NCBI RefSeq assembly: GCF_007558725.1
Contig: NZ_VLPL01000005.1
Span: forward strand, 124,001-188,000
Source of the DNA: Fluviicola chungangensis
Lineage (GTDB): Bacteria; Bacteroidota; Bacteroidia; Flavobacteriales_D; Crocinitomicaceae
Length of the DNA: 64,000 nt
Reading direction: 5' to 3'
Positions 1-64,000 of this stretch are shown here, piece after piece. The notes under the pieces are model-generated. The model was not told where the DNA came from, did not search any database, and was given only the letters and a program-made list of their open reading frames with translations. How positions within the stretch are numbered: position 1 is the first letter of the stretch; each line of letters opens with the position of its first letter. The position numbers were made by a program, and so were the translations under genes.

Positions 1-198
1 AATCCGACAAATGGGTTAATTCTTATTTCCGAGCTAAAGGGACACGAAATATTTGAACTAAAAAACCAGCAGGGACAATCCGTTCCTTTTCAGCAAATTG
101 GAAACGAGATCGCTTTGAAAAATTTGCAAGCAGGAGTTTATTTTCTCACAATCCGTAAAGAAAATCACACAAAAACTTTTCGCGTCATATGTAATTAG
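1..198 (+). CDS. C-terminal end of a T9SS-exported protein (5' truncated by window edge)
   Basis: Only the last 65 codons are present, open from base 1 to a TAG at 196-198. The translation begins NPTNG and runs through a short beta-rich stretch containing LQAGVYFLTI and an ending FRVICN. This is the form of a type A T9SS sorting domain (Por_Secre_tail): a PNP-like start, a G-x-Y-x-L/V strand near the end and a basic C-terminal strand. Such domains send proteins through the outer membrane and are cleaved there. The cargo part lies outside the window, so its function cannot be told. Confidence 0.75.
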   Translation, partial: NPTNGLILISELKGHEIFELKNQQGQSVPFQQIGNEIALKNLQAGVYFLTIRKENHTKTFRVICN

Positions 199-223
199 TG
201 AAAAAATGCGCTAAATTTAGCCT

Positions 224-1363
224 ATGTCCGACACAAAAAGACATATTCTAATTATGAGCTCCTGGTTTCCGACACGCGTCGACCCGTATGCCGGAAATTT
301 TGTAGAACGCTTTGCGCACTTGCTTTCAGACACCTATGAAGTAACCGTACTTCATACAATGGGCGACAAAAATTGCAGTTCCATTGAAGTCGATGATCAG
401 CAAACCGATAACCTGCGCATCATCCGCATTTATCATCACATCTCCAAGAACCGTTTTATTCATTGGTGGCTTCAGCGAAAAGCACTGAGAAAAGGGTTGG
501 GAATGCTGGATCACATTGATTTGATCTTTGCACATGTTTTTCTTCCTAGAGCTATGCAGTTCGCCCGGGTACAGCGGTATTTCCACGTGCCTCTGATTGT
601 GATGGAACATGGATCGTATTACCGGAAAAAACTGATTAAAAGTTTTATTTCCCTGCACCAGCAGGTTATTAAACGCGGAAGCAGGCATACCAGTGAAATA
701 GTTGCTGTTTCAAATGTATTGAGAACAGACATGAAACCGGTCTTTCCAACTACGAAGATCCAGGTTGTTCCCAATTTTGTAGACGAAGACCTGTTCACTT
801 TAAGAGAAACCAATCCGGTTCACCGCACCAAGTTCATTCACATTTCAACACTGGATAAGAACACAAAGAATCCGGGTTTTCTCTTCGACGGATTTCTAAA
901 TGCCTACCTGGAATCAGGAAAGAAGGTCAGTTTAACGGTTGTTTCCGATCAGGATACGGATGAATGGGAAAGATGGGCTAAATTAAACAGCTGCCGGGAA
1001 GCGATCAATTTCATTGGGCCGTGCGAATGGGAAGAAGTCAGCCAATTGTTAAGAGAACACGATGCCCTGATCCTGACATCCGAATATGAAACGTTCAGTA
1101 TTGTGATTGCTGAAGCCTGGTTAACTGGAACTCCCATTATTTCCACACCGGTGGGAATTGCTGCAAATATGACTGAAGCATTGGGCATTAGAATAGAACA
1201 CAACAACATCGCCGATCTGAAACATGCAATTTTGGATATGATGAATGGAAAGTTCCAATTCGATAAGGAATTCTTACGTGCCTTTGGGATGCAATTTTCC
1301 AAGGAAAGCGTTAAGAAACAATTGATCGAGTTATTCAACAAGCATTTCATTATTTACGAATAG
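224..1363 (+). CDS. Glycosyltransferase family 4 (GT4)
   Basis: A 379-residue protein of normal length for a GT-B fold glycosyltransferase that retains the anomeric configuration. The N-terminus (ILIMSSWFPTRVDPYAGNFV) is the typical acceptor-side start seen in exopolysaccharide and LPS GT4 enzymes. The donor-sugar signature EX7E is present at E289 and E297, followed by GTPIISTPVG. No signal peptide; expected at the cytoplasmic face of the inner membrane. It starts 25 bp after the preceding stop. Its sugar donor and acceptor cannot be told from sequence, and it is not embedded in a larger glycan cluster here. Confidence 0.85.
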   Translation: MSDTKRHILIMSSWFPTRVDPYAGNFVERFAHLLSDTYEVTVLHTMGDKNCSSIEVDDQQTDNLRIIRIYHHISKNRFIHWWLQRKALRKGLGMLDHIDLIFAHVFLPRAMQFARVQRYFHVPLIVMEHGSYYRKKLIKSFISLHQQVIKRGSRHTSEIVAVSNVLRTDMKPVFPTTKIQVVPNFVDEDLFTLRETNPVHRTKFIHISTLDKNTKNPGFLFDGFLNAYLESGKKVSLTVVSDQDTDEWERWAKLNSCREAINFIGPCEWEEVSQLLREHDALILTSEYETFSIVIAEAWLTGTPIISTPVGIAANMTEALGIRIEHNNIADLKHAILDMMNGKFQFDKEFLRAFGMQFSKESVKKQLIELFNKHFIIYE

Positions 1364-1408
1364 TTCAAACAGTTTAATCGTTGAATTTTTAAATTCTTAA
1401 ACTTTTTC

Positions 1409-1852
1409 ATGGACAAAAGAACACTCTTCCAACTCTTAACGGCCGGCATATCTGAGAAAATAACTTCCTTACAGGCAGATATTGCCGATTTGCAAAAGGG
1501 AATGACAGAAGACAGTAAAAGTTCAGCTGGAGACAAATTCGAAACGGCACGCGAAATGGCACAGCAGGAACTGGTAAAACTAAGCAAACAGTTAAACGAA
1601 CAGCACCGTTTGAAAAGTTTGCTCGCCAATCAACCGATTGAACATACACTCCAGGTTCAACCTGGATCACTTGTTCAGACCAATAAAGGATTGTTTCTAA
1701 TCGGAATTCCGATTGGGAATAATTTCTTTGAAGGCAAGAAACTGACCGGGATTGGTCTGGGTGCTCCTCTTGGTCAATTGTTACTGCACAAAAAGAAAGC
1801 AGACCAGGTTTTCTTTAATAATCAGCAATTCATCATCGAAGAAATCTATTGA
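1409..1852 (+). CDS. GreA/GreB-like coiled-coil protein
   Basis: A 147-residue soluble protein. Residues ~15-75 form a charged helical hairpin with SSAGDKFETAREMA, resembling the conserved tip segment of GreA-type transcript cleavage factors. Residues ~80-147 are beta-rich with G-rich turns (LIGIPIGNNFF, GIGLGAPLGQLL) as in the FKBP-like C-terminal domain of Gre factors. It is divergent from true GreA, so a role at RNA polymerase is inference from architecture. The 45 bp before the ATG is an AT-rich self-complementary stretch related to the elements described at 17897, 24140, 29202 and 33031. Confidence 0.5.
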   Translation: MDKRTLFQLLTAGISEKITSLQADIADLQKGMTEDSKSSAGDKFETAREMAQQELVKLSKQLNEQHRLKSLLANQPIEHTLQVQPGSLVQTNKGLFLIGIPIGNNFFEGKKLTGIGLGAPLGQLLLHKKKADQVFFNNQQFIIEEIY

Positions 1853-2213
1853 TGCAAGCACAAACATTTTTTACTGCTCCACCATAAAAAATCAATATTC
1901 AAACTACTTGTAATTCTCCTGTCATTGAATTCGGGATTCTGCTTTTCCCTGGATATCCCATACAGACACTATTTAAACAACCTATTCAAACGGAAATAGA
2001 AGCTTTTGTCGTGAAATTGACCATTCGATCATAGAAACCGGAAAAGATTACATTTTAAAACACTATTTTTGATCCATTGCAAAATCCTTTTAGCTGGTAT
2101 TAACTCAATGTTAAGAAGCTTCATAATTTGTTTACACAAGCCTTACAATCCAATAATTTTGCACTTAATTTAGAATAATCTTGTAGCTGTTCCTTTGTGG
2201 CAAAATTAAAGCT
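1853..2213. other. Intergenic region before the TonB receptor
   Basis: No convincing gene. In the frame of the upstream gene the sequence past its stop reads a short hydrophobic stretch ending at a TAG near 2000, but it has no ATG and no ribosome-binding site, so it may be decayed coding sequence. TAATTTTG at 2154-2161 fits the Bacteroidota -7 consensus TAnnTTTG, with TTTG at 2127-2130 but a long 23-bp spacer; it may drive the receptor gene that starts at 2214. Confidence 0.35.
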
Positions 2214-5186
2214 ATGAAGATATTTCTTTCCGTTGTTTCATTACTAATTGCAGGTTTTGCATTTACGCAAGACAAAAACACCGGAGTAATTCAGGGAAAA
2301 GTGATCGATTCTGAAACAGGAGAAGGACTTCCTTCCGCCCAGGTAGAATTGGTTGAAAAAGCAAAACGAATCCTGTCTGACATCGAAGGTATTTACAATT
2401 TCGACAAATTGGAAAAGGGGACGTACACAATCAAAATCGTGTATCCCGGAATGCCAACCCAAGTTGTAAATGACATCCAGGTTAAGCCGGGAGAAGTGAC
2501 TAATATTGACGTAGTCATGTCGCCACCTGCAGAAGACAGTACTTCCATCGGTGAAATTGTTATTTCCGCAAAAAGAATTACAGATACAGACCAGGGAGTT
2601 GTGTTGGCCCAGAAGAATGCCAACAGCGTAGGCGATGTGGTGTCCAGTCAATCCATTCAAAAATCTACCGCCAGCAACACCAGTGATGTATTGAAAATGG
2701 TCAGTGGCGCAAGCATCCAGGACAATAAATTTGCAGTCATTCGTGGTTTGAACGACCGATACAATGCTGCTTTCCTGAATGGTTCCCCGCTTCCTAGTTC
2801 CGAAAGCGACAGAAAAGCATTCTCATTCGATATGTTTCCATCCAATATGCTGGACAACTTAACGATTACCAAATCCGCAACTCCGGACCAACCGGCAGAA
2901 TTTGCAGGAGGATTAATCCAAATCAATACGAAAAGTATTCCTGAAAAGAACTTCTTTTCATTCCAGGTAGGAACCGGAATCAATACCATCACGACTTTTA
3001 AAGACCGTACTTCTTATAAAGGAGGAAAAACGGATTGGATAGGAATTGATGACGGAACACGTAAAATTCCAGCTGCGGTACCGGCATACGGACAATACCC
3101 GTTAAATATTCACGACCAGGCCAAACTGGCCAAAGAAGTATCCACAGACTGGGCAACGACAGACAGTAAATTCCTTCCGAATCTAAGCCTCCAGGCTTCA
3201 GCTGGTTTCAATAAGAAATTCGGAAAACGTGAATTCGGGATGATCGCTGCGCTTACTTACAGCAGAAGCTTTAGCTACAATGAAACCGTTCGTCGGGGTT
3301 ATTCAAACAGCACAGACCCGAATTCAGTTCAATCGACACAAATCGATTACGACTATTTGGACCACAATAACGTGACCAACTTACTTGCGGGAGCTTTAAT
3401 GAATTTTGCTTTCAAGATCAATGAACGCAACACAATCAACTTTAAAAATATCTACAGTATCAACTCTTCCGATAAACTGATCAACAGAACAGGAGAAATC
3501 AATCCACTGGAATCCAATCCGAATTTATTGAGATCCAATGCACGCTGGTTCACCTCGGATCAGGTTTATTCCGGACAATTGGAAGGACAGCACGGTTTAA
3601 GAGCCAAAGGATTAAAAGTAAACTGGTTGGCAGGATACAGCAACGTTCACCGTACTGTTCCGAATTTGAGCAGATCAATCTATACCCGTAATAAATACAT
3701 CATTGACCCGAGTAATCCAAATGCAAGAGATACGCAATATGTAGCCAATATTTCATACACGAATGTTGGTCCGAGCTACGGAGGAGGAATGTTTTTCTCA
3801 GACAACAAAGAAAGTTCAATCAACGAGCGGGTGGATTTGGCATACGGAACGAACTTATTCGGAAAATTCAAAAGCGAATTCAAGATCGGGGTGTACAACC
3901 AGGTCCGTACCAGAAAGTTTGATGCACGCCAATTGGGATATACCCGTTACGGTGTAACAGGAGGAAGTGTTCAATTCGACGAAAGTTTATTGTATTTGCC
4001 GGAGGACCAGATCTTCTCTTCTCAAAACATGGGATTAATCGAACCGGGAGCTAACGGGAACCCTGGAAAAGGTGGTTTTAAATTGACCGACGGAACCAAA
4101 TTCTCTGATAAATACGACGCACAATCCATGTTGAACGCGGCATACCTTCAATTGGATAATCGATTCGGACGTTTCCGTTTCATCTATGGTGTTCGTGCCG
4201 AATATTTCCAGCAACAATTGAACGCACTGAGAGACGACAATTCTGAATTGAAAATCAATACCAAGAAGTTGGATGTTCTTCCTTCCATCAATGCCATTTT
4301 TGAAGCAAACAGACGAACAAATGTTCGTTTGAGTTACTCGCAAACATTGAACAGACCGGAATACCGCGAACTTGCTCCTTTTGCATTCTATGATTTCACT
4401 ACGAACTTTGTAATTTCAGGAAATGACAGTTTGAAACGAGCATTGATCCACAACCTGGATTTACGATACGAAACATTCCCCGGAAGAGGTCAATTATTCT
4501 CTGCGACCATCTTCTACAAAAACTTCATCAATCCGATCGAGCAAAAATCCCGTCCGGATGTTATCAATGAGATTTCGTTCCAAAATGTGGCTTCTGCAAC
4601 CAACTACGGGTTGGAATTGGAGGCGCGTACTCTGATCTCAACAATCTTCGGTTTGGATACTTCTTCCTTCTTTGATGATTTGACCGTATACTCGAATTTA
4701 TCTATTATCCGTTCGAAAGTAGATGTTTCAAGTGTTGCGGGAAGTGTAGCAGATTCAAGACCGCTTCAGGGTCAGTCTCCGTATGTTTTCAACGCGGGAA
4801 TCCGATATGACAATCCGCGCAATCAATGGGGAGCTGCATTGAACATCAACCGTGTCGGACAGCGCATCGCCATCGTTGGGAACGTGAATGAGCCGGATTT
4901 GTGGGAACAGGCAAGAACGTTCCTTGATCTGCAGATTACAAAATCCTTTATGAAAGGACGGGCACAGTTTAAATTAAACATCCAGAATATTCTTGCGCAA
5001 GACCAGGTCTTCTATCAAAACAGTTCAACAGCAAGAGCTGATGCGAAAGGAATGAACGGGTTCTTTAACACCATTTTCGTTGGAGACAAGAATAATGTGA
5101 AAGGATACAACAAGGATATTGATCAGCAAGTATGGAAAACGAATTTCGGAAGAACATTCAGTGCCTCCATCAGCTTCCGATTGTAA
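2214..5186 (+). CDS. TonB-dependent outer membrane receptor with carboxypeptidase-like N-terminal domain
   Basis: A 990-residue protein. Residues 1-19 are a signal peptide (ends AFTQ). Residues ~24-100 form a carboxypeptidase-regulatory-like (CarbopepD_reg_2) beta-sandwich beginning VIQGKVIDSETGEGL. A plug domain with VIRGLNDRYNAAFLNG and SATPDQPAEFAGG follows at ~125-250, then a long 22-strand-type beta-barrel ending in the aromatic-rich FSASISFRL. The family takes up substrates using TonB energy. The adjacent beta-helix T9SS protein at 5401 is a likely partner at the cell surface. The substrate is unknown; no SusD-like gene accompanies it, which argues against a standard glycan-uptake locus. 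Confidence 0.9.
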   Translation: MKIFLSVVSLLIAGFAFTQDKNTGVIQGKVIDSETGEGLPSAQVELVEKAKRILSDIEGIYNFDKLEKGTYTIKIVYPGMPTQVVNDIQVKPGEVTNIDVVMSPPAEDSTSIGEIVISAKRITDTDQGVVLAQKNANSVGDVVSSQSIQKSTASNTSDVLKMVSGASIQDNKFAVIRGLNDRYNAAFLNGSPLPSSESDRKAFSFDMFPSNMLDNLTITKSATPDQPAEFAGGLIQINTKSIPEKNFFSFQVGTGINTITTFKDRTSYKGGKTDWIGIDDGTRKIPAAVPAYGQYPLNIHDQAKLAKEVSTDWATTDSKFLPNLSLQASAGFNKKFGKREFGMIAALTYSRSFSYNETVRRGYSNSTDPNSVQSTQIDYDYLDHNNVTNLLAGALMNFAFKINERNTINFKNIYSINSSDKLINRTGEINPLESNPNLLRSNARWFTSDQVYSGQLEGQHGLRAKGLKVNWLAGYSNVHRTVPNLSRSIYTRNKYIIDPSNPNARDTQYVANISYTNVGPSYGGGMFFSDNKESSINERVDLAYGTNLFGKFKSEFKIGVYNQVRTRKFDARQLGYTRYGVTGGSVQFDESLLYLPEDQIFSSQNMGLIEPGANGNPGKGGFKLTDGTKFSDKYDAQSMLNAAYLQLDNRFGRFRFIYGVRAEYFQQQLNALRDDNSELKINTKKLDVLPSINAIFEANRRTNVRLSYSQTLNRPEYRELAPFAFYDFTTNFVISGNDSLKRALIHNLDLRYETFPGRGQLFSATIFYKNFINPIEQKSRPDVINEISFQNVASATNYGLELEARTLISTIFGLDTSSFFDDLTVYSNLSIIRSKVDVSSVAGSVADSRPLQGQSPYVFNAGIRYDNPRNQWGAALNINRVGQRIAIVGNVNEPDLWEQARTFLDLQITKSFMKGRAQFKLNIQNILAQDQVFYQNSSTARADAKGMNGFFNTIFVGDKNNVKGYNKDIDQQVWKTNFGRTFSASISFRL

Positions 5187-5203
5187 GATAAAAAACATCC
5201 GGG

Positions 5204-5240
5204 AGGCCATCAGTCAATTGATTGATGGCCTTTCTTTTTC
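5204..5240 (+). terminator. Rho-independent terminator after the TonB receptor
   Basis: AGGCCATC and GATGGCCT pair around a 12-nt loop, which is itself partly self-complementary, and are followed by TTTCTTTTT. It begins 18 bp after the receptor stop, so the downstream beta-helix gene should have its own transcript. Confidence 0.85.
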
Positions 5241-5400
5241 AGTTTAACTTTTTACGTGTCACTAAAACGATTGAGCTAATATTAAATTATTGCTACTTCA
5301 GTTAAGATGAACTTAACATTTATTTACTTGAATCGTAACTTAAAGTAAAGGATAGAACAAGGTTAGTAAATCAATTTTGTACCAAGAAAAAAAACGAAAA

Positions 5401-7014
5401 ATGAAAAAAATTTACTTAAGTGCATTGTTCGCAGGTTTAGGAACTTTAGCAGCATTTGGACAGTTTGAACAAACAACGTATCGCGGTGCTTTTGCTCCAG
5501 CTCCAACTCCGATGTGGACAGAAGGATGGGCAAACTGGGATCCTCAAAACACAAACTACGGTACCCCAAACCAAACGATTACAACAAACATCACAGCAAA
5601 CACTACCTGGACTGCAGGAAATGTTTACTTGTTACAAGGTCAGATCTACGTTAAGAACAACGCAACTTTGACTATTGAACCGGGAACAATCATCATGGGT
5701 GACAAAGCTGTTCAGGGTTCAGGTTTGTTTATTACAAAAGGAGCGAAATTGATGGCTCAAGGTACAGCAAACGCTCCGATCGTATTTACATCCAACCAAG
5801 CAGCAGGTTCTCGTTCGGCAGGTGACTGGGGAGGAATCATCCTGTTAGGAAAAGCTGCTAACAACCAAACAAACGGTGTTGCGAATATCGAAGGACTTGC
5901 TCCTACTACAGACACTGAGTTTGGTGGTGGAATGACTCCTGACAATGCAGATAATTCAGGTGCTTTAACATTCGTACGTATCGAATTCCCGGGTTATGCA
6001 TACCAAACGGATAAAGAGATCAACGGGTTGACTTTCGGATCTGTAGGTTCAGGTACTGAGATCAACTTTGTACAGGTTTCTTTCTCTAATGATGATGCAT
6101 ATGAGTGGTTCGGTGGAACAGTAAATGCTAAACATTTGGTTTCTTACAGAAATTTGGATGATGATTTCGATACGGATTTCGGATTCGCAGGAAATGTACA
6201 GTTCGGTTTGATCGTTCGTGACCCGAATATTGCTGATAACCCGTCAGTATCTACTTCAGAAGGTTTTGAATCAGATAACGACGCTTCAGGATCTACAAAC
6301 AATCCTCAAACAAATGCTACATTCTCTAACGTTACAGCAGTCGGGCCTTACCGTGGAAACACTGCTAATACAATTGCTGCAGGATACCGTCGTGGAGCAC
6401 GTATTCGCCGAAATTCCGCTTTAGATATCCGCAACTCGATCTTTATGGATTTCCAAAGAGGAATTCACATTGACGGAGCAGCTTGTGAAGGAAATGCAAC
6501 CAATGGTTTGATCGTATACAAAAACAACATCGTTGCAGGAAATGTTACCGGTAAAGTAACTGAGAAAAATGCAGGAAGTACTTTTGACATCGTATCCTGG
6601 TTCGCAGCCGGATCAAATGATTCAATCGCTTCTACAGCAGGAATTTTAACAACACCTTACAATTACCTTACTCCTGACTACCGTCCGGCAGCAAGTTCTC
6701 CACTTTTAAGCGGATCTGATTTTACAGGTCTTTTGGGAATCAAAGAAGTTTCAGCAATTGCAGGTGTTTCTTTATACCCTAACCCTACCAATTCAAATGC
6801 TAAATTATTTGTTGACGTAGCACAAAACAGTACGATTGAAGTAGTTGTAATGAATGCAAACGGACAAGTAATGCAAACAGTAGGTACTAAATACGCTGAA
6901 GTTGGAACTCATGAGTTCACGATCAACGCAGCAGATTTCGCTCAAGGGTTGTACTACGCAGTAGTAAGAACCAATGATGCAGTGAAGACTGTTAAATTGA
7001 GCGTTGTAAAATAA
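5401..7014 (+). CDS. Secreted beta-helix-like protein with T9SS type A sorting domain
   Basis: 537 residues from the ATG at 5401. A frame-open TTG exists 24 bp upstream but lies on the CAATTTTG promoter-like box at 5372-5379. The ATG start gives a clean signal peptide (MKKIYLSALFAGLGTLAAFGQ). The middle (~60-440) has the regular short beta strands of a right-handed parallel beta-helix, for instance TLTIEPGTIIMGD and DWGGIILLGKA. The last ~75 residues start SLYPNPTNSNAKL and end VKTVKLSVVK, a type A T9SS sorting domain. It follows a TonB receptor, a pairing I recognise as common in Bacteroidota. Ligand or substrate unknown. Confidence 0.85.
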   Translation: MKKIYLSALFAGLGTLAAFGQFEQTTYRGAFAPAPTPMWTEGWANWDPQNTNYGTPNQTITTNITANTTWTAGNVYLLQGQIYVKNNATLTIEPGTIIMGDKAVQGSGLFITKGAKLMAQGTANAPIVFTSNQAAGSRSAGDWGGIILLGKAANNQTNGVANIEGLAPTTDTEFGGGMTPDNADNSGALTFVRIEFPGYAYQTDKEINGLTFGSVGSGTEINFVQVSFSNDDAYEWFGGTVNAKHLVSYRNLDDDFDTDFGFAGNVQFGLIVRDPNIADNPSVSTSEGFESDNDASGSTNNPQTNATFSNVTAVGPYRGNTANTIAAGYRRGARIRRNSALDIRNSIFMDFQRGIHIDGAACEGNATNGLIVYKNNIVAGNVTGKVTEKNAGSTFDIVSWFAAGSNDSIASTAGILTTPYNYLTPDYRPAASSPLLSGSDFTGLLGIKEVSAIAGVSLYPNPTNSNAKLFVDVAQNSTIEVVVMNANGQVMQTVGTKYAEVGTHEFTINAADFAQGLYYAVVRTNDAVKTVKLSVVK

Positions 7015-7108
7015 GAGATTAGCTAAGGCTGATCGAAGACTACTAATCCAGTAATTCCGGATTTCTGACGGAAAAAGTTTTCTCTGTTAGTTTAGTTTTA
7101 TAGCAAGT

Positions 7109-7137
7109 AAAAGGGTTCGTTTCGACGGACCCTTTTT
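7109..7137 (+). terminator. Rho-independent terminator with TTCG loop
   Basis: AGGGTTCGT and ACGGACCCT form a 9-bp stem capped by TTCG, followed by TTTTT. It terminates the beta-helix gene that ends at 7014. Confidence 0.85.
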
Positions 7138-7336
7138 CATATCGTGAAATTGCAACAACATGAAAACATGCTATCATGTTTTCGTTATATAACGAAGAGG
7201 CACCAAAGTGAGACTGGAAATAACTAATCAAATCCCTGTAAAATCTGTCATTAAAGCCCTATTTTAATCTGATAATATCCCTATCTTCGTACAAAATTAT
7301 TCGACCATACATGTCGGGGTCTAAAGAAAAAGCATC
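7138..7336. other. Intergenic region before the FMN reductase gene
   Basis: With the preceding terminator this makes up the 322-bp gap 7015-7336. It holds a perfect hairpin, GAAAACATG-CTAT-CATGTTTTC (7162-7183), overlapping a second small palindrome CGTTATATAACG (7183-7194). TATCTTCG at 7282-7289 is one base off the TAnnTTTG -7 box and could serve the gene at 7337. No coding sequence seen. Confidence 0.4.
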
Positions 7337-7870
7337 ATGAAAATATTAGCATTCGGAGCAAGTACCAGTAAATCTTCTATCAACCAGCAATTTGCCCATT
7401 TTGCTGCCCATCAATTTGATGGAGAGGTCAACATGATCGACTTAAACGACTTCGAAATGCCTGTTTTTTCTGTGGATAAAGAAAAGAAAGATGGATACCC
7501 GGTTCAGGCGCACGAATTGCATGACATTATTGAAAATTCGGACTTTTTAGTCATTTCCATGACGGAACATAACGGAAGTTATACGGCTGCGTTCAAAAAC
7601 ACATTGGATTGGTGTTCCAGGTTAAACAACAGCGTATTTCACAACAAACCCATGCTGCTAATCTCCACTTCTCCTGGAAAACTAGGGGCAAAATTCTCCC
7701 TGGAAGCCGCATTAAGCCGTTTCCCGCGCCATACGGCAAATATCCTGGGACATTTTAGCCTGCCAAGTTTTGATGAAAACTTCAAAGACGGAATCATCAA
7801 TGAAGAATTAGCGAAAGAGTTTAATGATTTGATTTCAAACGTAAAGGAAACTTTATCTAAGCTCAAATAG
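7337..7870 (+). CDS. NAD(P)H-dependent FMN reductase family protein
   Basis: 177 residues with the flavodoxin-like NADPH_FMN_red fold. It has an N-terminal strand and phosphate-binding loop (ILAFGASTSKSSINQQ), a central MTEHNGSYTAAFKNTLDW segment characteristic of the family and MLLISTSPGKLGA for FMN contact. Expected to be a soluble flavoprotein that reduces quinones, FMN or similar acceptors; the physiological substrate is not evident. Its 3' end overlaps the convergent bshB1 gene by 18 bp (7853-7870), so the two transcripts run into each other. Confidence 0.8.
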   Translation: MKILAFGASTSKSSINQQFAHFAAHQFDGEVNMIDLNDFEMPVFSVDKEKKDGYPVQAHELHDIIENSDFLVISMTEHNGSYTAAFKNTLDWCSRLNNSVFHNKPMLLISTSPGKLGAKFSLEAALSRFPRHTANILGHFSLPSFDENFKDGIINEELAKEFNDLISNVKETLSKLK

Positions 7871-8572
7871 AGAATTCACACCGATAATTCGCTCCACAGT
7901 ATAACCTTCCGCATAGCGGACACCTATATTGCGACCGAATTCAGCCATTCTTCCACGAAGAAATTCAAAAAATTCTTCCCCGGAGATCGGGGTCTTCGGT
8001 TCAGTCGAATTCGGATCCCAGAATTGGGTTTTATATGCTTTAATCGAATCGAATTTCTGTTCCACGAAATCCGTCACATCAACAACGAAATCCGGTTGCA
8101 GGTAACGGTCCTGGACATAATGATACACCGCTTGTGGTCTGTGTGCTTCCTGCGGTTCTCCGTTCCATGTTGTTTCAATTTTACGCAACCCGGCTAAAAA
8201 ACACGCTTCGGAAGCCAGTTTACCTCCTCTTCCATGATCCGGATGACGGTCAGAAACAGCATTTAATAATACGATTTGTGGTTTGAATCTCCGGATTTGT
8301 TCAATAATCAATCTTAGATTTTCTTCCGAATGTTCAAAAAAGCCATCGGCCATTTTCAGGTTGACGCGTTCGGTCAATCCCAGTATCCGGGCAGCAGCAG
8401 CAGCTTCTTCCTTACGTGTTTCTTTCGTACCACGCGAGCCCAATTCACCTTGTGTCAGGTCAATAATTCCGGTAGTGTAACCCATTGCCCGGTGCTTCAA
8501 AAGAGTTCCTGAAGCGGAAAGTTCTACATCGTCCGGATGGGCACCGATAGCTAATATATCAATTTGACTCAT
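7853..8572 (-). CDS. bshB1: Bacillithiol biosynthesis deacetylase BshB1
   Basis: 239 residues of the LmbE/PIG-L zinc deacetylase family. The metal motif AHPDD lies at residues 11-15 and the second metal and active-site segment SDRHPDHGRGG at ~107-117. The sequence follows the BshB1 branch, which removes the acetyl group from GlcNAc-malate during synthesis of the thiol bacillithiol. Its start overlaps the upstream glutathione peroxidase stop by 4 bp (ATGA), implying translational coupling. Placing a thiol-synthesis enzyme with a thiol peroxidase supports a shared redox role. Confidence 0.88.
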   Translation of the reverse strand: MSQIDILAIGAHPDDVELSASGTLLKHRAMGYTTGIIDLTQGELGSRGTKETRKEEAAAAARILGLTERVNLKMADGFFEHSEENLRLIIEQIRRFKPQIVLLNAVSDRHPDHGRGGKLASEACFLAGLRKIETTWNGEPQEAHRPQAVYHYVQDRYLQPDFVVDVTDFVEQKFDSIKAYKTQFWDPNSTEPKTPISGEEFFEFLRGRMAEFGRNIGVRYAEGYTVERIIGVNSLFELR

Positions 8573-9033
8573 GATTTTTTAATCCAATCTAAAATATGCG
8601 ATTCTGCAGGCTCTGTTTGAGGAGAAAAATAGCCGGCAATTTTGCCTTCCTGATCGATCAGGTATTTCTGAAAATTCCAGCTTACTTCGGTACCGGTTTG
8701 TTCTTTCAGCCATTCATAAATCGGATGAATCTCTTCACCAATCGTATGCACCTTTTCCGAGAGCGGGAAACTTACCCCGTAATTGACGGAACAAAAAGTT
8801 GCGATCTCTTCTGCTGTTCCCGGCTCCTGTCCGGCAAAATCATTGCAGGGAACTCCTATTATTGCGAAATGATCTCCACCGAATGCTTCATTCAGCTCTT
8901 GAAGCTGCGCATATTGCGGAGTTAACCCGCATTGAGAAGCCACATTCACCAATAGGACTTTCTTCCCTTTAAAATCATTCCAGTCAATCGGTTTCCCGTC
9001 TAAGTAATTCAATGAAAAATCATATAGTCTCAT
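8569..9033 (-). CDS. Glutathione peroxidase family thiol peroxidase
   Basis: 154 residues with a thioredoxin fold. The peroxidatic Cys35 lies in NVASQCGLT, and the WNFQKYLI segment supplies the Trp-Asn of the active-site tetrad. In bacteria with bacillithiol rather than glutathione such cysteine-type GPx proteins usually use thioredoxin or another thiol as reductant. No signal peptide, so cytoplasmic. It overlaps the start of bshB1 and the end of ccsBA by 4 bp each, forming a three-gene coupled unit. Confidence 0.88.
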   Translation of the reverse strand: MRLYDFSLNYLDGKPIDWNDFKGKKVLLVNVASQCGLTPQYAQLQELNEAFGGDHFAIIGVPCNDFAGQEPGTAEEIATFCSVNYGVSFPLSEKVHTIGEEIHPIYEWLKEQTGTEVSWNFQKYLIDQEGKIAGYFSPQTEPAESHILDWIKKS

Positions 9034-12000
9034 AGCAATTCTCTTTGAGTCTGAAGATACTTCTTATTTCGAACTCCTGCAACAATAGTCAGTACCAGGA
9101 AGATTGCAATGGTAAGCCATACATATCCCGGTAAATTTACCGATCCGTCGCCGTTCGCATAAGAGTGTAATCCAACCAGGATAAAGTTCACTCCAAAGAA
9201 GGTAAATAGGATAGCCGCATATCCCCACATAGCTGCAGCGTTGAAAGCAAATTTCCCTTTTAATCCCGGAATATATCTGAAATGAAGAATGATTGCATAC
9301 ACCAGTACGGAAACCAAAGCCCACGTTTCTTTCGGGTCCCAGCCCCAATATCTTCCCCACGATTCATTGGCCCAAATTCCCCCAAGGAAGGTTCCGATCG
9401 TCAGCATAAATAGGCCAATGGTGATAGTCATTTCACTAACCGCCGTAAGCACGGTAATATTCTTTGTTACTTCCTTTCCATTCTTTGAACTTCTTGTCAG
9501 GTATAGAATAATATTGACAAAACTGATAATGAATCCAAGTCCCAGGAACCCGTAACTACTCGTAATAATTGCTACATGGATCATCAACCAGTAACTTTTC
9601 AATACCGGCTGCAAAGGAGTAATTTCCGGGTCCAGTAAGTTCAATTGAGAAACGAAAATGAAGAACCATGCCAATAAAGCTGCTGCTGCCAAAATCACCA
9701 CGCTTGTTCGCGAGAAGATAAATCCTGCAAGAACTATCACCCAAGCGATGAAAACCATCGCTTCGTATCCGTCACTCCATGGAGCGTGTCCCGAGATCAT
9801 ACTTCTCATGAACAATCCTGCGCCATGATACAGAAAAATAATCCCCATCAGGGCAAAAATCACTTTGCCGGCAATGGAATAACGGCGATCTGATTTTTCG
9901 GATGGATTGAAGAATACACGGATGAAGAATATGATCAATAAAATCAATGAAAACAGGATGTAGGAATTTCCTGAATTTTTAAAAATTCCCATTTTATTGT
10001 AGGAAACCTCCATTTTCACATGTGATTCGGATGGAAGAATGGACACAGGCGCGATCGAACGCTGCATTTTCTTCAGATCATTCAATAACTTCGTTGATTT
10101 GGAGAAATTAGTATTTGATTTTGCCGCATCATTCAACGAACTAATATAAGACAAGGCCAATCGGCTCGAAACACTGTCGTGCATCATTAATTCCTGGTTG
10201 AAAGGCATGAACCAGCGATTCGCTTTATCCCCTTTCATCGGAATGATTTTCATGTAATTCCAGTTAACAATCCCCAATAGCACCTGGTATTTCTCACCCA
10301 ATTTGATCAATTTCTTCTGTGCTTCGGATTGCTGACCTTCCGGCTTTTGCAAAGCGGCATTGTAATCATCGATCCATTTAAAGTTTCCGGTCTCATCAGT
10401 CAATTCCCGGAAAGAAACGTATTTCGTCAGGTTGTATTTATCAAATAATGCCGATGGAACAAGAATTACCTTTTGGTCCAGCCAATAATCCGGGTACATG
10501 TGCATGCTGATCACTGTTTGTACGGCATTACGTCCTTCGTATGTATTGGAACGGTACAATTTGCTCAATAACTGGTCACACATGGTATGCATCGGGATGA
10601 TGCGCCCGCGGTTGTCCTGGACAAGCAAGGTAGCCAATTCATCACTCTGATCTTCCGAGATAAAGTAAACAACCGGTTTTACAGGAGCTGCAGGAATTGC
10701 CTGATCGTGCTGATGGGTATGCTCGTGGTCATGAACGTGCCCAGAGGAATCCTGTGCATAAACCGCTGCTGAAAACAAAGTAACCAATAGAGCAATCACT
10801 GATTTTGCATGCGATTTTTTCAATACTCCGATCAATTCTCTGAAACGGGAACTTGGAGCAAACAAACTAAACACCATACCGATAAACATCATTAAATATC
10901 CGAAGTAAGTAATGTTCGTCCCCCAGAAATCGTGATTTACACTTAAAATTGTTCCCTGCTCGTCTGCATCATACGAAGACTGGAAGAAACGATAACCACC
11001 GTAATCCAATACATGGTTCATAAATACGCGCTTCGTGCCGAACTCATTGTTAGCCGTATCCAACACCTGCAGATCGCTCGCATAGGAAGAAGGCATATCC
11101 GACCCCGGGTAGCGGTCCAAAATAAAATCGTTGCATTTCATATAGAATGGAATTGTAATCCGCTTCATTCCATATTCCAGTCGGTAATTCAATCCATTCA
11201 TTTCAAAGTAGGCAGATTCGCCGATTTCTTTTGCTCCGCCTCTCAAACGGACAATTTTGGAATGAGGACCATCGGTCACCTTTACCGTTAAGTAATCCGA
11301 ACCAACATCCCTTCTTCCCGAAGGGATTAATTTCTTACCAACATTCGGAATTTCCTGTTTAAACACGAATTGTTGTCCAGCAATCTGGTAAAGGGTTGTG
11401 GTAGCAAACACCACTTCCTCTCCCGGAGCAACTTGTACGAATGCCGAATCCGGCGGAGCAATACCACTTTGACGTGCCTTCTGCATTTCTTTCATAGGGA
11501 TATATTGCAGCGGCATGTTTGGTTTCAAACGCAAAGTGTCGTTCTTCCGGTAAATATTTACCCCATTTACCAAATTCGGTGAAAAAGCAACAGGTACACC
11601 ATTCAGGTTAAAAATCTCGTTATCTATCAGATAATTGGACTTCATTCCATCTGTGACAATATCCAACGCACTGCTCTTGTATTTCGGATTGATCTCGATA
11701 GTATCGATTTGCTTCGACTTGAAATCCACATATTCAATCGAAATCGGTGTTTTATGCTTGGGAAATTCAATATCGAGGTTTGCGGAGTTGAACGGATAGG
11801 ATTCTGCCAGGAACGTCTTTACATCGTGTGTCAGCTGAAACTCCTTGCCATCATTCACGTTTACCCACAAATACGGATCCGAAGTATAAACAATATTGGA
11901 AGAAGCATCTTCACGGATCATCATCATTCCTTCGTAGCTGATGTATCTGGTAACCCATGCACCGATGATGATTACAATGAACGAAAGATGGAAAAGCAAT

Positions 12001-12233
12001 ACCGCGATCTTTTCCCGTTTCCACATTTCATAACGGAATATATTCGCAACCAAATTTACACAAAGAAACGCCAACAGGATCTCAAACCACTTGGCATTAT
12101 AGATCCACAACTTGGCCGCCTGTGTATTTTCGTATGATTCTATAAAGGTTGCGATTGCGATTGCGGAAAGGAAGATGAATAATCCCATTGCCATTGCTCT
12201 CATCGAGAAAAGAGCTTTTGCTAGTTTTTCCAT
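9030..12233 (-). CDS. ccsA: Cytochrome c biogenesis protein, fused ResB-ResC (CcsBA)
   Basis: 1067 residues, a single-chain system II cytochrome c synthetase. The N-terminal half has membrane helices and a large periplasmic ResB-like region (to ~450). A middle segment with a His-rich insert (HVHDHEHTHQHDQ, ~480-500) follows. The C-terminal third is multi-helical CcsA/ResC with the heme-handling motif WGRYWGWDPKETWAL near residue 970. It would export heme and ligate it to CXXCH apocytochromes outside the inner membrane; the diheme peroxidase at 44274 is a plausible client. The His-rich insert may bind metal. Start supported by TACTTTTG on the minus strand at 12262-12269. Confidence 0.93.
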   Translation of the reverse strand: MEKLAKALFSMRAMAMGLFIFLSAIAIATFIESYENTQAAKLWIYNAKWFEILLAFLCVNLVANIFRYEMWKREKIAVLLFHLSFIVIIIGAWVTRYISYEGMMMIREDASSNIVYTSDPYLWVNVNDGKEFQLTHDVKTFLAESYPFNSANLDIEFPKHKTPISIEYVDFKSKQIDTIEINPKYKSSALDIVTDGMKSNYLIDNEIFNLNGVPVAFSPNLVNGVNIYRKNDTLRLKPNMPLQYIPMKEMQKARQSGIAPPDSAFVQVAPGEEVVFATTTLYQIAGQQFVFKQEIPNVGKKLIPSGRRDVGSDYLTVKVTDGPHSKIVRLRGGAKEIGESAYFEMNGLNYRLEYGMKRITIPFYMKCNDFILDRYPGSDMPSSYASDLQVLDTANNEFGTKRVFMNHVLDYGGYRFFQSSYDADEQGTILSVNHDFWGTNITYFGYLMMFIGMVFSLFAPSSRFRELIGVLKKSHAKSVIALLVTLFSAAVYAQDSSGHVHDHEHTHQHDQAIPAAPVKPVVYFISEDQSDELATLLVQDNRGRIIPMHTMCDQLLSKLYRSNTYEGRNAVQTVISMHMYPDYWLDQKVILVPSALFDKYNLTKYVSFRELTDETGNFKWIDDYNAALQKPEGQQSEAQKKLIKLGEKYQVLLGIVNWNYMKIIPMKGDKANRWFMPFNQELMMHDSVSSRLALSYISSLNDAAKSNTNFSKSTKLLNDLKKMQRSIAPVSILPSESHVKMEVSYNKMGIFKNSGNSYILFSLILLIIFFIRVFFNPSEKSDRRYSIAGKVIFALMGIIFLYHGAGLFMRSMISGHAPWSDGYEAMVFIAWVIVLAGFIFSRTSVVILAAAALLAWFFIFVSQLNLLDPEITPLQPVLKSYWLMIHVAIITSSYGFLGLGFIISFVNIILYLTRSSKNGKEVTKNITVLTAVSEMTITIGLFMLTIGTFLGGIWANESWGRYWGWDPKETWALVSVLVYAIILHFRYIPGLKGKFAFNAAAMWGYAAILFTFFGVNFILVGLHSYANGDGSVNLPGYVWLTIAIFLVLTIVAGVRNKKYLQTQRELL

Positions 12234-12261
12234 GTAAAAACGGATTGATAATTTTCAGTTG

Positions 12262-12269
12262 CAAAAGTA
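12262..12269 (-). promoter_or_regulatory. -7 box upstream of ccsBA
   Basis: TACTTTTG on the minus strand matches the Bacteroidota TAnnTTTG consensus, 28 bp upstream of the ATG. No clear TTG -33 element at the usual distance. Confidence 0.5.
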
Positions 12270-12358
12270 AGTATTCGTTTGGGTTTTTCATTCAATATTT
12301 TGAGCGAATTATGAATTCAAGGTTCAAATTCCGAATGTCTTATCCAGGAAATTTTCAT

Positions 12359-12420
12359 CTCCCTCCTGGAAGAGGGATTAAGGGAGGTGGCCACCCCTCT
12401 TTATCTCCCCTCAAGGGGAG
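12359..12420. repeat. Dispersed GC-rich paired repeat, copy R1
   Basis: Two inverted halves meet at GGTGG/CCACC (12386-12395). Each half is itself a small hairpin unit of the kind CTCCCCTTGAGGGGAG-ATAAAG-GGGTGG. Related copies lie at 57049-57220, 57979-58053 and 63827-63922. It lies between the ccsBA promoter region and the 3' end of the zinc-ribbon gene. Confidence 0.75.
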
Positions 12421-12431
12421 AATGAAAAAAA

Positions 12432-12460
12432 CAAAAAAGGGTTCACTTTCGTAAACCCTT
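12432..12460 (-). terminator. Rho-independent terminator of the zinc-ribbon gene
   Basis: On the minus strand AAGGGTTTACG pairs with GTGAACCCTT and is followed by a T-run, 20 bp beyond the stop at 12481. Confidence 0.8.
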
Positions 12461-12480
12461 TCAACAACCAGTGTCTATAA

Positions 12481-13236
12481 TTAATCTTGTTCTACGACTT
12501 CCGCAGGAACCAGAATTCTTCCGCAATGTTCGCAAACGATTACTTTTCTGCGTGTATCGATATCCAATTGACGTTGAGGTGGAATCTTATTGAAACATCC
12601 TCCGCAAGAATCGCGGTCAACACCAACTACAGCCAATCCGTTTTTCGCGTTGGAACGCAAACGGTCATAAGCTGCAATCAAACGTGAATCAATCAAAGAT
12701 TTTGCCTTTTCAGACTGAGCGATCAAGGCTTCCTCTTCTTTTTGTGTTTCTCCAACGATCTCGTTCAACTCATCTTGTTTCACTTTCAAATCGCCTTTAC
12801 GCAATTCCAAACGCTCTTTCGCCTCATCCAGCACTTCTTTCTTGGAAGTAATCTTGATTTTAGCTTCTTTCATGCGTTTGTCGTGCAATTTAATCTCCAA
12901 CTCCTGGTATTCGATCTCTTTCGCCAACGATTCAAATTCGCGATTGTTTCGCACATTATTTTGTTGATCCTTGAACTTTACGATTGCAGCTTCCGCATCC
13001 TTTATTGCAATTTTACGATCTGCAACTTCAGTATCCAGTTCTTTTGCTTCTTCCTGCAGGTTCTTGATTCTAGTCTCCAACCCTTCGATCTCGTCCTCTA
13101 AGTCCTGAACCTCCAAAGGCAATTCACCACGTACGGTTCTAATTTTATCGATTTGAGAATCAATCTTTTGCAACGCATACAATGCGTCCAACTTTTCAGC
13201 AACTGTTGTTTCTTTTGTACTTGCTTTTGCAGCCAT
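12481..13236 (-). CDS. Coiled-coil protein with C4 zinc ribbon
   Basis: 251 residues. Residues ~20-195 are a long charged heptad-rich coiled coil. The C-terminus carries a zinc ribbon with Cys211-x2-Cys214 (CGGC) and Cys235-x2-Cys238 (CEHC), the PF02591 architecture. The family is widespread beside nif3-like genes, as here: the next gene upstream is Nif3-like with a 3-bp gap, so they are co-transcribed. A nucleic-acid-binding role has been proposed for the family; nothing in the sequence shows it directly. Confidence 0.85.
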   Translation of the reverse strand: MAAKASTKETTVAEKLDALYALQKIDSQIDKIRTVRGELPLEVQDLEDEIEGLETRIKNLQEEAKELDTEVADRKIAIKDAEAAIVKFKDQQNNVRNNREFESLAKEIEYQELEIKLHDKRMKEAKIKITSKKEVLDEAKERLELRKGDLKVKQDELNEIVGETQKEEEALIAQSEKAKSLIDSRLIAAYDRLRSNAKNGLAVVGVDRDSCGGCFNKIPPQRQLDIDTRRKVIVCEHCGRILVPAEVVEQD

Positions 13237-13239
13237 ACT

Positions 13240-14334
13240 TTAGAGATAATTTATCGGATTCGTATTTACACTCGTTAAACGAACCGCAAAATTAGTAAAT
13301 TTTTTCTTCATTTGTGCTACTAACCACTCAGAAGTATATTGTTCCGACTCAAAATGCCCGATATCCGCAATCATCAAATGATCTTCCGCATCAAAAAACT
13401 CATGGTATTTAAAGTCTCCCGTAATAAAAACATCTGCTTTTGCCCGGATCGCATCTTTTAATAAAAAACTTCCCGATCCACCACAAACGGCAATCGTTTT
13501 AACCAATGATTTCGTCGGATTTGTATAACGGACCGCGCCACAATGAAAGGTCCTCTTCACCGTATTTAAGAAATCCATTACTTCCATTTCCTTTTCCAGC
13601 GTACCGATCATCCCGCTGCCGATATATTCGTTCGTATTGGATAAACCAATCAAATCGTATGCAATTTCCTCATAAGGATGTGCTGCTTTCATTGCGTCCA
13701 AAACTGCATTTAATGCATGCTGGCTAACGATTACTTCCACCTTCACCTCCCTCACAACTTCCAGTTCACCGGCTTTCCCAAGAAAAGGGTTCGCATCGAT
13801 ACCTGGCCTGAATCTTCCTTCTCCTTCCAAAGAAAAACTGCATGAGTCATAGGAGCCGATCATTCCTGCTCCCGCTTTAGCCATCGCTTCACGCACCAGG
13901 TCCGAATGTGTATGCGGAACGAAGACTGCGAGTTTGTGATTGATCGCTGCTTTCGGGCTCAATATCCGCACGTGTTTAAGCCCCAGTTTTTCAGAAATAA
14001 TGTGATTCACACCGAAATGAACATTGTCCAGGTTGGTATGAATGGCAATCAGGTTAATATCATGCCTGATCGCTTTCAAAACGGTCCGTTCCACATAATT
14101 GGCGCCGGTAATGCGTTTCAATCCTTTGAAAATGATCGGATGATGGGTTACAATTACATTCGCTCCGTGCAAAATTGCTTCATCTATAATCGTTTCAATG
14201 CAATCCAATGCCACCAAAACGCCCTTAATTCCAGCTGTCGGGTCACCTACCAACAGACCGGAATTATCATACGGTTCCTGGTATGAAAACGGTGCTATCT
14301 GATTTAAATACGAAACGAGCTCTTTTACCTGCAT
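13240..14334 (-). CDS. Nif3-like dinuclear metal center protein
   Basis: 364 residues, the long form of the NIF3/YbgI family with a PII-like insertion between the two halves of the metal-binding domain. Metal ligands are visible in VIVTHHPIIF (~60-69) and in the late IADIGHFESEQYT segment (~320-333). The enzymatic role is unsettled, with GTP cyclohydrolase-like and metal-chaperone ideas proposed. It is first in a two-gene unit with the zinc-ribbon protein. A CAAAGTTA box (minus-strand TAACTTTG) 20 bp upstream is the likely promoter. Confidence 0.88.
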   Translation of the reverse strand: MQVKELVSYLNQIAPFSYQEPYDNSGLLVGDPTAGIKGVLVALDCIETIIDEAILHGANVIVTHHPIIFKGLKRITGANYVERTVLKAIRHDINLIAIHTNLDNVHFGVNHIISEKLGLKHVRILSPKAAINHKLAVFVPHTHSDLVREAMAKAGAGMIGSYDSCSFSLEGEGRFRPGIDANPFLGKAGELEVVREVKVEVIVSQHALNAVLDAMKAAHPYEEIAYDLIGLSNTNEYIGSGMIGTLEKEMEVMDFLNTVKRTFHCGAVRYTNPTKSLVKTIAVCGGSGSFLLKDAIRAKADVFITGDFKYHEFFDAEDHLMIADIGHFESEQYTSEWLVAQMKKKFTNFAVRLTSVNTNPINYL

Positions 14335-14354
14335 TTTTTGAAGAATTTGATTAT

Positions 14355-14362
14355 CAAAGTTA
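14355..14362 (-). promoter_or_regulatory. -7 box upstream of the Nif3-like gene
   Basis: TAACTTTG on the minus strand fits TAnnTTTG, 20 bp before the ATG at 14334, the spacing seen at several other starts in this window. Confidence 0.55.
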
Positions 14363-14386
14363 CGAATTTCTAAGGGAAAATGCGAA

Positions 14387-15397
14387 TCAGGAAACCAGTT
14401 TACTCAATCGGGTGTTATAAAGTAAAAAGCACATATCCGTCGATTTTGTTGCATAGAAACCGCGTAATACCTCTTCCGCAAGCAGTGTTGTATTTAAGAT
14501 CTGAGCCCGATTTTTGTCAGGTATTTCATCAATACCCAAAATCGGATGGCCAAAAATTCCTTTGGGGAACTTTTCCGGCTCATGGGAGACCCACGCAAAG
14601 GGAACTTCATTTTCCATCAGCATTTTCGCCGTCAAACGTCCCTTCTGCCCTGTTCCATTGACAATTAATTGATGTTCCGGGTTCCAATCCAGCTTCACGA
14701 AGCGATCAATCTTCAAAGAAAAAAAAGCCTTTTGCTGATAATGCACACTGGTTTTGGAAGTTCTCAGATCGTGATCACGCCACCAATGTGTTATCAGATC
14801 CAAGCCTTTGATTGTATATCCGGCTTCATACCAGCGGAACAACAGATCATAATCTTCGGGATAACAAAGGTCAACAAAACCACCACATTTTTCCAAATCG
14901 GTTTTCAGCATCATCCAATTTCCGGACGCCAGGGAACATTCCCTGTAAATGTGTTCATAAAAATCTTGTTGATCCACGCGATTATTCAACCACTTTTCGT
15001 AGGCCAGATAACCTGGTGAAATGATCCTCTCAGTCGAAAAATAATGCACTTTTCCGGTTACAATTTGCTCTTTAGAAGTTTGCAGACTTTGTAAAAATGC
15101 TTTCAATTTAAAATCCGGCATCACATCATCTGCATCCATACGCGTAATGTATTCTCCACCGGCGCTCGCCATTGCCGTGCAAAGTGCGTCGATAATTCCC
15201 TTTCCTTTGTTTTCAAGCAGGATTATGCGCGGATCATTCACCAAATCAGTAATCGCTTCCAACTCATTTTCCGCACTGTGATCATTTACCAGGATCCATT
15301 CCCAATCGGTATGCGATTGTTTCAGGACAGCGCAGGCGGTTTCACGGATATACTTTTCCGCATTGCGATAAGGAGTGAGAATAGATACCAGCGCCAT
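14387..15397 (-). CDS. Glycosyltransferase family 2 (GT2)
   Basis: 336 residues. The GT-A nucleotide-sugar fold is plain at the N-terminus: VSILTPYRNAEKYI (4-17), ILVNDHS (35-41) and the metal-binding DXD as D88-A-D90 in RMDADDVM. The C-terminal ~100 residues lack membrane helices, so it is a soluble or peripheral transferase rather than a processive synthase. It stands alone between Nif3 and a small coiled-coil gene, so the glycan it works on is unknown. Confidence 0.85.
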   Translation of the reverse strand: MALVSILTPYRNAEKYIRETACAVLKQSHTDWEWILVNDHSAENELEAITDLVNDPRIILLENKGKGIIDALCTAMASAGGEYITRMDADDVMPDFKLKAFLQSLQTSKEQIVTGKVHYFSTERIISPGYLAYEKWLNNRVDQQDFYEHIYRECSLASGNWMMLKTDLEKCGGFVDLCYPEDYDLLFRWYEAGYTIKGLDLITHWWRDHDLRTSKTSVHYQQKAFFSLKIDRFVKLDWNPEHQLIVNGTGQKGRLTAKMLMENEVPFAWVSHEPEKFPKGIFGHPILGIDEIPDKNRAQILNTTLLAEEVLRGFYATKSTDMCFLLYNTRLSKLVS

Positions 15398-15541
15398 GTA
15401 TGTAAAATTAAAGGTCCTGCGTGAAGTTTACATGTTCTTTTTATACATTCTCTGATTTCTCCAGATTTCCAGGTTTTCAATTTAAGATTAAAATCACCCT
15501 TGACAGTGATCTATATCATTTTCTCCCCCTGGCGTCCTTCT

Positions 15542-15549
15542 TACTTTTG
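15542..15549 (+). promoter_or_regulatory. -7 box of the small coiled-coil gene
   Basis: TACTTTTG matches TAnnTTTG exactly; TTTT rather than TTTG lies 19 bp upstream. The ATG is 35 bp downstream. Confidence 0.5.
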
Positions 15550-15584
15550 ACCTATAAATAAGTGCACCGAAAAAATTAAAAGCC

Positions 15585-15968
15585 ATGAGTCAGAACGAAT
15601 TTATCTATAAACAACACGAAGAAAACATTGAATGGTCCAATAAATTAGATTTCTATAAAGACGAAATCAAGATCCTTCAAAATCGCTTGGAAGAGGTTGC
15701 AGCAAAGAATAATCACAAAGACGTACTTGCTTTGGTTGAACAATTTCAGAACCAATTGATCATTCACCGCAATACCATCGATGAGATCCAGCATAAGGTT
15801 ACCATTTCAGAAAATGAGCTTGAGGAAGAAATAAACAAAAATCCGGTTGCGACCGATCGCCGGAAAGTGGCTTATCATCAGGCAGAAAAGGACGAGATTC
15901 AAATCTTTGAAAAAGTATTCAATGAGTTACGTGAAGAATTTAATCGGTTTGTTTCTAAATGGATGTAA
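15585..15968 (+). CDS. Small helical coiled-coil protein of unknown function
   Basis: 127 residues, almost entirely charged amphipathic helix with heptad patterning (for example KILQNRLEEVAAKNN and IDEIQHKVTISENELEEEI). No signal peptide or membrane segment. I do not recognise a named family with confidence. Monocistronic: it has its own TACTTTTG box and a strong terminator. Real coding is supported by the promoter, start, terminator and the low-complexity-free helical sequence. Confidence 0.7.
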   Translation: MSQNEFIYKQHEENIEWSNKLDFYKDEIKILQNRLEEVAAKNNHKDVLALVEQFQNQLIIHRNTIDEIQHKVTISENELEEEINKNPVATDRRKVAYHQAEKDEIQIFEKVFNELREEFNRFVSKWM

Positions 15969-15995
15969 CGGTCCGTCCATTAGTTTCAATAACCG

Positions 15996-16031
15996 AAGGG
16001 AGCTCGTAGCGGGCTCCCTTCCCTGTTTTTT
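15996..16031 (+). terminator. Rho-independent terminator
   Basis: AAGGGAGC and GCTCCCTT pair around a short loop, followed by CCCTGTTTTTT, 27 bp after the stop of the coiled-coil gene. Confidence 0.85.
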
Positions 16032-16070
16032 ACTCCATCAACATGCCGGATTTCTATTATCTTTATCCGC

Positions 16071-17111
16071 ATGTATTCATGGCGAATCGGTTTACTTCCC
16101 TTTTCCTGGCTTTACGGCTTAGTTGTCAGTCTGCGGAATTGGTTTTATACCCTGGGAGTTTTCAAATCACGAGCTATTCCCGGAGCTTCCATTTGCGTTG
16201 GAAATATTACGGTTGGTGGAACCGGCAAATCACCGCTTACAGCCTACATCGCCGAACTCCTTGAAAAGGAGAACCCGGTTATTTTATCGCGCGGATACGG
16301 AAGGAAAACACAAGGGTTGTACGTCGCAAATCCAAAAAGCACTGCCAGTGAAATCGGCGATGAACCGATGATGTACTGGCTCAATTTCAATCACCGGGTT
16401 CCGGTAATCGTTGCAGAAAAACGCCAACTCGGGATAGATTGGATCCGTGCACATTACCCCGATGCACTGATCCTTTTGGATGATGCGTTTCAGCACCGGG
16501 CAGTAAAAGCCGGTTTGAATATTCTGTTAATGACCTATGATCGTCCCGTTTTCAGGGATTTTGTTTTCCCCGCAGGGAACCTTCGGGAACCAAGGTCCGG
16601 GATGAAGCGAGCAGACATTGCTTTGATCACCAAATGCCCGCAGCAACTTTCAGAAAAAGATAAAACTCCATTTAGAAAAAAAATCCCGCTAAAAACCGAA
16701 CATATTTTCTTTAGTGAAGTCATTTACGGTGAGCTAAAAGGGCTTTTTGGTGCCATTTGGGAATCATTCGATCAATTAATTTTGGTAACCGGAATTGCAC
16801 AACCCGAACCGCTATATCGTTTTCTGGCTGAAAACCATCGCGTTGAGGCGATCACATTCCCCGATCATCACAGTTTCACGAGTGAGGATATTCAACAAAT
16901 TCAGCAAAAAGTTGCTACTTTTGCAAACCAACGATGTGCGGTAGTAACAACTGAAAAAGACGCGGTGCGTTTGGCAGAATGGAAAGACACTATTTTAGCA
17001 AGCGAAATCCCGTTTTTTGTGCAAAGCATTTCGGTGAAAATAGATAGAGAAGAAGATTTTAAAGCGTTACTTGAAAATTATGTTGTTAGAACAAATGAAA
17101 GAAGCTGCTGA
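16071..17111 (+). CDS. lpxK: Tetraacyldisaccharide 4'-kinase LpxK
   Basis: 346 residues, the normal LpxK length. An N-terminal membrane-associating helix (~8-30) is followed by the P-loop GNITVGGTGKSP, with the Walker lysine at residue 53, and by VILLDDAFQHR-type residues ('LILLDDAFQHRAV') for metal and substrate. The enzyme phosphorylates the 4' position of the lipid A disaccharide at the inner membrane. It overlaps the next gene, purine nucleoside phosphorylase, by 32 bp, so the two are translationally linked though biochemically unrelated. LpxH lies 5 kb downstream on the same strand. Confidence 0.92.
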   Translation: MYSWRIGLLPFSWLYGLVVSLRNWFYTLGVFKSRAIPGASICVGNITVGGTGKSPLTAYIAELLEKENPVILSRGYGRKTQGLYVANPKSTASEIGDEPMMYWLNFNHRVPVIVAEKRQLGIDWIRAHYPDALILLDDAFQHRAVKAGLNILLMTYDRPVFRDFVFPAGNLREPRSGMKRADIALITKCPQQLSEKDKTPFRKKIPLKTEHIFFSEVIYGELKGLFGAIWESFDQLILVTGIAQPEPLYRFLAENHRVEAITFPDHHSFTSEDIQQIQQKVATFANQRCAVVTTEKDAVRLAEWKDTILASEIPFFVQSISVKIDREEDFKALLENYVVRTNERSC

Positions 17112-17895
17112 GTACATCAACAGCAAAACACAAATCAAACCGGGAATCGGTATTATTTTAGGAACAGGATTGGGAGGATTGGTAAAGGAAATTGAGGTAA
17201 TCGATGAAATTCCTTACGAACAAATCCCACATTTTCCGGTTTCTACGGTAGAAAGCCATTCGGGAAAATTGATTTTCGGAAATTTAGGTGGAAAGAAAGT
17301 CGTTGCCATGCAAGGGCGTTTTCACTTCTACGAAGGCTACAACATGCAACAGGTAACGTTCCCGGTTCGCGTCATGAAATTGCTTGGAATCGAGCGTCTG
17401 TTTGTAAGTAATGCATCTGGTGGTGTCAACCCGGATTTCGAGGTTGGTGAGATCATGATCCTGAACGACCACATCAATTTGTTCCCTGCTCATCCGCTGA
17501 TCGGAAAGAACATCGACGAATTGGGACCACGTTTCCCGGATATGAGCGAACCGTATGACCACTCCATGATTGAAGTTGCCAAAAGCATTGCAGCAGAAAA
17601 CAACATCAAAGTTTCTGTCGGAACATACGCAGCCTTGACAGGACCAACATTGGAAACTCCGGCTGAATACGGATACGTTCGCGCAATCGGAGCAGACGCA
17701 GTCGGAATGTCGACTATTCCGGAAGTAATTGTAGCTCGCCACATGGAAATCCCTTGTTTCGCGATCTCGATCATTACAGACTTAGGTGTCCCTGGGAAAA
17801 TTCAAAAGGTGAGTTTACAGGATGTGATTGACGTGGCTAGCAGACAAGAGCCGAAAATGACCCTGATTATGCGTGAATTGATTGCCAAAATTTAA
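17080..17895 (+). CDS. punA: Purine nucleoside phosphorylase (trimeric type)
   Basis: 271 residues from the ATG at 17080; a TTG nine bases earlier is also in frame. Markers of trimeric PNP are IGIILGTGLGG for phosphate binding (~25-35), ESHSGKL, MQGRFHFYEGY, and the late SIITDLGVPG. It cleaves inosine and guanosine with phosphate to give free base and ribose-1-phosphate in purine salvage. Cytoplasmic. It begins inside the 3' end of lpxK. Confidence 0.92.
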   Translation: MLLEQMKEAAEYINSKTQIKPGIGIILGTGLGGLVKEIEVIDEIPYEQIPHFPVSTVESHSGKLIFGNLGGKKVVAMQGRFHFYEGYNMQQVTFPVRVMKLLGIERLFVSNASGGVNPDFEVGEIMILNDHINLFPAHPLIGKNIDELGPRFPDMSEPYDHSMIEVAKSIAAENNIKVSVGTYAALTGPTLETPAEYGYVRAIGADAVGMSTIPEVIVARHMEIPCFAISIITDLGVPGKIQKVSLQDVIDVASRQEPKMTLIMRELIAKI

Positions 17896-17896
17896 T

Positions 17897-17994
17897 TGGA
17901 CTTCAAGATATTAAGACATTAGGACCTCAAGACTTTAAACTCCAATTTTAAAGTCTTAAAATCCTAAAAATCTCAAAGTCCTAAAATCTACTAA
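17897..17994. repeat. Self-complementary GACTTNAAG-type element before gatB
   Basis: The whole gap between PNP and gatB is made of short units such as GACTTCAAGA, AAGACATTAGGAC and AAAGTCCTAAAATC. The left half is complementary to the right half: AAGACTTTAAA pairs with TTTAAAGTCTT around CTCCAA. It ends directly at the gatB ATG, so it would form a long stem in the leader. Similar tracts lie at 24140, 29202 and 33031. Confidence 0.65.
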
Positions 17995-19449
17995 ATGAAT
18001 ACAAGAGATAAATACGAAGTAGTGATCGGCTTGGAGGTGCATGCACAGTTGCTCACCAAAACCAAAGCATATTCTTCGGATATCAACGAATACGGTGCAC
18101 ACCCGAACACCCATGTGAGTGTGATTACTTTGGGACATCCGGGAACATTGCCCGTGATGAACAAAAAAACGATCGAATTTGCAGTCAAACTAGGTTTGGC
18201 TTGCGGTTGTACGATTGCGGAGCACCAGCATTTTGCACGTAAGAATTATTTCTACCCCGATCTTCCGAAAGGATACCAGATCACACAAGACACAACCCCA
18301 ATTTGTACAGGTGGTGCGATTGTGATCAAAACAGAGAATAACGAGGAAAAAACCATCGGTTTGACGCGTATTCACATGGAGGAAGATGCCGGAAAATCTA
18401 TTCACGATGTAGATCTGTACGATACATTAGTCGATTTGAACCGTGCCGGAACTCCCCTATTGGAAATTGTTTCCGAACCCGAGATCCGTTCAAGCCAGGA
18501 GGCATATAACTATTTGACGGAAGTACGCAGATTGGTTCGTTACCTGGATATTTGTGACGGGAACATGGAAGAAGGTTCGCTTCGTTGCGACGCAAATATT
18601 TCAGTCATGCTGAAAGGTTCCAATGAATTCGGGACAAAAGTGGAGGTCAAAAACATGAACTCCATCCGGAACGTGCAGCGTGCAATTGAATTCGAAATAG
18701 GGCGCCAAATTGCAGCTATCGAAAACGGTGAGCGCATTTCACAGGAAACCCGCAGTTTTGATGCTTTGAAAGGGATCACGATCTCCATGCGAAGCAAGGA
18801 AGCAGCAAACGATTACCGGTATTTCCCGGAACCTGACCTGCAGCCGATCGTTGTTGATACCACATATGTGAACCAGGTGAAAGCGAAAATGCCTGCTCTT
18901 CCAAGAGAATTGCATGCCAAATATACGCAAGACCTGAAGCTGTCCGACTACGATGCCGGAATTCTGACGGACTCCAAATCCATTGCCTTGTTTTTTGAAG
19001 AAGTTATTTCCAATACGAAAAGCTACAAAAGTGCGGCGAACTGGGTGATGGGAGAAGTAAAATCTTACCTGAACCAAAATGGGTTAGAAATCGAAGATTT
19101 GCCTGTTTCAGCGAAACAAATTGCCGGAATTATCAACCTGATCGAAAGTGGAAAAGTTTCCAATTCCGCAGCAGCACAAAAGCTTTTCCCGGCACTGATC
19201 GCAAGTCCGGATGCAAATATCGACGAATTGGCGGTTTCCCTGAATATCATTCAGGAATCCAATGCTGACTCGTTAAAAGAAGTTATTTTAGGAGTTTTCG
19301 GGCAACACCCAGACGAAGTTTCCCGTTTTAAAGCAGGAGAAAACCAATTGACCGGATTTTTCATGGGACAAATTATGAAGGCTTCCGGCGGTAAGGCTGA
19401 TCCAAAAACTACTAACGCATTATTGCGTGAATTAATACAAACTGTTTGA
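17995..19449 (+). CDS. gatB: Aspartyl/glutamyl-tRNA amidotransferase subunit B
   Basis: 484 residues, full length. The N-terminus YEVVIGLEVHAQL and the LPKGYQITQ and GTPLLEIVSEPEI segments are GatB hallmarks; the C-terminal ~150 residues are the helical GatB/YqeY tRNA-binding domain. In the GatCAB complex it phosphorylates and transamidates Glu-tRNA(Gln) or Asp-tRNA(Asn). gatA and gatC are not in this window. The stop overlaps the ATG of the following TlpA-like gene (TGATG). Confidence 0.96.
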   Translation: MNTRDKYEVVIGLEVHAQLLTKTKAYSSDINEYGAHPNTHVSVITLGHPGTLPVMNKKTIEFAVKLGLACGCTIAEHQHFARKNYFYPDLPKGYQITQDTTPICTGGAIVIKTENNEEKTIGLTRIHMEEDAGKSIHDVDLYDTLVDLNRAGTPLLEIVSEPEIRSSQEAYNYLTEVRRLVRYLDICDGNMEEGSLRCDANISVMLKGSNEFGTKVEVKNMNSIRNVQRAIEFEIGRQIAAIENGERISQETRSFDALKGITISMRSKEAANDYRYFPEPDLQPIVVDTTYVNQVKAKMPALPRELHAKYTQDLKLSDYDAGILTDSKSIALFFEEVISNTKSYKSAANWVMGEVKSYLNQNGLEIEDLPVSAKQIAGIINLIESGKVSNSAAAQKLFPALIASPDANIDELAVSLNIIQESNADSLKEVILGVFGQHPDEVSRFKAGENQLTGFFMGQIMKASGGKADPKTTNALLRELIQTV

Positions 19450-20624
19450 TGAACCGTTTTTCTTTTTTTAGTGTATGTTTTTTAGGGGCATTTCTTTTCA
19501 CTTCGTGCGGAGACAGTAACCTGGATGAAGAAACAGGCTTGGTTAATAACTTCCACATAGAAGGCCGGATTACTGGTGCTGCCAATCAGAAATTAAAAGT
19601 TCAGGCACAATCCGAACAAGGTCCTATTGAAGTGGCGCAAACTACAACAGATGCTTCCGGAAACTTTGAACTGGACGGAAATATCCCTGGAATGGGAATT
19701 TACTCCGTATCATTAGGAGAAGGGACCAAGAATGCCGTAGTTATCCCAATGGAAGTGAATGACCAGGTAGTATTGAATGCCACCAAGGAAACGTTTGCCA
19801 TTACTCCTTCTTTTTCCGGTACAAAATGGGCAAAACCATTGACAAAGTACATGGTTTTGTTCAGCGATTTTGCAAAAAAACAAATGGAGCAAATGCCGCA
19901 GATCAAAGAACAGGAAAAACAGGTGGAACTCTTTGTGAAACTGAAAAAACCCCTTGTCAGCTTTTCACAAAAGCAAATCCGGAAAGATCCGGGAAATCCG
20001 GTGAATATCATTTTGATGAGTTTATTAATGCCCTCCCAGGAAGAAGGGCTTTCAAACTGGGACCCGGCAAACCTGGAGGATTTGAGACAGATTGAAACCG
20101 CTTTTCAGCGCAATTATGCGGATTCTCCCATTACCGGGATGATTGCCCAGCAAGTCGCAATGATCGATTCGCAATACCAAAGTTACCTGCAATACAATGC
20201 AGGAACGATGGCTGCCCCTGAAATTGCATTGAAAAATCCTTCCGGGACTGAATTGCGTTTATCTGCTTTGAAAGGAAAAGTGGTCCTGATCGATTTCTGG
20301 GCTTCCTGGTGTGCACCGTGCCGTAAAGAAAACCCGAATGTCGTACGCATGTACAAGAAATACCGGAATCAGGGATTTGAAGTATTTTCCGTTTCCCTGG
20401 ACAACGATCCTGAAGCGTGGAAAGGCGCAATTGCCAAGGATGGATTAATCTGGCCGAACCACGTTTCTGATTTAATGGGATGGCAAACACCACTTGTTCA
20501 ATCTTACGGAATCCAGGGAATTCCTCATACCGTTCTTTTGAACAGAGAAGGCAATATTGTAGGAGTTGGATTAAGAGGCACACAATTGGAACAGAAATTG
20601 ATAGAGCAACTGGCAAAAAAATAA
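19449..20624 (+). CDS. TlpA-like thioredoxin lipoprotein with DUF4369-type N-terminal domain
   Basis: 391 residues. A lipoprotein signal peptide ends in FTSC with the lipid-bearing Cys20. A beta-rich DUF4369-like domain (~35-120), a helical linker and a TlpA/AhpC-TSA thioredoxin domain (~255-391) follow. The active site WASWCAPC has Cys288 and Cys291, and a cis-Pro segment QGIPHTVL follows. It should face the periplasm and reduce or exchange disulfides, for instance on apocytochromes. The ATG at 19449 overlaps the gatB stop. The next gene at 20880 is a paralogue. Confidence 0.85.
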   Translation: MNRFSFFSVCFLGAFLFTSCGDSNLDEETGLVNNFHIEGRITGAANQKLKVQAQSEQGPIEVAQTTTDASGNFELDGNIPGMGIYSVSLGEGTKNAVVIPMEVNDQVVLNATKETFAITPSFSGTKWAKPLTKYMVLFSDFAKKQMEQMPQIKEQEKQVELFVKLKKPLVSFSQKQIRKDPGNPVNIILMSLLMPSQEEGLSNWDPANLEDLRQIETAFQRNYADSPITGMIAQQVAMIDSQYQSYLQYNAGTMAAPEIALKNPSGTELRLSALKGKVVLIDFWASWCAPCRKENPNVVRMYKKYRNQGFEVFSVSLDNDPEAWKGAIAKDGLIWPNHVSDLMGWQTPLVQSYGIQGIPHTVLLNREGNIVGVGLRGTQLEQKLIEQLAKK

Positions 20625-20632
20625 GAAGAAAA

Positions 20633-20820
20633 AGCGAAGCTTTTGAAGACTAAATTACGACAAACGTTAGTGCGAAAGTAATTTGGGATCAGCGGAGCTT
20701 TTGAAGACTAAATTACGACAAACGTTAGTGCGAAAGTAATTTGGGATCAGCGAAGCTTTTGAAGACTAAATTACGACAAACGTTAGTGCGAAAGTAATTG
20801 AGGATCAGCGAAGCTTTTGA
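20633..20820. repeat. 58-bp tandem repeat, three full copies plus a partial fourth
   Basis: Units at 20633-20690, 20691-20748 and 20749-20806, then 14 bases of a fourth. Each begins AGCGAAGCTTTTGAAGACT; the copies differ by only a few bases (AGCGGAGC in copy 2, GAGG for GGG in copy 3). Each unit contains ATTAC...GTAAT flanking an AACGTT core, so it can fold. The unit length is not a multiple of three and there are no spacers. It fills the gap between two paralogous TlpA-like genes. Confidence 0.95.
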
Positions 20821-20879
20821 TTTGAAAAACAAACCTTTTGCAGCCTTGGAAACAACTGCAAGTTAAATTGAACATAACT

Positions 20880-21986
20880 ATGAAACAATTGATTCTTTGT
20901 TTGACCCTTTTATCCGGAGTTGCCTTCGGTCAGAACCCGGTACAAGTTGAAGTCAGCGGAAATATTTTCAATACCAATGGTGACAGCATTAAGATCTCAC
21001 AATATTACGGTTCTCACTATGTGGATTACATCAACGGAAAACTGGATAAAAAGGGAAATTACACCTTAAAAGGAGCTGTTCCCGTTGCAGATTATTACGT
21101 TTTGCGTTTAGGACAGCAACACATCAATATTATCCTGAGAGAAGGATCTGCAATCCGGATCAATGCGGACGGAAACAACATCAATGCATTCCATACCATC
21201 AGCGGTTCCGACGAAAGTATTGCATTGAATGAATTTGTAGGCCAAATGCAGTATTTCAATCAAAAGAAGGATTCTGCCATCAATGCCATGAAAACAACTC
21301 CGGAAAACCAGGAAGCAATCAACAAATATTACCAGACGGAATACTACAAATTCTCGGCATACCGGCAAAAATTCATTGCCGAACACGCAAATTCAGCAGC
21401 ACTTCTGCCGGTAATCAGCACCCTGGACACAGATAAGGAAATTACTATTTATGAAGCAATTGTGAACCAACTCCTGGCTTGTTTCCCCTCTTCTCCCAGT
21501 GTACAAAATGCAAAAAACAGCTACGATCAGCTCAAAGCACAAAAAGACAAACAAAACTTCCTGGCTTCAGGAAAACCCGCTCCGAATTTCACTCAAAATG
21601 ATGTCAATGGAAAGCCCGTTTCCTTATCTGATTTGAAAGGAAAAATCGTTCTGCTTGATTTTTGGGCGTCCTGGTGTGGTCCTTGCCGCAAAGAAAACCC
21701 GAATGTGGTTGCTTTGTATAACAAATACAAAGATGCGGGGTTCACCGTGATGAGCGTTTCACTGGACAAAGACAAAGCTCCCTGGCTCGCTGCCATTGAA
21801 AAAGATAAGCTGATCTGGCCGAACCATGTTTCCGATTTGAAATATTGGTCAAATGAAGTAGCAAAATTATACCAGGTTTCTTCCATTCCGTTCACTGTAT
21901 TGATTGATCGCGACGGAAATGTCATTGACACCAAATTAAGAGGCGTTGAGTTGGAACAGGCACTAAAAACGATCTTCGGATTCTGA
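20880..21986 (+). CDS. TlpA-like thioredoxin protein with DUF4369-type N-terminal domain (paralogue)
   Basis: 368 residues from the ATG at 20880, which gives a clean signal peptide (MKQLILCLTLLSGVAFGQ); an upstream in-frame TTG would add an implausible tail. DUF4369-like beta domain (~22-110), helical linker, then a thioredoxin domain with Cys266 and Cys269 in WASWCGPC and the cis-Pro region SSIPFTVL. Unlike its neighbour it is not a lipoprotein, so it is free in the periplasm. It ends one base before the lpxH ATG. The two proteins share the stretch RKENPNVV and the late WPNHVSDL, pointing to a tandem duplication. Confidence 0.85.
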   Translation: MKQLILCLTLLSGVAFGQNPVQVEVSGNIFNTNGDSIKISQYYGSHYVDYINGKLDKKGNYTLKGAVPVADYYVLRLGQQHINIILREGSAIRINADGNNINAFHTISGSDESIALNEFVGQMQYFNQKKDSAINAMKTTPENQEAINKYYQTEYYKFSAYRQKFIAEHANSAALLPVISTLDTDKEITIYEAIVNQLLACFPSSPSVQNAKNSYDQLKAQKDKQNFLASGKPAPNFTQNDVNGKPVSLSDLKGKIVLLDFWASWCGPCRKENPNVVALYNKYKDAGFTVMSVSLDKDKAPWLAAIEKDKLIWPNHVSDLKYWSNEVAKLYQVSSIPFTVLIDRDGNVIDTKLRGVELEQALKTIFGF

Positions 21987-21987
21987 C

Positions 21988-22752
21988 ATGGATATTCCAA
22001 CAGGGAAAAAAATATATTTTGCTTCTGATTTTCATTTAGGTGTCCCTACCGGAAAATCAAGCTCTGACCGTGAAAAACGGATCATCGACTGGTTGGACCA
22101 CATCCGGGAAGATGCTTTTGAGATTTACCTGGTAGGAGATATCTTTGATTTTTGGTTTGAATACAAACATGCCATTCCGAAAGGTTTTGTTCGGATCCAG
22201 GGTAAAATAGCCGAATTGGTCGACTCGGGCATCCCGGTGAGTTTCTTTACAGGCAATCATGACATGTGGATGTTTGATTATTTCGAAAAGGAATTGGGCG
22301 TCAAAATATACCGCGAACCTATTTACAGAGTGTATAATGACAAGAAATTCGTGATCGGACATGGAGACGGATTAGGCCCCGGGGATCGCGGATATAAGTT
22401 TATTAAGAAAGTTTTCGCTGCGAAATGGTCCCAATGGATGTTTGCGCGGCTGCATCCGAATTTCGGGATTGCCCTGGCGAACTATTTTTCGCGCAAAAGC
22501 AGGATCGCAACAGGTGATTCAGACAGCCAATTCTTAGGCGAAGACAAGGAATGGCTGGTCCAATATTGTAAAGAGCAGGAAGAGATCGAACAGCAGGATT
22601 ACTACATTTTCGGTCACCGCCACCTTCCCATGACTATCCAGATCAATGAACGCGCCGTATACATCAACCTGGGAGAATGGATCCATTACAATACTTATGC
22701 GGTATTTGACGGAGTGGAAACAAAATTATTGGAATGGAATGAAAAAATATAA
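21988..22752 (+). CDS. lpxH: UDP-2,3-diacylglucosamine diphosphatase LpxH-like
   Basis: 254 residues of the calcineurin-like metallophosphatase family. The five metal motifs are in order: SDFHLG, GDIFDFW, GNHD, HGDG and GHRH. The DIFDFW and HRHLP forms match LpxH-type enzymes, which cleave UDP-2,3-diacyl-GlcN to lipid X in lipid A synthesis at the inner membrane. With lpxK 5 kb upstream on the same strand, two lipid A steps are in this segment. Its stop codon lies inside a perfect 42-bp palindrome. Confidence 0.88.
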   Translation: MDIPTGKKIYFASDFHLGVPTGKSSSDREKRIIDWLDHIREDAFEIYLVGDIFDFWFEYKHAIPKGFVRIQGKIAELVDSGIPVSFFTGNHDMWMFDYFEKELGVKIYREPIYRVYNDKKFVIGHGDGLGPGDRGYKFIKKVFAAKWSQWMFARLHPNFGIALANYFSRKSRIATGDSDSQFLGEDKEWLVQYCKEQEEIEQQDYYIFGHRHLPMTIQINERAVYINLGEWIHYNTYAVFDGVETKLLEWNEKI

Positions 22753-22783
22753 GGGCGAAAAATTTTTCGCCCTTATATTTTTT
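22742..22783. terminator. Perfect 42-bp palindrome, bidirectional terminator
   Basis: Two 21-base arms pair without mismatch (AAATATAAGGGCGAAAAA and its complement at the core). T-runs occur on both sides, so it can end both lpxH (+) and the convergent YwqK-like gene (-). It contains the lpxH stop codon. Confidence 0.9.
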
Positions 22784-22787
22784 ATAC

Positions 22788-24134
22788 TTACTCACCTGCT
22801 TTCTCCGGTTTCGTTTCCTCCGGTTTCGGCTCTTTTTTCTTTTTCTCTTTTTTCTTCTTAGGACTTGTAGGCATCGCATCATCTTCCTTGCCCGATGAAG
22901 CAGTTCCACCAAAAGTACGAATTTCCCTTCCCTGTTCATCAAAGACATGTTCTTCTATCAGAACGTCCTTTTTATAGATGGCACGACTCTTTATTTTCCC
23001 ATCCGGAAAACGCTCTTCAAATAAGCCTTCACGCACCTCTGTCTTTGTCATCGATTTCAACTCGCTTACTACAGCTATGTAATAGAACTTCCCTGATTTG
23101 ATCGGCCGGTTCACACCTTTTGCAAGATTGTTCCCTTTTAGGATTGCATTCTCGCTGAGCGCTTCTCCTCTAACTTGGGTAACCACGATATTTGCATCTT
23201 TCAAACTATCCAATGCCTGCTGCTTTGACTTTTTATCGTACAGCATTTGTCCCAATGCATCCGCAACCTCTTTTGTTGGACAGGCATACAATTCTGCCGT
23301 TACATATTGATTCGGTTTTGCAGTCACTTTCTTATAATTTTCAATCGATTGAAGCGTCTGGTCATAAAACAATGTTTTAAACTCCCCGTTTCGGGAATCC
23401 ATATCCCATGTCTCGGTACGAAGCAATTTCCCATCGTCGTAATAGTAATGCTGTACGCCGTGTTTTTTTCCTTCCTTAAAGTTCAATTCTTCGATGATTT
23501 TCCCTTCGCGATTGTAAACAAGGAACGGACCATCCAACACCCCTTTGACATAGTTTACCTGTTTATTTCTTACTCCTTTGGAATCATAGGTAATTTTAGG
23601 ACCATTCAAAACACCATCTACGTAATTCTCATATTTAATCGTATCTCCTTTGGCATTGTAAGTCAGCTGCGGACCTTCAAACTGTCCCATCGAATACGTT
23701 TTCTCCCAAGCCGGGATCTGGGTGGAATCATTGAAGTAAGTCCAATGACCGTTTTCGACTCCCTGAACATGCGAGCGAATCACCATAATACATCCGGATT
23801 TGTAATACGTGGTATCGATACCATTTGTAAATCCATCCACGAATGTCACCCGACGTTCTAAGATCCCATTCATATGACAGGTCTCGCAAACTCCTGAAAA
23901 AGGCATTTTTTGGGAACTAGTCACCACTCTTTTCCCGTCCTGGGACATTTCCAGCTTTTGGTTACAATCCACTACTCCCGCAATCTTACCACATTCCCAT
24001 TCGGTGTATCTTTGTTTGGCCCGATCGGCAGCTTTTTGATAACACGGAACAGAATCCTTTCTTGCAACCCCGAAGTTAGGTTGAGCGGAAACCGCCAGTG
24101 AAAACAAACAAAAAACAATTATTAGTATTCTCAT
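22788..24134 (-). CDS. Secreted YwqK/MORN-repeat protein with charged tail
   Basis: 448 residues. Signal peptide at 1-18 (ends SAQ). Residues ~75-260 are tandem ~22-residue MORN-like units of the YwqK family, with patterns such as GHWTYFN, GPQLTYNAKGD, GPKITYDSKG and GPFLVYNREGK. A separate beta/alpha region (~270-370) and one more YwqK unit follow. The last ~35 residues are a Lys/Glu/Pro-rich tail. YwqK proteins are often annotated as antitoxins, but no toxin is adjacent and the signal peptide argues for an envelope or surface role. Confidence 0.75.
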   Translation of the reverse strand: MRILIIVFCLFSLAVSAQPNFGVARKDSVPCYQKAADRAKQRYTEWECGKIAGVVDCNQKLEMSQDGKRVVTSSQKMPFSGVCETCHMNGILERRVTFVDGFTNGIDTTYYKSGCIMVIRSHVQGVENGHWTYFNDSTQIPAWEKTYSMGQFEGPQLTYNAKGDTIKYENYVDGVLNGPKITYDSKGVRNKQVNYVKGVLDGPFLVYNREGKIIEELNFKEGKKHGVQHYYYDDGKLLRTETWDMDSRNGEFKTLFYDQTLQSIENYKKVTAKPNQYVTAELYACPTKEVADALGQMLYDKKSKQQALDSLKDANIVVTQVRGEALSENAILKGNNLAKGVNRPIKSGKFYYIAVVSELKSMTKTEVREGLFEERFPDGKIKSRAIYKKDVLIEEHVFDEQGREIRTFGGTASSGKEDDAMPTSPKKKKEKKKKEPKPEETKPEKAGE

Positions 24135-24139
24135 ATTTT

Positions 24140-24246
24140 GGATTTTAGGTCCCGATAGCTATCGGGATTAGGACTTCAGGATTTAAGGACTTTGAATTAC
24201 CATCTGTATTCTGTTTAGTCTTAAAACCTTGATGTCTTTCAATCAA
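24140..24246. repeat. Self-complementary GACTTNAAG-type element with CCCGATAGCTATCGGG palindrome
   Basis: In the sense of the minus-strand gene at 24134, this leader reads short units such as AAGACATCAAGG, AAAGTCCTTAAATC and GAAGTCCTAATCC, directly 5' of the ATG. It also contains a perfect 18-bp palindrome, TCCCGATAGCTATCGGGA, at 24150-24167. Same class as the tracts at 17897, 29202 and 33031. Confidence 0.6.
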
Positions 24247-24654
24247 TTATTGTTCCAATTTCAGCGAAAGCCGCCCCAAAGCATCTCTCATTCTCTTCGG
24301 AATCGGAATCGAACATTTGTTTGCACTGTCGTAACAAACGAGCACCGAACTTCCGGTCGTTTTCACTTCATTCAGCACTTTTACTTCGTAGGACAAGGTA
24401 AAGCTTTTTTCTCCGATGTGCTTCAGGTAGACGAATATTTCCACCGGTTCGTGCAAGAAAACCGGTTTGAGGTATTCCAACTCATTTTTACGGAGAATTA
24501 CCCCGGTCTTTTTCCAATCCCAATCTGTACCCAGCATCTGGCGGAAATAATGAATTCTGGCTTCTTCAAAATAATTCAGGTAAACTGCATTATTTACGTG
24601 CTGCATCATATCGCAATCCGAAAAACGGACTTGAAGTCTATACGAATCTAACAT
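24247..24654 (-). CDS. Acyl-CoA thioesterase, 4HBT hotdog family
   Basis: 135 residues, one hotdog domain. The catalytic motif is in FSDCDMMQHVNNAVYLNYFEEAR (Asp followed by the HVNN turn), diagnostic for 4-hydroxybenzoyl-CoA thioesterase-like/YbgC enzymes. It hydrolyses acyl-CoA thioesters; chain preference cannot be told. It begins 3 bp after the stop of the FlaA1-like gene, so it is the distal gene of that transcript, though functionally unrelated. Confidence 0.85.
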   Translation of the reverse strand: MLDSYRLQVRFSDCDMMQHVNNAVYLNYFEEARIHYFRQMLGTDWDWKKTGVILRKNELEYLKPVFLHEPVEIFVYLKHIGEKSFTLSYEVKVLNEVKTTGSSVLVCYDSANKCSIPIPKRMRDALGRLSLKLEQ

Positions 24655-24657
24655 GTA

Positions 24658-26550
24658 TCATTTTTTATCTAAAACACTATATTCGGAGTTGTTTGAAATA
24701 AACTCAGGAACAACTTCCTTCATCATTTGCACCAGTGAAAGGTTGTCTGTTTTTCCGACCGCATTCAATAAACGCTCAATCTTATCATACACCTTTTCAT
24801 CCACTTCCCTTTCAGATGCGATCAAAATCTTCGGATGGTGTGTTTCCTGTACATTTTCAGCATCATTCAATAATTCCTCGTAAAGTTTTTCACCCGGCCT
24901 TAACCCCGAAAAACGGATCTCAATGTCCTTTCCCAATTCCAAGCCGGATAACTGGATCATTTTCTTTGCCAGATCAACAATCCGAACGGATTTCCCCATG
25001 TCAAACACATAGATTTCACCTCCGCTTCCCATAATTCCGGCTTCCAGAACCAACTGGCATGCTTCGGGAATCGTCATAAAATAACGTGTAATTCGTTCGT
25101 CTGTTACAGTTATTGGTCCGCCTTGCTCAATTTGCCTTTTAAACAGTGGGATAACCGAACCGTTGGACCCCAGTACATTCCCGAATCGCGTGGTGATAAA
25201 CTGAGTCTGTCCGTTATTTGCAGCCTGGGCAATAATTTCAGCAATGCGTTTACTCGCCCCCATTACATTAGTCGGATTCACCGCTTTATCAGTAGAGATC
25301 ATGACGAATTTGTGAACTGCTTTTTTATTGGAAAGATCGACCAGTATTTTGGTACCTTTTACATTGTTTCTAACGGCTTCCGACGGGTTTAATTCCATCA
25401 TCGGAACATGTTTGTATGCTGCTGCATGGAACACCCAGGAAGGTTTAAACGTATCAAACAGCAGTTCCATCCGTTCCTCGTTGCAAATATCCCCAATGAC
25501 AATTTCAAATGGTGGAATATCCTTCAATTGGTTCAATTCGAACTCCAAATCGTACATTGCAGATTCAGCCTGATCCAACAAAACGACCAATTTGGGTCTG
25601 TATTCCAATACTTGGCGCACAATTCCCGAACCAATGGAACCGGCGGCACCGGTTACCAAAACAACCTGATCTTTCAATCCATCCGCCAGTTTTTCCTGGT
25701 TCAGGACAATCGGGGTTCTTCCCAACAGGTCTTCAATGTTTACCTGGGCGATTTGGTTGGTTGTAAATGCTCCGTTGATCCAGCTTTTCGGGTTTGGCAC
25801 CTTTTTTACTTCTACCCCAGCATCAATGCATTTCTCCACGATGCAGCTCCTTTTTTCAGGATCCAAATTCTGGATGGCAATAATGACCTGATGAATCTTA
25901 TTCTTTTGCAGGATTTCTTCCAATTTAGAGGTATGGAACACCTCCACTCCTTCGATCCTGTTTCCTGAAATGCGGTTATTATCGTCTAAAAAACCAAAGA
26001 CCTTCAGATTGATCCGAACATCTTTCTCGATGATCCGTTTTGCTATCAGACCGGAAACTCCGGCTCCGTAAATCAATACGAGTTGTTGTTCACTGCTTGA
26101 TTTTACGGACTCGAGATAAAGTAATTTTACGATAAAACGTGAAACCGCAAGAAAAAAGAAACAGAAAACGTATTCAATTACGATGATGGAACTTGGGAAC
26201 AGGTAATAATTATCGATCCAATTGTAGCGAACAATACCAAGGATCACAAAAATTACCGAAGAGGTTGTTGTCGCTAAAAAAAGCCGTTTGAAATCCGACG
26301 TTGAGGTATGCCGGACAATCCCTTTCTGAATCCCAAATGAGAAGAATACAATCAATCTGACGGCAAAAAAGACAATAATGGAATACTTGACTATTCCCAG
26401 CTCCAATCTCCACTGCGCATCGTCTGCTTTTATATCAAAACGAATCAGATAAGCAATCGCTAAAGAAAAAGCCGAAATGAATAAATCAATTAGAATTATT
26501 ATCCACCGGGGCAAATTTTTTTTAGGAAACATGTTGATCGTGTTATTCAT
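24658..26550 (-). CDS. Membrane nucleoside-diphosphate-sugar epimerase/dehydratase (FlaA1/CapD/WbpM type)
   Basis: 630 residues from the ATG at 26550. An upstream in-frame start at 26652 would overlap the SDR gene by over 70 bp and cross the TAAATTTG promoter box at 26562-26569. Four membrane helices (~15-140) precede a first Rossmann-like domain (LIYGAGVSGLIA). The catalytic SDR domain starts LVTGAAGSIGSG, and the active-site segment STDKAVNPTNVMGASKR carries the lysine of the S/M-xxx-K form. These enzymes are 4,6-dehydratases or C5-epimerases of UDP-HexNAc and start the synthesis of rare amino sugars for O-antigen or capsule. Confidence 0.9.
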   Translation of the reverse strand: MNNTINMFPKKNLPRWIIILIDLFISAFSLAIAYLIRFDIKADDAQWRLELGIVKYSIIVFFAVRLIVFFSFGIQKGIVRHTSTSDFKRLFLATTTSSVIFVILGIVRYNWIDNYYLFPSSIIVIEYVFCFFFLAVSRFIVKLLYLESVKSSSEQQLVLIYGAGVSGLIAKRIIEKDVRINLKVFGFLDDNNRISGNRIEGVEVFHTSKLEEILQKNKIHQVIIAIQNLDPEKRSCIVEKCIDAGVEVKKVPNPKSWINGAFTTNQIAQVNIEDLLGRTPIVLNQEKLADGLKDQVVLVTGAAGSIGSGIVRQVLEYRPKLVVLLDQAESAMYDLEFELNQLKDIPPFEIVIGDICNEERMELLFDTFKPSWVFHAAAYKHVPMMELNPSEAVRNNVKGTKILVDLSNKKAVHKFVMISTDKAVNPTNVMGASKRIAEIIAQAANNGQTQFITTRFGNVLGSNGSVIPLFKRQIEQGGPITVTDERITRYFMTIPEACQLVLEAGIMGSGGEIYVFDMGKSVRIVDLAKKMIQLSGLELGKDIEIRFSGLRPGEKLYEELLNDAENVQETHHPKILIASEREVDEKVYDKIERLLNAVGKTDNLSLVQMMKEVVPEFISNNSEYSVLDKK

Positions 26551-26561
26551 TTTGTTGACTG

Positions 26562-26569
26562 CAAATTTA
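26562..26569 (-). promoter_or_regulatory. -7 box upstream of the FlaA1-like gene
   Basis: TAAATTTG on the minus strand fits TAnnTTTG, 11 bp before the chosen ATG. It helps decide the start at 26550. Confidence 0.45.
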
Positions 26570-26579
26570 AGGGAATAAA

Positions 26580-27290
26580 TCAGGTAAACAACCCGCCATT
26601 TAAAGAAATCGTTTGTCCCGTAACATAATCCGATTCGTCTTTTAAAAGCCAATCAATGGTTGTCAAAATCGTTTCAACTCCTCCCAATCTGTTCTTTGGA
26701 ATCTGCGCAATAATTTGCTGCTGCATCTCGTCGGAAACCTCACTGATCATTCCCTGATCAAAATAACCGAGTGCCAGGGCATTACATGTAATCGGGAGAT
26801 TGGCCAATTCCTTCGCAACCGTTTTGGTTAATCCCAGAATTCCGGCTTTACTGGCTGCATAGGCCACCGTTCCGGGAACACCGGTTTGTGCAACAACGGA
26901 AGAAATATTGATGATTCGTCCAAATTGATGGGTGCGCATAGCTGGAATCAAACCCTGGCATAACAAAAACGGAGCTGTTAAATTCACAGCTATCACCTCG
27001 TTAAAATCAACCGAAGCAAGCTTCCAGCTCATGCCATTTTTTGAAATCCCAGCGTTATTGATCAAAACGTCCACTTTTCCAAAATTGGCAAGAATACTTG
27101 CTATAAGATTCTTAACCTGGTTTTCATCTCTCAAATCAGCTTTGAACCAGGCATGCTCGCAATTCACATCAAAAGGTTCCTGCTGATAGGTATGCAAGGC
27201 CAATCTGACATCTTGTTTTTCAAAATGCTTTACCATAGCAGAACCCAGTCCGCCGGTTGCTCCTGTAATCAAAATTACTTTTTTACCCAT
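26580..27290 (-). CDS. Short-chain dehydrogenase/reductase (FabG-like)
   Basis: 236 residues, classic SDR. The NAD(P)-binding motif TGATGGLG is at 9-16, NNAG at 78-81, catalytic Ser130/131, and Tyr144-x3-Lys148 in YAASKAG. It resembles FabG, but its position between a FlaA1-like enzyme and a FemAB/GNAT-like gene points to a role in making or modifying a surface glycan or its acyl group. Its start overlaps the end of the upstream gene by 16 bp. Confidence 0.87.
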   Translation of the reverse strand: MGKKVILITGATGGLGSAMVKHFEKQDVRLALHTYQQEPFDVNCEHAWFKADLRDENQVKNLIASILANFGKVDVLINNAGISKNGMSWKLASVDFNEVIAVNLTAPFLLCQGLIPAMRTHQFGRIINISSVVAQTGVPGTVAYAASKAGILGLTKTVAKELANLPITCNALALGYFDQGMISEVSDEMQQQIIAQIPKNRLGGVETILTTIDWLLKDESDYVTGQTISLNGGLFT

Positions 27291-28147
27291 TTATCCCGTA
27301 TCATTTTTACTGTTTTCCACCAAAATGGAGCATTATTCCAGCTTAAGTGCGAATATACAACATCTTCTGCGCCGAAATTCAAATTAAATCGTCTTACCGA
27401 CTCTACATTTGATCCTCCGAAATCGAACACTTTCCCTTTGGAATGCGCATATGTAACAGCATGATGCATCAGTTTGTACATTCCACCGGATTTCTTTGCT
27501 TCCTCCCTGGTTGTTCCTTTCAAATAAAGGACCGTGGTACTCGTTTCAATGATCCAAATTCCGCCCAGCCACTCGTTTTCATTGTACAGATTGAATTGTC
27601 CCAGTCCTTTATACCGGTACTTATTCACTAAATGTTCAAGAATCGGAAGGGTTTCTTCATTGATTCCGGGAATGCGGTTCTGCAATTCATTTCGTAACAG
27701 GTCCATCATTGCGGAAATATGTTCTCCCTGCTCTACCTGAAGTTCAGCGGCTTTATTCAGGGAGCGTTTTGCTTGTTGATTTAACTTCAAATTTCCCGGG
27801 GCCAACTTCTGAAAAACACGTTGGCCCAGGTTAAATCCTTTCCCTACCTGAAGGTCCGCAACCGGAAATTCATTTTTCAAAGTCCGGATCAATTCATTTT
27901 CCCCGACCGGTTCGCCAATCCATTCCATAAACCGGTTGAAAAACGGGGTCACCAATACTTTCACTCCGCCTTTCAACACATACGGACAAGCCATCCCTGA
28001 TTTAAAGTCATCCGAATAAAGAATCATCCAATTTCCGGCCGTTGCATCCAGGTAAGTAGACTCGGAGAATACCGAAGCATTGTACGATGAAACCAATTCA
28101 TCCCATTTCTCTTTTACCTCTGTCGAATCTGCGTTTATCAATTGCAT
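27275..28147 (-). CDS. GNAT/FemAB-like acyltransferase
   Basis: 290 residues. The C-terminal half has the GNAT/FemAB pattern: LYNENEWLGGIWIIETSTTVLYLKG followed by LMHHAVTYAHSKGKVFDFGGSN, which is the acyl-donor fold of peptidoglycan-bridge and capsule FemAB-like proteins. The N-terminal half (NASVFSESTYLDATAGNW) is the matching subdomain. The acceptor is probably the sugar built by neighbouring enzymes (inference). It overlaps the next upstream gene by 10 bp. Confidence 0.65.
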   Translation of the reverse strand: MQLINADSTEVKEKWDELVSSYNASVFSESTYLDATAGNWMILYSDDFKSGMACPYVLKGGVKVLVTPFFNRFMEWIGEPVGENELIRTLKNEFPVADLQVGKGFNLGQRVFQKLAPGNLKLNQQAKRSLNKAAELQVEQGEHISAMMDLLRNELQNRIPGINEETLPILEHLVNKYRYKGLGQFNLYNENEWLGGIWIIETSTTVLYLKGTTREEAKKSGGMYKLMHHAVTYAHSKGKVFDFGGSNVESVRRFNLNFGAEDVVYSHLSWNNAPFWWKTVKMIRDKWVKK

Positions 28148-29127
28148 GATCCGAAATTTATGAATTCATATACTGATTTCGTTTTTGAAACAAATGATTC
28201 CAGTCGATCCAGTGAATAATTCGTCATTCCCTTCGGGTGACCGATCACTACGAAAGTCCGCACTTTTTTATGCTCGTAATACCTTGCCTGTTTCATTAAT
28301 TGTGAAGCATAATAACCATCCGAACTGACATGATTCCAGGTTTTGTGCAACAAAACGGATTTCTTTCTTCCCGGCTGGGCCAAAAACGAACCATCCCCGA
28401 TCATTTTATGCGCAGTTGGATTAAGTCTTCCCAAAGCATACAGTCGCCAATAAAATAACGGAGAAAACTCCCAGGAAGAAATAGGAACTTCCAGGAAAAA
28501 ACCATTTGCTTCCCCCTTCGTTACATCTGTTTGAAAACGATACGGATTCCCAAAAGGTGGAACATCCGTAAAGTCAAACTGGTAATGAGCCGATTCAAAC
28601 TTCCCTCCTGGAAACACCGTCGAATCCTTTTCAATTCCAAGCTCCTGAAAAACGGTTTCAATTTGTTTGAAAGGTTGGATACACCAACCTCCGGCCCTGT
28701 AAGTTGTGGGCTTTTTTCCGGTCAAACCAGTTAAAAAGCGGTGATACTTACGCACAATTATTTCCGCTTCCGAATCGGGGAAATCTGACAATTTGTAACA
28801 CCCATCTGTTATGACCACCCATTTTTCGCCATCGTAGTAGGATTTCTCCCAATGCGGATGAATATGCAATTGTACTTCGCAATCCAACTCCAGCATGCGA
28901 TTCAACTGAGTGGTGATTTGTTTAAAATCTGTTTCAAGATCCGGATATCGGTCTTTGTACTCGTGTAATTTGATCAGAAATCCTACGTCTGCAAAAAAAA
29001 CAAGCGGAACCTGGTGAGTCTTTGCTATTGCCAACAGCCGATCAGTTGGTTCAATCATACATTTTTGAACGCTTCCGGTATCTGTACCAAAAAATAACTC
29101 GTAATCAAATGTCAGAATCACCTGCAT
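28138..29127 (-). CDS. Polysaccharide deacetylase-like protein
   Basis: 329 residues of the NodB-like superfamily. The start MQVILTFDYELFFG supplies the motif 1 aspartate pair region, LHIHPHWEKSYY the metal histidines and TYRAGGWC the third motif. No signal peptide, so it acts inside the cell or on lipid-linked sugars, as in sugar-modification clusters for surface polysaccharides. It is the promoter-proximal gene of the four-gene glycan cluster. A TATCTTCG -7-like box lies only 5 bp before the ATG, which may mean a very short or absent leader. Confidence 0.8.
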   Translation of the reverse strand: MQVILTFDYELFFGTDTGSVQKCMIEPTDRLLAIAKTHQVPLVFFADVGFLIKLHEYKDRYPDLETDFKQITTQLNRMLELDCEVQLHIHPHWEKSYYDGEKWVVITDGCYKLSDFPDSEAEIIVRKYHRFLTGLTGKKPTTYRAGGWCIQPFKQIETVFQELGIEKDSTVFPGGKFESAHYQFDFTDVPPFGNPYRFQTDVTKGEANGFFLEVPISSWEFSPLFYWRLYALGRLNPTAHKMIGDGSFLAQPGRKKSVLLHKTWNHVSSDGYYASQLMKQARYYEHKKVRTFVVIGHPKGMTNYSLDRLESFVSKTKSVYEFINFGSCN

Positions 29128-29201
29128 AAGTGCGAAGATAATATTATCCTTCGGTTTAGGAGATCGTCGGCTCTTTTTCCAAAATCTATCGTATTTTAGC
29201 A

Positions 29202-29278
29202 GACATTAGACCTGAGACCAAAGACAAGAGACTATTTTGGTCTTCCGTCTCTTGTCTAACGTTTTTAGTCTAAAATAA
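29202..29278. repeat. Self-complementary tract directly before the CYTH gene
   Basis: AGACAAGAGAC pairs perfectly with GTCTCTTGTCT further on, and outer pieces (TTAGACC, GACCAAA; TTTGGTC, GTCTAA) also match. It ends at the ATG of the CYTH gene, like the tracts at 17897, 24140 and 33031. Confidence 0.65.
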
Positions 29279-29731
29279 ATGAAAGAAATTGAGCGGAAAT
29301 ACCTGGTAAGTGATTCCATATCCGATGTTGTCAAGTACCTTCAATCAAAAAAGATCAGGCAGGGATACATTTCGGACGTTGACGGAAAAACAGTTCGCGT
29401 GCGTACGAAAGGTGATCAGGGATATTTGACAATTAAGGGAAAATCAGTTGGTATTTCAAGGGATGAGTTTGAATATGAGATTCCGTTTGAGGATGCGAAT
29501 CAACTATTGAGTAATTTTTGTGCAAAGGTCCTGGAGAAAGAGCGGTATGAGCTGGTGGTAGGAGAAAAGAAATGGGAAATCGATATTTTTCATGGCAAAC
29601 TGGAAGGATTGAAGATTGCTGAAATCGAATTGGAATCGGAGGAGGAATTATTTGAACTTCCGAATTGGATCGAAAAAGAGGTCAGCACGGACGTTCAGTA
29701 TTACAATTCCAGACTGATAGAAAAGGCCTAA
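29279..29731 (+). CDS. CYTH domain protein (adenylate cyclase/thiamine triphosphatase-like)
   Basis: 150 residues, one CYTH domain. The N-terminal signature EIERKYLV is the ExExK metal/triphosphate motif. Further acidic and basic tunnel residues are seen in VRVRTKGDQGYLTIKGK and IDIFHGKLEGLKIAEIELES. The closest functional group is bacterial short tripolyphosphatases (YgiF/NeuTTM type); the true substrate is not evident. Monocistronic, with a hairpin-forming leader and a perfect 44-bp palindrome across its stop codon. Confidence 0.88.
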   Translation: MKEIERKYLVSDSISDVVKYLQSKKIRQGYISDVDGKTVRVRTKGDQGYLTIKGKSVGISRDEFEYEIPFEDANQLLSNFCAKVLEKERYELVVGEKKWEIDIFHGKLEGLKIAEIELESEEELFELPNWIEKEVSTDVQYYNSRLIEKA

Positions 29732-29774
29732 ACCAATAGTGGGCAGGCGATTAATCGCCTGCCCACTATTGGTT
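29731..29774. repeat. Perfect 44-bp palindrome between convergent genes
   Basis: Two 22-base arms (core GGCAGGCGATTAATCGCCTG) pair without mismatch. It starts on the last base of the CYTH stop codon. Unlike the one at 22742 it has no clear T-run on either side, so it may be a transcription barrier or processing hairpin rather than a standard terminator. Confidence 0.85.
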
Positions 29775-29803
29775 ACAAACTATTACTTACAAATAGGTTG
29801 TTT

Positions 29804-30451
29804 TTATTTATTCAATTCTTTATCAATCTCTCCGAAGAAATAAGTACATGTGCTTCTTCCCCACCAATAAGGCTTGTCTATATCAGTAAAGGTGATCAAA
29901 TCGTATTTTGTTTTTGCTTTGTCAAAATATGTCTGTGCATTTTTAGCACCTCCCCCAAACATCTTCGGAGTGTAGAAGGTTGAGATTCCTTTCAACAAAT
30001 AAATATGCGGATTGTTTTCGTTGATCGTTTTTGCCGCTTTCAAATTTTCATCAAAGATTTTCCCATACTTCTGCCAACGATTTTCAGGATCTGCACCGAT
30101 ACGCGCGTTCGCAATCAATGCTTTCATGATGTGAATTTCGTCTGTCAAAGGGCAGGTTTCTATTTTGACCAATTGGTCTTCCGCATTATTCACCAAAACA
30201 TCTTTGATTGCCAGTGTCGGTTCAAAATAAGACATTTGAACACAGGAATACGCATAATAATATGCGGGCATCCAACTCTCCGGGTACTTTTCCTTTACCA
30301 ATGCCAACTGGTCCGATTTTGCCTTCCAGCCTTCCAGCGTGTAGGTAGAATCAAAGGTTGCACAAATAGGCTCCAGTTCCTTTTTAATATCATCCTGTGC
30401 ATTTGCTTGAAGTGTAAACGCCAAAACCACGGTTAAGATTACTTGTTTCAT
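29804..30451 (-). CDS. Secreted TPR-like protein of unknown function
   Basis: 215 residues from the ATG at 30451; a GTG two codons earlier is possible. Signal peptide ends LQANAQ. The rest is helical with TPR-like repeats (WMPAYYYAYSCVQMSYF, NPHIYLLKGISTFYTP). It lies just downstream of a TonB receptor gene, 9 bp from its stop, so the two are co-transcribed. The protein may be a periplasmic helper of that receptor (inference). Confidence 0.65.
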   Translation of the reverse strand: MKQVILTVVLAFTLQANAQDDIKKELEPICATFDSTYTLEGWKAKSDQLALVKEKYPESWMPAYYYAYSCVQMSYFEPTLAIKDVLVNNAEDQLVKIETCPLTDEIHIMKALIANARIGADPENRWQKYGKIFDENLKAAKTINENNPHIYLLKGISTFYTPKMFGGGAKNAQTYFDKAKTKYDLITFTDIDKPYWWGRSTCTYFFGEIDKELNK

Positions 30452-30460
30452 AGTCACTAA

Positions 30461-32605
30461 TTAAATTTCATCTTTGTTAAACTCTTTCAACGACAGGTTA
30501 AATCCAAAGAAAATATTGAAGTAAAACGGAGGTTTCACCTCGTATCTCTGACTTCCGTCGTAACTGTAACGATAGCCCAATACATTGTGCTGATTCGTAA
30601 TGTTATCTAAACTAACATAAAAGACGGTAAAAAACTTTTTAATAGTTGTTAAATATGCAGCGGTAAATGCCAGGTTGTGATAGTCCGGAGAACGGTCTCC
30701 AAGGAAACGTGCACTGGTCGGATTATAATACGGTCTTCCACTTGCGTAACTATACGTCAGGGAGAAACTCGTTTGAAGTTTCATGGAGAAATACTTCATA
30801 ACCACGTTCAGGTTGTGGTCGGAAACGTAATCCGGAGTCACTTTACTGATATAGTTTTGATACAGTCTTTTGGTGTCGATGTAACTATACGAGATCCAAT
30901 AGTCGAAATTCTTAATCGACTTCTTATCTCTCCAGAAAACATCAATTCCCTGGGCGTAACCTGATCCGCTGTTGTCCACCATCCCGTAATTGAAACGGAA
31001 CGCATTCGGAGTATAAGCAACTCCCTGTTCACGGATTAACTGATCATAGGATTTGTAATATCCCTCCACCCGGAAAATACGGTTCTTGGCAATAATCTGG
31101 TAATTCGCCATTAAGTGCAATGCTTCCTGGAAGTTTGGCCGGTATCCCTGCATCAGATAGTTTTGAGAAGCCAACTGGTAAAAATATCCCGACGCCAGGG
31201 AAATCTGACTGGTTTTCCCGGTCTTGATTGCCATCGCCAAACGCGGAGAGATATTTCCTTTTGCCAGTAATTTGGAATATTCAGCCCTCACTCCCGGCTT
31301 GATCGCAAAGTTCCGGAAGGGAATGATATCGGCTTCGACGTATCCGGCACTAAGCATTTCCGTAAATTGTCCGCTTAACGTATCAAATGTTTGCTTGTAT
31401 TGAAAATGCTGTAACTCGGACCCAATGATCATCCTGAATCGATTTCCTGCGGTGTAGGTCAATTCTCCACGTCCCTGGACCCGCTTATCATTTCGGGTAG
31501 AGATCAAGGTATCCCAGGTCACATCGTCGTCGTTATTACTTAAAGAAAATCCGACATAATACTTCCATTTATCGCTGATGGAATTTATAAACGTTGTATT
31601 GACATAGGTATTCTGATTTTTCAAGCCGAATTTCATCGTTGCCCCGGCTACACCCGGATTGGGAATTTCCAAACCGGAGCTGTTATACGTCTGGTTGAAA
31701 GTCGTCTTAAACATTCCACCGGTAGAAGTTTTGGAAACATACCGCCCTGAAAAACCGAATCCCTGAGGAGCTTCATAGAACTTCACATTTGCCTTCGCCA
31801 AGGCCAAAAACGGGGATAAATTCTGATAATACCCGGTAAATTCCACTGCATTTTTATCCATCAGTTTTGAACCTCCCAAAAAGATCCCGGCAAAATTTGC
31901 CCCGATGTTAATGTTCGTCTGATCCGGCAGGTCCAGCGTACTTAAATCCAACACGGAAGATAATGCCTGTCCGTAACGGGCAGTATAACCACCTGTACTG
32001 AATGCTGTTCCTTTAAACTGAAATGGATTAAAGCGCGTCCTTTGAGCCACTCCTGGAACAGAGCTTCCGAATGCATTTTGTGCTACCAAACCGTCCACTA
32101 TAAACGATGTTTCGCTGACATCTCCACCACGCACCATTAAACCGGTTTGATCTCCTCCGTTTCGCTGAACACCAGGAAGTGTTTGAATTGCTCCGGCAAT
32201 ATCTCCCTGACCACCAGCCGTCGTTACAATATCCAAAGGATCGAGAATTGCTACGGTGCGGTCATTGGATGCGGACATGGTTCCGGCGGAAATAACCACT
32301 TCTTCGATTGCCCTGGATTGGCTGACTTTGATATTTTGTGTTATCGGAGTTCCATTCAGATTCACTTCAAGGGTTTGTTCCTCCAATTCATCCCCACGAA
32401 CAACCAGCATTTGCTTACCGGTCATTTTAGTGGTCAGTTTATACATTCCTTTTTCATCTGTCTGAGCCCCGTCCGTTGTTCCTTTCACAAAAACGGTTGC
32501 CATAAACACAGGTTTTCCACTTTGATTCAACACCGTCCCTTCAATGGTAGTCTGTGCAATCAGACAGATGGGAATCAAGCCAATAAGCAATAGTAAATAC
32601 TTCAT
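30461..32605 (-). CDS. TonB-dependent receptor with carboxypeptidase-like N-terminal domain
   Basis: 714 residues. Signal peptide (ends CLIAQ), a carboxypeptidase-regulatory-like domain (~19-100, starts TIEGTVLNQSGKPVF), a plug with TLPGVQRNGGDQTGLMVRGGDVSETSFIVDG (~145-180) and a barrel to the C-terminus. The plug pattern matches receptors of the FecA/CirA-like group rather than SusC. The barrel is short for the class, about 500 residues. Substrate unknown. Followed directly by the TPR-like gene. Confidence 0.88.
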   Translation of the reverse strand: MKYLLLLIGLIPICLIAQTTIEGTVLNQSGKPVFMATVFVKGTTDGAQTDEKGMYKLTTKMTGKQMLVVRGDELEEQTLEVNLNGTPITQNIKVSQSRAIEEVVISAGTMSASNDRTVAILDPLDIVTTAGGQGDIAGAIQTLPGVQRNGGDQTGLMVRGGDVSETSFIVDGLVAQNAFGSSVPGVAQRTRFNPFQFKGTAFSTGGYTARYGQALSSVLDLSTLDLPDQTNINIGANFAGIFLGGSKLMDKNAVEFTGYYQNLSPFLALAKANVKFYEAPQGFGFSGRYVSKTSTGGMFKTTFNQTYNSSGLEIPNPGVAGATMKFGLKNQNTYVNTTFINSISDKWKYYVGFSLSNNDDDVTWDTLISTRNDKRVQGRGELTYTAGNRFRMIIGSELQHFQYKQTFDTLSGQFTEMLSAGYVEADIIPFRNFAIKPGVRAEYSKLLAKGNISPRLAMAIKTGKTSQISLASGYFYQLASQNYLMQGYRPNFQEALHLMANYQIIAKNRIFRVEGYYKSYDQLIREQGVAYTPNAFRFNYGMVDNSGSGYAQGIDVFWRDKKSIKNFDYWISYSYIDTKRLYQNYISKVTPDYVSDHNLNVVMKYFSMKLQTSFSLTYSYASGRPYYNPTSARFLGDRSPDYHNLAFTAAYLTTIKKFFTVFYVSLDNITNQHNVLGYRYSYDGSQRYEVKPPFYFNIFFGFNLSLKEFNKDEI

Positions 32606-32696
32606 AACATTTCATTACGGTGCTAAATTAGGTCGAAACAAAAGAAACCGAGATGGAAAATCGGTGAATTGATTTCTCCAATCGGTCAAAAGCAGT

Positions 32697-33026
32697 TTAC
32701 AACTTGTCGCTTTCCAAATCCGTCTTCTGAGTATCAAAAACACTGGACCCTATGCGAACAGTAAACCATTCCAGGAATAATTCCAATGTCGGTTTCGGAT
32801 AATCGTCATCGGAATCAACCACTGCCAGGCATTCGTTTTTCATGATCTTTTTGAAATGCGACTCGATCAGGGGTTCATACTCGAAGAAGTCTTCTTCAAT
32901 TAAATACAGGTTTCCCTCCAGGTCATCCGACTCATCAAAATCAAATTCCGGATCGTGTTGTTTAGCCCAATCGCAAAAGGCTTGTTTTGGTTCTACGTAA
33001 ATGTATCCTCTGTTTACTACTTTCAT
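32697..33026 (-). CDS. Small acidic protein of unknown function
   Basis: 109 residues, rich in Asp and Glu with segments DPEFDFDESDDLEGNLYLIEED and VVDSDDDYP. No signal peptide. I do not recognise a family with certainty; the size and pattern suggest a small cytoplasmic protein. Its leader is formed by a GACTTNAAG-type repeat tract (33031-33119). Confidence 0.6.
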   Translation of the reverse strand: MKVVNRGYIYVEPKQAFCDWAKQHDPEFDFDESDDLEGNLYLIEEDFFEYEPLIESHFKKIMKNECLAVVDSDDDYPKPTLELFLEWFTVRIGSSVFDTQKTDLESDKL

Positions 33027-33030
33027 TTTT

Positions 33031-33119
33031 CTTGATTTAGGATTACGGGATTTTAAGATGTCCGGACTTCATTTGTTCTGTCTTATCATCCTAAAGTCCC
33101 GCTGTCTTATTGTCCTGTT
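33031..33119. repeat. Self-complementary GACTTNAAG-type element
   Basis: On the minus strand it reads units such as GGGACTTTAGGATGATAAGAC, then the complementary-type GTCCGGACATC and TTAAAATCCCGTAATCC, ending 4 bp before the ATG at 33026. Its distal part also encodes the last residues of the lipoprotein gene that stops at 33091. Confidence 0.6.
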
Positions 33120-33753
33120 GTCCTTTCAATTCTTGTATTTCTCCTTCTTTGATCTTCGACCAGCGGGTTTTCTTTCTCCCCGGAATTTCCAGTACATAGA
33201 TCCAATTCTGATCTTTTTTTTCCTCGTTCAGCAATTCCACCAATTTCTTTGTGGCAATCGGTGTTTTTGATTCTATATAAACCAACTGATTTGCTCCTAT
33301 CAGGAACAGGGAATTTCTACTTTGTTTCTTAAATTGTGAACCTACCTGGTAAGAATCACAGGTTGGTCCATAACAATCAATCCAGTTGAAAAAAGCGTTT
33401 TTCGTTCTCAAACTGTCCCTGAATTCATAATGCAATGCAACAATGCTGTCTTTTTGGCTCAATAAATACCATTTTTCCATTTTCGATGGTCCGAACCGGT
33501 CCGGAAACAATAAACTGTCGAGCATAAACCAAGATGCATCCTTATAAATCGAATCAAAAGCTGTCAGGAAATAGGCCTGCTTCGGTTTTTCATCTTTGAT
33601 TTCCGCAGTTTCCCGGTTGTCTTCAATGTGATCAAACTTATCGGAGGTATGTGAAATATCTTCGAGCGAAACTGTTTCGGTCCCGTTATTATCCTTACAA
33701 GAAAGGAACAGTAAGAGCATCAATCCAATAACAGATAAAGCGAATAGTTTCAT
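33091..33753 (-). CDS. Lipoprotein of unknown function
   Basis: 220 residues. Lipoprotein signal peptide with lipobox LFLSC (Cys19) followed by KDNNGTE. The mature part is mixed alpha/beta with no family I recognise. It starts inside the stop of the threonine aldolase gene (ATGA overlap), so the two are co-translated. The C-terminal QQDNKTAGL is encoded by the GACTTNAAG-type repeat; the original stop may have been elsewhere. Confidence 0.65.
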   Translation of the reverse strand: MKLFALSVIGLMLLLFLSCKDNNGTETVSLEDISHTSDKFDHIEDNRETAEIKDEKPKQAYFLTAFDSIYKDASWFMLDSLLFPDRFGPSKMEKWYLLSQKDSIVALHYEFRDSLRTKNAFFNWIDCYGPTCDSYQVGSQFKKQSRNSLFLIGANQLVYIESKTPIATKKLVELLNEEKKDQNWIYVLEIPGRKKTRWSKIKEGEIQELKGQQDNKTAGL

Positions 33754-34775
33754 ATTTTCTTGACTTGTTCTATTGTATATACCATGTCTTCCGAGGAAAT
33801 ATCCAGGTGCGTCACTAAACGGATCATTCCCGGGCCGAACGCAGAAACTTTAACGCCCAATTCTCCGAACTTTTGAATATAGTGATCGCGTTTCAGCTCC
33901 TCCTTCAAAATTACAACTAAAATATTTGTTTCCACGGGTAAAGTACTTTCCACCCAATCACATGTTAAAAAAACACTTTCCAATTGCTTTGCTTTGTCAT
34001 GATCTTCCGGAAGCCTGCTTACATGATTTTTCAAAGCAAACATCCCTGCCGCTGCCAAAAAACCGGCTTGGCGCATACCTCCTCCCATGACTTTCCGGAC
34101 CCTTCTTGCCTGGTGGATGAACTCTTTGGTTCCAACCAACAATGATCCCACCGGAGCTCCCAATCCTTTTGAAAGGCAAATGGAAATCGAATCGAATGCA
34201 GCAGCATATCTTTTTATTTCAACCCCATTCACAGCCAAGGCATTGAATATGCGTGCCCCGTCCAAATGAAGGGGAATATTCTTTGATTTCGCCAAGTGTG
34301 CAATTGCTTCAATCTCCTGAAAATCGTAAACGGCACCACCACCCCGATTGGCTGTATCCTCCAAAGAAATCAATTGGGTAACCGGAAAATGCACGTCGTC
34401 CGGCATAATCCACTTCTCAATCTCAGAAGCAGTCAAACGGCCCCGGCTTCCCTGAAGCAAACGAACAGAGGCGCCCGAATTTTTGGCAATCCCTCCTCCT
34501 TCATACTTGTAGATATGGCTTTCTTCGTGGCAAATAACTTCACCGCCGGGTTTCACATGAATATTGATAGCAATCTGGTTGGTTTGCGTTCCGCTTGTGC
34601 AAAATAATGCTGCTTCCTTACCAAAAAGTTGTGCTGCATACTCCTGCAGTTCATTTACGGTCGGATCTTCCCCATAAACATCGTCTCCTACAAAAGCCCG
34701 GAACATTGCATCCCGCATCTCAATCGATGGTTTTGTAACGGTATCTGAACGAAAATCAACGAAATAACGGTCCAT
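33750..34775 (-). CDS. ltaE: Low-specificity L-threonine aldolase
   Basis: 341 residues, fold-type I PLP enzyme. FRSDTVTKPS at the start, ICHEESHIYKYEGGG, DGARIFNA with the PLP-ring aspartate at ~172, and the Schiff-base Lys203 in CLSKGLGAPVGS all match threonine aldolases. It cleaves L-threonine and allo-threonine to glycine and acetaldehyde. Cytoplasmic. Upstream TAAGTTTG box at 34789-34796 (minus strand). Confidence 0.93.
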   Translation of the reverse strand: MDRYFVDFRSDTVTKPSIEMRDAMFRAFVGDDVYGEDPTVNELQEYAAQLFGKEAALFCTSGTQTNQIAINIHVKPGGEVICHEESHIYKYEGGGIAKNSGASVRLLQGSRGRLTASEIEKWIMPDDVHFPVTQLISLEDTANRGGGAVYDFQEIEAIAHLAKSKNIPLHLDGARIFNALAVNGVEIKRYAAAFDSISICLSKGLGAPVGSLLVGTKEFIHQARRVRKVMGGGMRQAGFLAAAGMFALKNHVSRLPEDHDKAKQLESVFLTCDWVESTLPVETNILVVILKEELKRDHYIQKFGELGVKVSAFGPGMIRLVTHLDISSEDMVYTIEQVKKI

Positions 34776-34788
34776 AATTTTTTTGAAG

Positions 34789-34796
34789 CAAACTTA
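34789..34796 (-). promoter_or_regulatory. -7 box upstream of ltaE
   Basis: TAAGTTTG on the minus strand fits TAnnTTTG, 13 bp before the ATG. Confidence 0.5.
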
Positions 34797-34918
34797 GAGC
34801 AATTCCTTGTAAAAAGAGCCGCATTTAAACTTTTTTTCAATTTCTTCGCAAATATGCATTGTTTCTGAAAAAAATATTATTTTCGGCACAGATTTAATAA
34901 CTTAAAACATCTAAATTT

Positions 34919-35158
34919 ATGAAAGCAATCGCTTTAATCGTTTGTGCAGCAGGCTTAAGCCTTTTTGCAACTTCTTGTAAGAAAACATACTCTTGTAACT
35001 GTACTGAAATTTACCAGGATGAGTTCGTTAACTACGATAGTTCTGAATCATACCCGGTTGTTGCCAAGAAAAAAGACAAGCAATCTGAGTGCGATAAATT
35101 CGCAACTGGGGCTTACAAAACCTATGAGGGAAGTGTACGTACTTGTACAGCTAACTAA
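34919..35158 (+). CDS. Small cysteine-containing lipoprotein
   Basis: 79 residues. Lipoprotein signal peptide with lipobox ATSC (Cys20), then KKTYSCNCTEIYQDE. Four further cysteines in the mature part (Cys26, Cys28 and two near the C-terminus) could form two disulfides. No known family recognised. Monocistronic with a strong terminator; TATTTTCG at 34878-34885 resembles a -7 box. Confidence 0.7.
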   Translation: MKAIALIVCAAGLSLFATSCKKTYSCNCTEIYQDEFVNYDSSESYPVVAKKKDKQSECDKFATGAYKTYEGSVRTCTAN

Positions 35159-35181
35159 GAATTGATATCATTTTTTTGAAA

Positions 35182-35209
35182 GGCCATCCGACAAACGGGT
35201 GGCTTTTTT
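35182..35209 (+). terminator. Rho-independent terminator of the small lipoprotein gene
   Basis: GGCCATCC pairs with GGGTGGC around GACAAAC, followed by TTTTTT. Confidence 0.88.
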
Positions 35210-35371
35210 CGTTGAATGGAGATCGTTGGAAGCTTCAAACATTTTCCGAAAGCCTATCTCAATTGAGAAAACATACCCAACGCGGGATACAGGTTATTTT
35301 GGATTGATTTAACTGAAACGGAAAATGCCCTGTAAAAAACGGACTGATTCTTTTTACCAAAAATCCGGACA

Positions 35372-35549
35372 CAAAAAAACCACCTCTTCGCATAAAACGA
35401 AAAGATGGTCTATATCTTTAATAAAGATTTACAGGCTATTAACGCTTGTGGAAACCTTCGTCAGAAACTGTCAATTTTTTACGGCCCTTACGGCGACGTG
35501 CAGCCAATACTTTACGTCCGTTCTTAGTTGCCATACGGCTGCGGAATCC
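35372..35549. repeat. rpmH: Direct duplication, copy A: rpmH 3' end plus terminator
   Basis: About 178 bp homologous to 39025-39201. It contains the last 36 codons of rpmH and its terminator hairpin (ACCATCTTTTCG with CGAAGAGGTGGT and a T-run, minus strand). 35413-35468 is identical over 56 bp to 39065-39120; both sides of that block are diverged. Confidence 0.93.
35439..35549 (-). pseudogene. rpmH: 5'-truncated rpmH (50S ribosomal protein L34) fragment
   Basis: The minus strand encodes [15 protein letters not shown] and on to GFHKR-stop, the C-terminal 36 residues of L34. The first 16 codons, with their start, are missing. One base separates it from the TAA of the large T9SS gene. Compared with the intact rpmH at 39091-39249, 17 of 36 codons differ, all synonymously. 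So this is not a recent copy of that gene; it looks like the tail of another lineage's rpmH, or the displaced native tail. Without a start it should not be translated, but its terminator hairpin can serve the T9SS gene. Confidence 0.92.
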
Positions 35550-35550
35550 A

Positions 35551-38500
35551 TTACATTTTTTCGACACGAATGTTCATTTCCAATTGGCTATTTCGAATCT
35601 TTATAATATAAATACCACTACTTAATGAATTCATTGCTACGTTCAAGTTTTCCTCCCAGAAGAATGTTTGGTTAGTCAATTCTTTACCATTCACATCAAA
35701 AACAATTACTTCGGTTTGATCCACACTGGATGGTAAATGAATTGTTAATACGTCATTTACAGGATTGGGGGAATAACTTAAATTTAGATTTGAGAAATTA
35801 TCCAAACCCAGAGAATTAATTGAATAGCAATTGGAGGTATCCATACACACGCCGTCATTAATAATTACAGCATAACTTCCATTACTAATCGGTTCGAAAT
35901 TTTGATTAATTGCTCCAGGAACTACTTGAAAATCTTGACAATTCATCCATTGATAATCAATTGCGCTATCCAGATTGGCACTCAATTGAACCGAAGATAA
36001 GTAGCTAACTGCTACATCTACGCTATGGTTCTCTAAATGCAAGACAATGGTAGAATCACAACCAAATTGACTCATTATTATTTGAGAATATTCCCCAGGT
36101 GTTTTAATATATGACCCAAAGAATTCGATAGAATCATTTACACACAAATTTGAATACAACTCCGTATTTTGTATTGGATGTACAGTCAAAAAAGTCTGAT
36201 AAACAGTATCAATTGCATAACTAGATATAGTATCAGCGAAATTGCCAGTTTCATCATAAAAATTACCATGATAAAAGAAAAAAGATCCATCACAAATTGA
36301 AGCGGTTGTATCAATAATTATGGCAGGTTTGTAATAAATATTTATAGCAGGCGGTGTAATTATCGGAGGATTATTATCAAAGACAATATTGGCAATGTTA
36401 CGAATCGTATCACCGACGTAGGTGTCCATTTGAGCATAGATTTTATATTGTACAAAACCCTTACTGTTTTCTTCATCTGTGGTTGAATCTGGTAAATAAA
36501 TATTAGGAAATTCAAACCTCACTTCATTATTAAAACAGCTAACATTTACATAATGAGAAGAATTCATCAACTGGAATGTTGATAGATCTAAGAAATGAGA
36601 AAGCGTATCAATTATTGTCACATTCGTAGCAATTGCATTCCCAGTATTTTGGAAATGAATGGTATAAATAAATTCTCTTTCTTTAACTTCTGTCCGGCTC
36701 GTTATTTCTTCACCGATCGGTGTTACAACCTTAATATTAGGATCATACGCTGCAAGCACAATATTCTGTTGAATTAAATCATTGTTTAAGGTGTCAATGT
36801 CTCCAAATTCGCCTTTGCAAAACAGATATGAATTAATCTGATCACCTATATAATTAACATTTGGAATGATCGGCAAATACATTGTTCGAGTTTCAGAAGA
36901 CATTGGTTGCATATTCATAAATAAATACATTGCTGTATCTCCATTCATCCCTATGTATTCAGGAATCTGAGTATCATAATAAAGAGCGGGATGATCTATA
37001 TACAATCCAACCGTTATATTGTCAATTGAGTCACCAAAATTCGCAACTTTGAAACTGGAAATCGAATAAGAATCACTTAATAAAACATTCCCTATTACAA
37101 AACTCTGCAACCCCGGATTATGATGAAATTGATGAATCGTATCTCCAATAAATATCGAATCAAACACCAAGCCTGAGTTTGTAATGGAAATAAGCGGATT
37201 ATTACAGAACTCACCAATGCCGATTGAATTACTTAAATTTTGTTCAATTGAATATACACCTGGGGGAACAAGAATTTCGAAATAGCCCAATGAATCGGTA
37301 ACACCAAAATTTTCTATAGGATGAGCAAAAACAGTAATATCCTTCAATCCATTTTCATAAATATCGTGCTGACAATTGAGATTGGTATCTAAATAAATTC
37401 TTCCAGAAATGACTGAACAACTATCGTATAATATAGGAACCGTTGTTGTAATTAAACTACAACGATTAAAATCATCAAAAATATAATATTCATAAAGTCC
37501 TGCATCTAACGAATCCTGCTCTGCGATTTGAGAACTATTCAACAATCCTGAATCCCAATAAAAATGAACATCCCCAGGATACTGAGACACATCGTATTCG
37601 ATATATCCGTCAAGCATATTGATGCAATGCTCTGGACCAATTTCGACTGAAAGACTATCCATCAAAATTTCTTCATTAGCGCCAACATGAATTGTATCAT
37701 GTTCTAAGCAATTATAACTATGGAAGTATTCAAGAATATAGGTTCCTGTGTCAGAAATCGTTAAACTACTCGAAAACCCAAGATCAACACCTGGATTACT
37801 TTGTTCGCGCCAAATAAAACTCCCAATCGAATAAGCTCCACCAACCGAACTATAGGCAGGAGTCAAATCTACATCCCTATTACAATACAATGTAGTATCC
37901 GAAGGCATATCAAAATTATAATAGCGTGGTATTATTTTCATAGAATCTCTTGAAATACAATTCCCTACTCCGGTTTGCACTATAAGTATTGAAGTATCCA
38001 TTGGTGTATCAAAAGTCACATTTTGGATAGTGGAGGGCAACTCATTTCCGTTAAGAATCCATTTATACGGTTGAACTCCATGTTGTGCGGATACATTTAC
38101 TGTCGATTCAGCACAACTTATGGTTTCATTTTGATTTAAATAAACATTCCCATATGCAGTGCAATTAGGGTCATACAATTTCAAAGCATCAAAGGCGTAT
38201 GTTGCATGTGAATTATTTGCAGGAATAGCATTAAATGCTATTGAATCATTTTCATGAAAGTTCCCGATAATTAAATAACGTTGTCCATTACCTGTAATAT
38301 TTGTATTTACATTGTGGTTAGCTAATGAAATTATAGAATCCCTTGGAGTTTCATAAAAAGGCGTCAATAATAACGGTTGTCCACTAACATAGTCTGGAAT
38401 TGAATCTGTTAAAGCAAATCCAATTCGATCCAATTGCAAATTCGTATTACTTGGTGCAACGTTGGTATAAGTAGAGTTATAGGTATTGAAGCTTGCTTGA

Positions 38501-38961
38501 AAATTATATTGCTTACCAACCTCCAAAGGTCTGGTTAACTCAATGAGTATGTAATTCCTGTAAGCAACTCCAGTATTATTTTTTTTATATACATGAATGT
38601 ACATATATCCATGACTAATATTAGTCGCTTGCCAAACAGACGATTCATTTTTCCAATACATTGGATAACCCCAGCTCAAATTAGAATTTTCTACCGATGG
38701 TATTCCATGAGGTTGCAAATTTGAACTAAAATTATCAGACCAATATCCGTTACTGAAATATGAATAAGCGGTAGTACTCTGATTACTACATGTACTTCCT
38801 GTATTAAAATGTCCATTAGGGATAAAATTCAAGGGACCCCGTGCTGAATAATTTTGTCCAGATAATTGACATCCATTGTTTGCCATTGTAAAGTCACTTA
38901 TCTGAGACAGTCCAACGAAAAAATTTGTCAGGAAAAATATAGAAAAGAGTATGTGTTTCAT
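35551..38961 (-). CDS. Very large T9SS-exported surface protein with beta-sandwich domains
   Basis: 1136 residues from the ATG at 38961, chosen because it gives a signal peptide ([20 protein letters not shown]) and because the more upstream in-frame start at 38997 would lie over the TACTTTTG box. The N-terminal ~250 residues look like a carbohydrate-binding-type beta sandwich. A SdrD/CNA-B-like unit ([13 protein letters not shown]) is near 515, and a DUF11-like/DUF7619 repeat with [21 protein letters not shown] and FDNNPP near 780-880. The C-terminus from YSPNPVNDV is a type A sorting domain. Its DNA is markedly richer in A+T than its neighbours, about 35% GC in the 60-base stretch I counted. 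It is bracketed by rpmH duplications, so acquisition by transfer is likely. Function unknown; perhaps adhesion. Confidence 0.85.
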
Positions 38962-38981
38962 GGCATTAGGTATTAGATTGA

Positions 38982-38989
38982 CAAAAGTA
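38982..38989 (-). promoter_or_regulatory. -7 box of the large T9SS gene
   Basis: TACTTTTG on the minus strand fits TAnnTTTG, 20 bp before the ATG at 38961. It supports that start. Confidence 0.6.
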
Positions 38990-39024
38990 ATAAACAAAAT
39001 CAGTTAATTTTCACCTCCAACAAA

Positions 39025-39201
39025 CAAAAAAACCACCTCTCCGCAAAAACGAAAAAATGGTCAATATCTTTAATAAAGATTTACAGGCTATTAACGCTTG
39101 TGGAAACCTTCGTCAGAAACAGTTAACTTCTTACGACCTTTGCGACGACGAGCCGCTAATACTTTTCTTCCGTTCTTAGTCGCCATTCGACTACGGAAAC
39201 C
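39025..39201. repeat. rpmH: Direct duplication, copy B: within intact rpmH and its terminator
   Basis: Partner of 35372-35549. The shared part runs from the terminator's T-run to codon 17 of rpmH. The terminator stem of this copy (ACCATTTTTTCG with CGGAGAGGTGGT, minus strand, 39026-39060) differs from copy A at several positions yet still folds. Confidence 0.93.
39026..39060 (-). terminator. Rho-independent terminator of rpmH
   Basis: Minus-strand hairpin ACCATTTTTTCG / CGGAGAGGTGGT with G-T pairs, loop TTTTTG, then TTTTTTT. A homologous hairpin ends the T9SS gene at about 35373-35407. Confidence 0.75.
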
Positions 39202-39249
39202 GTGCTTGTTTCTTCTTTTTCTTACAGACGGTTGAAACGTTCTTTTCAT
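39091..39249 (-). CDS. rpmH: 50S ribosomal protein L34
   Basis: 52 residues, the usual length. It begins [18 protein letters not shown] and ends GFHKR, strongly basic, and fits the L34 family throughout. Essential small protein of the large ribosomal subunit. The gene is too short for default ORF cut-offs. It has a textbook promoter (TTG-N19-TATCTTTG on the minus strand) and its own terminator at 39026-39060. Just downstream lies the T9SS gene and then a second, broken rpmH tail. Confidence 0.97.
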
Positions 39250-39323
39250 GATCTATGCTTTATTCGAATGTTCTTAATGCTTGTTACATTCCTGAAATGT
39301 CAGACATTTGTCAGAATGGGGTG

Positions 39324-39353
39324 CAAAGATAGGTAGATTTTCTAATTTTTCAA
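39324..39353 (-). promoter_or_regulatory. rpmH promoter
   Basis: On the minus strand TTG at 39353-39351 (-33) is 19 bp from TATCTTTG at 39331-39324 (-7). This matches both boxes and the spacing of Bacteroidota housekeeping promoters. Confidence 0.8.
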
Positions 39354-39382
39354 GTTTTAATCGAAAATAATCGAAAAAAAAG

Positions 39383-39412
39383 TTTGATTAAGTCAATCGC
39401 CTATTACTTTTG
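39383..39412 (+). promoter_or_regulatory. Promoter of the ABC exporter gene
   Basis: TTTG at 39383-39386, 18-bp spacer, TACTTTTG at 39405-39412, followed 22 bp later by the ATG at 39434. It faces away from the rpmH promoter. Confidence 0.75.
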
Positions 39413-39433
39413 TGTTACAAAACTAGCAAAAAG

Positions 39434-41251
39434 ATGTTGCGACCAAAGCAAGCCAAAAAAGAAAAGATCCAATTGACACGTGACAGCTATAAAAAGGCTC
39501 GCAAACTTTTTCATTATTTAAAGCCTTATCGCTTTGAATACGCCATCGGGTGGATCTTCCTGGTGCTTTCCACATCGGTGGGGCTGATCTTCCCTATTTT
39601 ACTGGGACAACTGCTTGGTTTGAGTAGTGGTTCTCAAACAAGTATGGCTCAGGCAATCAAAGCAATCGACCTTTCAAATATCACCACTGTAGCAGTAGCA
39701 TTATTCGCTTTATTCGGAGGACAGGCTATTTTCAGTTATTTCCGGGTCGTTTTATTCACCAATGTGACTGAAAAAGCCCTAAGGGATTTGCGATACGATG
39801 TTTTCCAGCGCATGCTTCATTTACCGATGGACTTCTTTAACAGAAATACAGTCGGAGAGCTCACCAGCCGCATTTCTTCCGACATTACACAAATCCAGGA
39901 AACGCTTCGAACAACAGTAGCGGAGTTTTTCAGGCAAATTGTCATGGTTGTCGGTGGGATTGCCTACCTGACGTTTGTTTCATGGAAGCTTTCGCTGATC
40001 ATGCTTTCGACGGTGCCCATAATCATGATTGTTGCCGTATTATTCGGAAGGTTCATCAAGCGTCTATCCAAAGATGCCCAGGATCAGACAGCCAGTGCCA
40101 ATGCCATAGCAGAAGAATCTTTAACGGGAATCGGGAACATCAAAGCTTTTACAAACGAAAATTACCTCATCAAACGATTCAAAAATGCCATCGAGGAGAT
40201 TCGCCGTTTGAATATCAAAAGTGGAATCTGGAGAGGATTGTTCATCTCGTTCATGGTTTTCTGTATGTTCGGTTCCATTGTATTTATCGTTTGGCAAGGC
40301 TTGTTAATGACCCAGGGAACAAATCCGGAACTGAGTGAAGGTGATTTGTTTTCCTTCTTAATGGTCACTTTGCTGATGGCAGCAAGTATCGGCTCACTTC
40401 CCGACTTTTACACCGGTATCCAGAAAACCATTGGCGGAACAGAAAAATTAATGGATATCATTAATGAATCCAGTGAGTCTGAAATTTTCAAAGGAACTGA
40501 TAAGCCGGAAATTGACGGTTCTATCCGTTTTGAACATGTTCATTTCTCGTATCCTCAACGGCCCGAGATAGAAGTTTTGAAGGGGATTTCATTCGAATTG
40601 AACCGCAATGAAACCTTGGCTCTCGTTGGCACGTCGGGTGGTGGAAAAACAACTATTTCTTCCCTGGTCCTGAATTATTACCAAGTCAATAAAGGAGCAA
40701 TCTATTTCGGAAATACAAACGCTGATTCCATCGATATCAAATATCTGCGTGAACACATAGCCATTGTACCACAGGATGTTTTATTGTTTGCCGGTACTAT
40801 TTTTGAAAATATCACTTTCGGAAAACCCGGTGCAAGCGAAGATGACATCATCAGTGCAGCGAAACAAGCCAATGCCTATGATTTCATTATGAGTTTCCCC
40901 GACGGCTTCAAAACGCAGGTAGGAGATCGTGGAATTCAATTATCGGGAGGTCAAAAACAGCGGATTGCCATTGCCCGTGCAATTTTAAAGAACCCTACGA
41001 TTCTTATTTTGGACGAAGCTACATCCGCTTTGGATTCGGAATCAGAACGAGTTGTACAGGATGCTTTGGAGAAATTGATGCACGGCAGAACCTGTATTGT
41101 GATTGCGCATCGTTTGAGTACTATCCGGAATGCAGACAAAATTTTAGTCCTGCAACATGGAAAAATCGTTGAAAGTGGAAATCACACCGATCTGATGGAA
41201 ACAAATGGCGCATATTCTGATTTGGTGAGAATGCAGGTGAATCTGGGATAA
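39434..41251 (+). CDS. ABC transporter, fused permease-ATPase (MsbA-like exporter)
   Basis: 605 residues from the ATG at 39434; an in-frame TTG at 39410 lies on the promoter. Six membrane helices (~20-320) form the exporter-type permease. The ATPase domain has Walker A GTSGGGKTT (~383), signature LSGGQKQR, Walker B ILILDEATSALDSES and H-loop IVIAHRLSTI, so it should be active. Half-transporters of this kind flip lipids or export peptides and drugs as homodimers; lipid A export (MsbA) is one possibility. Monocistronic. It is a standard chromosomal neighbour of rpmH only by position here. Confidence 0.9.
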   Translation: MLRPKQAKKEKIQLTRDSYKKARKLFHYLKPYRFEYAIGWIFLVLSTSVGLIFPILLGQLLGLSSGSQTSMAQAIKAIDLSNITTVAVALFALFGGQAIFSYFRVVLFTNVTEKALRDLRYDVFQRMLHLPMDFFNRNTVGELTSRISSDITQIQETLRTTVAEFFRQIVMVVGGIAYLTFVSWKLSLIMLSTVPIIMIVAVLFGRFIKRLSKDAQDQTASANAIAEESLTGIGNIKAFTNENYLIKRFKNAIEEIRRLNIKSGIWRGLFISFMVFCMFGSIVFIVWQGLLMTQGTNPELSEGDLFSFLMVTLLMAASIGSLPDFYTGIQKTIGGTEKLMDIINESSESEIFKGTDKPEIDGSIRFEHVHFSYPQRPEIEVLKGISFELNRNETLALVGTSGGGKTTISSLVLNYYQVNKGAIYFGNTNADSIDIKYLREHIAIVPQDVLLFAGTIFENITFGKPGASEDDIISAAKQANAYDFIMSFPDGFKTQVGDRGIQLSGGQKQRIAIARAILKNPTILILDEATSALDSESERVVQDALEKLMHGRTCIVIAHRLSTIRNADKILVLQHGKIVESGNHTDLMETNGAYSDLVRMQVNLG

Positions 41252-41508
41252 TTGGTAATGCTTTTTCAGGATCGGGAATTTTGGAATTCGGAAATTCGGG
41301 TGTTCCCAAAGATACGAACACTTTTATACTTAATCAATTGAAATACAATATAATAACAAGTTGAAGTTGCCAAACATTCAATCTGTTTATCCCAATAATT
41401 TTAAACCCTGTGAACCACCGAATTTGAAAATTCATCATTTTAATTATTTTTTAATAACGAACGCAGACCATTCAGCCTGCGTTTGTTTCAATCTTCAACT
41501 TAAAGTCT

Positions 41509-42858
41509 TTACTTCACCAGGAGTAATTTCCGGGTAATTGCATTACCCATACTTTTAATACGAACAACATATTCTCCGGCATTCAACGTTTGCGTTTCGA
41601 AAAAGGCAATTGTACTTCCGGAAGGGATCACTTTTTCCAAAACAATTCTTCCTGTCATGTCTGCTAATTCTACTGTCAAATTCTCCTTCACCAAACCGTT
41701 TACCTGGAGCGTTACCAAATCAGTTGCAGGGTTCGGGAATAAATCAATGTTCAGATTTTCCAGTTCGGATTGTGTCAAACCGTTTGTTGTGGGAGTATAT
41801 GTGGTGGTGGTTTCTCCTACTGAAGTCACTTTTGTCACTACCTTGTTTCCATAGAATGTTGGACCAACTACATAAGGATAAGCAGAATTCCAGTTTTCAT
41901 CCACCGTCGCAAAATAACAATAGATGCCAGCCGGATATTCTGGGGTAATACAAAATCGTCCGTTGTGAATATCCAAATAATCCGCACTTACAGGAGCTGT
42001 GAATTCATAATCTTCCCTGAAATAGCCCAAAGGGTAAGTGGCGCTTACTGCAGGCCCGGAAGTAACTGATGTTCCGTCATAATAGGTATTCCGTGCGGTG
42101 ATATTTCTCAGAGTAAAAGATGATTTCATACGCACAATTCCTCCTGTTCCGTCCGCATTTTTAAACCCGTATGCACCATAAATCGGAAAACCGTCGTATG
42201 CAAAGCCAATTAACGGAGAATGAACCGTGCTGTCAATCGCGTATAAACCGTCCGAATCGTACAAATTACAAACGGTTGAAACAAGCTGTAAATCCAAATC
42301 AAACGCACTTGGATTTTGGTGATGATGATAATTTCCCATTGCCGGATGTCCCTTTGCACAATCAAAGCCTCCGCGTTCTCCTACAACTGCATCCCGGTTC
42401 CAAACGCCATCTCCCATTCCTCCCAGCGGACCTCCCGCAAGAGCATTCGAAGAGTTTTTCCAGGAAACACCGTCCCGGTAATCAAATAGTGCCACGCCAT
42501 TAATAAAAACGCCGATGTTCCCGGCATTCGTTGCTGTCAGCGTACCGGTGTTCTGAGTTGGATTCAAAGGAATTTTAAAGATTGCATTCTGATCGGTTGC
42601 CTGGCTCGGGTTCCCATCGAGGAATGGCCCCGTCGGATAGGATGGAATTCCATTTGTGGTTACATAAACCCAAGAAGCAGAATATTGGACTAATTGGGTA
42701 TTTACCGGAACATTGTCCTGAATTGCGGTTGAATTCCCGCTGACGTAATGGCTTCCCATCAACGTGGTGTTTTGAAGCCAGGATGTAATCGCCGGGCCTT
42801 GAGAAAAAGCCATTCCGTGGGAAATAGCGAATAGAATAATTACAGCTGTCTGTTTCAT
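41509..42858 (-). CDS. YHYH-domain protein 2, T9SS-exported
   Basis: 449 residues from the ATG at 42858, which yields a signal peptide (MKQTAVIILFAISHGMAFSQ). The central part has the YHYH family core: MGNYHHHQNPSAF, then HSPLIGFAYDGFPIYGAYGF, and FCITPEYPAGIYCYFAT. The clustered histidines suggest a metal site. The C-terminus from LFPNPATDL is a type A T9SS sorting domain, so it is released or anchored at the surface. It is preceded by the same promoter-like element as the anti-sigma gene, and is a homologue of the gene at 42980. Function of YHYH proteins is not established. Confidence 0.85.
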   Translation of the reverse strand: MKQTAVIILFAISHGMAFSQGPAITSWLQNTTLMGSHYVSGNSTAIQDNVPVNTQLVQYSASWVYVTTNGIPSYPTGPFLDGNPSQATDQNAIFKIPLNPTQNTGTLTATNAGNIGVFINGVALFDYRDGVSWKNSSNALAGGPLGGMGDGVWNRDAVVGERGGFDCAKGHPAMGNYHHHQNPSAFDLDLQLVSTVCNLYDSDGLYAIDSTVHSPLIGFAYDGFPIYGAYGFKNADGTGGIVRMKSSFTLRNITARNTYYDGTSVTSGPAVSATYPLGYFREDYEFTAPVSADYLDIHNGRFCITPEYPAGIYCYFATVDENWNSAYPYVVGPTFYGNKVVTKVTSVGETTTTYTPTTNGLTQSELENLNIDLFPNPATDLVTLQVNGLVKENLTVELADMTGRIVLEKVIPSGSTIAFFETQTLNAGEYVVRIKSMGNAITRKLLLVK

Positions 42859-42876
42859 AGTAAAAGCATTTAATCG

Positions 42877-42908
42877 GTTAGACGACACTTTTGAACGAAA
42901 CCCTCGCT
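42877..42908 (-). promoter_or_regulatory. Predicted ECF-sigma promoter of YHYH gene 2
   Basis: Minus strand AGCGAGGGTT-N12-GTCGTCTAAC, identical in both 10-base blocks and in spacing to 46659-46690. CGTC-containing -10 boxes are typical of ECF sigma promoters. It ends 18 bp before the ATG and directly follows a terminator, so it must start a new transcript. Confidence 0.8.
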
Positions 42909-42911
42909 TTC

Positions 42912-42943
42912 AAAAAAGTCTGCCCACCAAATGACGGGCAGAC
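42912..42943 (-). terminator. Rho-independent terminator of YHYH gene 1
   Basis: Minus strand GTCTGCCC / GGGCAGAC around GTCATTTGGT, followed by TTTTTT. It separates the two YHYH transcripts. Confidence 0.9.
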
Positions 42944-42979
42944 CTTCTTCTATCTTACGCAATTTTTGATAGGTAACAA

Positions 42980-44269
42980 TTATTGTAATGCAATTTTGGA
43001 ATAATGTATTTTCCCGTTATTGGTCACTTTCAGCGTGAAAACACCTGCAGATTCTTTGGAAAGATCAATGAATTGCTCATTTCCTTCGAATCGATTGGAA
43101 TACACTACTTGTCCTGCCATATTGTAAATTTCAAGCTCCACTATTCCCGTTACATCCGGCAATTTCAAATTAAACATCCCGTTGGAAGGATTCGGAGCGA
43201 TTTGTGCCTCCATTTTACCGTATTCCTTTACAGACAAAGGTTCCGTAAAACAAGTTGTCCCCGAAGAAGGAATCGTAATCGTTGCCCCCATCGTAATATC
43301 ATCTGTTTCGGGAGCTCCGTAATACGATGTCCCGAGAATGTATGGGAATTCAGGAGTTCCGTTCGCATCGATCGTAATGAAATAAGCATAGGTTCCGGAT
43401 GGATACTCCGGAGTAATGCAAAAGCGCCCGTTGTAGATATCCAAATCTCCGCCGTTCGCTGCAGACCAGGCATAATCTTCCACATAAGTTCCCAAAGGAT
43501 AGGTTCCGCTAACTGCCGGACCGTATTGCCCCGCACTCAAAGCAGTTCCGTCAGGAAGTGTGGTTCTGGTGGTAATATTTCTCAAAGCAAAACCTGTTTT
43601 CATACGTGTTACAGCACTTCCAGCATCCATAGCTGTCGAATATCCGTATGGTCCGTAGATCGGATAACCGTCAAATGCATATCCGATGATCGGGGAATGT
43701 TCCGTTACAGGCATTCCTTCATACAAACGTGTTGGATTTGCGTGACTGTGGTATGCTCCCTGCTGCTGCGGATGCGCTCCCATGGTTGTATCCAATACAA
43801 ATCCTTCGGACAAATAGACTTCTACATTCCAGGTCCCCACTCCCATTCCATTATTATTTGTTCCGTTATAATAATGGGCATTCGACAACCCGAAAGCAGG
43901 AACACCATTGTTCAGCAAGGCGATCGCACCAACCATCGGGACGGCTGTTTTCGTTGCAGGAACTGAAGGTACCCGTGGAAAACGGTATGTATAATTTTGC
44001 TCTGTCGGTGTACCGGGATTCAGGAACCTTCCCATGTTGGTCGTCATCCCGTCGGATTCTGTCCATACATAGGTGTTATCGTAGCAAACTTTCGTAACGT
44101 TTGCCAATACTGTTGAGGTATAAAAGACGTAAGTCGGAGGCCCTTGAGAAGCAGTATTTTGCCAATAACTGGCATACTCTCCCTGGTTCATGATCCAGTT
44201 ATCCAATCCGGTTTGTGCCTGTGCTTTAATCGCGATTAAAGCCAAAACAAGTAATGTAATTTTTTTCAT
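42980..44269 (-). CDS. YHYH-domain protein 1, T9SS-exported
   Basis: 429 residues. Signal peptide MKKITLLVLALIAIKAQAQ. YHYH core: GAYHSHANPTRLYEG (~173-187), then HSPIIGYAFDGYPIYGPYGY and FCITPEYPSGTYAYFIT. T9SS type A sorting domain from IAPNPSNGMFNL to HYSKIALQ. It starts 4 bp after the stop of the diheme peroxidase, making it the last gene of the sigma-led operon. With the MbnP-like and MbnH-like partners, a surface metal-binding role is a reasonable guess. Confidence 0.87.
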   Translation of the reverse strand: MKKITLLVLALIAIKAQAQTGLDNWIMNQGEYASYWQNTASQGPPTYVFYTSTVLANVTKVCYDNTYVWTESDGMTTNMGRFLNPGTPTEQNYTYRFPRVPSVPATKTAVPMVGAIALLNNGVPAFGLSNAHYYNGTNNNGMGVGTWNVEVYLSEGFVLDTTMGAHPQQQGAYHSHANPTRLYEGMPVTEHSPIIGYAFDGYPIYGPYGYSTAMDAGSAVTRMKTGFALRNITTRTTLPDGTALSAGQYGPAVSGTYPLGTYVEDYAWSAANGGDLDIYNGRFCITPEYPSGTYAYFITIDANGTPEFPYILGTSYYGAPETDDITMGATITIPSSGTTCFTEPLSVKEYGKMEAQIAPNPSNGMFNLKLPDVTGIVELEIYNMAGQVVYSNRFEGNEQFIDLSKESAGVFTLKVTNNGKIHYSKIALQ

Positions 44270-44273
44270 GTAG

Positions 44274-45293
44274 TTATTTAATTGTTCGCGGGTATTGAAA
44301 TTGTTTATTGTTTAAGAAGGTATTATCTGTCAATGTTTTTAAAAAAGCAATGAGATTCCGCTTGTCGTCTTCCGATAACCGGATACCATTGCGAAGTTGT
44401 GGCGCCAGGGTTGCTGATGAATGAATATCCGTTGAGTAATGAAACAACACCATTTGAAGGCTCCGGTACCTCCCGTCGTGCATATAAGGAGCGGAACGTT
44501 CAATATTTCGAAGCGTCGGAACTTTAAACTTCAATGAATCCGAACTTTTCCCGGTAATTTTCATCCGGCCGACATCCTGAAGGATTGAATCCGGGGCCAA
44601 GCCGTTATTTTGAAATGTCTGATTGGTAAACAGCGGTTCCGTATGACAGGAGGCGCAATGTTCCTTAAATAACGCATATCCCTTGCGCTCCATTTCGGTA
44701 AACTGAATCCCATTTTCACCGCGTAAGACACGGTCATATTTTGAATCGGAACTTACCAATGTCAGCATAAATTGGGAAATTGCTTTTAGAAAACGCTCAC
44801 CGGTCATAGTTTCAGAATGAAATGCAGCCTCAAAAAGTCGTCGGTATTTTTCTTGTTTAGCCAATTTTTGGAGCACATGAGGGAGCGTTTCATCCATTTC
44901 CACATGATTTTCCAAAGGTGCAAGCGCCTGCATGTCCAAGTGATTCACAGCTCCGTCCCACATAAAACTTTTTCCCCAGGCCAAATTCACCAGTACCGGA
45001 GAATTTCGCGTTCCGATGCGATCTTTGATTCCATGGCTGAGTGCATGATCGACGTGCGTAAAAGCATTATACGGCGAGTGACAACTTGCACAGGAAATTG
45101 AACTGTCTGAAGACAATACCGGATCGTAGAACAGGACCCTTCCCAATTGCACTGTTGCGGAATCGAGCGGATTTTTTTTGAAATTGTAAACGGGTTCCGG
45201 CCAATCCAGGGGCTTTTTCCAAAGCTTCTCCGTATAGCGAAAAGAAATGGTTATTAGAAGCACCATCAAACAAATCAGTTCCAGCCGTTTCAT
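44274..45293 (-). CDS. Diheme cytochrome c peroxidase family protein (MbnH-like)
   Basis: 339 residues. N-terminal signal/anchor (LICLMVLLITISF). Two c-type heme motifs, C68-A-S-C71-H72 and C213-A-S-C216-H217, with the family segments RNSPVLVNLAWGKSFMWDGA and MTGERFLKAISQFMLTLVS. This is the CcpA/MauG/MbnH architecture. MbnH enzymes oxidise a tryptophan in their partner MbnP; the gene directly upstream here encodes an MbnP-like protein with a 4-bp overlap, favouring that assignment over a plain peroxide scavenger. Located in the periplasm. Its maturation would need CcsBA (9030). Confidence 0.88.
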   Translation of the reverse strand: MKRLELICLMVLLITISFRYTEKLWKKPLDWPEPVYNFKKNPLDSATVQLGRVLFYDPVLSSDSSISCASCHSPYNAFTHVDHALSHGIKDRIGTRNSPVLVNLAWGKSFMWDGAVNHLDMQALAPLENHVEMDETLPHVLQKLAKQEKYRRLFEAAFHSETMTGERFLKAISQFMLTLVSSDSKYDRVLRGENGIQFTEMERKGYALFKEHCASCHTEPLFTNQTFQNNGLAPDSILQDVGRMKITGKSSDSLKFKVPTLRNIERSAPYMHDGRYRSLQMVLFHYSTDIHSSATLAPQLRNGIRLSEDDKRNLIAFLKTLTDNTFLNNKQFQYPRTIK

Positions 45294-45958
45294 GGTTTCA
45301 GTTCAATGGATTTTGCCAGGAGTTGTGCATACTCAACCGCGCGGCTTCCCGGAGACATGACATGCAGTTCCGATTTGGTCCGAATGACTCGCTCCATTAA
45401 AGCATTCAGGTCGATGTCTAAACGGCAGACATTCGTTTTATCCGTTTTAAGCAGAATACGCTGCACTCCGGAAAACGGATGCGCATAACCACCCAGATGC
45501 AATTGAAATGTTTCGCGTTCGGGAGCAGTAAAAGTTCCCTCCAGTTTGCAATTGATGTAACCGCTTTGCCAGCTCCAATACATTCCATGCATCGGATCAA
45601 GTGCTCCATTCATCGCTCCGGATGTATTGGTCAGGCTGTCTATTCCGAATAAAAAGCGAATTTCATCGATCCCCGAACCCTGAACGACTGGAAAAATTAA
45701 TTTCCGGGTAGAGTCGATTTCCAAATCAACCAAATACGCCAGCGTTGAATCTGTTGCTTTTAAGTGCCCGTTCTGATAAAATTCAAACTTCGAAAGGTAC
45801 AAGCGCGCTTGTTCCAGTTGAAACGAATATCCATTCAAACGAACCGGCTCATTTAATTCAACCAATTCGTTCCCTGCTTTCAGATTGATTTCAACGATCA
45901 ACTGGCCCCAGCCGAATAAGGGCAGGAAAAATACAAGATATGTTGCTGTTCTTATCAC
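45290..45958 (-). CDS. MbnP-like periplasmic (copper-binding) protein
   Basis: 222 residues. Signal peptide ends FGWGQ. The body is a beta-sandwich with the MbnP hallmark segments IRFLFGIDSLTNTSG (~100-114) and GALDPMHGMYWSWQSGYINCKLEG (~118-141), plus FQLHLGGYAHPFSG. In characterised MbnP a tryptophan is oxidised to kynurenine by MbnH and forms part of a copper site; Trp128 and Trp130 are candidates here, but which one (if any) corresponds is not shown. It overlaps both neighbours by 4 bp, so stoichiometric co-expression with the diheme enzyme is expected. Confidence 0.85.
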   Translation of the reverse strand: MIRTATYLVFFLPLFGWGQLIVEINLKAGNELVELNEPVRLNGYSFQLEQARLYLSKFEFYQNGHLKATDSTLAYLVDLEIDSTRKLIFPVVQGSGIDEIRFLFGIDSLTNTSGAMNGALDPMHGMYWSWQSGYINCKLEGTFTAPERETFQLHLGGYAHPFSGVQRILLKTDKTNVCRLDIDLNALMERVIRTKSELHVMSPGSRAVEYAQLLAKSIELKP

Positions 45959-46389
45959 TGCTTGGGCTTTTTTCCGGGTGAAAATAAACGGGCAATTTCA
46001 CGATTCAACGCTTTGAAGCAGTGTTTTTGATCCGGCCTGCACAATTTTTCAATGTCTTTAAAGTGATTGAAATGAATGCGCTCGATCTTCGCCTCGGTTT
46101 TTAGGATTTCCTGCAACAAACTATCTGAAAACGGCGCATCCAGGTTGGAATAAAGCCGCTGTTTCTGATCCAGTAATTTTTCCTGAGCGTTTTCAATTGC
46201 TTTCCGGTGTCCCTGAATCAACACGTCGTATGCTGCCACCTGTTTTTCGTCAAAATGAAGTTTTTCTATGATCTCATTTCGTGGCCCCTGATGCCTTCTT
46301 TCCGGTGCCATCCACCATTTATAGATAAACAGCATATTGCTTAACAACAACACCACGATAAACCCGTTCCTGATCATTGACTTTTTCAT
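45955..46389 (-). CDS. Spy/CpxP-like periplasmic protein (heavy-metal sensor-like)
   Basis: 144 residues. An N-terminal membrane anchor or signal (~8-27, GFIVVLLLSNMLFIYKW) precedes an all-helical domain with IEKLHFDEKQVAAYDVLIQGHRK and KIERIHFNHFKDIEKLC. This is the layout of the LTXXQ/Spy/CpxP and CnrX-like families, which sit with ECF sigma/anti-sigma pairs to sense metal or misfolding in the periplasm. Two cysteines (RPDQKHC and EKLC) and several histidines could bind metal. It likely tunes the anti-sigma protein encoded just upstream (4-bp overlap). Confidence 0.7.
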   Translation of the reverse strand: MKKSMIRNGFIVVLLLSNMLFIYKWWMAPERRHQGPRNEIIEKLHFDEKQVAAYDVLIQGHRKAIENAQEKLLDQKQRLYSNLDAPFSDSLLQEILKTEAKIERIHFNHFKDIEKLCRPDQKHCFKALNREIARLFSPGKKPKQ

Positions 46390-46646
46390 GGATACAATTG
46401 ATTAGAGGGTGCCAAATTCAGTTCAGAAACCAGATCCGTTTTTTTGTCCGAAGCACTCATCGACCGCAATACCAATACATTTACTGCAATGATCATGGCT
46501 ATTCCAGCCAGGTAAACAACCGATTTCCCGGTTGATAGCCGGTCAATTACCTGTTCCCGCACTTTCACATGAATACGTGTGAAAAGGAAGGGAGAAACTT
46601 CCACCCTTTCAATTTTGCTCAAGATATGTAATCGATCCTTTTCCAT
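46386..46646 (-). CDS. Small one-pass membrane protein, putative anti-sigma factor
   Basis: 86 residues. A cytoplasmic N-terminal part (MEKDRLHILSKIERVEVSPFLFTRI), one membrane helix (~42-62, VVYLAGIAMIIAVNVLVL) and a short periplasmic tail. Small proteins of this form follow ECF sigma genes in Bacteroidota and are expected to hold the sigma factor at the membrane. It lacks a zinc-type anti-sigma motif (no HXXXCXXC), so the role is inferred from position and topology. Its leader carries the ECF-type element at 46659-46690, so it may be induced by the same sigma factor. Confidence 0.65.
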   Translation of the reverse strand: MEKDRLHILSKIERVEVSPFLFTRIHVKVREQVIDRLSTGKSVVYLAGIAMIIAVNVLVLRSMSASDKKTDLVSELNLAPSNQLYP

Positions 46647-46658
46647 GTTGTTTGATTT

Positions 46659-46690
46659 GTTAGACGACGCTTTACGGTTTAACCCTCGCT
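46659..46690 (-). promoter_or_regulatory. Predicted ECF-sigma promoter before the anti-sigma gene
   Basis: Minus strand AGCGAGGGTT-N12-GTCGTCTAAC. It begins in the last codons of the sigma gene (AGC GAG GGT TAA) and ends 12 bp before the anti-sigma ATG. The same element lies at 42877-42908. Confidence 0.8.
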
Positions 46691-47182
46691 GCGTTCTATT
46701 TTTTTTGAAAGATTTGTTTTAGCCCGTTGTACCAATGACTCCACCGCCTTGGGCGAAAGTTCCATGATCCCTGCTATTTCAGCAAGCGGCAGCTGTTCTA
46801 TTTTATTTAAAATCAAAGCTGTTTTTTGATTGTCGGGAAGCTCATGGATACAGGAAAAAATAAATGCGGTTTCTTCCTTATACTCGATCAGTACACCCGG
46901 ATGATCAAATTCTATGGAATCATTTTCGGTCAATTCACCGGTAAACCAAAAGAACCGTTTCTTCCGTTTTTTCGCTTTGAGAAAGTCGAGGGATTTATTG
47001 ATCGTAATCCGGTAAAGCCAGGTGCTGTGATTGGATTCGTTCCGAAATTTATCCAATGACCTGTAAGCCCCCAGGAACACATCCTGGGTGATTTCTTCCG
47101 CGTCATGCACATTCCGGACATACTGCAACGCCAGGTTATACACCTGTTTGGCATAGTTTTCATACAGCAGTTCGAATGTCAT
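46679..47182 (-). CDS. ECF RNA polymerase sigma factor
   Basis: 167 residues, the usual ECF size. Region 2 spans ~6-75 with DAEEITQDVFLGAYRSLDKF and STWLYRITINKSLDFLKAKKR; region 4 spans ~108-160 with LPDNQKTALILNKIEQLPLAEIAGIMELSPKAVESLVQRA, a helix-turn-helix for the -35 element. No region 3, as expected. It sits first in the gene order sigma / anti-sigma / Spy-like / MbnP-like / diheme peroxidase / YHYH, and probably switches on this set together with the second YHYH gene. Confidence 0.94.
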   Translation of the reverse strand: MTFELLYENYAKQVYNLALQYVRNVHDAEEITQDVFLGAYRSLDKFRNESNHSTWLYRITINKSLDFLKAKKRKKRFFWFTGELTENDSIEFDHPGVLIEYKEETAFIFSCIHELPDNQKTALILNKIEQLPLAEIAGIMELSPKAVESLVQRAKTNLSKKIERSEG

Positions 47183-47239
47183 TTCCAGTTATCGGTAGTC
47201 TTAAGAGTTGTAATGATACTAAAAGTTTAATTGACCGAT

Positions 47240-47755
47240 TTATTTCCGGTAAACGTCCATGGCAAATTTCCCAACTACCTTAGGGCGAATGGTATCCCGA
47301 ATCAATTTTATTCCATAGAAATCCGTTAGCCAATACGCATTTTCACCCAACCTGGTAGCTCTGGCATAAAACCACAAATAAGATTGATTTGCCCTTAACT
47401 CTTCCTCTTTGTAATTCCATATAAAGGTTTTCTGATAAGTTGTCGAATCCATATAAACAATGGTCACCTCATCCAATGATCCTCTTACAATGATATACGG
47501 ATTAAATAATAATCCTTTTTCTTTTATCAAAGCATACAAACGCATCTCATCACTTAATTCATCCTTCTCTTTTTCCTCTTTGTAAAGCTTCTCATAAAAT
47601 CGGATGGATTTCTTTGCAGATTGATGGCTCATGCCATACGCACTGTAATAATTAATAAAAGGAAAAACGATTTCCCCACTTATGTCCAGGATTCCCTGAG
47701 CCTGACCCTTAGAAAATGAAATGATAAAAAGCAGTAAAAGGAGGGTTCTCAACAT
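47240..47755 (-). CDS. Secreted protein of unknown function
   Basis: 171 residues with a signal peptide (MLRTLLLLLFIISFSKGQAQ). The mature part has a helical, charged stretch (AKKSIRFYEKLYKEEKEKDELSDEMRLYAL) and a beta-rich C-terminus (FIWNYKEEELRANQSYLWFYARATRLG). I do not recognise a family. It stands upstream of the sigma gene on the same strand with a 57-bp gap and could be part of that transcript, but no motif links it to the system. Confidence 0.6.
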   Translation of the reverse strand: MLRTLLLLLFIISFSKGQAQGILDISGEIVFPFINYYSAYGMSHQSAKKSIRFYEKLYKEEKEKDELSDEMRLYALIKEKGLLFNPYIIVRGSLDEVTIVYMDSTTYQKTFIWNYKEEELRANQSYLWFYARATRLGENAYWLTDFYGIKLIRDTIRPKVVGKFAMDVYRK

Positions 47756-47881
47756 GTTTTGCTCGTTAACTGTAAAACTACTCGTTTAAACTTAAACAAT
47801 TCATTTGGATTCATTTGGATTCATTACAGCTTCATAACCATTTGATAACATTTTTTACCCGGTCATTTAACTATTTCGCCC

Positions 47882-47889
47882 TACCTTTG
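47882..47889 (+). promoter_or_regulatory. -7 box upstream of the SprB-repeat protein gene
   Basis: TACCTTTG fits TAnnTTTG, 84 bp before the ATG. No matching -33 element seen. Confidence 0.45.
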
Positions 47890-47973
47890 CGGTGAAAAAT
47901 TGAACTTGTAATCCTTGAAGCACCCATCCGTTGCTGAAACCAGGTTCGATTAGCGATTTTTTTCATTAAAACA

Positions 47974-50034
47974 ATGCGCGCTCTTCACGTACTATTTTGT
48001 TTTTTGTTTGCCGGAATTCTCCAGGCAAACGCCCAAATGTTAATTGTTAATGAAGTTTCCCAGGGAAGCGGTACCCAGGAATATGTTGAGTTTATCGTTG
48101 CGGGAACCCCTTCCTGCCAGACTCCGGCACCTTGTGCCGACCTACGGGGAGTCGTGATCGATGACAACAACGGTACATTCGCTTCCGGAAGTGGTGTAGG
48201 AATCGCAGCGGGGGCAGTACGATTTGCCAACAATGCATTTTGGAGCTGTATTCCCCAGGGAACCTTGATCGTCGTTTATAATGATAATGACCGGAACGGT
48301 GCGATCCCTCCGGATGATTTGAGTATGTCGGATGGAAACTGCCGCCTGATCGTTCCGATCAGTTCGAGTTTGTTTGAAGGCCAAAGCACGAGCCCGAACA
48401 GTTCGAATACCGCTTATCCTCCCAATGGAAGCTGGATCGCTGGAGCCGGAAACTGGAGCCAGGTTGCGATGGCAAACGGCGGAGACTCGTTTTTAATCAT
48501 GGCAAATATCACTGCTTCTCCCTATCACGCTGTGAGTTGGGGAAGTAACAATGCAGCTACTTTTATTTATTTCAGCGGTTCTGCAAGTGGAAAGGTATTT
48601 TCGCTAACGGGCAACAATCCGTTAACTCAAGGCAACTGGACATCCGGGAATGTGGGCACAGATGAAACCCCAGGAAACCCCAACAGTACAGCAAACAGCG
48701 CATGGATCGCCTCAATGAATCCTCAATGCGGAGTTTCCAGTGGCGGCCTTCAGGCAACGGCAAGTGCCACTCCAACAGGTTGTGGTCCTTCATGCAACGG
48801 AACCGCAAACGTAACCATTTCAGGAGGAAGCGCTCCTTACACCATTCTTTGGTCGAACGGTACAACAACTGCAAACATCAGCAATTTATGCGCTGGAATA
48901 TATACAGTTCAGGTAACAGATAACGGTGGCTGTTCGATCAGTGCACAGGCCACGGTTACAAACGGGGCGAGTTCGATCAACGTTTCGGTCAGCTCATCAA
49001 ACGAAACCTGTGCCGGAGCTTGTGATGGCAGTTTGACGGGAACACCTTCCGGAGGAACCGCTCCTTATTCCTATTTGTGGTCTGATAATAGCACACTGAC
49101 GACTATTTCCAATAAATGTCCGGGAACGTATTCCGTGACAGTAACAGATCAAAACGGGTGTTCGGGAACCGCTTCAGGAACCATTGCAGCCGGATCCCCT
49201 ATTCCTGATGCAACCATACAGACAACCGGCCCATTCTCAACAACCGATTCACCAATCCAATTTGTTGCAAATTCAACAGGTGGAACCTGGTCTTCTGATT
49301 GTGGAACCTGTATCTCAGCTTCCGGTTTATTTAATCCTGCAAATGCCGGAGCCGGAACATATCAGGTTTGCTATTCGGTAGGAAGCGGAGCTTGTACCGA
49401 CCAAGATTGTAAAACGATTGCGGTAACCGGATGTACTCCACAAACCACGAGTGAATCACACAGCATGTGTCCGGGAGACACCTACACCTTCAATGGTCAG
49501 ACTCTGACTGATGCGGGAGCCTATCCGGTTGTATTTACCGGTCAGAACGGGTGTGACAGTACACACACATTGAATCTTTCTATTTTTACAGTAACTCCGA
49601 CCTCACAAACACTGACACCTTGCCAAGGGGATTCCGTTTTGATTGAAGGAACCTGGTACTACGAATCAGATAATGCGGTTATAGCTGTTACGGATGGAAA
49701 TGGATGTCCGACGACGCACACCACACAAATTATCTTTGAAGACTGCAGCATCGAAGACTACGCCGTTTTTATTCCGAATGTCTTTACACCGAATAATGAC
49801 AACATCAATGATTTCTTTGCTATCAGTATCATGGGAGGTTATCTGACGGAGGGATTTATCATCAACCGCTGGGGAAATATTGTCAAGGAATTCCATCCGG
49901 ACGATTTGAAATGGGATGGAAAAACCAACCAAGGACAATTTGTTCCTGATGGCGTTTATACCTACGTTTTTATCGTATCGGATAACAACGGAGGTAAAAC
50001 CCGGTACCATGGTTTTGTGACGATGATCCGATAA
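47974..50034 (+). CDS. T9SS-exported protein with lamin-tail-like domain, SprB repeats and type B (gliding-associated) sorting domain
   Basis: 686 residues. Signal peptide (ends LQANAQ). Residues ~20-235 look like a lamin-tail-like domain (IVNEVSQGSGTQEYVEFIV). Two SprB-type repeats follow (SGGSAPYTILWSNGTTTANI, then SGGTAPYSYLWSDNSTLTTI) with GIYTVQVTDNGGC and TYSVTVTDQNGC ends. Cys-rich Ig-like segments come next. The last ~90 residues (FIPNVFTPNNDNINDFF ... NRWGNIV ... DGVYTYVF) are the CHU_C/type B T9SS sorting domain seen in gliding adhesins. Probably a cell-surface adhesin. Long and repeat-rich but in one intact frame. Confidence 0.9.
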   Translation: MRALHVLFCFLFAGILQANAQMLIVNEVSQGSGTQEYVEFIVAGTPSCQTPAPCADLRGVVIDDNNGTFASGSGVGIAAGAVRFANNAFWSCIPQGTLIVVYNDNDRNGAIPPDDLSMSDGNCRLIVPISSSLFEGQSTSPNSSNTAYPPNGSWIAGAGNWSQVAMANGGDSFLIMANITASPYHAVSWGSNNAATFIYFSGSASGKVFSLTGNNPLTQGNWTSGNVGTDETPGNPNSTANSAWIASMNPQCGVSSGGLQATASATPTGCGPSCNGTANVTISGGSAPYTILWSNGTTTANISNLCAGIYTVQVTDNGGCSISAQATVTNGASSINVSVSSSNETCAGACDGSLTGTPSGGTAPYSYLWSDNSTLTTISNKCPGTYSVTVTDQNGCSGTASGTIAAGSPIPDATIQTTGPFSTTDSPIQFVANSTGGTWSSDCGTCISASGLFNPANAGAGTYQVCYSVGSGACTDQDCKTIAVTGCTPQTTSESHSMCPGDTYTFNGQTLTDAGAYPVVFTGQNGCDSTHTLNLSIFTVTPTSQTLTPCQGDSVLIEGTWYYESDNAVIAVTDGNGCPTTHTTQIIFEDCSIEDYAVFIPNVFTPNNDNINDFFAISIMGGYLTEGFIINRWGNIVKEFHPDDLKWDGKTNQGQFVPDGVYTYVFIVSDNNGGKTRYHGFVTMIR

Positions 50035-50053
50035 ACGATTAATCGCGCCGCTA

Positions 50054-50929
50054 CTATTTTACACGAATTCCTATCACATTTGGCAAAGGCCAAAATGTTT
50101 CGTTTGTATCTTTTGCATACGTTCCTGAAACGTAACTTCCTACTTTCTGCAGACAAAAATCCCCGATACTTGCATATAAACTGGTTTCGGGACCTCCTTC
50201 CATGTAGATCGCATTGTGCAGTGGTGTCGGGAATTGTTTCATAAACGCGATCATCTGGTTGGGTGCAAAGGGCGAACGATTGAAAATAATGATCAGGTTT
50301 CCCTCCTCATCGTGTGCACAGACCAACATACTGCACGCCTGGTTTTTCTTCCAGTTCATCGGATTTCCGGAACAATCCAGCATCCGGATTCCCTGGGCAA
50401 AACTTGCATATTTGTTCCGGATCGAATCGTACGTAACACATTGCATATCATAAACGACTGCATCCATCGCATCTACGGAATCAAGCGGATTGATTGCAAA
50501 CATGACGTTCCAACCCTCTTTAAGATCTGCCTGGTTGTGATGCGCTCCGTTTTTCAACAATCCCCTGCTAACCAATGGTTTCTCCAAATCATACATTCCG
50601 GCATTGAACACAATATTCAAATTCATGGTATCAGCCCAAACATTTACCGGTTTGGAAGTACTGTCCATTCCCGAAGCCGTAAACAGGTCAAATTCCACTT
50701 GTTTCGGATCGATTTTAAATATCGTTAACTTCGAATCTCCAATCATGGACCTGACAGGAGCATCTGTTTCACAAAACTGAACACCTTTCCCGATTTGTTT
50801 CCATTCCACCACCAAATCCATAGTATCTTTCGGTCGCTTGTAAAGCGTATCGGTTCTGTCCTGGGCAAATAGCACCCCGGTGGAGCATATTAAAATAAGG
50901 GTCGCAATTCCGTTACTACCCTTTTTCAT
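50054..50929 (-). CDS. Phosphodiester glycosidase family protein (DUF2233/NAGPA-like)
   Basis: 291 residues from the ATG at 50929 (MKKGSNGIATLILICSTGVLFAQ is a signal peptide); longer in-frame extensions run back through the upstream gene and are unlikely. The body matches the NAGPA domain: VFNAGMYD, the QNQAD-like HHNQADLKEGWN, and IIFNRSPFAPNQMIAFM, then NAIYMEGGPETSLY. NAGPA proteins uncover phosphodiester-linked GlcNAc; bacterial ones may act on teichoic or other wall polymers or be inactive. It overlaps the upstream gene by 14 bp. Confidence 0.82.
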   Translation of the reverse strand: MKKGSNGIATLILICSTGVLFAQDRTDTLYKRPKDTMDLVVEWKQIGKGVQFCETDAPVRSMIGDSKLTIFKIDPKQVEFDLFTASGMDSTSKPVNVWADTMNLNIVFNAGMYDLEKPLVSRGLLKNGAHHNQADLKEGWNVMFAINPLDSVDAMDAVVYDMQCVTYDSIRNKYASFAQGIRMLDCSGNPMNWKKNQACSMLVCAHDEEGNLIIIFNRSPFAPNQMIAFMKQFPTPLHNAIYMEGGPETSLYASIGDFCLQKVGSYVSGTYAKDTNETFWPLPNVIGIRVK

Positions 50930-52043
50930 TCCAGTCAAACTTCTTCTTTTCAAATGGGAACAGATCAAAAAGTTCACCGGAATAATAGAACTGGTAGGCA
51001 ATAGCTCCGAAAGAATACGGTTTTTCGTAAATCTTAATGGTTGAACCTCCGACTCTCGGATTTGGTTTTGGCTTTGATTGCGGGTACCCCACATTAAACA
51101 AAGTCGCTAAAATTTCCGGTCGCTTATCTATCGGATATCCTTCTTTTTCCCACTGCACTTTGACCTGTTTCAAAAACAGGGCTGCATACAAGTAGGAATA
51201 ATAGTGATTGTGAAAATCCGTCAGGCGATCGATCCGTTCTTTGTTGATTGCAGCTGTATCCTGTCCCACAAAATCCAATAATCCTTCATACTTCGGACCC
51301 AAATAATAAATACTTCCGGGATCTTTCAGGTTGTGTTCTATGTTCATTGCTGTTTGTTCTTTGATACCGGTTACACCAAATGAAAATTGAGACTCCACGG
51401 AAAGTACCTTAAGCGGTCCGATCCATTTTTTATAGGCTTCGCGGGAAGAATTAAACAGGCGGATTTGTTCTCCGACCAGACAGGAAACAATCAAACGTCC
51501 TTCGACCCCGGTTTGTTTCGATACAGAGTCAATCAGTTTTTTATCTTTCGAAACCGCTTCTTTGAAGGTTTTCCATTCGGCAATATTCATCCATTCAAAT
51601 GCACTCAGGTTGCTGACTTCCTTCGCTCTTTTGGCATTGAATTTAATTTTTGAAAGCGCCTTTTGGTATTGCTTGTTGTCCTTCAACTGCAGGTCCACCG
51701 CATCAAGCATGCGGAGCACTTCGTATTCATCTGCTCCTTTTTGAAGTACGGAAAGGATATATTGCGCATTTTGCGGGTAATATTCATTCAAAACGATGAT
51801 GCGTTCCATGGCCTCATAGCGTTTCTGCACCATGGTGGCGCTGTCTACTTTGAAATCCTGGTCATACTTGTCCTGCATCTCCTGGAAATAGCGGTTGTTT
51901 GCATCTACGATACCGCCTTCTTTGGTCCATCCCATCCGGATGGCGGTGTAGGATACCGTGAGGAAAAATCCAATGGCCGCAAAGGCAAAGGTCAGGCTGT
52001 AAAATGGGATCTTAAACCATTTACTTTTAAAGAGTTTCTTCAC
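50916..52043 (-). CDS. Membrane-anchored lysozyme-like protein (DUF1402-like)
   Basis: 375 residues. One N-terminal membrane helix (~12-34). The C-terminal region has a transglycosylase-like layout: SCLVGEQIRLFNS with a candidate catalytic Glu, then LSVESQFSFGVTGIKEQTAMNIEHNL, reminiscent of the GxxGLMQ/TA pattern of lysozyme-like folds and of DUF1402. Family assignment is by motif shape only. The paired DUF2233 gene (14-bp overlap) makes a two-gene envelope-glycan unit plausible. Confidence 0.6.
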   Translation of the reverse strand: MKKLFKSKWFKIPFYSLTFAFAAIGFFLTVSYTAIRMGWTKEGGIVDANNRYFQEMQDKYDQDFKVDSATMVQKRYEAMERIIVLNEYYPQNAQYILSVLQKGADEYEVLRMLDAVDLQLKDNKQYQKALSKIKFNAKRAKEVSNLSAFEWMNIAEWKTFKEAVSKDKKLIDSVSKQTGVEGRLIVSCLVGEQIRLFNSSREAYKKWIGPLKVLSVESQFSFGVTGIKEQTAMNIEHNLKDPGSIYYLGPKYEGLLDFVGQDTAAINKERIDRLTDFHNHYYSYLYAALFLKQVKVQWEKEGYPIDKRPEILATLFNVGYPQSKPKPNPRVGGSTIKIYEKPYSFGAIAYQFYYSGELFDLFPFEKKKFDWNEKG

Positions 52044-52129
52044 TTTAATTTCGAATTTTCAGCAAAAGTAGCACGGATTCAACTAATTTCATTCGAATGA
52101 GCAAATAAAAATCAATCAGTTGGCACTGA

Positions 52130-52633
52130 TCATTCTTTCAGTCTCACAAAATGACAGTATTCCGGCATGTGGAAAGGTTGAATGCCGTAACCTTCCGTAC
52201 TGGGATAAGAAGAATGCAACCATAAAACTTTGTTCTCCACATCAATTTTCGACACGATGCCACAATGTCCCCATGAATTCGGATACCAGAACTGAACAAA
52301 ATCTCCCGGAAGCACTTGGTGTCTATCGGTGATTTCAATCCCTCTTCCTTTGGAAACAAGTGCATGAACAACTCCTTTCGGATAAGGTGATCCATCCTTC
52401 ATTTGCGCATAAACATCCTTGATACTTTCCCGTGGCTGATCGATACGGATATTGATCGTATCTTCAGAAGTGAGAGCCATAAAATGACCCAAAACCCCGA
52501 TGACAAATTCCGTACAAACAGCACGTTCATAAGTTGGTGAGATTGTTCTCCCGTAAACAAAGGCCGTATCCAGAACCTGCCGGTTCAATCCGGGGCAATA
52601 AGACAAGTGAATCAGTCTGACTTTGTTGTCCAT
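52130..52633 (-). CDS. CHAP/NlpC-like amidohydrolase, possibly frameshifted at its N-terminus
   Basis: 167 residues. Cysteine-peptidase motifs: Cys40 in ERAVCTEFVIGVL and His123 in SWGHCGIVSKI, as in CHAP and NlpC/P60 wall hydrolases. As read from 52633 it has no signal peptide. A good one (MRIVCILITCMIAYWSHGQ, from 52682) sits just upstream in the adjacent frame and overlaps the start of this one. A one-base shift near 52626-52640 would join them into an exported hydrolase. Either a real frameshift, a sequencing error or a cytosolic protein. Confidence 0.65.
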   Translation of the reverse strand: MDNKVRLIHLSYCPGLNRQVLDTAFVYGRTISPTYERAVCTEFVIGVLGHFMALTSEDTINIRIDQPRESIKDVYAQMKDGSPYPKGVVHALVSKGRGIEITDRHQVLPGDFVQFWYPNSWGHCGIVSKIDVENKVLWLHSSYPSTEGYGIQPFHMPEYCHFVRLKE

Positions 52634-52728
52634 GACTCCAATAAGCGATCATACAGGTAATCAGTATACAGACGATTCTCATTCCGCAGAGACAATTTAC
52701 TTTAAAGGAAAAGTAGTTTAAAATTTGA

Positions 52729-52736
52729 TACCTTTG
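52729..52736 (+). promoter_or_regulatory. -7 box of the PH-like membrane protein gene
   Basis: TACCTTTG fits TAnnTTTG, 42 bp before the ATG at 52779. A close -33 match was not seen. Confidence 0.5.
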
Positions 52737-52778
52737 CTCCGGTACAATCATTGAAATTCATCTTTTAATCAATCAAAA

Positions 52779-53315
52779 ATGCTTTCACCTGCGATCATTA
52801 CATCCAATCAAATCGAACTCTCCAATTTCAAATTAAACAAAACCGGATACACCATTACTTTGGCACTGATGTATCTCACCATCCTGCTACCGATCATTAT
52901 CAGTACAGTGATCCTTTCCACAGGAGGAAAACCGAGCTTCGGACTATTTATTTCCTGGGCAGTTTTCGGGTTTATAGCCTATTTCTTTTACCGTTTGGCC
53001 ACATGGAATAAATGTGGAAAAGAGCTTTTTATCCTGGAAGGCGATAAACTGATTTATAAACCCGAAGCAAAGAATATTTCCTATAAACATTGGGAATTCA
53101 AATTGGATAACCTGGTCGTCTCTATTGCAGATTCTACGGACCAAATTGAGTATGAAGGAACAAATCAACAAATCGCCTGGTTGAAATTCACAGATGGTAC
53201 GCAACATATTCAAACCAATATCAAAACCCCTCGATCAGTTGTCGTTGAACTGATTAGAATCTTTGAAACCTGGGGAATCAAAAACGACCTTTTATTAAAT
53301 GAGATCAAGAACTGA
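52779..53315 (+). CDS. Membrane protein with two helices and PH-like domain
   Basis: 178 residues. Two adjacent membrane helices (~27-47 and ~55-72) follow a short N-terminus; the rest (~75-178) is beta-rich with ELFILEGDKLIYKPEAKNISYKHWEFKLDNLVV, the strand pattern of a bacterial PH-like domain, ending in a helix. No enzyme motif. Function unknown. Its own promoter box precedes it. Confidence 0.65.
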   Translation: MLSPAIITSNQIELSNFKLNKTGYTITLALMYLTILLPIIISTVILSTGGKPSFGLFISWAVFGFIAYFFYRLATWNKCGKELFILEGDKLIYKPEAKNISYKHWEFKLDNLVVSIADSTDQIEYEGTNQQIAWLKFTDGTQHIQTNIKTPRSVVVELIRIFETWGIKNDLLLNEIKN

Positions 53316-53343
53316 TCATTTTCAGACCTAAGCGGTTTTATTC

Positions 53344-53351
53344 TACCTTTG
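53344..53351 (+). promoter_or_regulatory. -7 box 5 bp before the DUF1456 start codon
   Basis: TACCTTTG fits TAnnTTTG. With the usual 5-8 bp to the first transcribed base, the mRNA would begin at or next to the ATG at 53357, i.e. a leaderless message. Confidence 0.5.
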
Positions 53352-53356
53352 CCTTT

Positions 53357-53815
53357 ATGGATAACAATTACATCTTTTACAAGCTGCGCAAAATCTACGA
53401 ATGGGACGAGGAGAAAATCGGGAATCTTTTCAAATCGGTAGAATTCATGGTATCTCCACTGGATATTTTTGCCTGGATGAAACAGGAACAGTATGAAGGA
53501 TTTAAAGCAATGCCCGATCAGGCTTTGGCAGCTTTGCTAAACGGTTTCATCGTAGATAAAAGAGGACTGAAAGACGGAAAAATTCCGGAACACGAAGAAA
53601 AGCTAACGAACAACATCATTTTCCGGAAATTGCGAATCGCACTGAATTTCAAAGACGATGACATTGTTGAAACACTTAAAAAAGCAGATATCCGTATTGG
53701 AAAACCCGAATTGAACGCCTTTTTCCGGGATCCGAAACATCCCCATTACCGGGTCTGCGGAGATCAGTTCTTGCGGAACTTTTTACGCGGATTGCAGCTG
53801 GGAAATCAGAAATGA
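53357..53815 (+). CDS. DUF1456 (YehS-like) protein
   Basis: 152 residues with two tandem copies of the DUF1456 helical unit: NNYIFYKLRKIYEWDEEKI at the start and NNIIFRKLRIALNFKDDDIVETL near 75-98, then LNAFFRDPKHPHYRVCGDQFLRNFLRGL. It matches E. coli YehS in length and layout. Function unknown. Homologues begin at the same point, so the ATG is right, and the promoter box leaves almost no leader. Confidence 0.88.
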   Translation: MDNNYIFYKLRKIYEWDEEKIGNLFKSVEFMVSPLDIFAWMKQEQYEGFKAMPDQALAALLNGFIVDKRGLKDGKIPEHEEKLTNNIIFRKLRIALNFKDDDIVETLKKADIRIGKPELNAFFRDPKHPHYRVCGDQFLRNFLRGLQLGNQK

Positions 53816-54062
53816 TAATCAAAAACCATTAGGGCGCAATGAATCGGGATAAGTATTCTTCACACCCAACCATTTCCAGGATATTATGATGCTATATTTC
53901 CCATAAATGCACAAATGTTGGAAGCGCTTCATGCTTACCTCACTCTGCCGTTTGTCTGCCGCTGAACCTTTAGCAGAGGCGCACCGATCTCACAATCTCT
54001 TATTGAAGATTCTACCTATGTGTTGCGGTAAACTAATAAACTGTTTTACTCAAACAAACAGA

Positions 54063-56651
54063 TTAATTCTTAACAATGCGCTTCGTTGTTGTCCCATTCT
54101 CTGTGGTGATCTCTGCCAATAAAATACCCGCTGAAAGACCTGAAAGATCAAGTCCCTCATTAGATGTTACTGATTTTGAAAGCAATGGTTTTCCATTGAT
54201 ATCCCGAATGATCAGATTTGCAGTTGCTGACTGGAAACGAATAGTGATTTTATCAGATGCAGGGTTGGGAAAAATTGTTAGGCTTTCCATTTCCAGCTCT
54301 GAGGTATTCAACACTACGGTATTGTTGTCTACATATATTTTTCCGCTGACAACTAATCCTTCAAAGGGATTTTCTTCACAATAGAGACTTAATTGAATCG
54401 CATACATTCCATCTTGCCCCACCTCGTAAAGCCCGGATAACTGCAACGCACCGGAAGGCCTGATCAGTTCCCAGAATGCCAATACTGTTGTGGAGTTGAC
54501 CAAAGATACCTCCTTGAGCCTAGCGTATGTGATCGTTGGAATTTGATCTGTGCAGAACTCCTGTACATTACCGAGGTAAGAAACAACTGAAGGGTCCGGA
54601 AAGCCAGTTATTTCTCCGAAAAAATAACCAGGAACAGGAATCACAAAACTCCCGTTCAGGTCGTTTCCACATGAATTATAACCATCGAGAGCATAATATC
54701 CTTCACATAAACCCGAAAGATTTATAGATGACTGAACAACCTGATCCTGACTAGTAACATGGGTAACAAATGATTCTCCTGAAACAGATGAAAGGAGTAC
54801 AGAACCGTTACAATTACTGGTTGGATCCAGCGTGTAGGTATTCACCGTCATGGAATCACCGGTTGAACATTCGAATCTAAGCAGATTCCCGTCTGCTTTT
54901 GCCGCCCATGCACTATTATCCTGTGTCATCGTAATTCCGGATATTTGAATTGCAGCAGGCGTTGATTCGGGTATCCATGTGACTCCGGCATCCCACGTTA
55001 CCAAAATAGTACCGTCGTAACCGGAAGCCCTTCCATGGGTAGATGAGCTGAAAGTAACATCTGTCAACACACTTGTTGTTCCGGAATTTTGCAGTGTCCA
55101 GGTATTTCCTCCATCATAGGTACTCAAAATAATTCCCTGGTACCCCACTACATAAGCTGTATCGATTGCCGGATAAGCTATATCATTGTATGCATGGACT
55201 CCAACTGTTGGAGTAATTTCGCTCCAGGTCACTGCGCTATCAGACGTTCGAAAAATCTGCTCTGTCGTGATCACTATCCCGGTATCGGCGTTTAAAAAAT
55301 CCAGGGCCATGTAATTAACACCCGGATACCAATCTTCTGTCCAGTTACCACCACCGTTCACCGTTTTATAAATGTAAGACGGTCCGGCAACGTAACCTAC
55401 CTGCGGAGTTGGAAAATCAATGTCCATCAGGTTAGCGCCAGCCTGCGAAATGGTGGAGTAATACCAGTTCGTACCTCCATTCGGAGTGTGAAAAGCTTTA
55501 CCCTGTTCATCTACTATCCAAATATTTTGTGGGTCTGCAGCACCAATTTTAAGGAAGGCAGTTTGAACCGGGGATTCAATCAAAGACCATGTACTTCCGT
55601 TGTCTACCGTGTGCAGAACAGTTCCTCTTATCCCACAAGACCAGCCTTCCGCAGCGGAAGTAAATACAACATCTGTAAGTCCCCATCCTGATCCGGTATA
55701 GACAGAAGACCAGGTAAGTCCGGCATCCGATGTTCTTTTTATTTCTGTGAGAACAGAGGAAGCGGCCCAGCCATGCTGTGCATCAACGAAATACATACTC
55801 GAGAAGTTACGATTCCCGTTAACTGTCAAATCAGTCCAGGTGGCTCCTCCGTCTGTTGTACGGAAGCATTGCCCGTATGAAGCATTTACGAATCCGGTTG
55901 TTTCTGAAATAAAGTAAACCGATGGATAAGGCTGCATCAAGTTTTGGAATTGGGTAGAATTTTGCCAGGTCAATCCACCGTCTGTAGTTGTCATGTAAAT
56001 CCCATTCTGCCCCACAAGGTGCCCGTTTTGATTACTTGTAAAAAACACATCCGTTAACCATAAACCGGAAGCATCCTGAGGTGCGGCCCAGGTTAATCCG
56101 CTGTCATGTGATACAAAGATGTTCCCAGCTCCATAATCCTCTCCAACCGCTACAATCGTATTTTCATCTACAAATTGGGCTTTGTAAATTCCACCGTTAA
56201 AATTAAAAAAGATGGTGTCCCAGGTCTGTCCGCCGTTGGTCGTTTTCAGAATTTTATATCCCGCAACATAAGCAATACCCAGTGTATCGTTTACAAAACT
56301 TACTCCTGCAAAATAATCCATACTATCAGTATAAATGGCGTCCCAATGCTCTCCGTCTGTAGTTTCATAGATACTGTGCCCACCAACTACATATCCATGG
56401 GTAGAAGAAAGCATATCAATGCCTACGGTAGCTGCATAACTGTTGTAGCTTCCCTGGAGCGACCAGGTATCTCCACCGTCGTTTGTGTGTGCAATATAAC
56501 CGTTAATAGAAGTTGCCCAGCCATTGTTGAGGTCTGTAAATTCGATATCCGTAGGGCTGAACTGAGTTGCCTGCGGGACATTTTCCCAGGTAGTTTGACT
56601 CAATAGATTTCCTGAAGAAATTAAAAGATAAAGGAAGGTTAGTTTTTTCAT
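54063..56651 (-). CDS. YCF48-like beta-propeller protein, T9SS-exported
   Basis: 862 residues. Signal peptide (ends GNLLSQ). From ~20 to ~580 there are about ten ~45-residue units of the YCF48/BNR type, each with a T-x-D-G-G-x-T-W motif (AHTNDGGDTW, KTTNGGQTW, RTTDGGATW, STYDGGNTW). Beta-rich Ig-like segments follow, then the T9SS type A sorting domain from IFPNPASDKITI to TTKRIVKN. Repeats of this kind build propellers for binding proteins or sugars; a role in photosystem assembly does not apply here. Promoter box TATTTTTG (56677-56684, minus). Confidence 0.88.
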   Translation of the reverse strand: MKKLTFLYLLISSGNLLSQTTWENVPQATQFSPTDIEFTDLNNGWATSINGYIAHTNDGGDTWSLQGSYNSYAATVGIDMLSSTHGYVVGGHSIYETTDGEHWDAIYTDSMDYFAGVSFVNDTLGIAYVAGYKILKTTNGGQTWDTIFFNFNGGIYKAQFVDENTIVAVGEDYGAGNIFVSHDSGLTWAAPQDASGLWLTDVFFTSNQNGHLVGQNGIYMTTTDGGLTWQNSTQFQNLMQPYPSVYFISETTGFVNASYGQCFRTTDGGATWTDLTVNGNRNFSSMYFVDAQHGWAASSVLTEIKRTSDAGLTWSSVYTGSGWGLTDVVFTSAAEGWSCGIRGTVLHTVDNGSTWSLIESPVQTAFLKIGAADPQNIWIVDEQGKAFHTPNGGTNWYYSTISQAGANLMDIDFPTPQVGYVAGPSYIYKTVNGGGNWTEDWYPGVNYMALDFLNADTGIVITTEQIFRTSDSAVTWSEITPTVGVHAYNDIAYPAIDTAYVVGYQGIILSTYDGGNTWTLQNSGTTSVLTDVTFSSSTHGRASGYDGTILVTWDAGVTWIPESTPAAIQISGITMTQDNSAWAAKADGNLLRFECSTGDSMTVNTYTLDPTSNCNGSVLLSSVSGESFVTHVTSQDQVVQSSINLSGLCEGYYALDGYNSCGNDLNGSFVIPVPGYFFGEITGFPDPSVVSYLGNVQEFCTDQIPTITYARLKEVSLVNSTTVLAFWELIRPSGALQLSGLYEVGQDGMYAIQLSLYCEENPFEGLVVSGKIYVDNNTVVLNTSELEMESLTIFPNPASDKITIRFQSATANLIIRDINGKPLLSKSVTSNEGLDLSGLSAGILLAEITTENGTTTKRIVKN

Positions 56652-56676
56652 AACTGTTAGAATGGTTATTGAAGTA

Positions 56677-56684
56677 CAAAAATA
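56677..56684 (-). promoter_or_regulatory. -7 box of the YCF48-like gene
   Basis: TATTTTTG on the minus strand fits TAnnTTTG, 25 bp before the ATG. Confidence 0.45.
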
Positions 56685-56718
56685 AGGAAGTTCGGTGAAT
56701 TTATTACTGCTGCGGAAT

Positions 56719-56939
56719 TTTTTTTGACCACTAGGTACGCGAAGAACACAAGGAATAGGTAATTTGTAACGTCTCCGCCTGCGGCAGAGCCTTTTTTAAT
56801 AAACCGCAACGCTTACGCAGCTGCTTGTGCCATCGCTAAAGCTAAGGAGGCATGCGATCAGCGAAGGCGTAAAGAGAAGGAGAACGCAAAGTTTTTCTTC
56901 ATACCCTTTGCGCACTCCGCGTCCTTTGCGGTTAAAAAA
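56719..56939. repeat. MITE-like intergenic element with imperfect inverted ends
   Basis: The left end (56719-56755, TTTTTTTGACCACTAGG...) is an imperfect inverted match to the right end (56903-56939, ...GTCCTTTGCGGTTAAAAAA). The ends follow the common Bacteroidota pattern CCTTTGYG..CCTTTGYGGTTAAAAA. The 150-bp middle is not coding. It occupies the first half of the 580-bp gap 56652-57231. Confidence 0.5.
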
Positions 56940-57048
56940 GTTCTCGAAGAAGATACTTGCGCTCAATACCATGTCCGCAGAAGAGATCCGGAAATTAACC
57001 GGGTTGACTATTCGAGAAATGAATAAGATTTTGAAAAGGTAATCCATC

Positions 57049-57220
57049 TCCCCCTTTGAAGGGGGATAAAGGGGGATGGCCTGTGTGAGCGGACCTTCGG
57101 ACGATAAGCCACACCTTTGGAAATCCTCACACCACCCTCCTCGGTCCTCCCGGTACTAACGTTTGGTCTTCGAAAGCTGTGCTTTCTCTTCTCAAGGGAG
57201 GAATTGGTCACTCCCCCTCA
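57049..57220. repeat. Dispersed GC-rich paired repeat, copy R2
   Basis: Left half at 57049-57080 (CTCCCCCTTTGAAGGGGG, then ATAAAGGGGGATGG). The right half starts CCACCCTCCTCGGTCCTCCC (~57133), is interrupted by ~40 unrelated bases, and resumes CTCAAGGGAGG (~57199). It lies just downstream of thiF and fills most of the gap 57043-57231. Confidence 0.65.
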
Positions 57221-57231
57221 ACGGAAGGGTG

Positions 57232-57942
57232 TTAAAACCGCAACTTCGTCATTTCCAAACTCAGCAAATCAAACACGTGAAAGGTATTTAAGTTGATTTC
57301 CAATTCAAGAATCACTTTCAACGCTTCATTGGCCATTAGCGTCCCGATAATACCGGGAACCACTCCCAAAACTCCGTTATCCGAACAATTCGGTACATCT
57401 TCTGCATTCGGCGGTTCCGGAAAAAGGTCGCGCAGATTTTTGCTTCCCTGGTGGTTGAAAACGGCCAATTGTCCCTGGAAGCCGAGAATGCTTCCGTAAA
57501 CGAGTGGTTTGCCCAATTTCACGCAGGTATCGTTTACGGTGTAGCGTGTGAGGAAATTATCACAACCATCAATTACCAAATCAAATTGGGAAAGAATGAA
57601 TTCCGCATTTTCGTCCGTCAGCGCACAATCAAACAATTCGATAACCGTATCCGGGTTTTGAGCTAAAGCCCGTTCCTTCGCTATTTCTGCTTTCTTTTTT
57701 CCCACATCTTCCGGACCGTACAAAATTTGCCGGTGTAAATTCGAGTGTTCAATGACATCAAAATCCACAATCCCGATTGTTCCAACCCCACAAGCCGATA
57801 AATACTGGATAAGCGGACAACCCAGACCACCCGCACCGATAACTGCCACCCGGGAATTTTTCAGTTTTACCTGTCCGAGCAATCCCACCTCATCCAGAAT
57901 GGTTTGCTTCGCGTAGCGTTTCGCTTCGTTGGGACTAAACAT
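57232..57942 (-). CDS. thiF: HesA/MoeB/ThiF family adenylyltransferase
   Basis: 236 residues. ATP-binding Rossmann motif GAGGLGCPLIQYL (~37-49), IVDFDVIEHSNLHRQ, GCDNFLTRY and NCSDNGVLGVVPG. In the thi operon it should adenylate the ThiS C-terminus so that sulfur can be added. It lacks the two CXXC zinc pairs of canonical ThiF/MoeB and is slightly short. Its start overlaps the extended thiH 3' end by 8 bp. Confidence 0.87.
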   Translation of the reverse strand: MFSPNEAKRYAKQTILDEVGLLGQVKLKNSRVAVIGAGGLGCPLIQYLSACGVGTIGIVDFDVIEHSNLHRQILYGPEDVGKKKAEIAKERALAQNPDTVIELFDCALTDENAEFILSQFDLVIDGCDNFLTRYTVNDTCVKLGKPLVYGSILGFQGQLAVFNHQGSKNLRDLFPEPPNAEDVPNCSDNGVLGVVPGIIGTLMANEALKVILELEINLNTFHVFDLLSLEMTKLRF

Positions 57943-59161
57943 TGGTGTCGTTTATTTTGGTAGAAATTATTGGTATCGCCACCTCCCTTTGTCTCTCCTC
58001 AAGGAGGGAAAGTGGATCCATATCCTCCTTTGAGGGAGGATTAAAGCGGGTGGTACTAAAGCTGCGGTCCCAATCTTTCCAAACGGCTTCATAACCATTA
58101 TCGCGGATTAACTGTGCAATCTCTTTTACGGAGCGCTCGTCCGAAATTTCGAATTGTTCCAACGATTCCGGTTCTACCACGTATCCCCCCGGGTTGGTTT
58201 TCGAACCGGCACTCATGGTGGTTACTCCCAACGGAATCACGTGATTTCTAAAGTGCTCCGATTCGCGCGTAGAAATGGATAATTCGACATCTTCGTTAAA
58301 CAAGCGGTAAGCACAGATCAGTTGCACCAACTCGCGATCTCCGACAATTACGTTGGGTTCAATAATTCCTTCGGCCGGACGCATTCTTGGGAAAGAAATG
58401 GAATACTTGGTTTGCCAGTACTTCTTTTGCATGTAATCCAGGTGTAAAGCACAGAAAAACGAATCCGTTCGCCAGTCTTCCAGTCCCAATAAAATTCCTA
58501 ATCCGATCTTGTGAATACCAGCTCTTCCACAGCGATCCGGTGTATCCAAACGGTATTCAAAATTCGATTTCTTTCCTTTCGGATGGTATGCTTTATACAC
58601 TTCCTGGTGATAGGTTTCCTGGTACACCAATACGGAATACACTCCCGCTTCATGCAAAACTCCGTATTCATCCTCGTCCAGAGGTTGCACTTCGATCGAG
58701 ATATTCGCAAATTCATTCCGGATCAAATCCATTACCCGTTTAAAGTACGGAACATGCACTGTATGATTGGCTTCACCTGTCACCAGCAAAATGTGATTGA
58801 ACCCCCGTTCTTTCAAATAGGCAACCTCCTGAAGAATTTCTTCATCCGTTAGTGTTTTGCGGCGAATTTTATTATCAAAACTAAAACCGCAATAGGTACA
58901 AATGTTGTTGCATTCATTGCTCAAATACATGGGGGTATAGAGCTGAATGGTTTTTCCAAACCGTTTCTGGGTCAATGCATTGCTTTCCTGTGCCATCTGT
59001 TCCAGGTATGGTTCGGCAGCCGGTGAGATCAGCGATTTAAAATCTTCGAGCGTGCGTTTGGATGAAGCCAGTGCGCGCTCCACATCTGCCGCCGTTTTGG
59101 CGTAAATGGAAGACTTGATTTCGTCCCAGTTGGTTGTTTTGAATAATTCTTTAAATATCAT
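57935..59161 (-). CDS. thiH: 2-iminoacetate synthase ThiH with repeat-derived C-terminal extension
   Basis: 408 residues from the ATG at 59161, 50 bp after thiG; an in-frame start at 59215 would overlap thiG. Radical SAM cluster C84-x3-C88-x2-C91 (SNECNNICTYCG). It splits tyrosine to p-cresol and dehydroglycine for the thiazole ring with ThiG. Family members end near VWKDWD (~365). Here ~40 residues follow; residues ~370-395 (TTRFNPPSKEDMDPLSLLEE...) are encoded by the GC-rich dispersed repeat at 57979-58053. The catalytic part is intact, so the tail is probably tolerated. Confidence 0.92.
   Translation of the reverse strand: MIFKELFKTTNWDEIKSSIYAKTAADVERALASSKRTLEDFKSLISPAAEPYLEQMAQESNALTQKRFGKTIQLYTPMYLSNECNNICTYCGFSFDNKIRRKTLTDEEILQEVAYLKERGFNHILLVTGEANHTVHVPYFKRVMDLIRNEFANISIEVQPLDEDEYGVLHEAGVYSVLVYQETYHQEVYKAYHPKGKKSNFEYRLDTPDRCGRAGIHKIGLGILLGLEDWRTDSFFCALHLDYMQKKYWQTKYSISFPRMRPAEGIIEPNVIVGDRELVQLICAYRLFNEDVELSISTRESEHFRNHVIPLGVTTMSAGSKTNPGGYVVEPESLEQFEISDERSVKEIAQLIRDNGYEAVWKDWDRSFSTTRFNPPSKEDMDPLSLLEERQREVAIPIISTKINDTNV
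57979..58053. repeat. Dispersed GC-rich paired repeat, copy R3, inside thiH
   Basis: CCACCTCCC...CTCCTCAAGGAGGG (57979-58008) and CCTCCTTTGAGGGAGG...GCGGGTGG (58024-58053) are two halves in the opposite arrangement to R1, 15 bp apart. They are read through in frame as the C-terminal extension of ThiH. Confidence 0.85.
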
Positions 59162-59211
59162 ATTCTTTTTTGTTTTGGAATATGGTGGGGACACGAAGCA
59201 TCGCGTCTCTA

Positions 59212-59976
59212 TCACATATTCAAAAATCCTGTCAATGGACTGGAAGCGTTTGCAGATCGGGAGATTGCCCCCAAACCGGCTTCATAGGCCATTCTTCCGG
59301 ATTCCACAGCCATTTTAAACGCCAAAGCCATCTCCTTGGGATTCGTAGCAACAGCGATTGCCGTATTGACCAATACTGCGTCTGCCCCCAATTCCATGGC
59401 ATGTGCAGCATGTGATGGCGAACCGATTCCCGCATCCACGATCACCGGAACGCGACTTTGTTCAATAATAATTTCCAGGAAATCAAGCGTTTTCAATCCT
59501 TTGTTTGTACCAATCGGTGCTCCCAACGGCATCACTGCTGCAGTTCCCACATCTTCCAATCGTTTGCACAAGACCGGATCTGCATGGATATACGGCAAAA
59601 TGACAAAACCCAGTTTCGCCAGTTCTTCCGTCGCTTTCAGCGTTTCGATCGGGTCCGGAAGCAGGTATTTGGGATCCGGATGAATTTCCAGTTTCAACCA
59701 ATTTGTTTCCATTGCTTCGCGCGCCAATTGTGCTGCAAAAACGGCTTCTTTGGCATTTCTTGCCCCCGAGGTATTGGGTAAAAGATTGATGTGAGCATGT
59801 TTCAGATGCGCCAACAAATCGTCTGTTTCTGTTTCCAGGTCTACCCGTTTCAGGGCCACTGTCACCAATTCGGATCCGGAAGCCAAAACAGCTTCTTCCA
59901 TTTGTTTGGAAGAGCCGAATTTTCCTGTTCCTAAAAACAAGCGGGACTTCAATTCTTTATCTGCTATTTTAAGCAT
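59212..59976 (-). CDS. thiG: Thiazole synthase ThiG
   Basis: 254 residues, TIM barrel. Markers: [12 protein letters not shown], the VTVALKRVD strand with the substrate-binding lysine, [13 protein letters not shown], and [30 protein letters not shown] for phosphate binding. It condenses dehydroglycine, DXP and ThiS thiocarboxylate into the thiazole phosphate. It overlaps thiE by 8 bp. Confidence 0.95.
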
Positions 59977-60598
59977 AATTCAATGTTTGATCAATTTCAC
60001 TAATTAAGGTCCTTCTGTCTGCTGCATCCGAGATCATTCCCGAAACAGCAATGCCATAAATTCCTGTTCGTTTGAGCAGGGCCACATCGCTTTGAACAAT
60101 CCCTCCAATGGCATAAATCGGGATCGCCAAACCAAGTTGTTCCAATTCTTTTGCAATCCGTTGGTAACCTTCAAATCCAAGGAGTGGACTCAATTTTTCC
60201 TTGGTGGATGTAAAACGCAACGGTCCCAGTCCCACATAATTACATTTTTCAGTAATCCGCTGAATAACATCTTCCAATGTATTTGCTGTTCCGCCGATGA
60301 TTTTTGCAGATCCTAAGACCTTACGGGCTTCTTCTACCGAAGCATCTGCCAATCCCAAATGAACTCCGTCCGCATCAACGGCTTTCGTTATTTCGATTGA
60401 ATCGTTGATGATCAGATGCGCCTGTGCATAAGTACACCAGGTTCGTGCCTGTGATGCCACATCCAAAACAGCCTCTTTTGAACCATGCTTAAATCGGACC
60501 TGAATCATCTTGCATCCTGCTTCCAGGGCGTTCAAAATATTTTTTTTCTGTTCTTCAACCGTATCTCCATGAGATATATACTGAATCTTACTCAACAT
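59969..60598 (-). CDS. thiE: Thiamine-phosphate synthase ThiE
   Basis: 209 residues, TIM barrel. Keeps the ThiE motifs: [46 protein letters not shown] and a late IYAIGGI phosphate loop. It joins HMP-PP and thiazole phosphate to thiamine phosphate. It overlaps thiD by 11 bp and thiG by 8 bp. A second, divergent member of the family is encoded at 61347. Confidence 0.92.
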
Positions 60599-61346
60599 GA
60601 TATGCTAATAAATATGCGTTACTGGAAAGTCTTTTTTCAATGTATTGTTTTGCCTCCTGACATGCTTCGAACAAGGGGTTTCCCCATGCCAGGTTAGAAG
60701 CAATTGCTGATGAAAGGATACAACCTGATCCATGCTTGGAATGGTAGGTTTCAGGATCTGATTTGGAGGGAATTTCTCTTGGAATTCCGCCTTCAAATAA
60801 TAAGTCCACTCCTAAACGTACCGCACTGTGCCCGCCTTTCAAGAGTACATGGGTTGACTGAGCCAATTGGAATGCACCTTCAATTTCATCTTCTATCCCT
60901 GTAATTCTGCTTACTTCATTCACATTCGGTGTAATCAGATCGATCATACCCAACACCTGGCTGAGCAATTCTTCGTTCCAGCTTTCATGTAATTCAAAAC
61001 CGGACGATGCTGCTAAAACCGGGTCCCAAATAATGGGAACAGAGGGAAACGATCTTTTTACTACCGTTACCAACTCCAGCAAGATGTCCAGGTTCTCAAC
61101 AATTCCAATCTTAACCGCTGAAATCTCATACGTACTCAAAATCGGCTGCAATTGAGCCCTGATAGTTTGTTTATCAAACCAATCGACCGAAAGAAAATCC
61201 GTTTCAGTTTGATTGGTATTTGCAGTCAAAACGGCCATCCCCAAACAGCGATGCTGCTCGCATGTTTTTATATCTGCAAGCACACCGGCTCCCCCAGTCG
61301 GGTCGAAACCTGCGATGCTAAGAACTATGGGACGTTTGTATTTCAT
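60588..61346 (-). CDS. thiD: Hydroxymethylpyrimidine/phosphomethylpyrimidine kinase ThiD
   Basis: 252 residues, ribokinase-like. LSIAGFDPTGGAGVLADIKT is the ThiD start (~9-28), MAVLTANTNQTE the substrate loop, and HGSGCILSSAIASNLAWG (~205-222) the ATP/anion-hole motif. It phosphorylates HMP twice to HMP-PP. It begins directly next to the preceding gene's stop. Confidence 0.94.
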   Translation of the reverse strand: MKYKRPIVLSIAGFDPTGGAGVLADIKTCEQHRCLGMAVLTANTNQTETDFLSVDWFDKQTIRAQLQPILSTYEISAVKIGIVENLDILLELVTVVKRSFPSVPIIWDPVLAASSGFELHESWNEELLSQVLGMIDLITPNVNEVSRITGIEDEIEGAFQLAQSTHVLLKGGHSAVRLGVDLLFEGGIPREIPSKSDPETYHSKHGSGCILSSAIASNLAWGNPLFEACQEAKQYIEKRLSSNAYLLAYHVE

Positions 61347-61948
61347 TTATTTATTTTCAATTGACGGATACGCGATTAATTGCGCACCCACGAATGATTC
61401 CAACGGGTTTTCTGAGTGCCAGATTGCTCCCAATAATGCCACTCCGTCAAATCCCATTCGAAATACTTCGGAAATATTCTCCTGCTGAATTCCGCCTAAT
61501 CCGATCAATTTTGTTGCCGGGTTCCGACGTTTTTCCAGGTCAAATGTTACCGCTTTATAATCTATTTTCGAAATACTGTCAAACACCGGGCTCAAAAAAG
61601 CATAGGAAAAATGACCGGGTAACCCATTATATTCTTCCATACTATGCACGGAAGTGGAATACATGAACTCTTCTCTTACACCAAACCAATTCTGCTGTTT
61701 CCAGTTAAGACGGTCTCTTTCGGAATAATGAAAGCGTTTCAGCCCTATACTCTTCCCCCATTCATGATCGTGATGCAAAACCAACCCGGAATGAAACTCC
61801 GGGTCAATTTGACCGATCAATTCCAGCAACGATTCCTCACTTGCTCCATACTTTCGAATATGGAACAAATCCAACCCGGCCCCGAACAGTTGGTTGACAA
61901 GCTGTGCTTCACCGGGTTTAAAATCGCTGTCTGAAAGAACGATCAGCA

Positions 61949-61949
<1 letters not shown>
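61347..61949 (-). CDS. TenI/ThiE-like protein
   Basis: 200 residues with the thiamine-phosphate-synthase/TenI barrel: LFGAGLDLFHIRKYGASEESLLELIGQI, SVHSMEEYN, SYAFLSPVFDSISK and IGLGGIQQENISEVFRMGFDGVALLGAIW. Several residues that ThiE needs for HMP-PP and metal are not conserved (no GVHLG loop), while the late loop is. A TenI-type thiazole isomerase role is therefore more likely than a second synthase. It overlaps the thiC stop by one base. Confidence 0.8.
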
Positions 61950-63811
<1,862 letters not shown>

Positions 63812-63826
63812 TTATCTTGATTCATT

Positions 63827-63922
63827 AACACTTCCTCCTTGAGGAAGGGATAAAGGGGTGTGACTAATATGGGGTTCTCCGTCTAATAGACCACCCTCCT
63901 CAGTCCTCCCTCAAGGGAGGAA
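63827..63922. repeat. Dispersed GC-rich paired repeat, copy R4, between thiS and thiC
   Basis: CTTCCTCCTTGAGGAAGGGATAAAGGGG...and CCACCCTCCTCAGTCCTCCCTCAAGGGAGGAAG are the two inverted halves, separated by ~30 bp. The right half closely matches that of R2 (CCACCCTCCTCNGTCCTCCC). It could form a strong stem in the thi operon mRNA. Confidence 0.8.
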
Positions 63923-63926
63923 GAGA

Positions 63927-64000
63927 TCAACCTCCCTGCGTTGCTTTAATTATTAAAATATCGTCATTTTCACCGACAGGTGTTTCCTGCCAGGAATCCT
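63927..64000 (-). CDS. thiS: Sulfur carrier protein ThiS (C-terminal part; N-terminus beyond window)
   Basis: The minus strand reads DSWQETPVGENDDILIIKA, then TQGG and a stop at 63927-63929. The C-terminal Gly-Gly, the acidic pre-loop and the ILIIKATQGG strand are diagnostic for ThiS, the ubiquitin-like sulfur donor in thiazole formation. ThiF (57232) adenylates this Gly-Gly end. Only ~24 codons lie inside the window. Confidence 0.88.
   Translation of the reverse strand, partial: DSWQETPVGENDDILIIKATQGG

Follow-up and report, generated by a model that had tools for sequence, protein, structure and literature searches.

A translated inverted triplex-motif repeat as the probable origin of the ThiH C-terminal tail at the thiH-thiF junction of Fluviicola chungangensis

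Results

Gene organisation at the thiH-thiF junction

The thiH gene lies in the window (the whole stretch of 64,000 nucleotides of Fluviicola chungangensis DNA that was analysed) with a thiF-like gene, a gene that is thiG-like by position, and thiE as its neighbours; it encodes a 2-iminoacetate synthase with an extended C-terminus (Table 1). The TIGR02351 profile ends at residue 365 and the last base of the WKDWD motif is at 58067, in agreement with a preliminary description of this DNA, which had placed the end of the family near VWKDWD. Beyond this motif the reading frame stays open across both arms of a 75-nt divergent inverted pair of repeat units (57979-58053), as that description also held, and it stops at a TAG within ATGTTTAG, in the first bases of thiF, so that the two genes overlap by 8 nt. 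The estimate of some 40 added residues was right for the tail as a whole, which has 43, although only 25 codons' worth of it is the element itself. The central proposal, that a dispersed repeat had become the in-frame C-terminus of ThiH with the operon left unbroken, is borne out by the thiH ORF and by the further copies in the genome.

Both units in thiH are imperfect (1-2 mismatches), the subtype D unit departing from a perfect hairpin and mirror at one position. Elsewhere in the window, units lie in intergenic DNA downstream of thiF and in two convergent pairs (Table 1). Over the whole window a simple core pattern matches four times, against 0.21 expected from shuffles. Repeats of other kinds are also present: a different hairpin (GAGACGCGATGCTTCGTGTCCCC) directly follows the thiG stop codon, upstream of thiH (at about 59187-59214), and three 58-nt repeats (AGCGAAGCTTTTGAAGACTAAATTACGACAAACG...) stand head-to-tail at 20633-20820.

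Table 1. Genes and repeat units in the window (contig coordinates in brackets)
Feature	Position	Strand	Remarks
thiH (2-iminoacetate synthase), 408 aa, C-terminally extended	57935..59161	-	TIGR02351 E 4e-168, residues 3-365
ThiH tail after WKDWD, 43 residues, RSFSTTRFNPPSKEDMDPLSLLEERQREVAIPIISTKINDTNV	57938..58066	-	
ATGTTTAG, thiF start codon overlapping thiH stop codon	57935..57942	-	
thiF-like adenylyltransferase, 236 aa, ThiF/MoeB family	57232..57942	-	scores below the best curated cut-offs
Repeat unit, subtype D, TCCCTCC-TTGA-GGAGAGA-CAA-AGGGAGG-TGG, read in frame	57979..58009	-	
Repeat unit, B-like, somewhat decayed, TCCTCCT-TTGA-GGGAGGA-TTA-AAGCGGG-TGG	58023..58053	+	
13-nt centre of divergent pair in thiH	58010..58022	.	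unit starts 44 nt apart, like other -+ pairs
Subtype A unit, intergenic, downstream of thiF	57049..57079	+	
Convergent abutting pair (D + C), intergenic	12360..12421 (C15:136360-136421)	.	
Convergent pair (one decayed unit + B), intergenic	63832..63921 (C15:187832-187921)	.	

Anatomy and class of the repeat unit

Each unit has the layout Y7-TTGR-R7-N3-R'7, in which block 2 is the reverse complement of block 1 and block 3 (R') is the mirror of block 2. The hairpin of the preliminary description is formed by blocks 1 and 2; the third, mirror-related arm had been overlooked. Our search pattern (a T/C run, TTG, a purine run, three bases, a purine run and NGG) presupposes no relation between the two purine blocks. 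The commonest subtype (TCCCCCT/AGGGGGA/AGGGGGA) is symmetric and uninformative as to mirror versus direct repetition, leaving three main asymmetric subtypes (TCCTCCC/GGGAGGA/AGGAGGG, TCTCCCC/GGGGAGA/AGAGGGG and TCCCTCC/GGAGGGA/AGGGAGG) and two rarer ones (TCCCTCT/AGAGGGA/AGGGAGA and TCTCCCT/AGGGAGA/AGAGGGA). When 63 distinct asymmetric copies were compared, 90% of R' positions agreed with the mirror of R and 60% with a direct copy of it; the mirror relation covaries across the subtypes. Shuffled partners gave 71% (sd 1.6, maximum 76% of 2000 shuffles) in a test that takes related copies as independent; since copies of one subtype are related, the effective evidence for the mirror is the agreement of about five asymmetric subtypes.

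This is the anatomy of an intrastrand triplex motif (PIT/TM), a class to which the unit is assigned here by sequence anatomy, and the repeat DNA may fold as a triplex. It has the three blocks of that class (a Y block, an R block that is its reverse complement and an R' block that mirrors it, joined by short loops), and also its dispersal in many copies with frequent inverted pairs (about 45 copies, and 36 inverted pairs in the sampled loci). The copies are not always intergenic, as those in thiH, LeuRS and IleRS of F. chungangensis (G000) and in HsdR and HsdM of G001 demonstrate; exclusively intergenic location has been reported for one species and does not belong to the TM definition.

Number and arrangement of copies

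The pattern matched 47 times in the G000 genome (4.27 Mb, 19 contigs), against none for the reversed control, which leaves about 45 copies after merging of overlapping registers; in 13 other genomes of the genus there were 0 to 77 matches each, all these being counts of pattern-positive copies. In the wider family the pattern is present in 47 of 80 sampled genomes. When CCTCCCTYWRAGGRAGG was used as the search pattern it proved a poor probe (13 matches versus 9 for its reversed control), and Rfam held no family that matched the element.

Nearly all G000 copies are intergenic: three of about 27 sites examined lie within clear genes (thiH, LeuRS and IleRS). No deep intragenic copy was found among about 38 sites checked in G003, so intragenic copies are a minority. 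Divergent pairs mostly have 44-45 nt between unit starts, as in thiH, and many convergent pairs are abutting, at 31 nt. Of 36 inverted pairs, 34 combine units of different subtypes (loci L131-L148, L179-L238 and L281-L340), which makes such a pair an imperfect palindrome; the instability generally ascribed to perfect palindromes may be the reason. At one locus near a contig end (L179, G000:C1:1080-2415), ten units of alternating orientation are found within 1.3 kb.

In-frame copies in other genes

The LeuRS gene of G000 (983 aa; L186, G000:C2:71023-71053) carries one unit in frame, which reads HPPLSPFKGGE, and the IleRS gene (1175 aa; L189, G000:C12:293460-293534) carries a 75-nt divergent pair like that of thiH, which reads ATLLNPPSREEAISNSPLEGRQRGVET. 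These insertions immediately precede the editing-domain motifs VFTTRPDT and LAWTTTPWT, at points where the connection in solved synthetases is shorter. Across the genus the two loops differ in content and include the triplex-motif repeat in various forms. In four genomes the IleRS loop holds a hairpin, GTAGGTACGC...GCGTACCTAC, that is a dispersed repeat in its own right (G007 has 27 forward matches to it), and the LeuRS loop of other species holds sequences resembling further repeats (genome-wide copy number not counted). Hairpins related to GAGACGCGATGCTTCGTGTCCCC fill the IleRS loop of other species. Units are also read in frame in the type I restriction genes HsdR and HsdM of G001 (L335 and L336; G001:C10 near 258331 and 264283), and the peptide SPFGGGxRGR recurs in ThiH (G013), IleRS (G012 and G004) and HsdM (G001). 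Several further ORF overlaps in the scan that gave the two restriction genes involved short or antisense ORFs or probable start-codon artefacts and were left out of the count. The occurrence of in-frame repeats in ThiH and in essential tRNA synthetases suggests that junk-like repeats can be accommodated as protein in genes here. In the G002 assembly there are two IleRS copies, one with a triplex-type pair (L262, G002:C140) and one with the GTAGGTACGC hairpin (L273, G002:C314); this assembly is possibly a mixed bin.

Among G000, G001, G009 and G002 (L259-L262) the IleRS pair shows 95-99% identity, whereas identity of the coding DNA on either side is 71-86% for five of the six species pairs and 71-93% over all six, the close pair G009/G002 having flanks of 92-93%. 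Similarly, the LeuRS unit is 100% identical between G000 and G007, with flanks of 86-89%. Constraint on the DNA could explain this conservation, as could gene conversion among the copies or their recent arrival on separate occasions. Since conservation of the IleRS copy exceeds that of the neighbouring codons, we tentatively suggest that triplex-motif repeats of Bacteroidota may be protein-invading mobile elements whose DNA, not their peptide, is constrained or homogenised while being translated, with a few permissive loops and gene ends acting as recurrent landing sites for unrelated families; at present we think this broader proposal rather less probable than its converse.

The thiH-thiF junction in relatives

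ThiH of this type is present in nine genomes of the genus. A single unit is in frame at the junction in G007 (subtype B), in G002 and G013 (subtype A) and, in decayed form, in G001, while G003 and G006 have decayed repeat remnants there. In G008, ThiH extends 10 residues past WKDWD and lacks the repeat, and the ThiH of G009 (390 aa) has no recognisable repeat. The extension had been taken for a one-off, which it is not, since it recurs at thiH across the genus and similar insertions occur at other genes. When the ThiH proteins of relatives were aligned, as the preliminary description had advised, the long-tailed ones mostly showed repeat similarity at the DNA level, with other subtypes; the finding that would have told against its reading, a shared tail devoid of such similarity, was not made, the 390-aa protein of G009 being the exception.

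That most species have a repeat at this junction suggests a long-established occupant that was later lost and replaced, and the history could be either one ancestral gain with two losses or several gains. In a thiH tree G003 groups with G006 (support 98/98) and G002 with G009 (100/100), deep branching within the genus being unresolved. As G002 and G009 are very close in thiH and yet differ at this site, turnover between them is recent. In Flavobacterium, thiH genes (L079-L130) end in other short dispersed repeats (AGTCGAAAGTC-like and TCTAAAATC-like), which give unrelated tails of 9-19 residues.

Such variety bears on the idea that selection has favoured the tail as a C-terminal extension of ThiH, built from repeat DNA and serving in binding, stability or localisation. 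AlphaFold2 (32-row alignment, pTM 0.80) predicts one short helix of middling confidence at residues 383-394, and the frame is preserved in seven species, both of which would fit such a role. However, the tails of these seven species cannot be aligned beyond the repeat peptide, ThiH lengths range from 375 to 408 aa, G008 manages without the tail, Flavobacterium ThiH ends in quite different repeats, and overlap with thiF explains the frame better; we find it highly improbable that the tail was selected as protein. Residues 361-408 were modelled with low confidence, which is weak evidence of disorder as there were few tail-bearing rows in the alignment. From the model, the ThiH tail is probably floppy and tolerated, with no function of its own, and it would then be neutral.

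Frame conservation and coupling to thiF

From WKDWD to the thiF ATG the distance in seven species is 124, 94, 70, 103, 25, 73 and 76 nt, and all seven lengths equal 1 modulo 3, as does that of the outgroup G032 (19 nt). The ATGTTTAG-type overlap occurs in the same frame in 7 of the 9 species of the genus with this ThiH and in the outgroup; in the sister pair G003/G006 the frame has been lost and thiH stops early. As this frame is common to the genus and G032, the thiH/thiF overlap predates the genus. We infer that the stop/start overlap would couple translation of the two genes, and that selection on it may maintain the frame.

It might be argued that an intergenic repeat was simply read through by chance, with no selection on frame or coupling and a stop that merely falls at thiF. 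The repeat is open on both strands, so read-through is not in itself improbable, and the Flavobacterium junctions end within repeats with no such regularity. Yet chance would have to bring seven junction lengths into one frame and to a common stop within ATGTTTA(A/G); agreement among six independent length changes would be expected in about 1 of 700 cases, although phylogeny lowers the number that are independent, and we judge chance read-through very unlikely.

The strong fold of the mRNA anticipated in the preliminary description is seen in prediction (coding strand -37.5 kcal/mol, z = -2.3), but its expected consequence for thiF is not: the element ends 36 nt upstream of the thiF start codon, around which the mean unpaired probability in the predicted fold is 0.60 with the element versus 0.63 without it. 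This stable fold, together with the element identities above those of the flanks in IleRS and LeuRS, which suggest conservation or homogenisation at the DNA level, could point to a repeat that is kept for a role as RNA or DNA, with its hairpin or triplex tuning thiF, stabilising the upstream message or pausing polymerase. Against such a role stand the practically unchanged accessibility of the thiF start, a terminator scan with no terminator-like site at the element, the lack of an Rfam family, and the variation of the thiH copies in subtype, number and decay, with none in G008 and none recognisable in G009; moreover, the E. coli motif is described by Holder et al. (PMC4666352) as having had neither promoter nor terminator activity in earlier work. 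Retention for an RNA or DNA role seems to us unlikely, if less so than chance read-through.

Discussion

We propose that the ThiH tail is a translated inverted triplex-motif pair at the thiH-thiF junction, kept in frame through the stop/start overlap, and we would put the probability of this at about 0.75. The likeliest history is that of a selfish repeat which arrived at a permissive gene end, where it was retained only in multiples of three. Repeats of the triplex-motif and other families, which are presumed to be mobile, would continue to settle in the genus at junctions between genes and in surface loops. Where the stop codon of thiH overlaps the thiF start (ATGTTTAG), ribosomes finishing thiH would be positioned at thiF, and because of this overlap a repeat would be retained in frame: insertions or deletions at the junction would survive if free of stops and if the length change were a multiple of three, and a surviving repeat would become C-terminal protein. 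The hairpin would be less of a problem for thiF, since ribosomes translating thiH would run through it and melt it before thiF is reached.

In E. coli MG1655 all 23 triplex-motif copies are intergenic (Holder et al. 2015, PMC4666352); that paper deals with TM/TMECO elements, formerly PIT, and cites work by Hoyne and Maher. The Fluviicola repeat resembles these in being short, G/C-rich and dispersed in tens of copies, in its Y-R-R' blocks with R' mirroring R, in its many inverted pairs and in its mostly intergenic location. It differs in that some copies lie inside reading frames, and in its 7-nt stem and distinct sequence. The main text of PMC4666352 does not mention Bacteroidetes, and our search of part of the literature gave no report of triplex-motif repeats in this group.

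Rickettsia palindromic elements (Ogata, Claverie and colleagues), as they are generally known and as outlined in PMC3733652, are found in frame in unrelated housekeeping proteins, where they encode 20-50 residues at permissive sites. The likeness to Fluviicola is in the kind of event, a palindromic repeat in frame in unrelated proteins; judged from that outline, the sequence and the phylum are different, and most Fluviicola copies are intergenic. GTAG/CGTC REPs form inverted dimers, some of them intragenic and coding for 20-30 aa; about 10% of the intragenic copies are at gene ends, tRNA synthetases are among the targets, and at recB different REPs occupy one site in two Xanthomonas (Di Nocera et al. 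2013, PMC3733652). The Fluviicola repeats share with these intragenic REPs the inverted dimers, the coding copies, the gene ends, the tRNA synthetases and the use of one site by different repeats.

Thus the kind of event is known, from Rickettsia palindromic elements and intragenic REPs, while the repeat class and the phylum appear to be new for such events. Coding palindromic repeats, described chiefly from these two systems, are now met in a different class and in essential enzymes of free-living Bacteroidota, with species caught at different stages: repeat absent, intact, decayed or replaced. These stages make it possible to ask how the repeats move, why they are conserved above the neighbouring codons, and whether operon coupling acts as a filter on insertions. 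There is also a warning for annotation: repeat DNA can lie behind a C-terminal tail or a loop insertion in genomes of this sort.

As to what might mobilise the repeats, a Y1_Tnp/RAYT transposase finds no support: a search of G000 for PF01797 at E <= 0.001 (six frames; assembly of 100% estimated completeness) gave no match, and matches do not track copy number across the genus, where 11 of 14 genomes have a match and G011 has three such genes and zero copies. In addition to this want of a REP-associated transposase in the genome, the Fluviicola unit is set apart from GTAG/CGTC REPs by its third, mirror block, and the GTAG/CGTC tag at the palindrome end is absent from the triplex-motif unit sequences. 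The other hairpin of the IleRS loop, GTAGGTACGC...GCGTACCTAC, does begin with GTAG.
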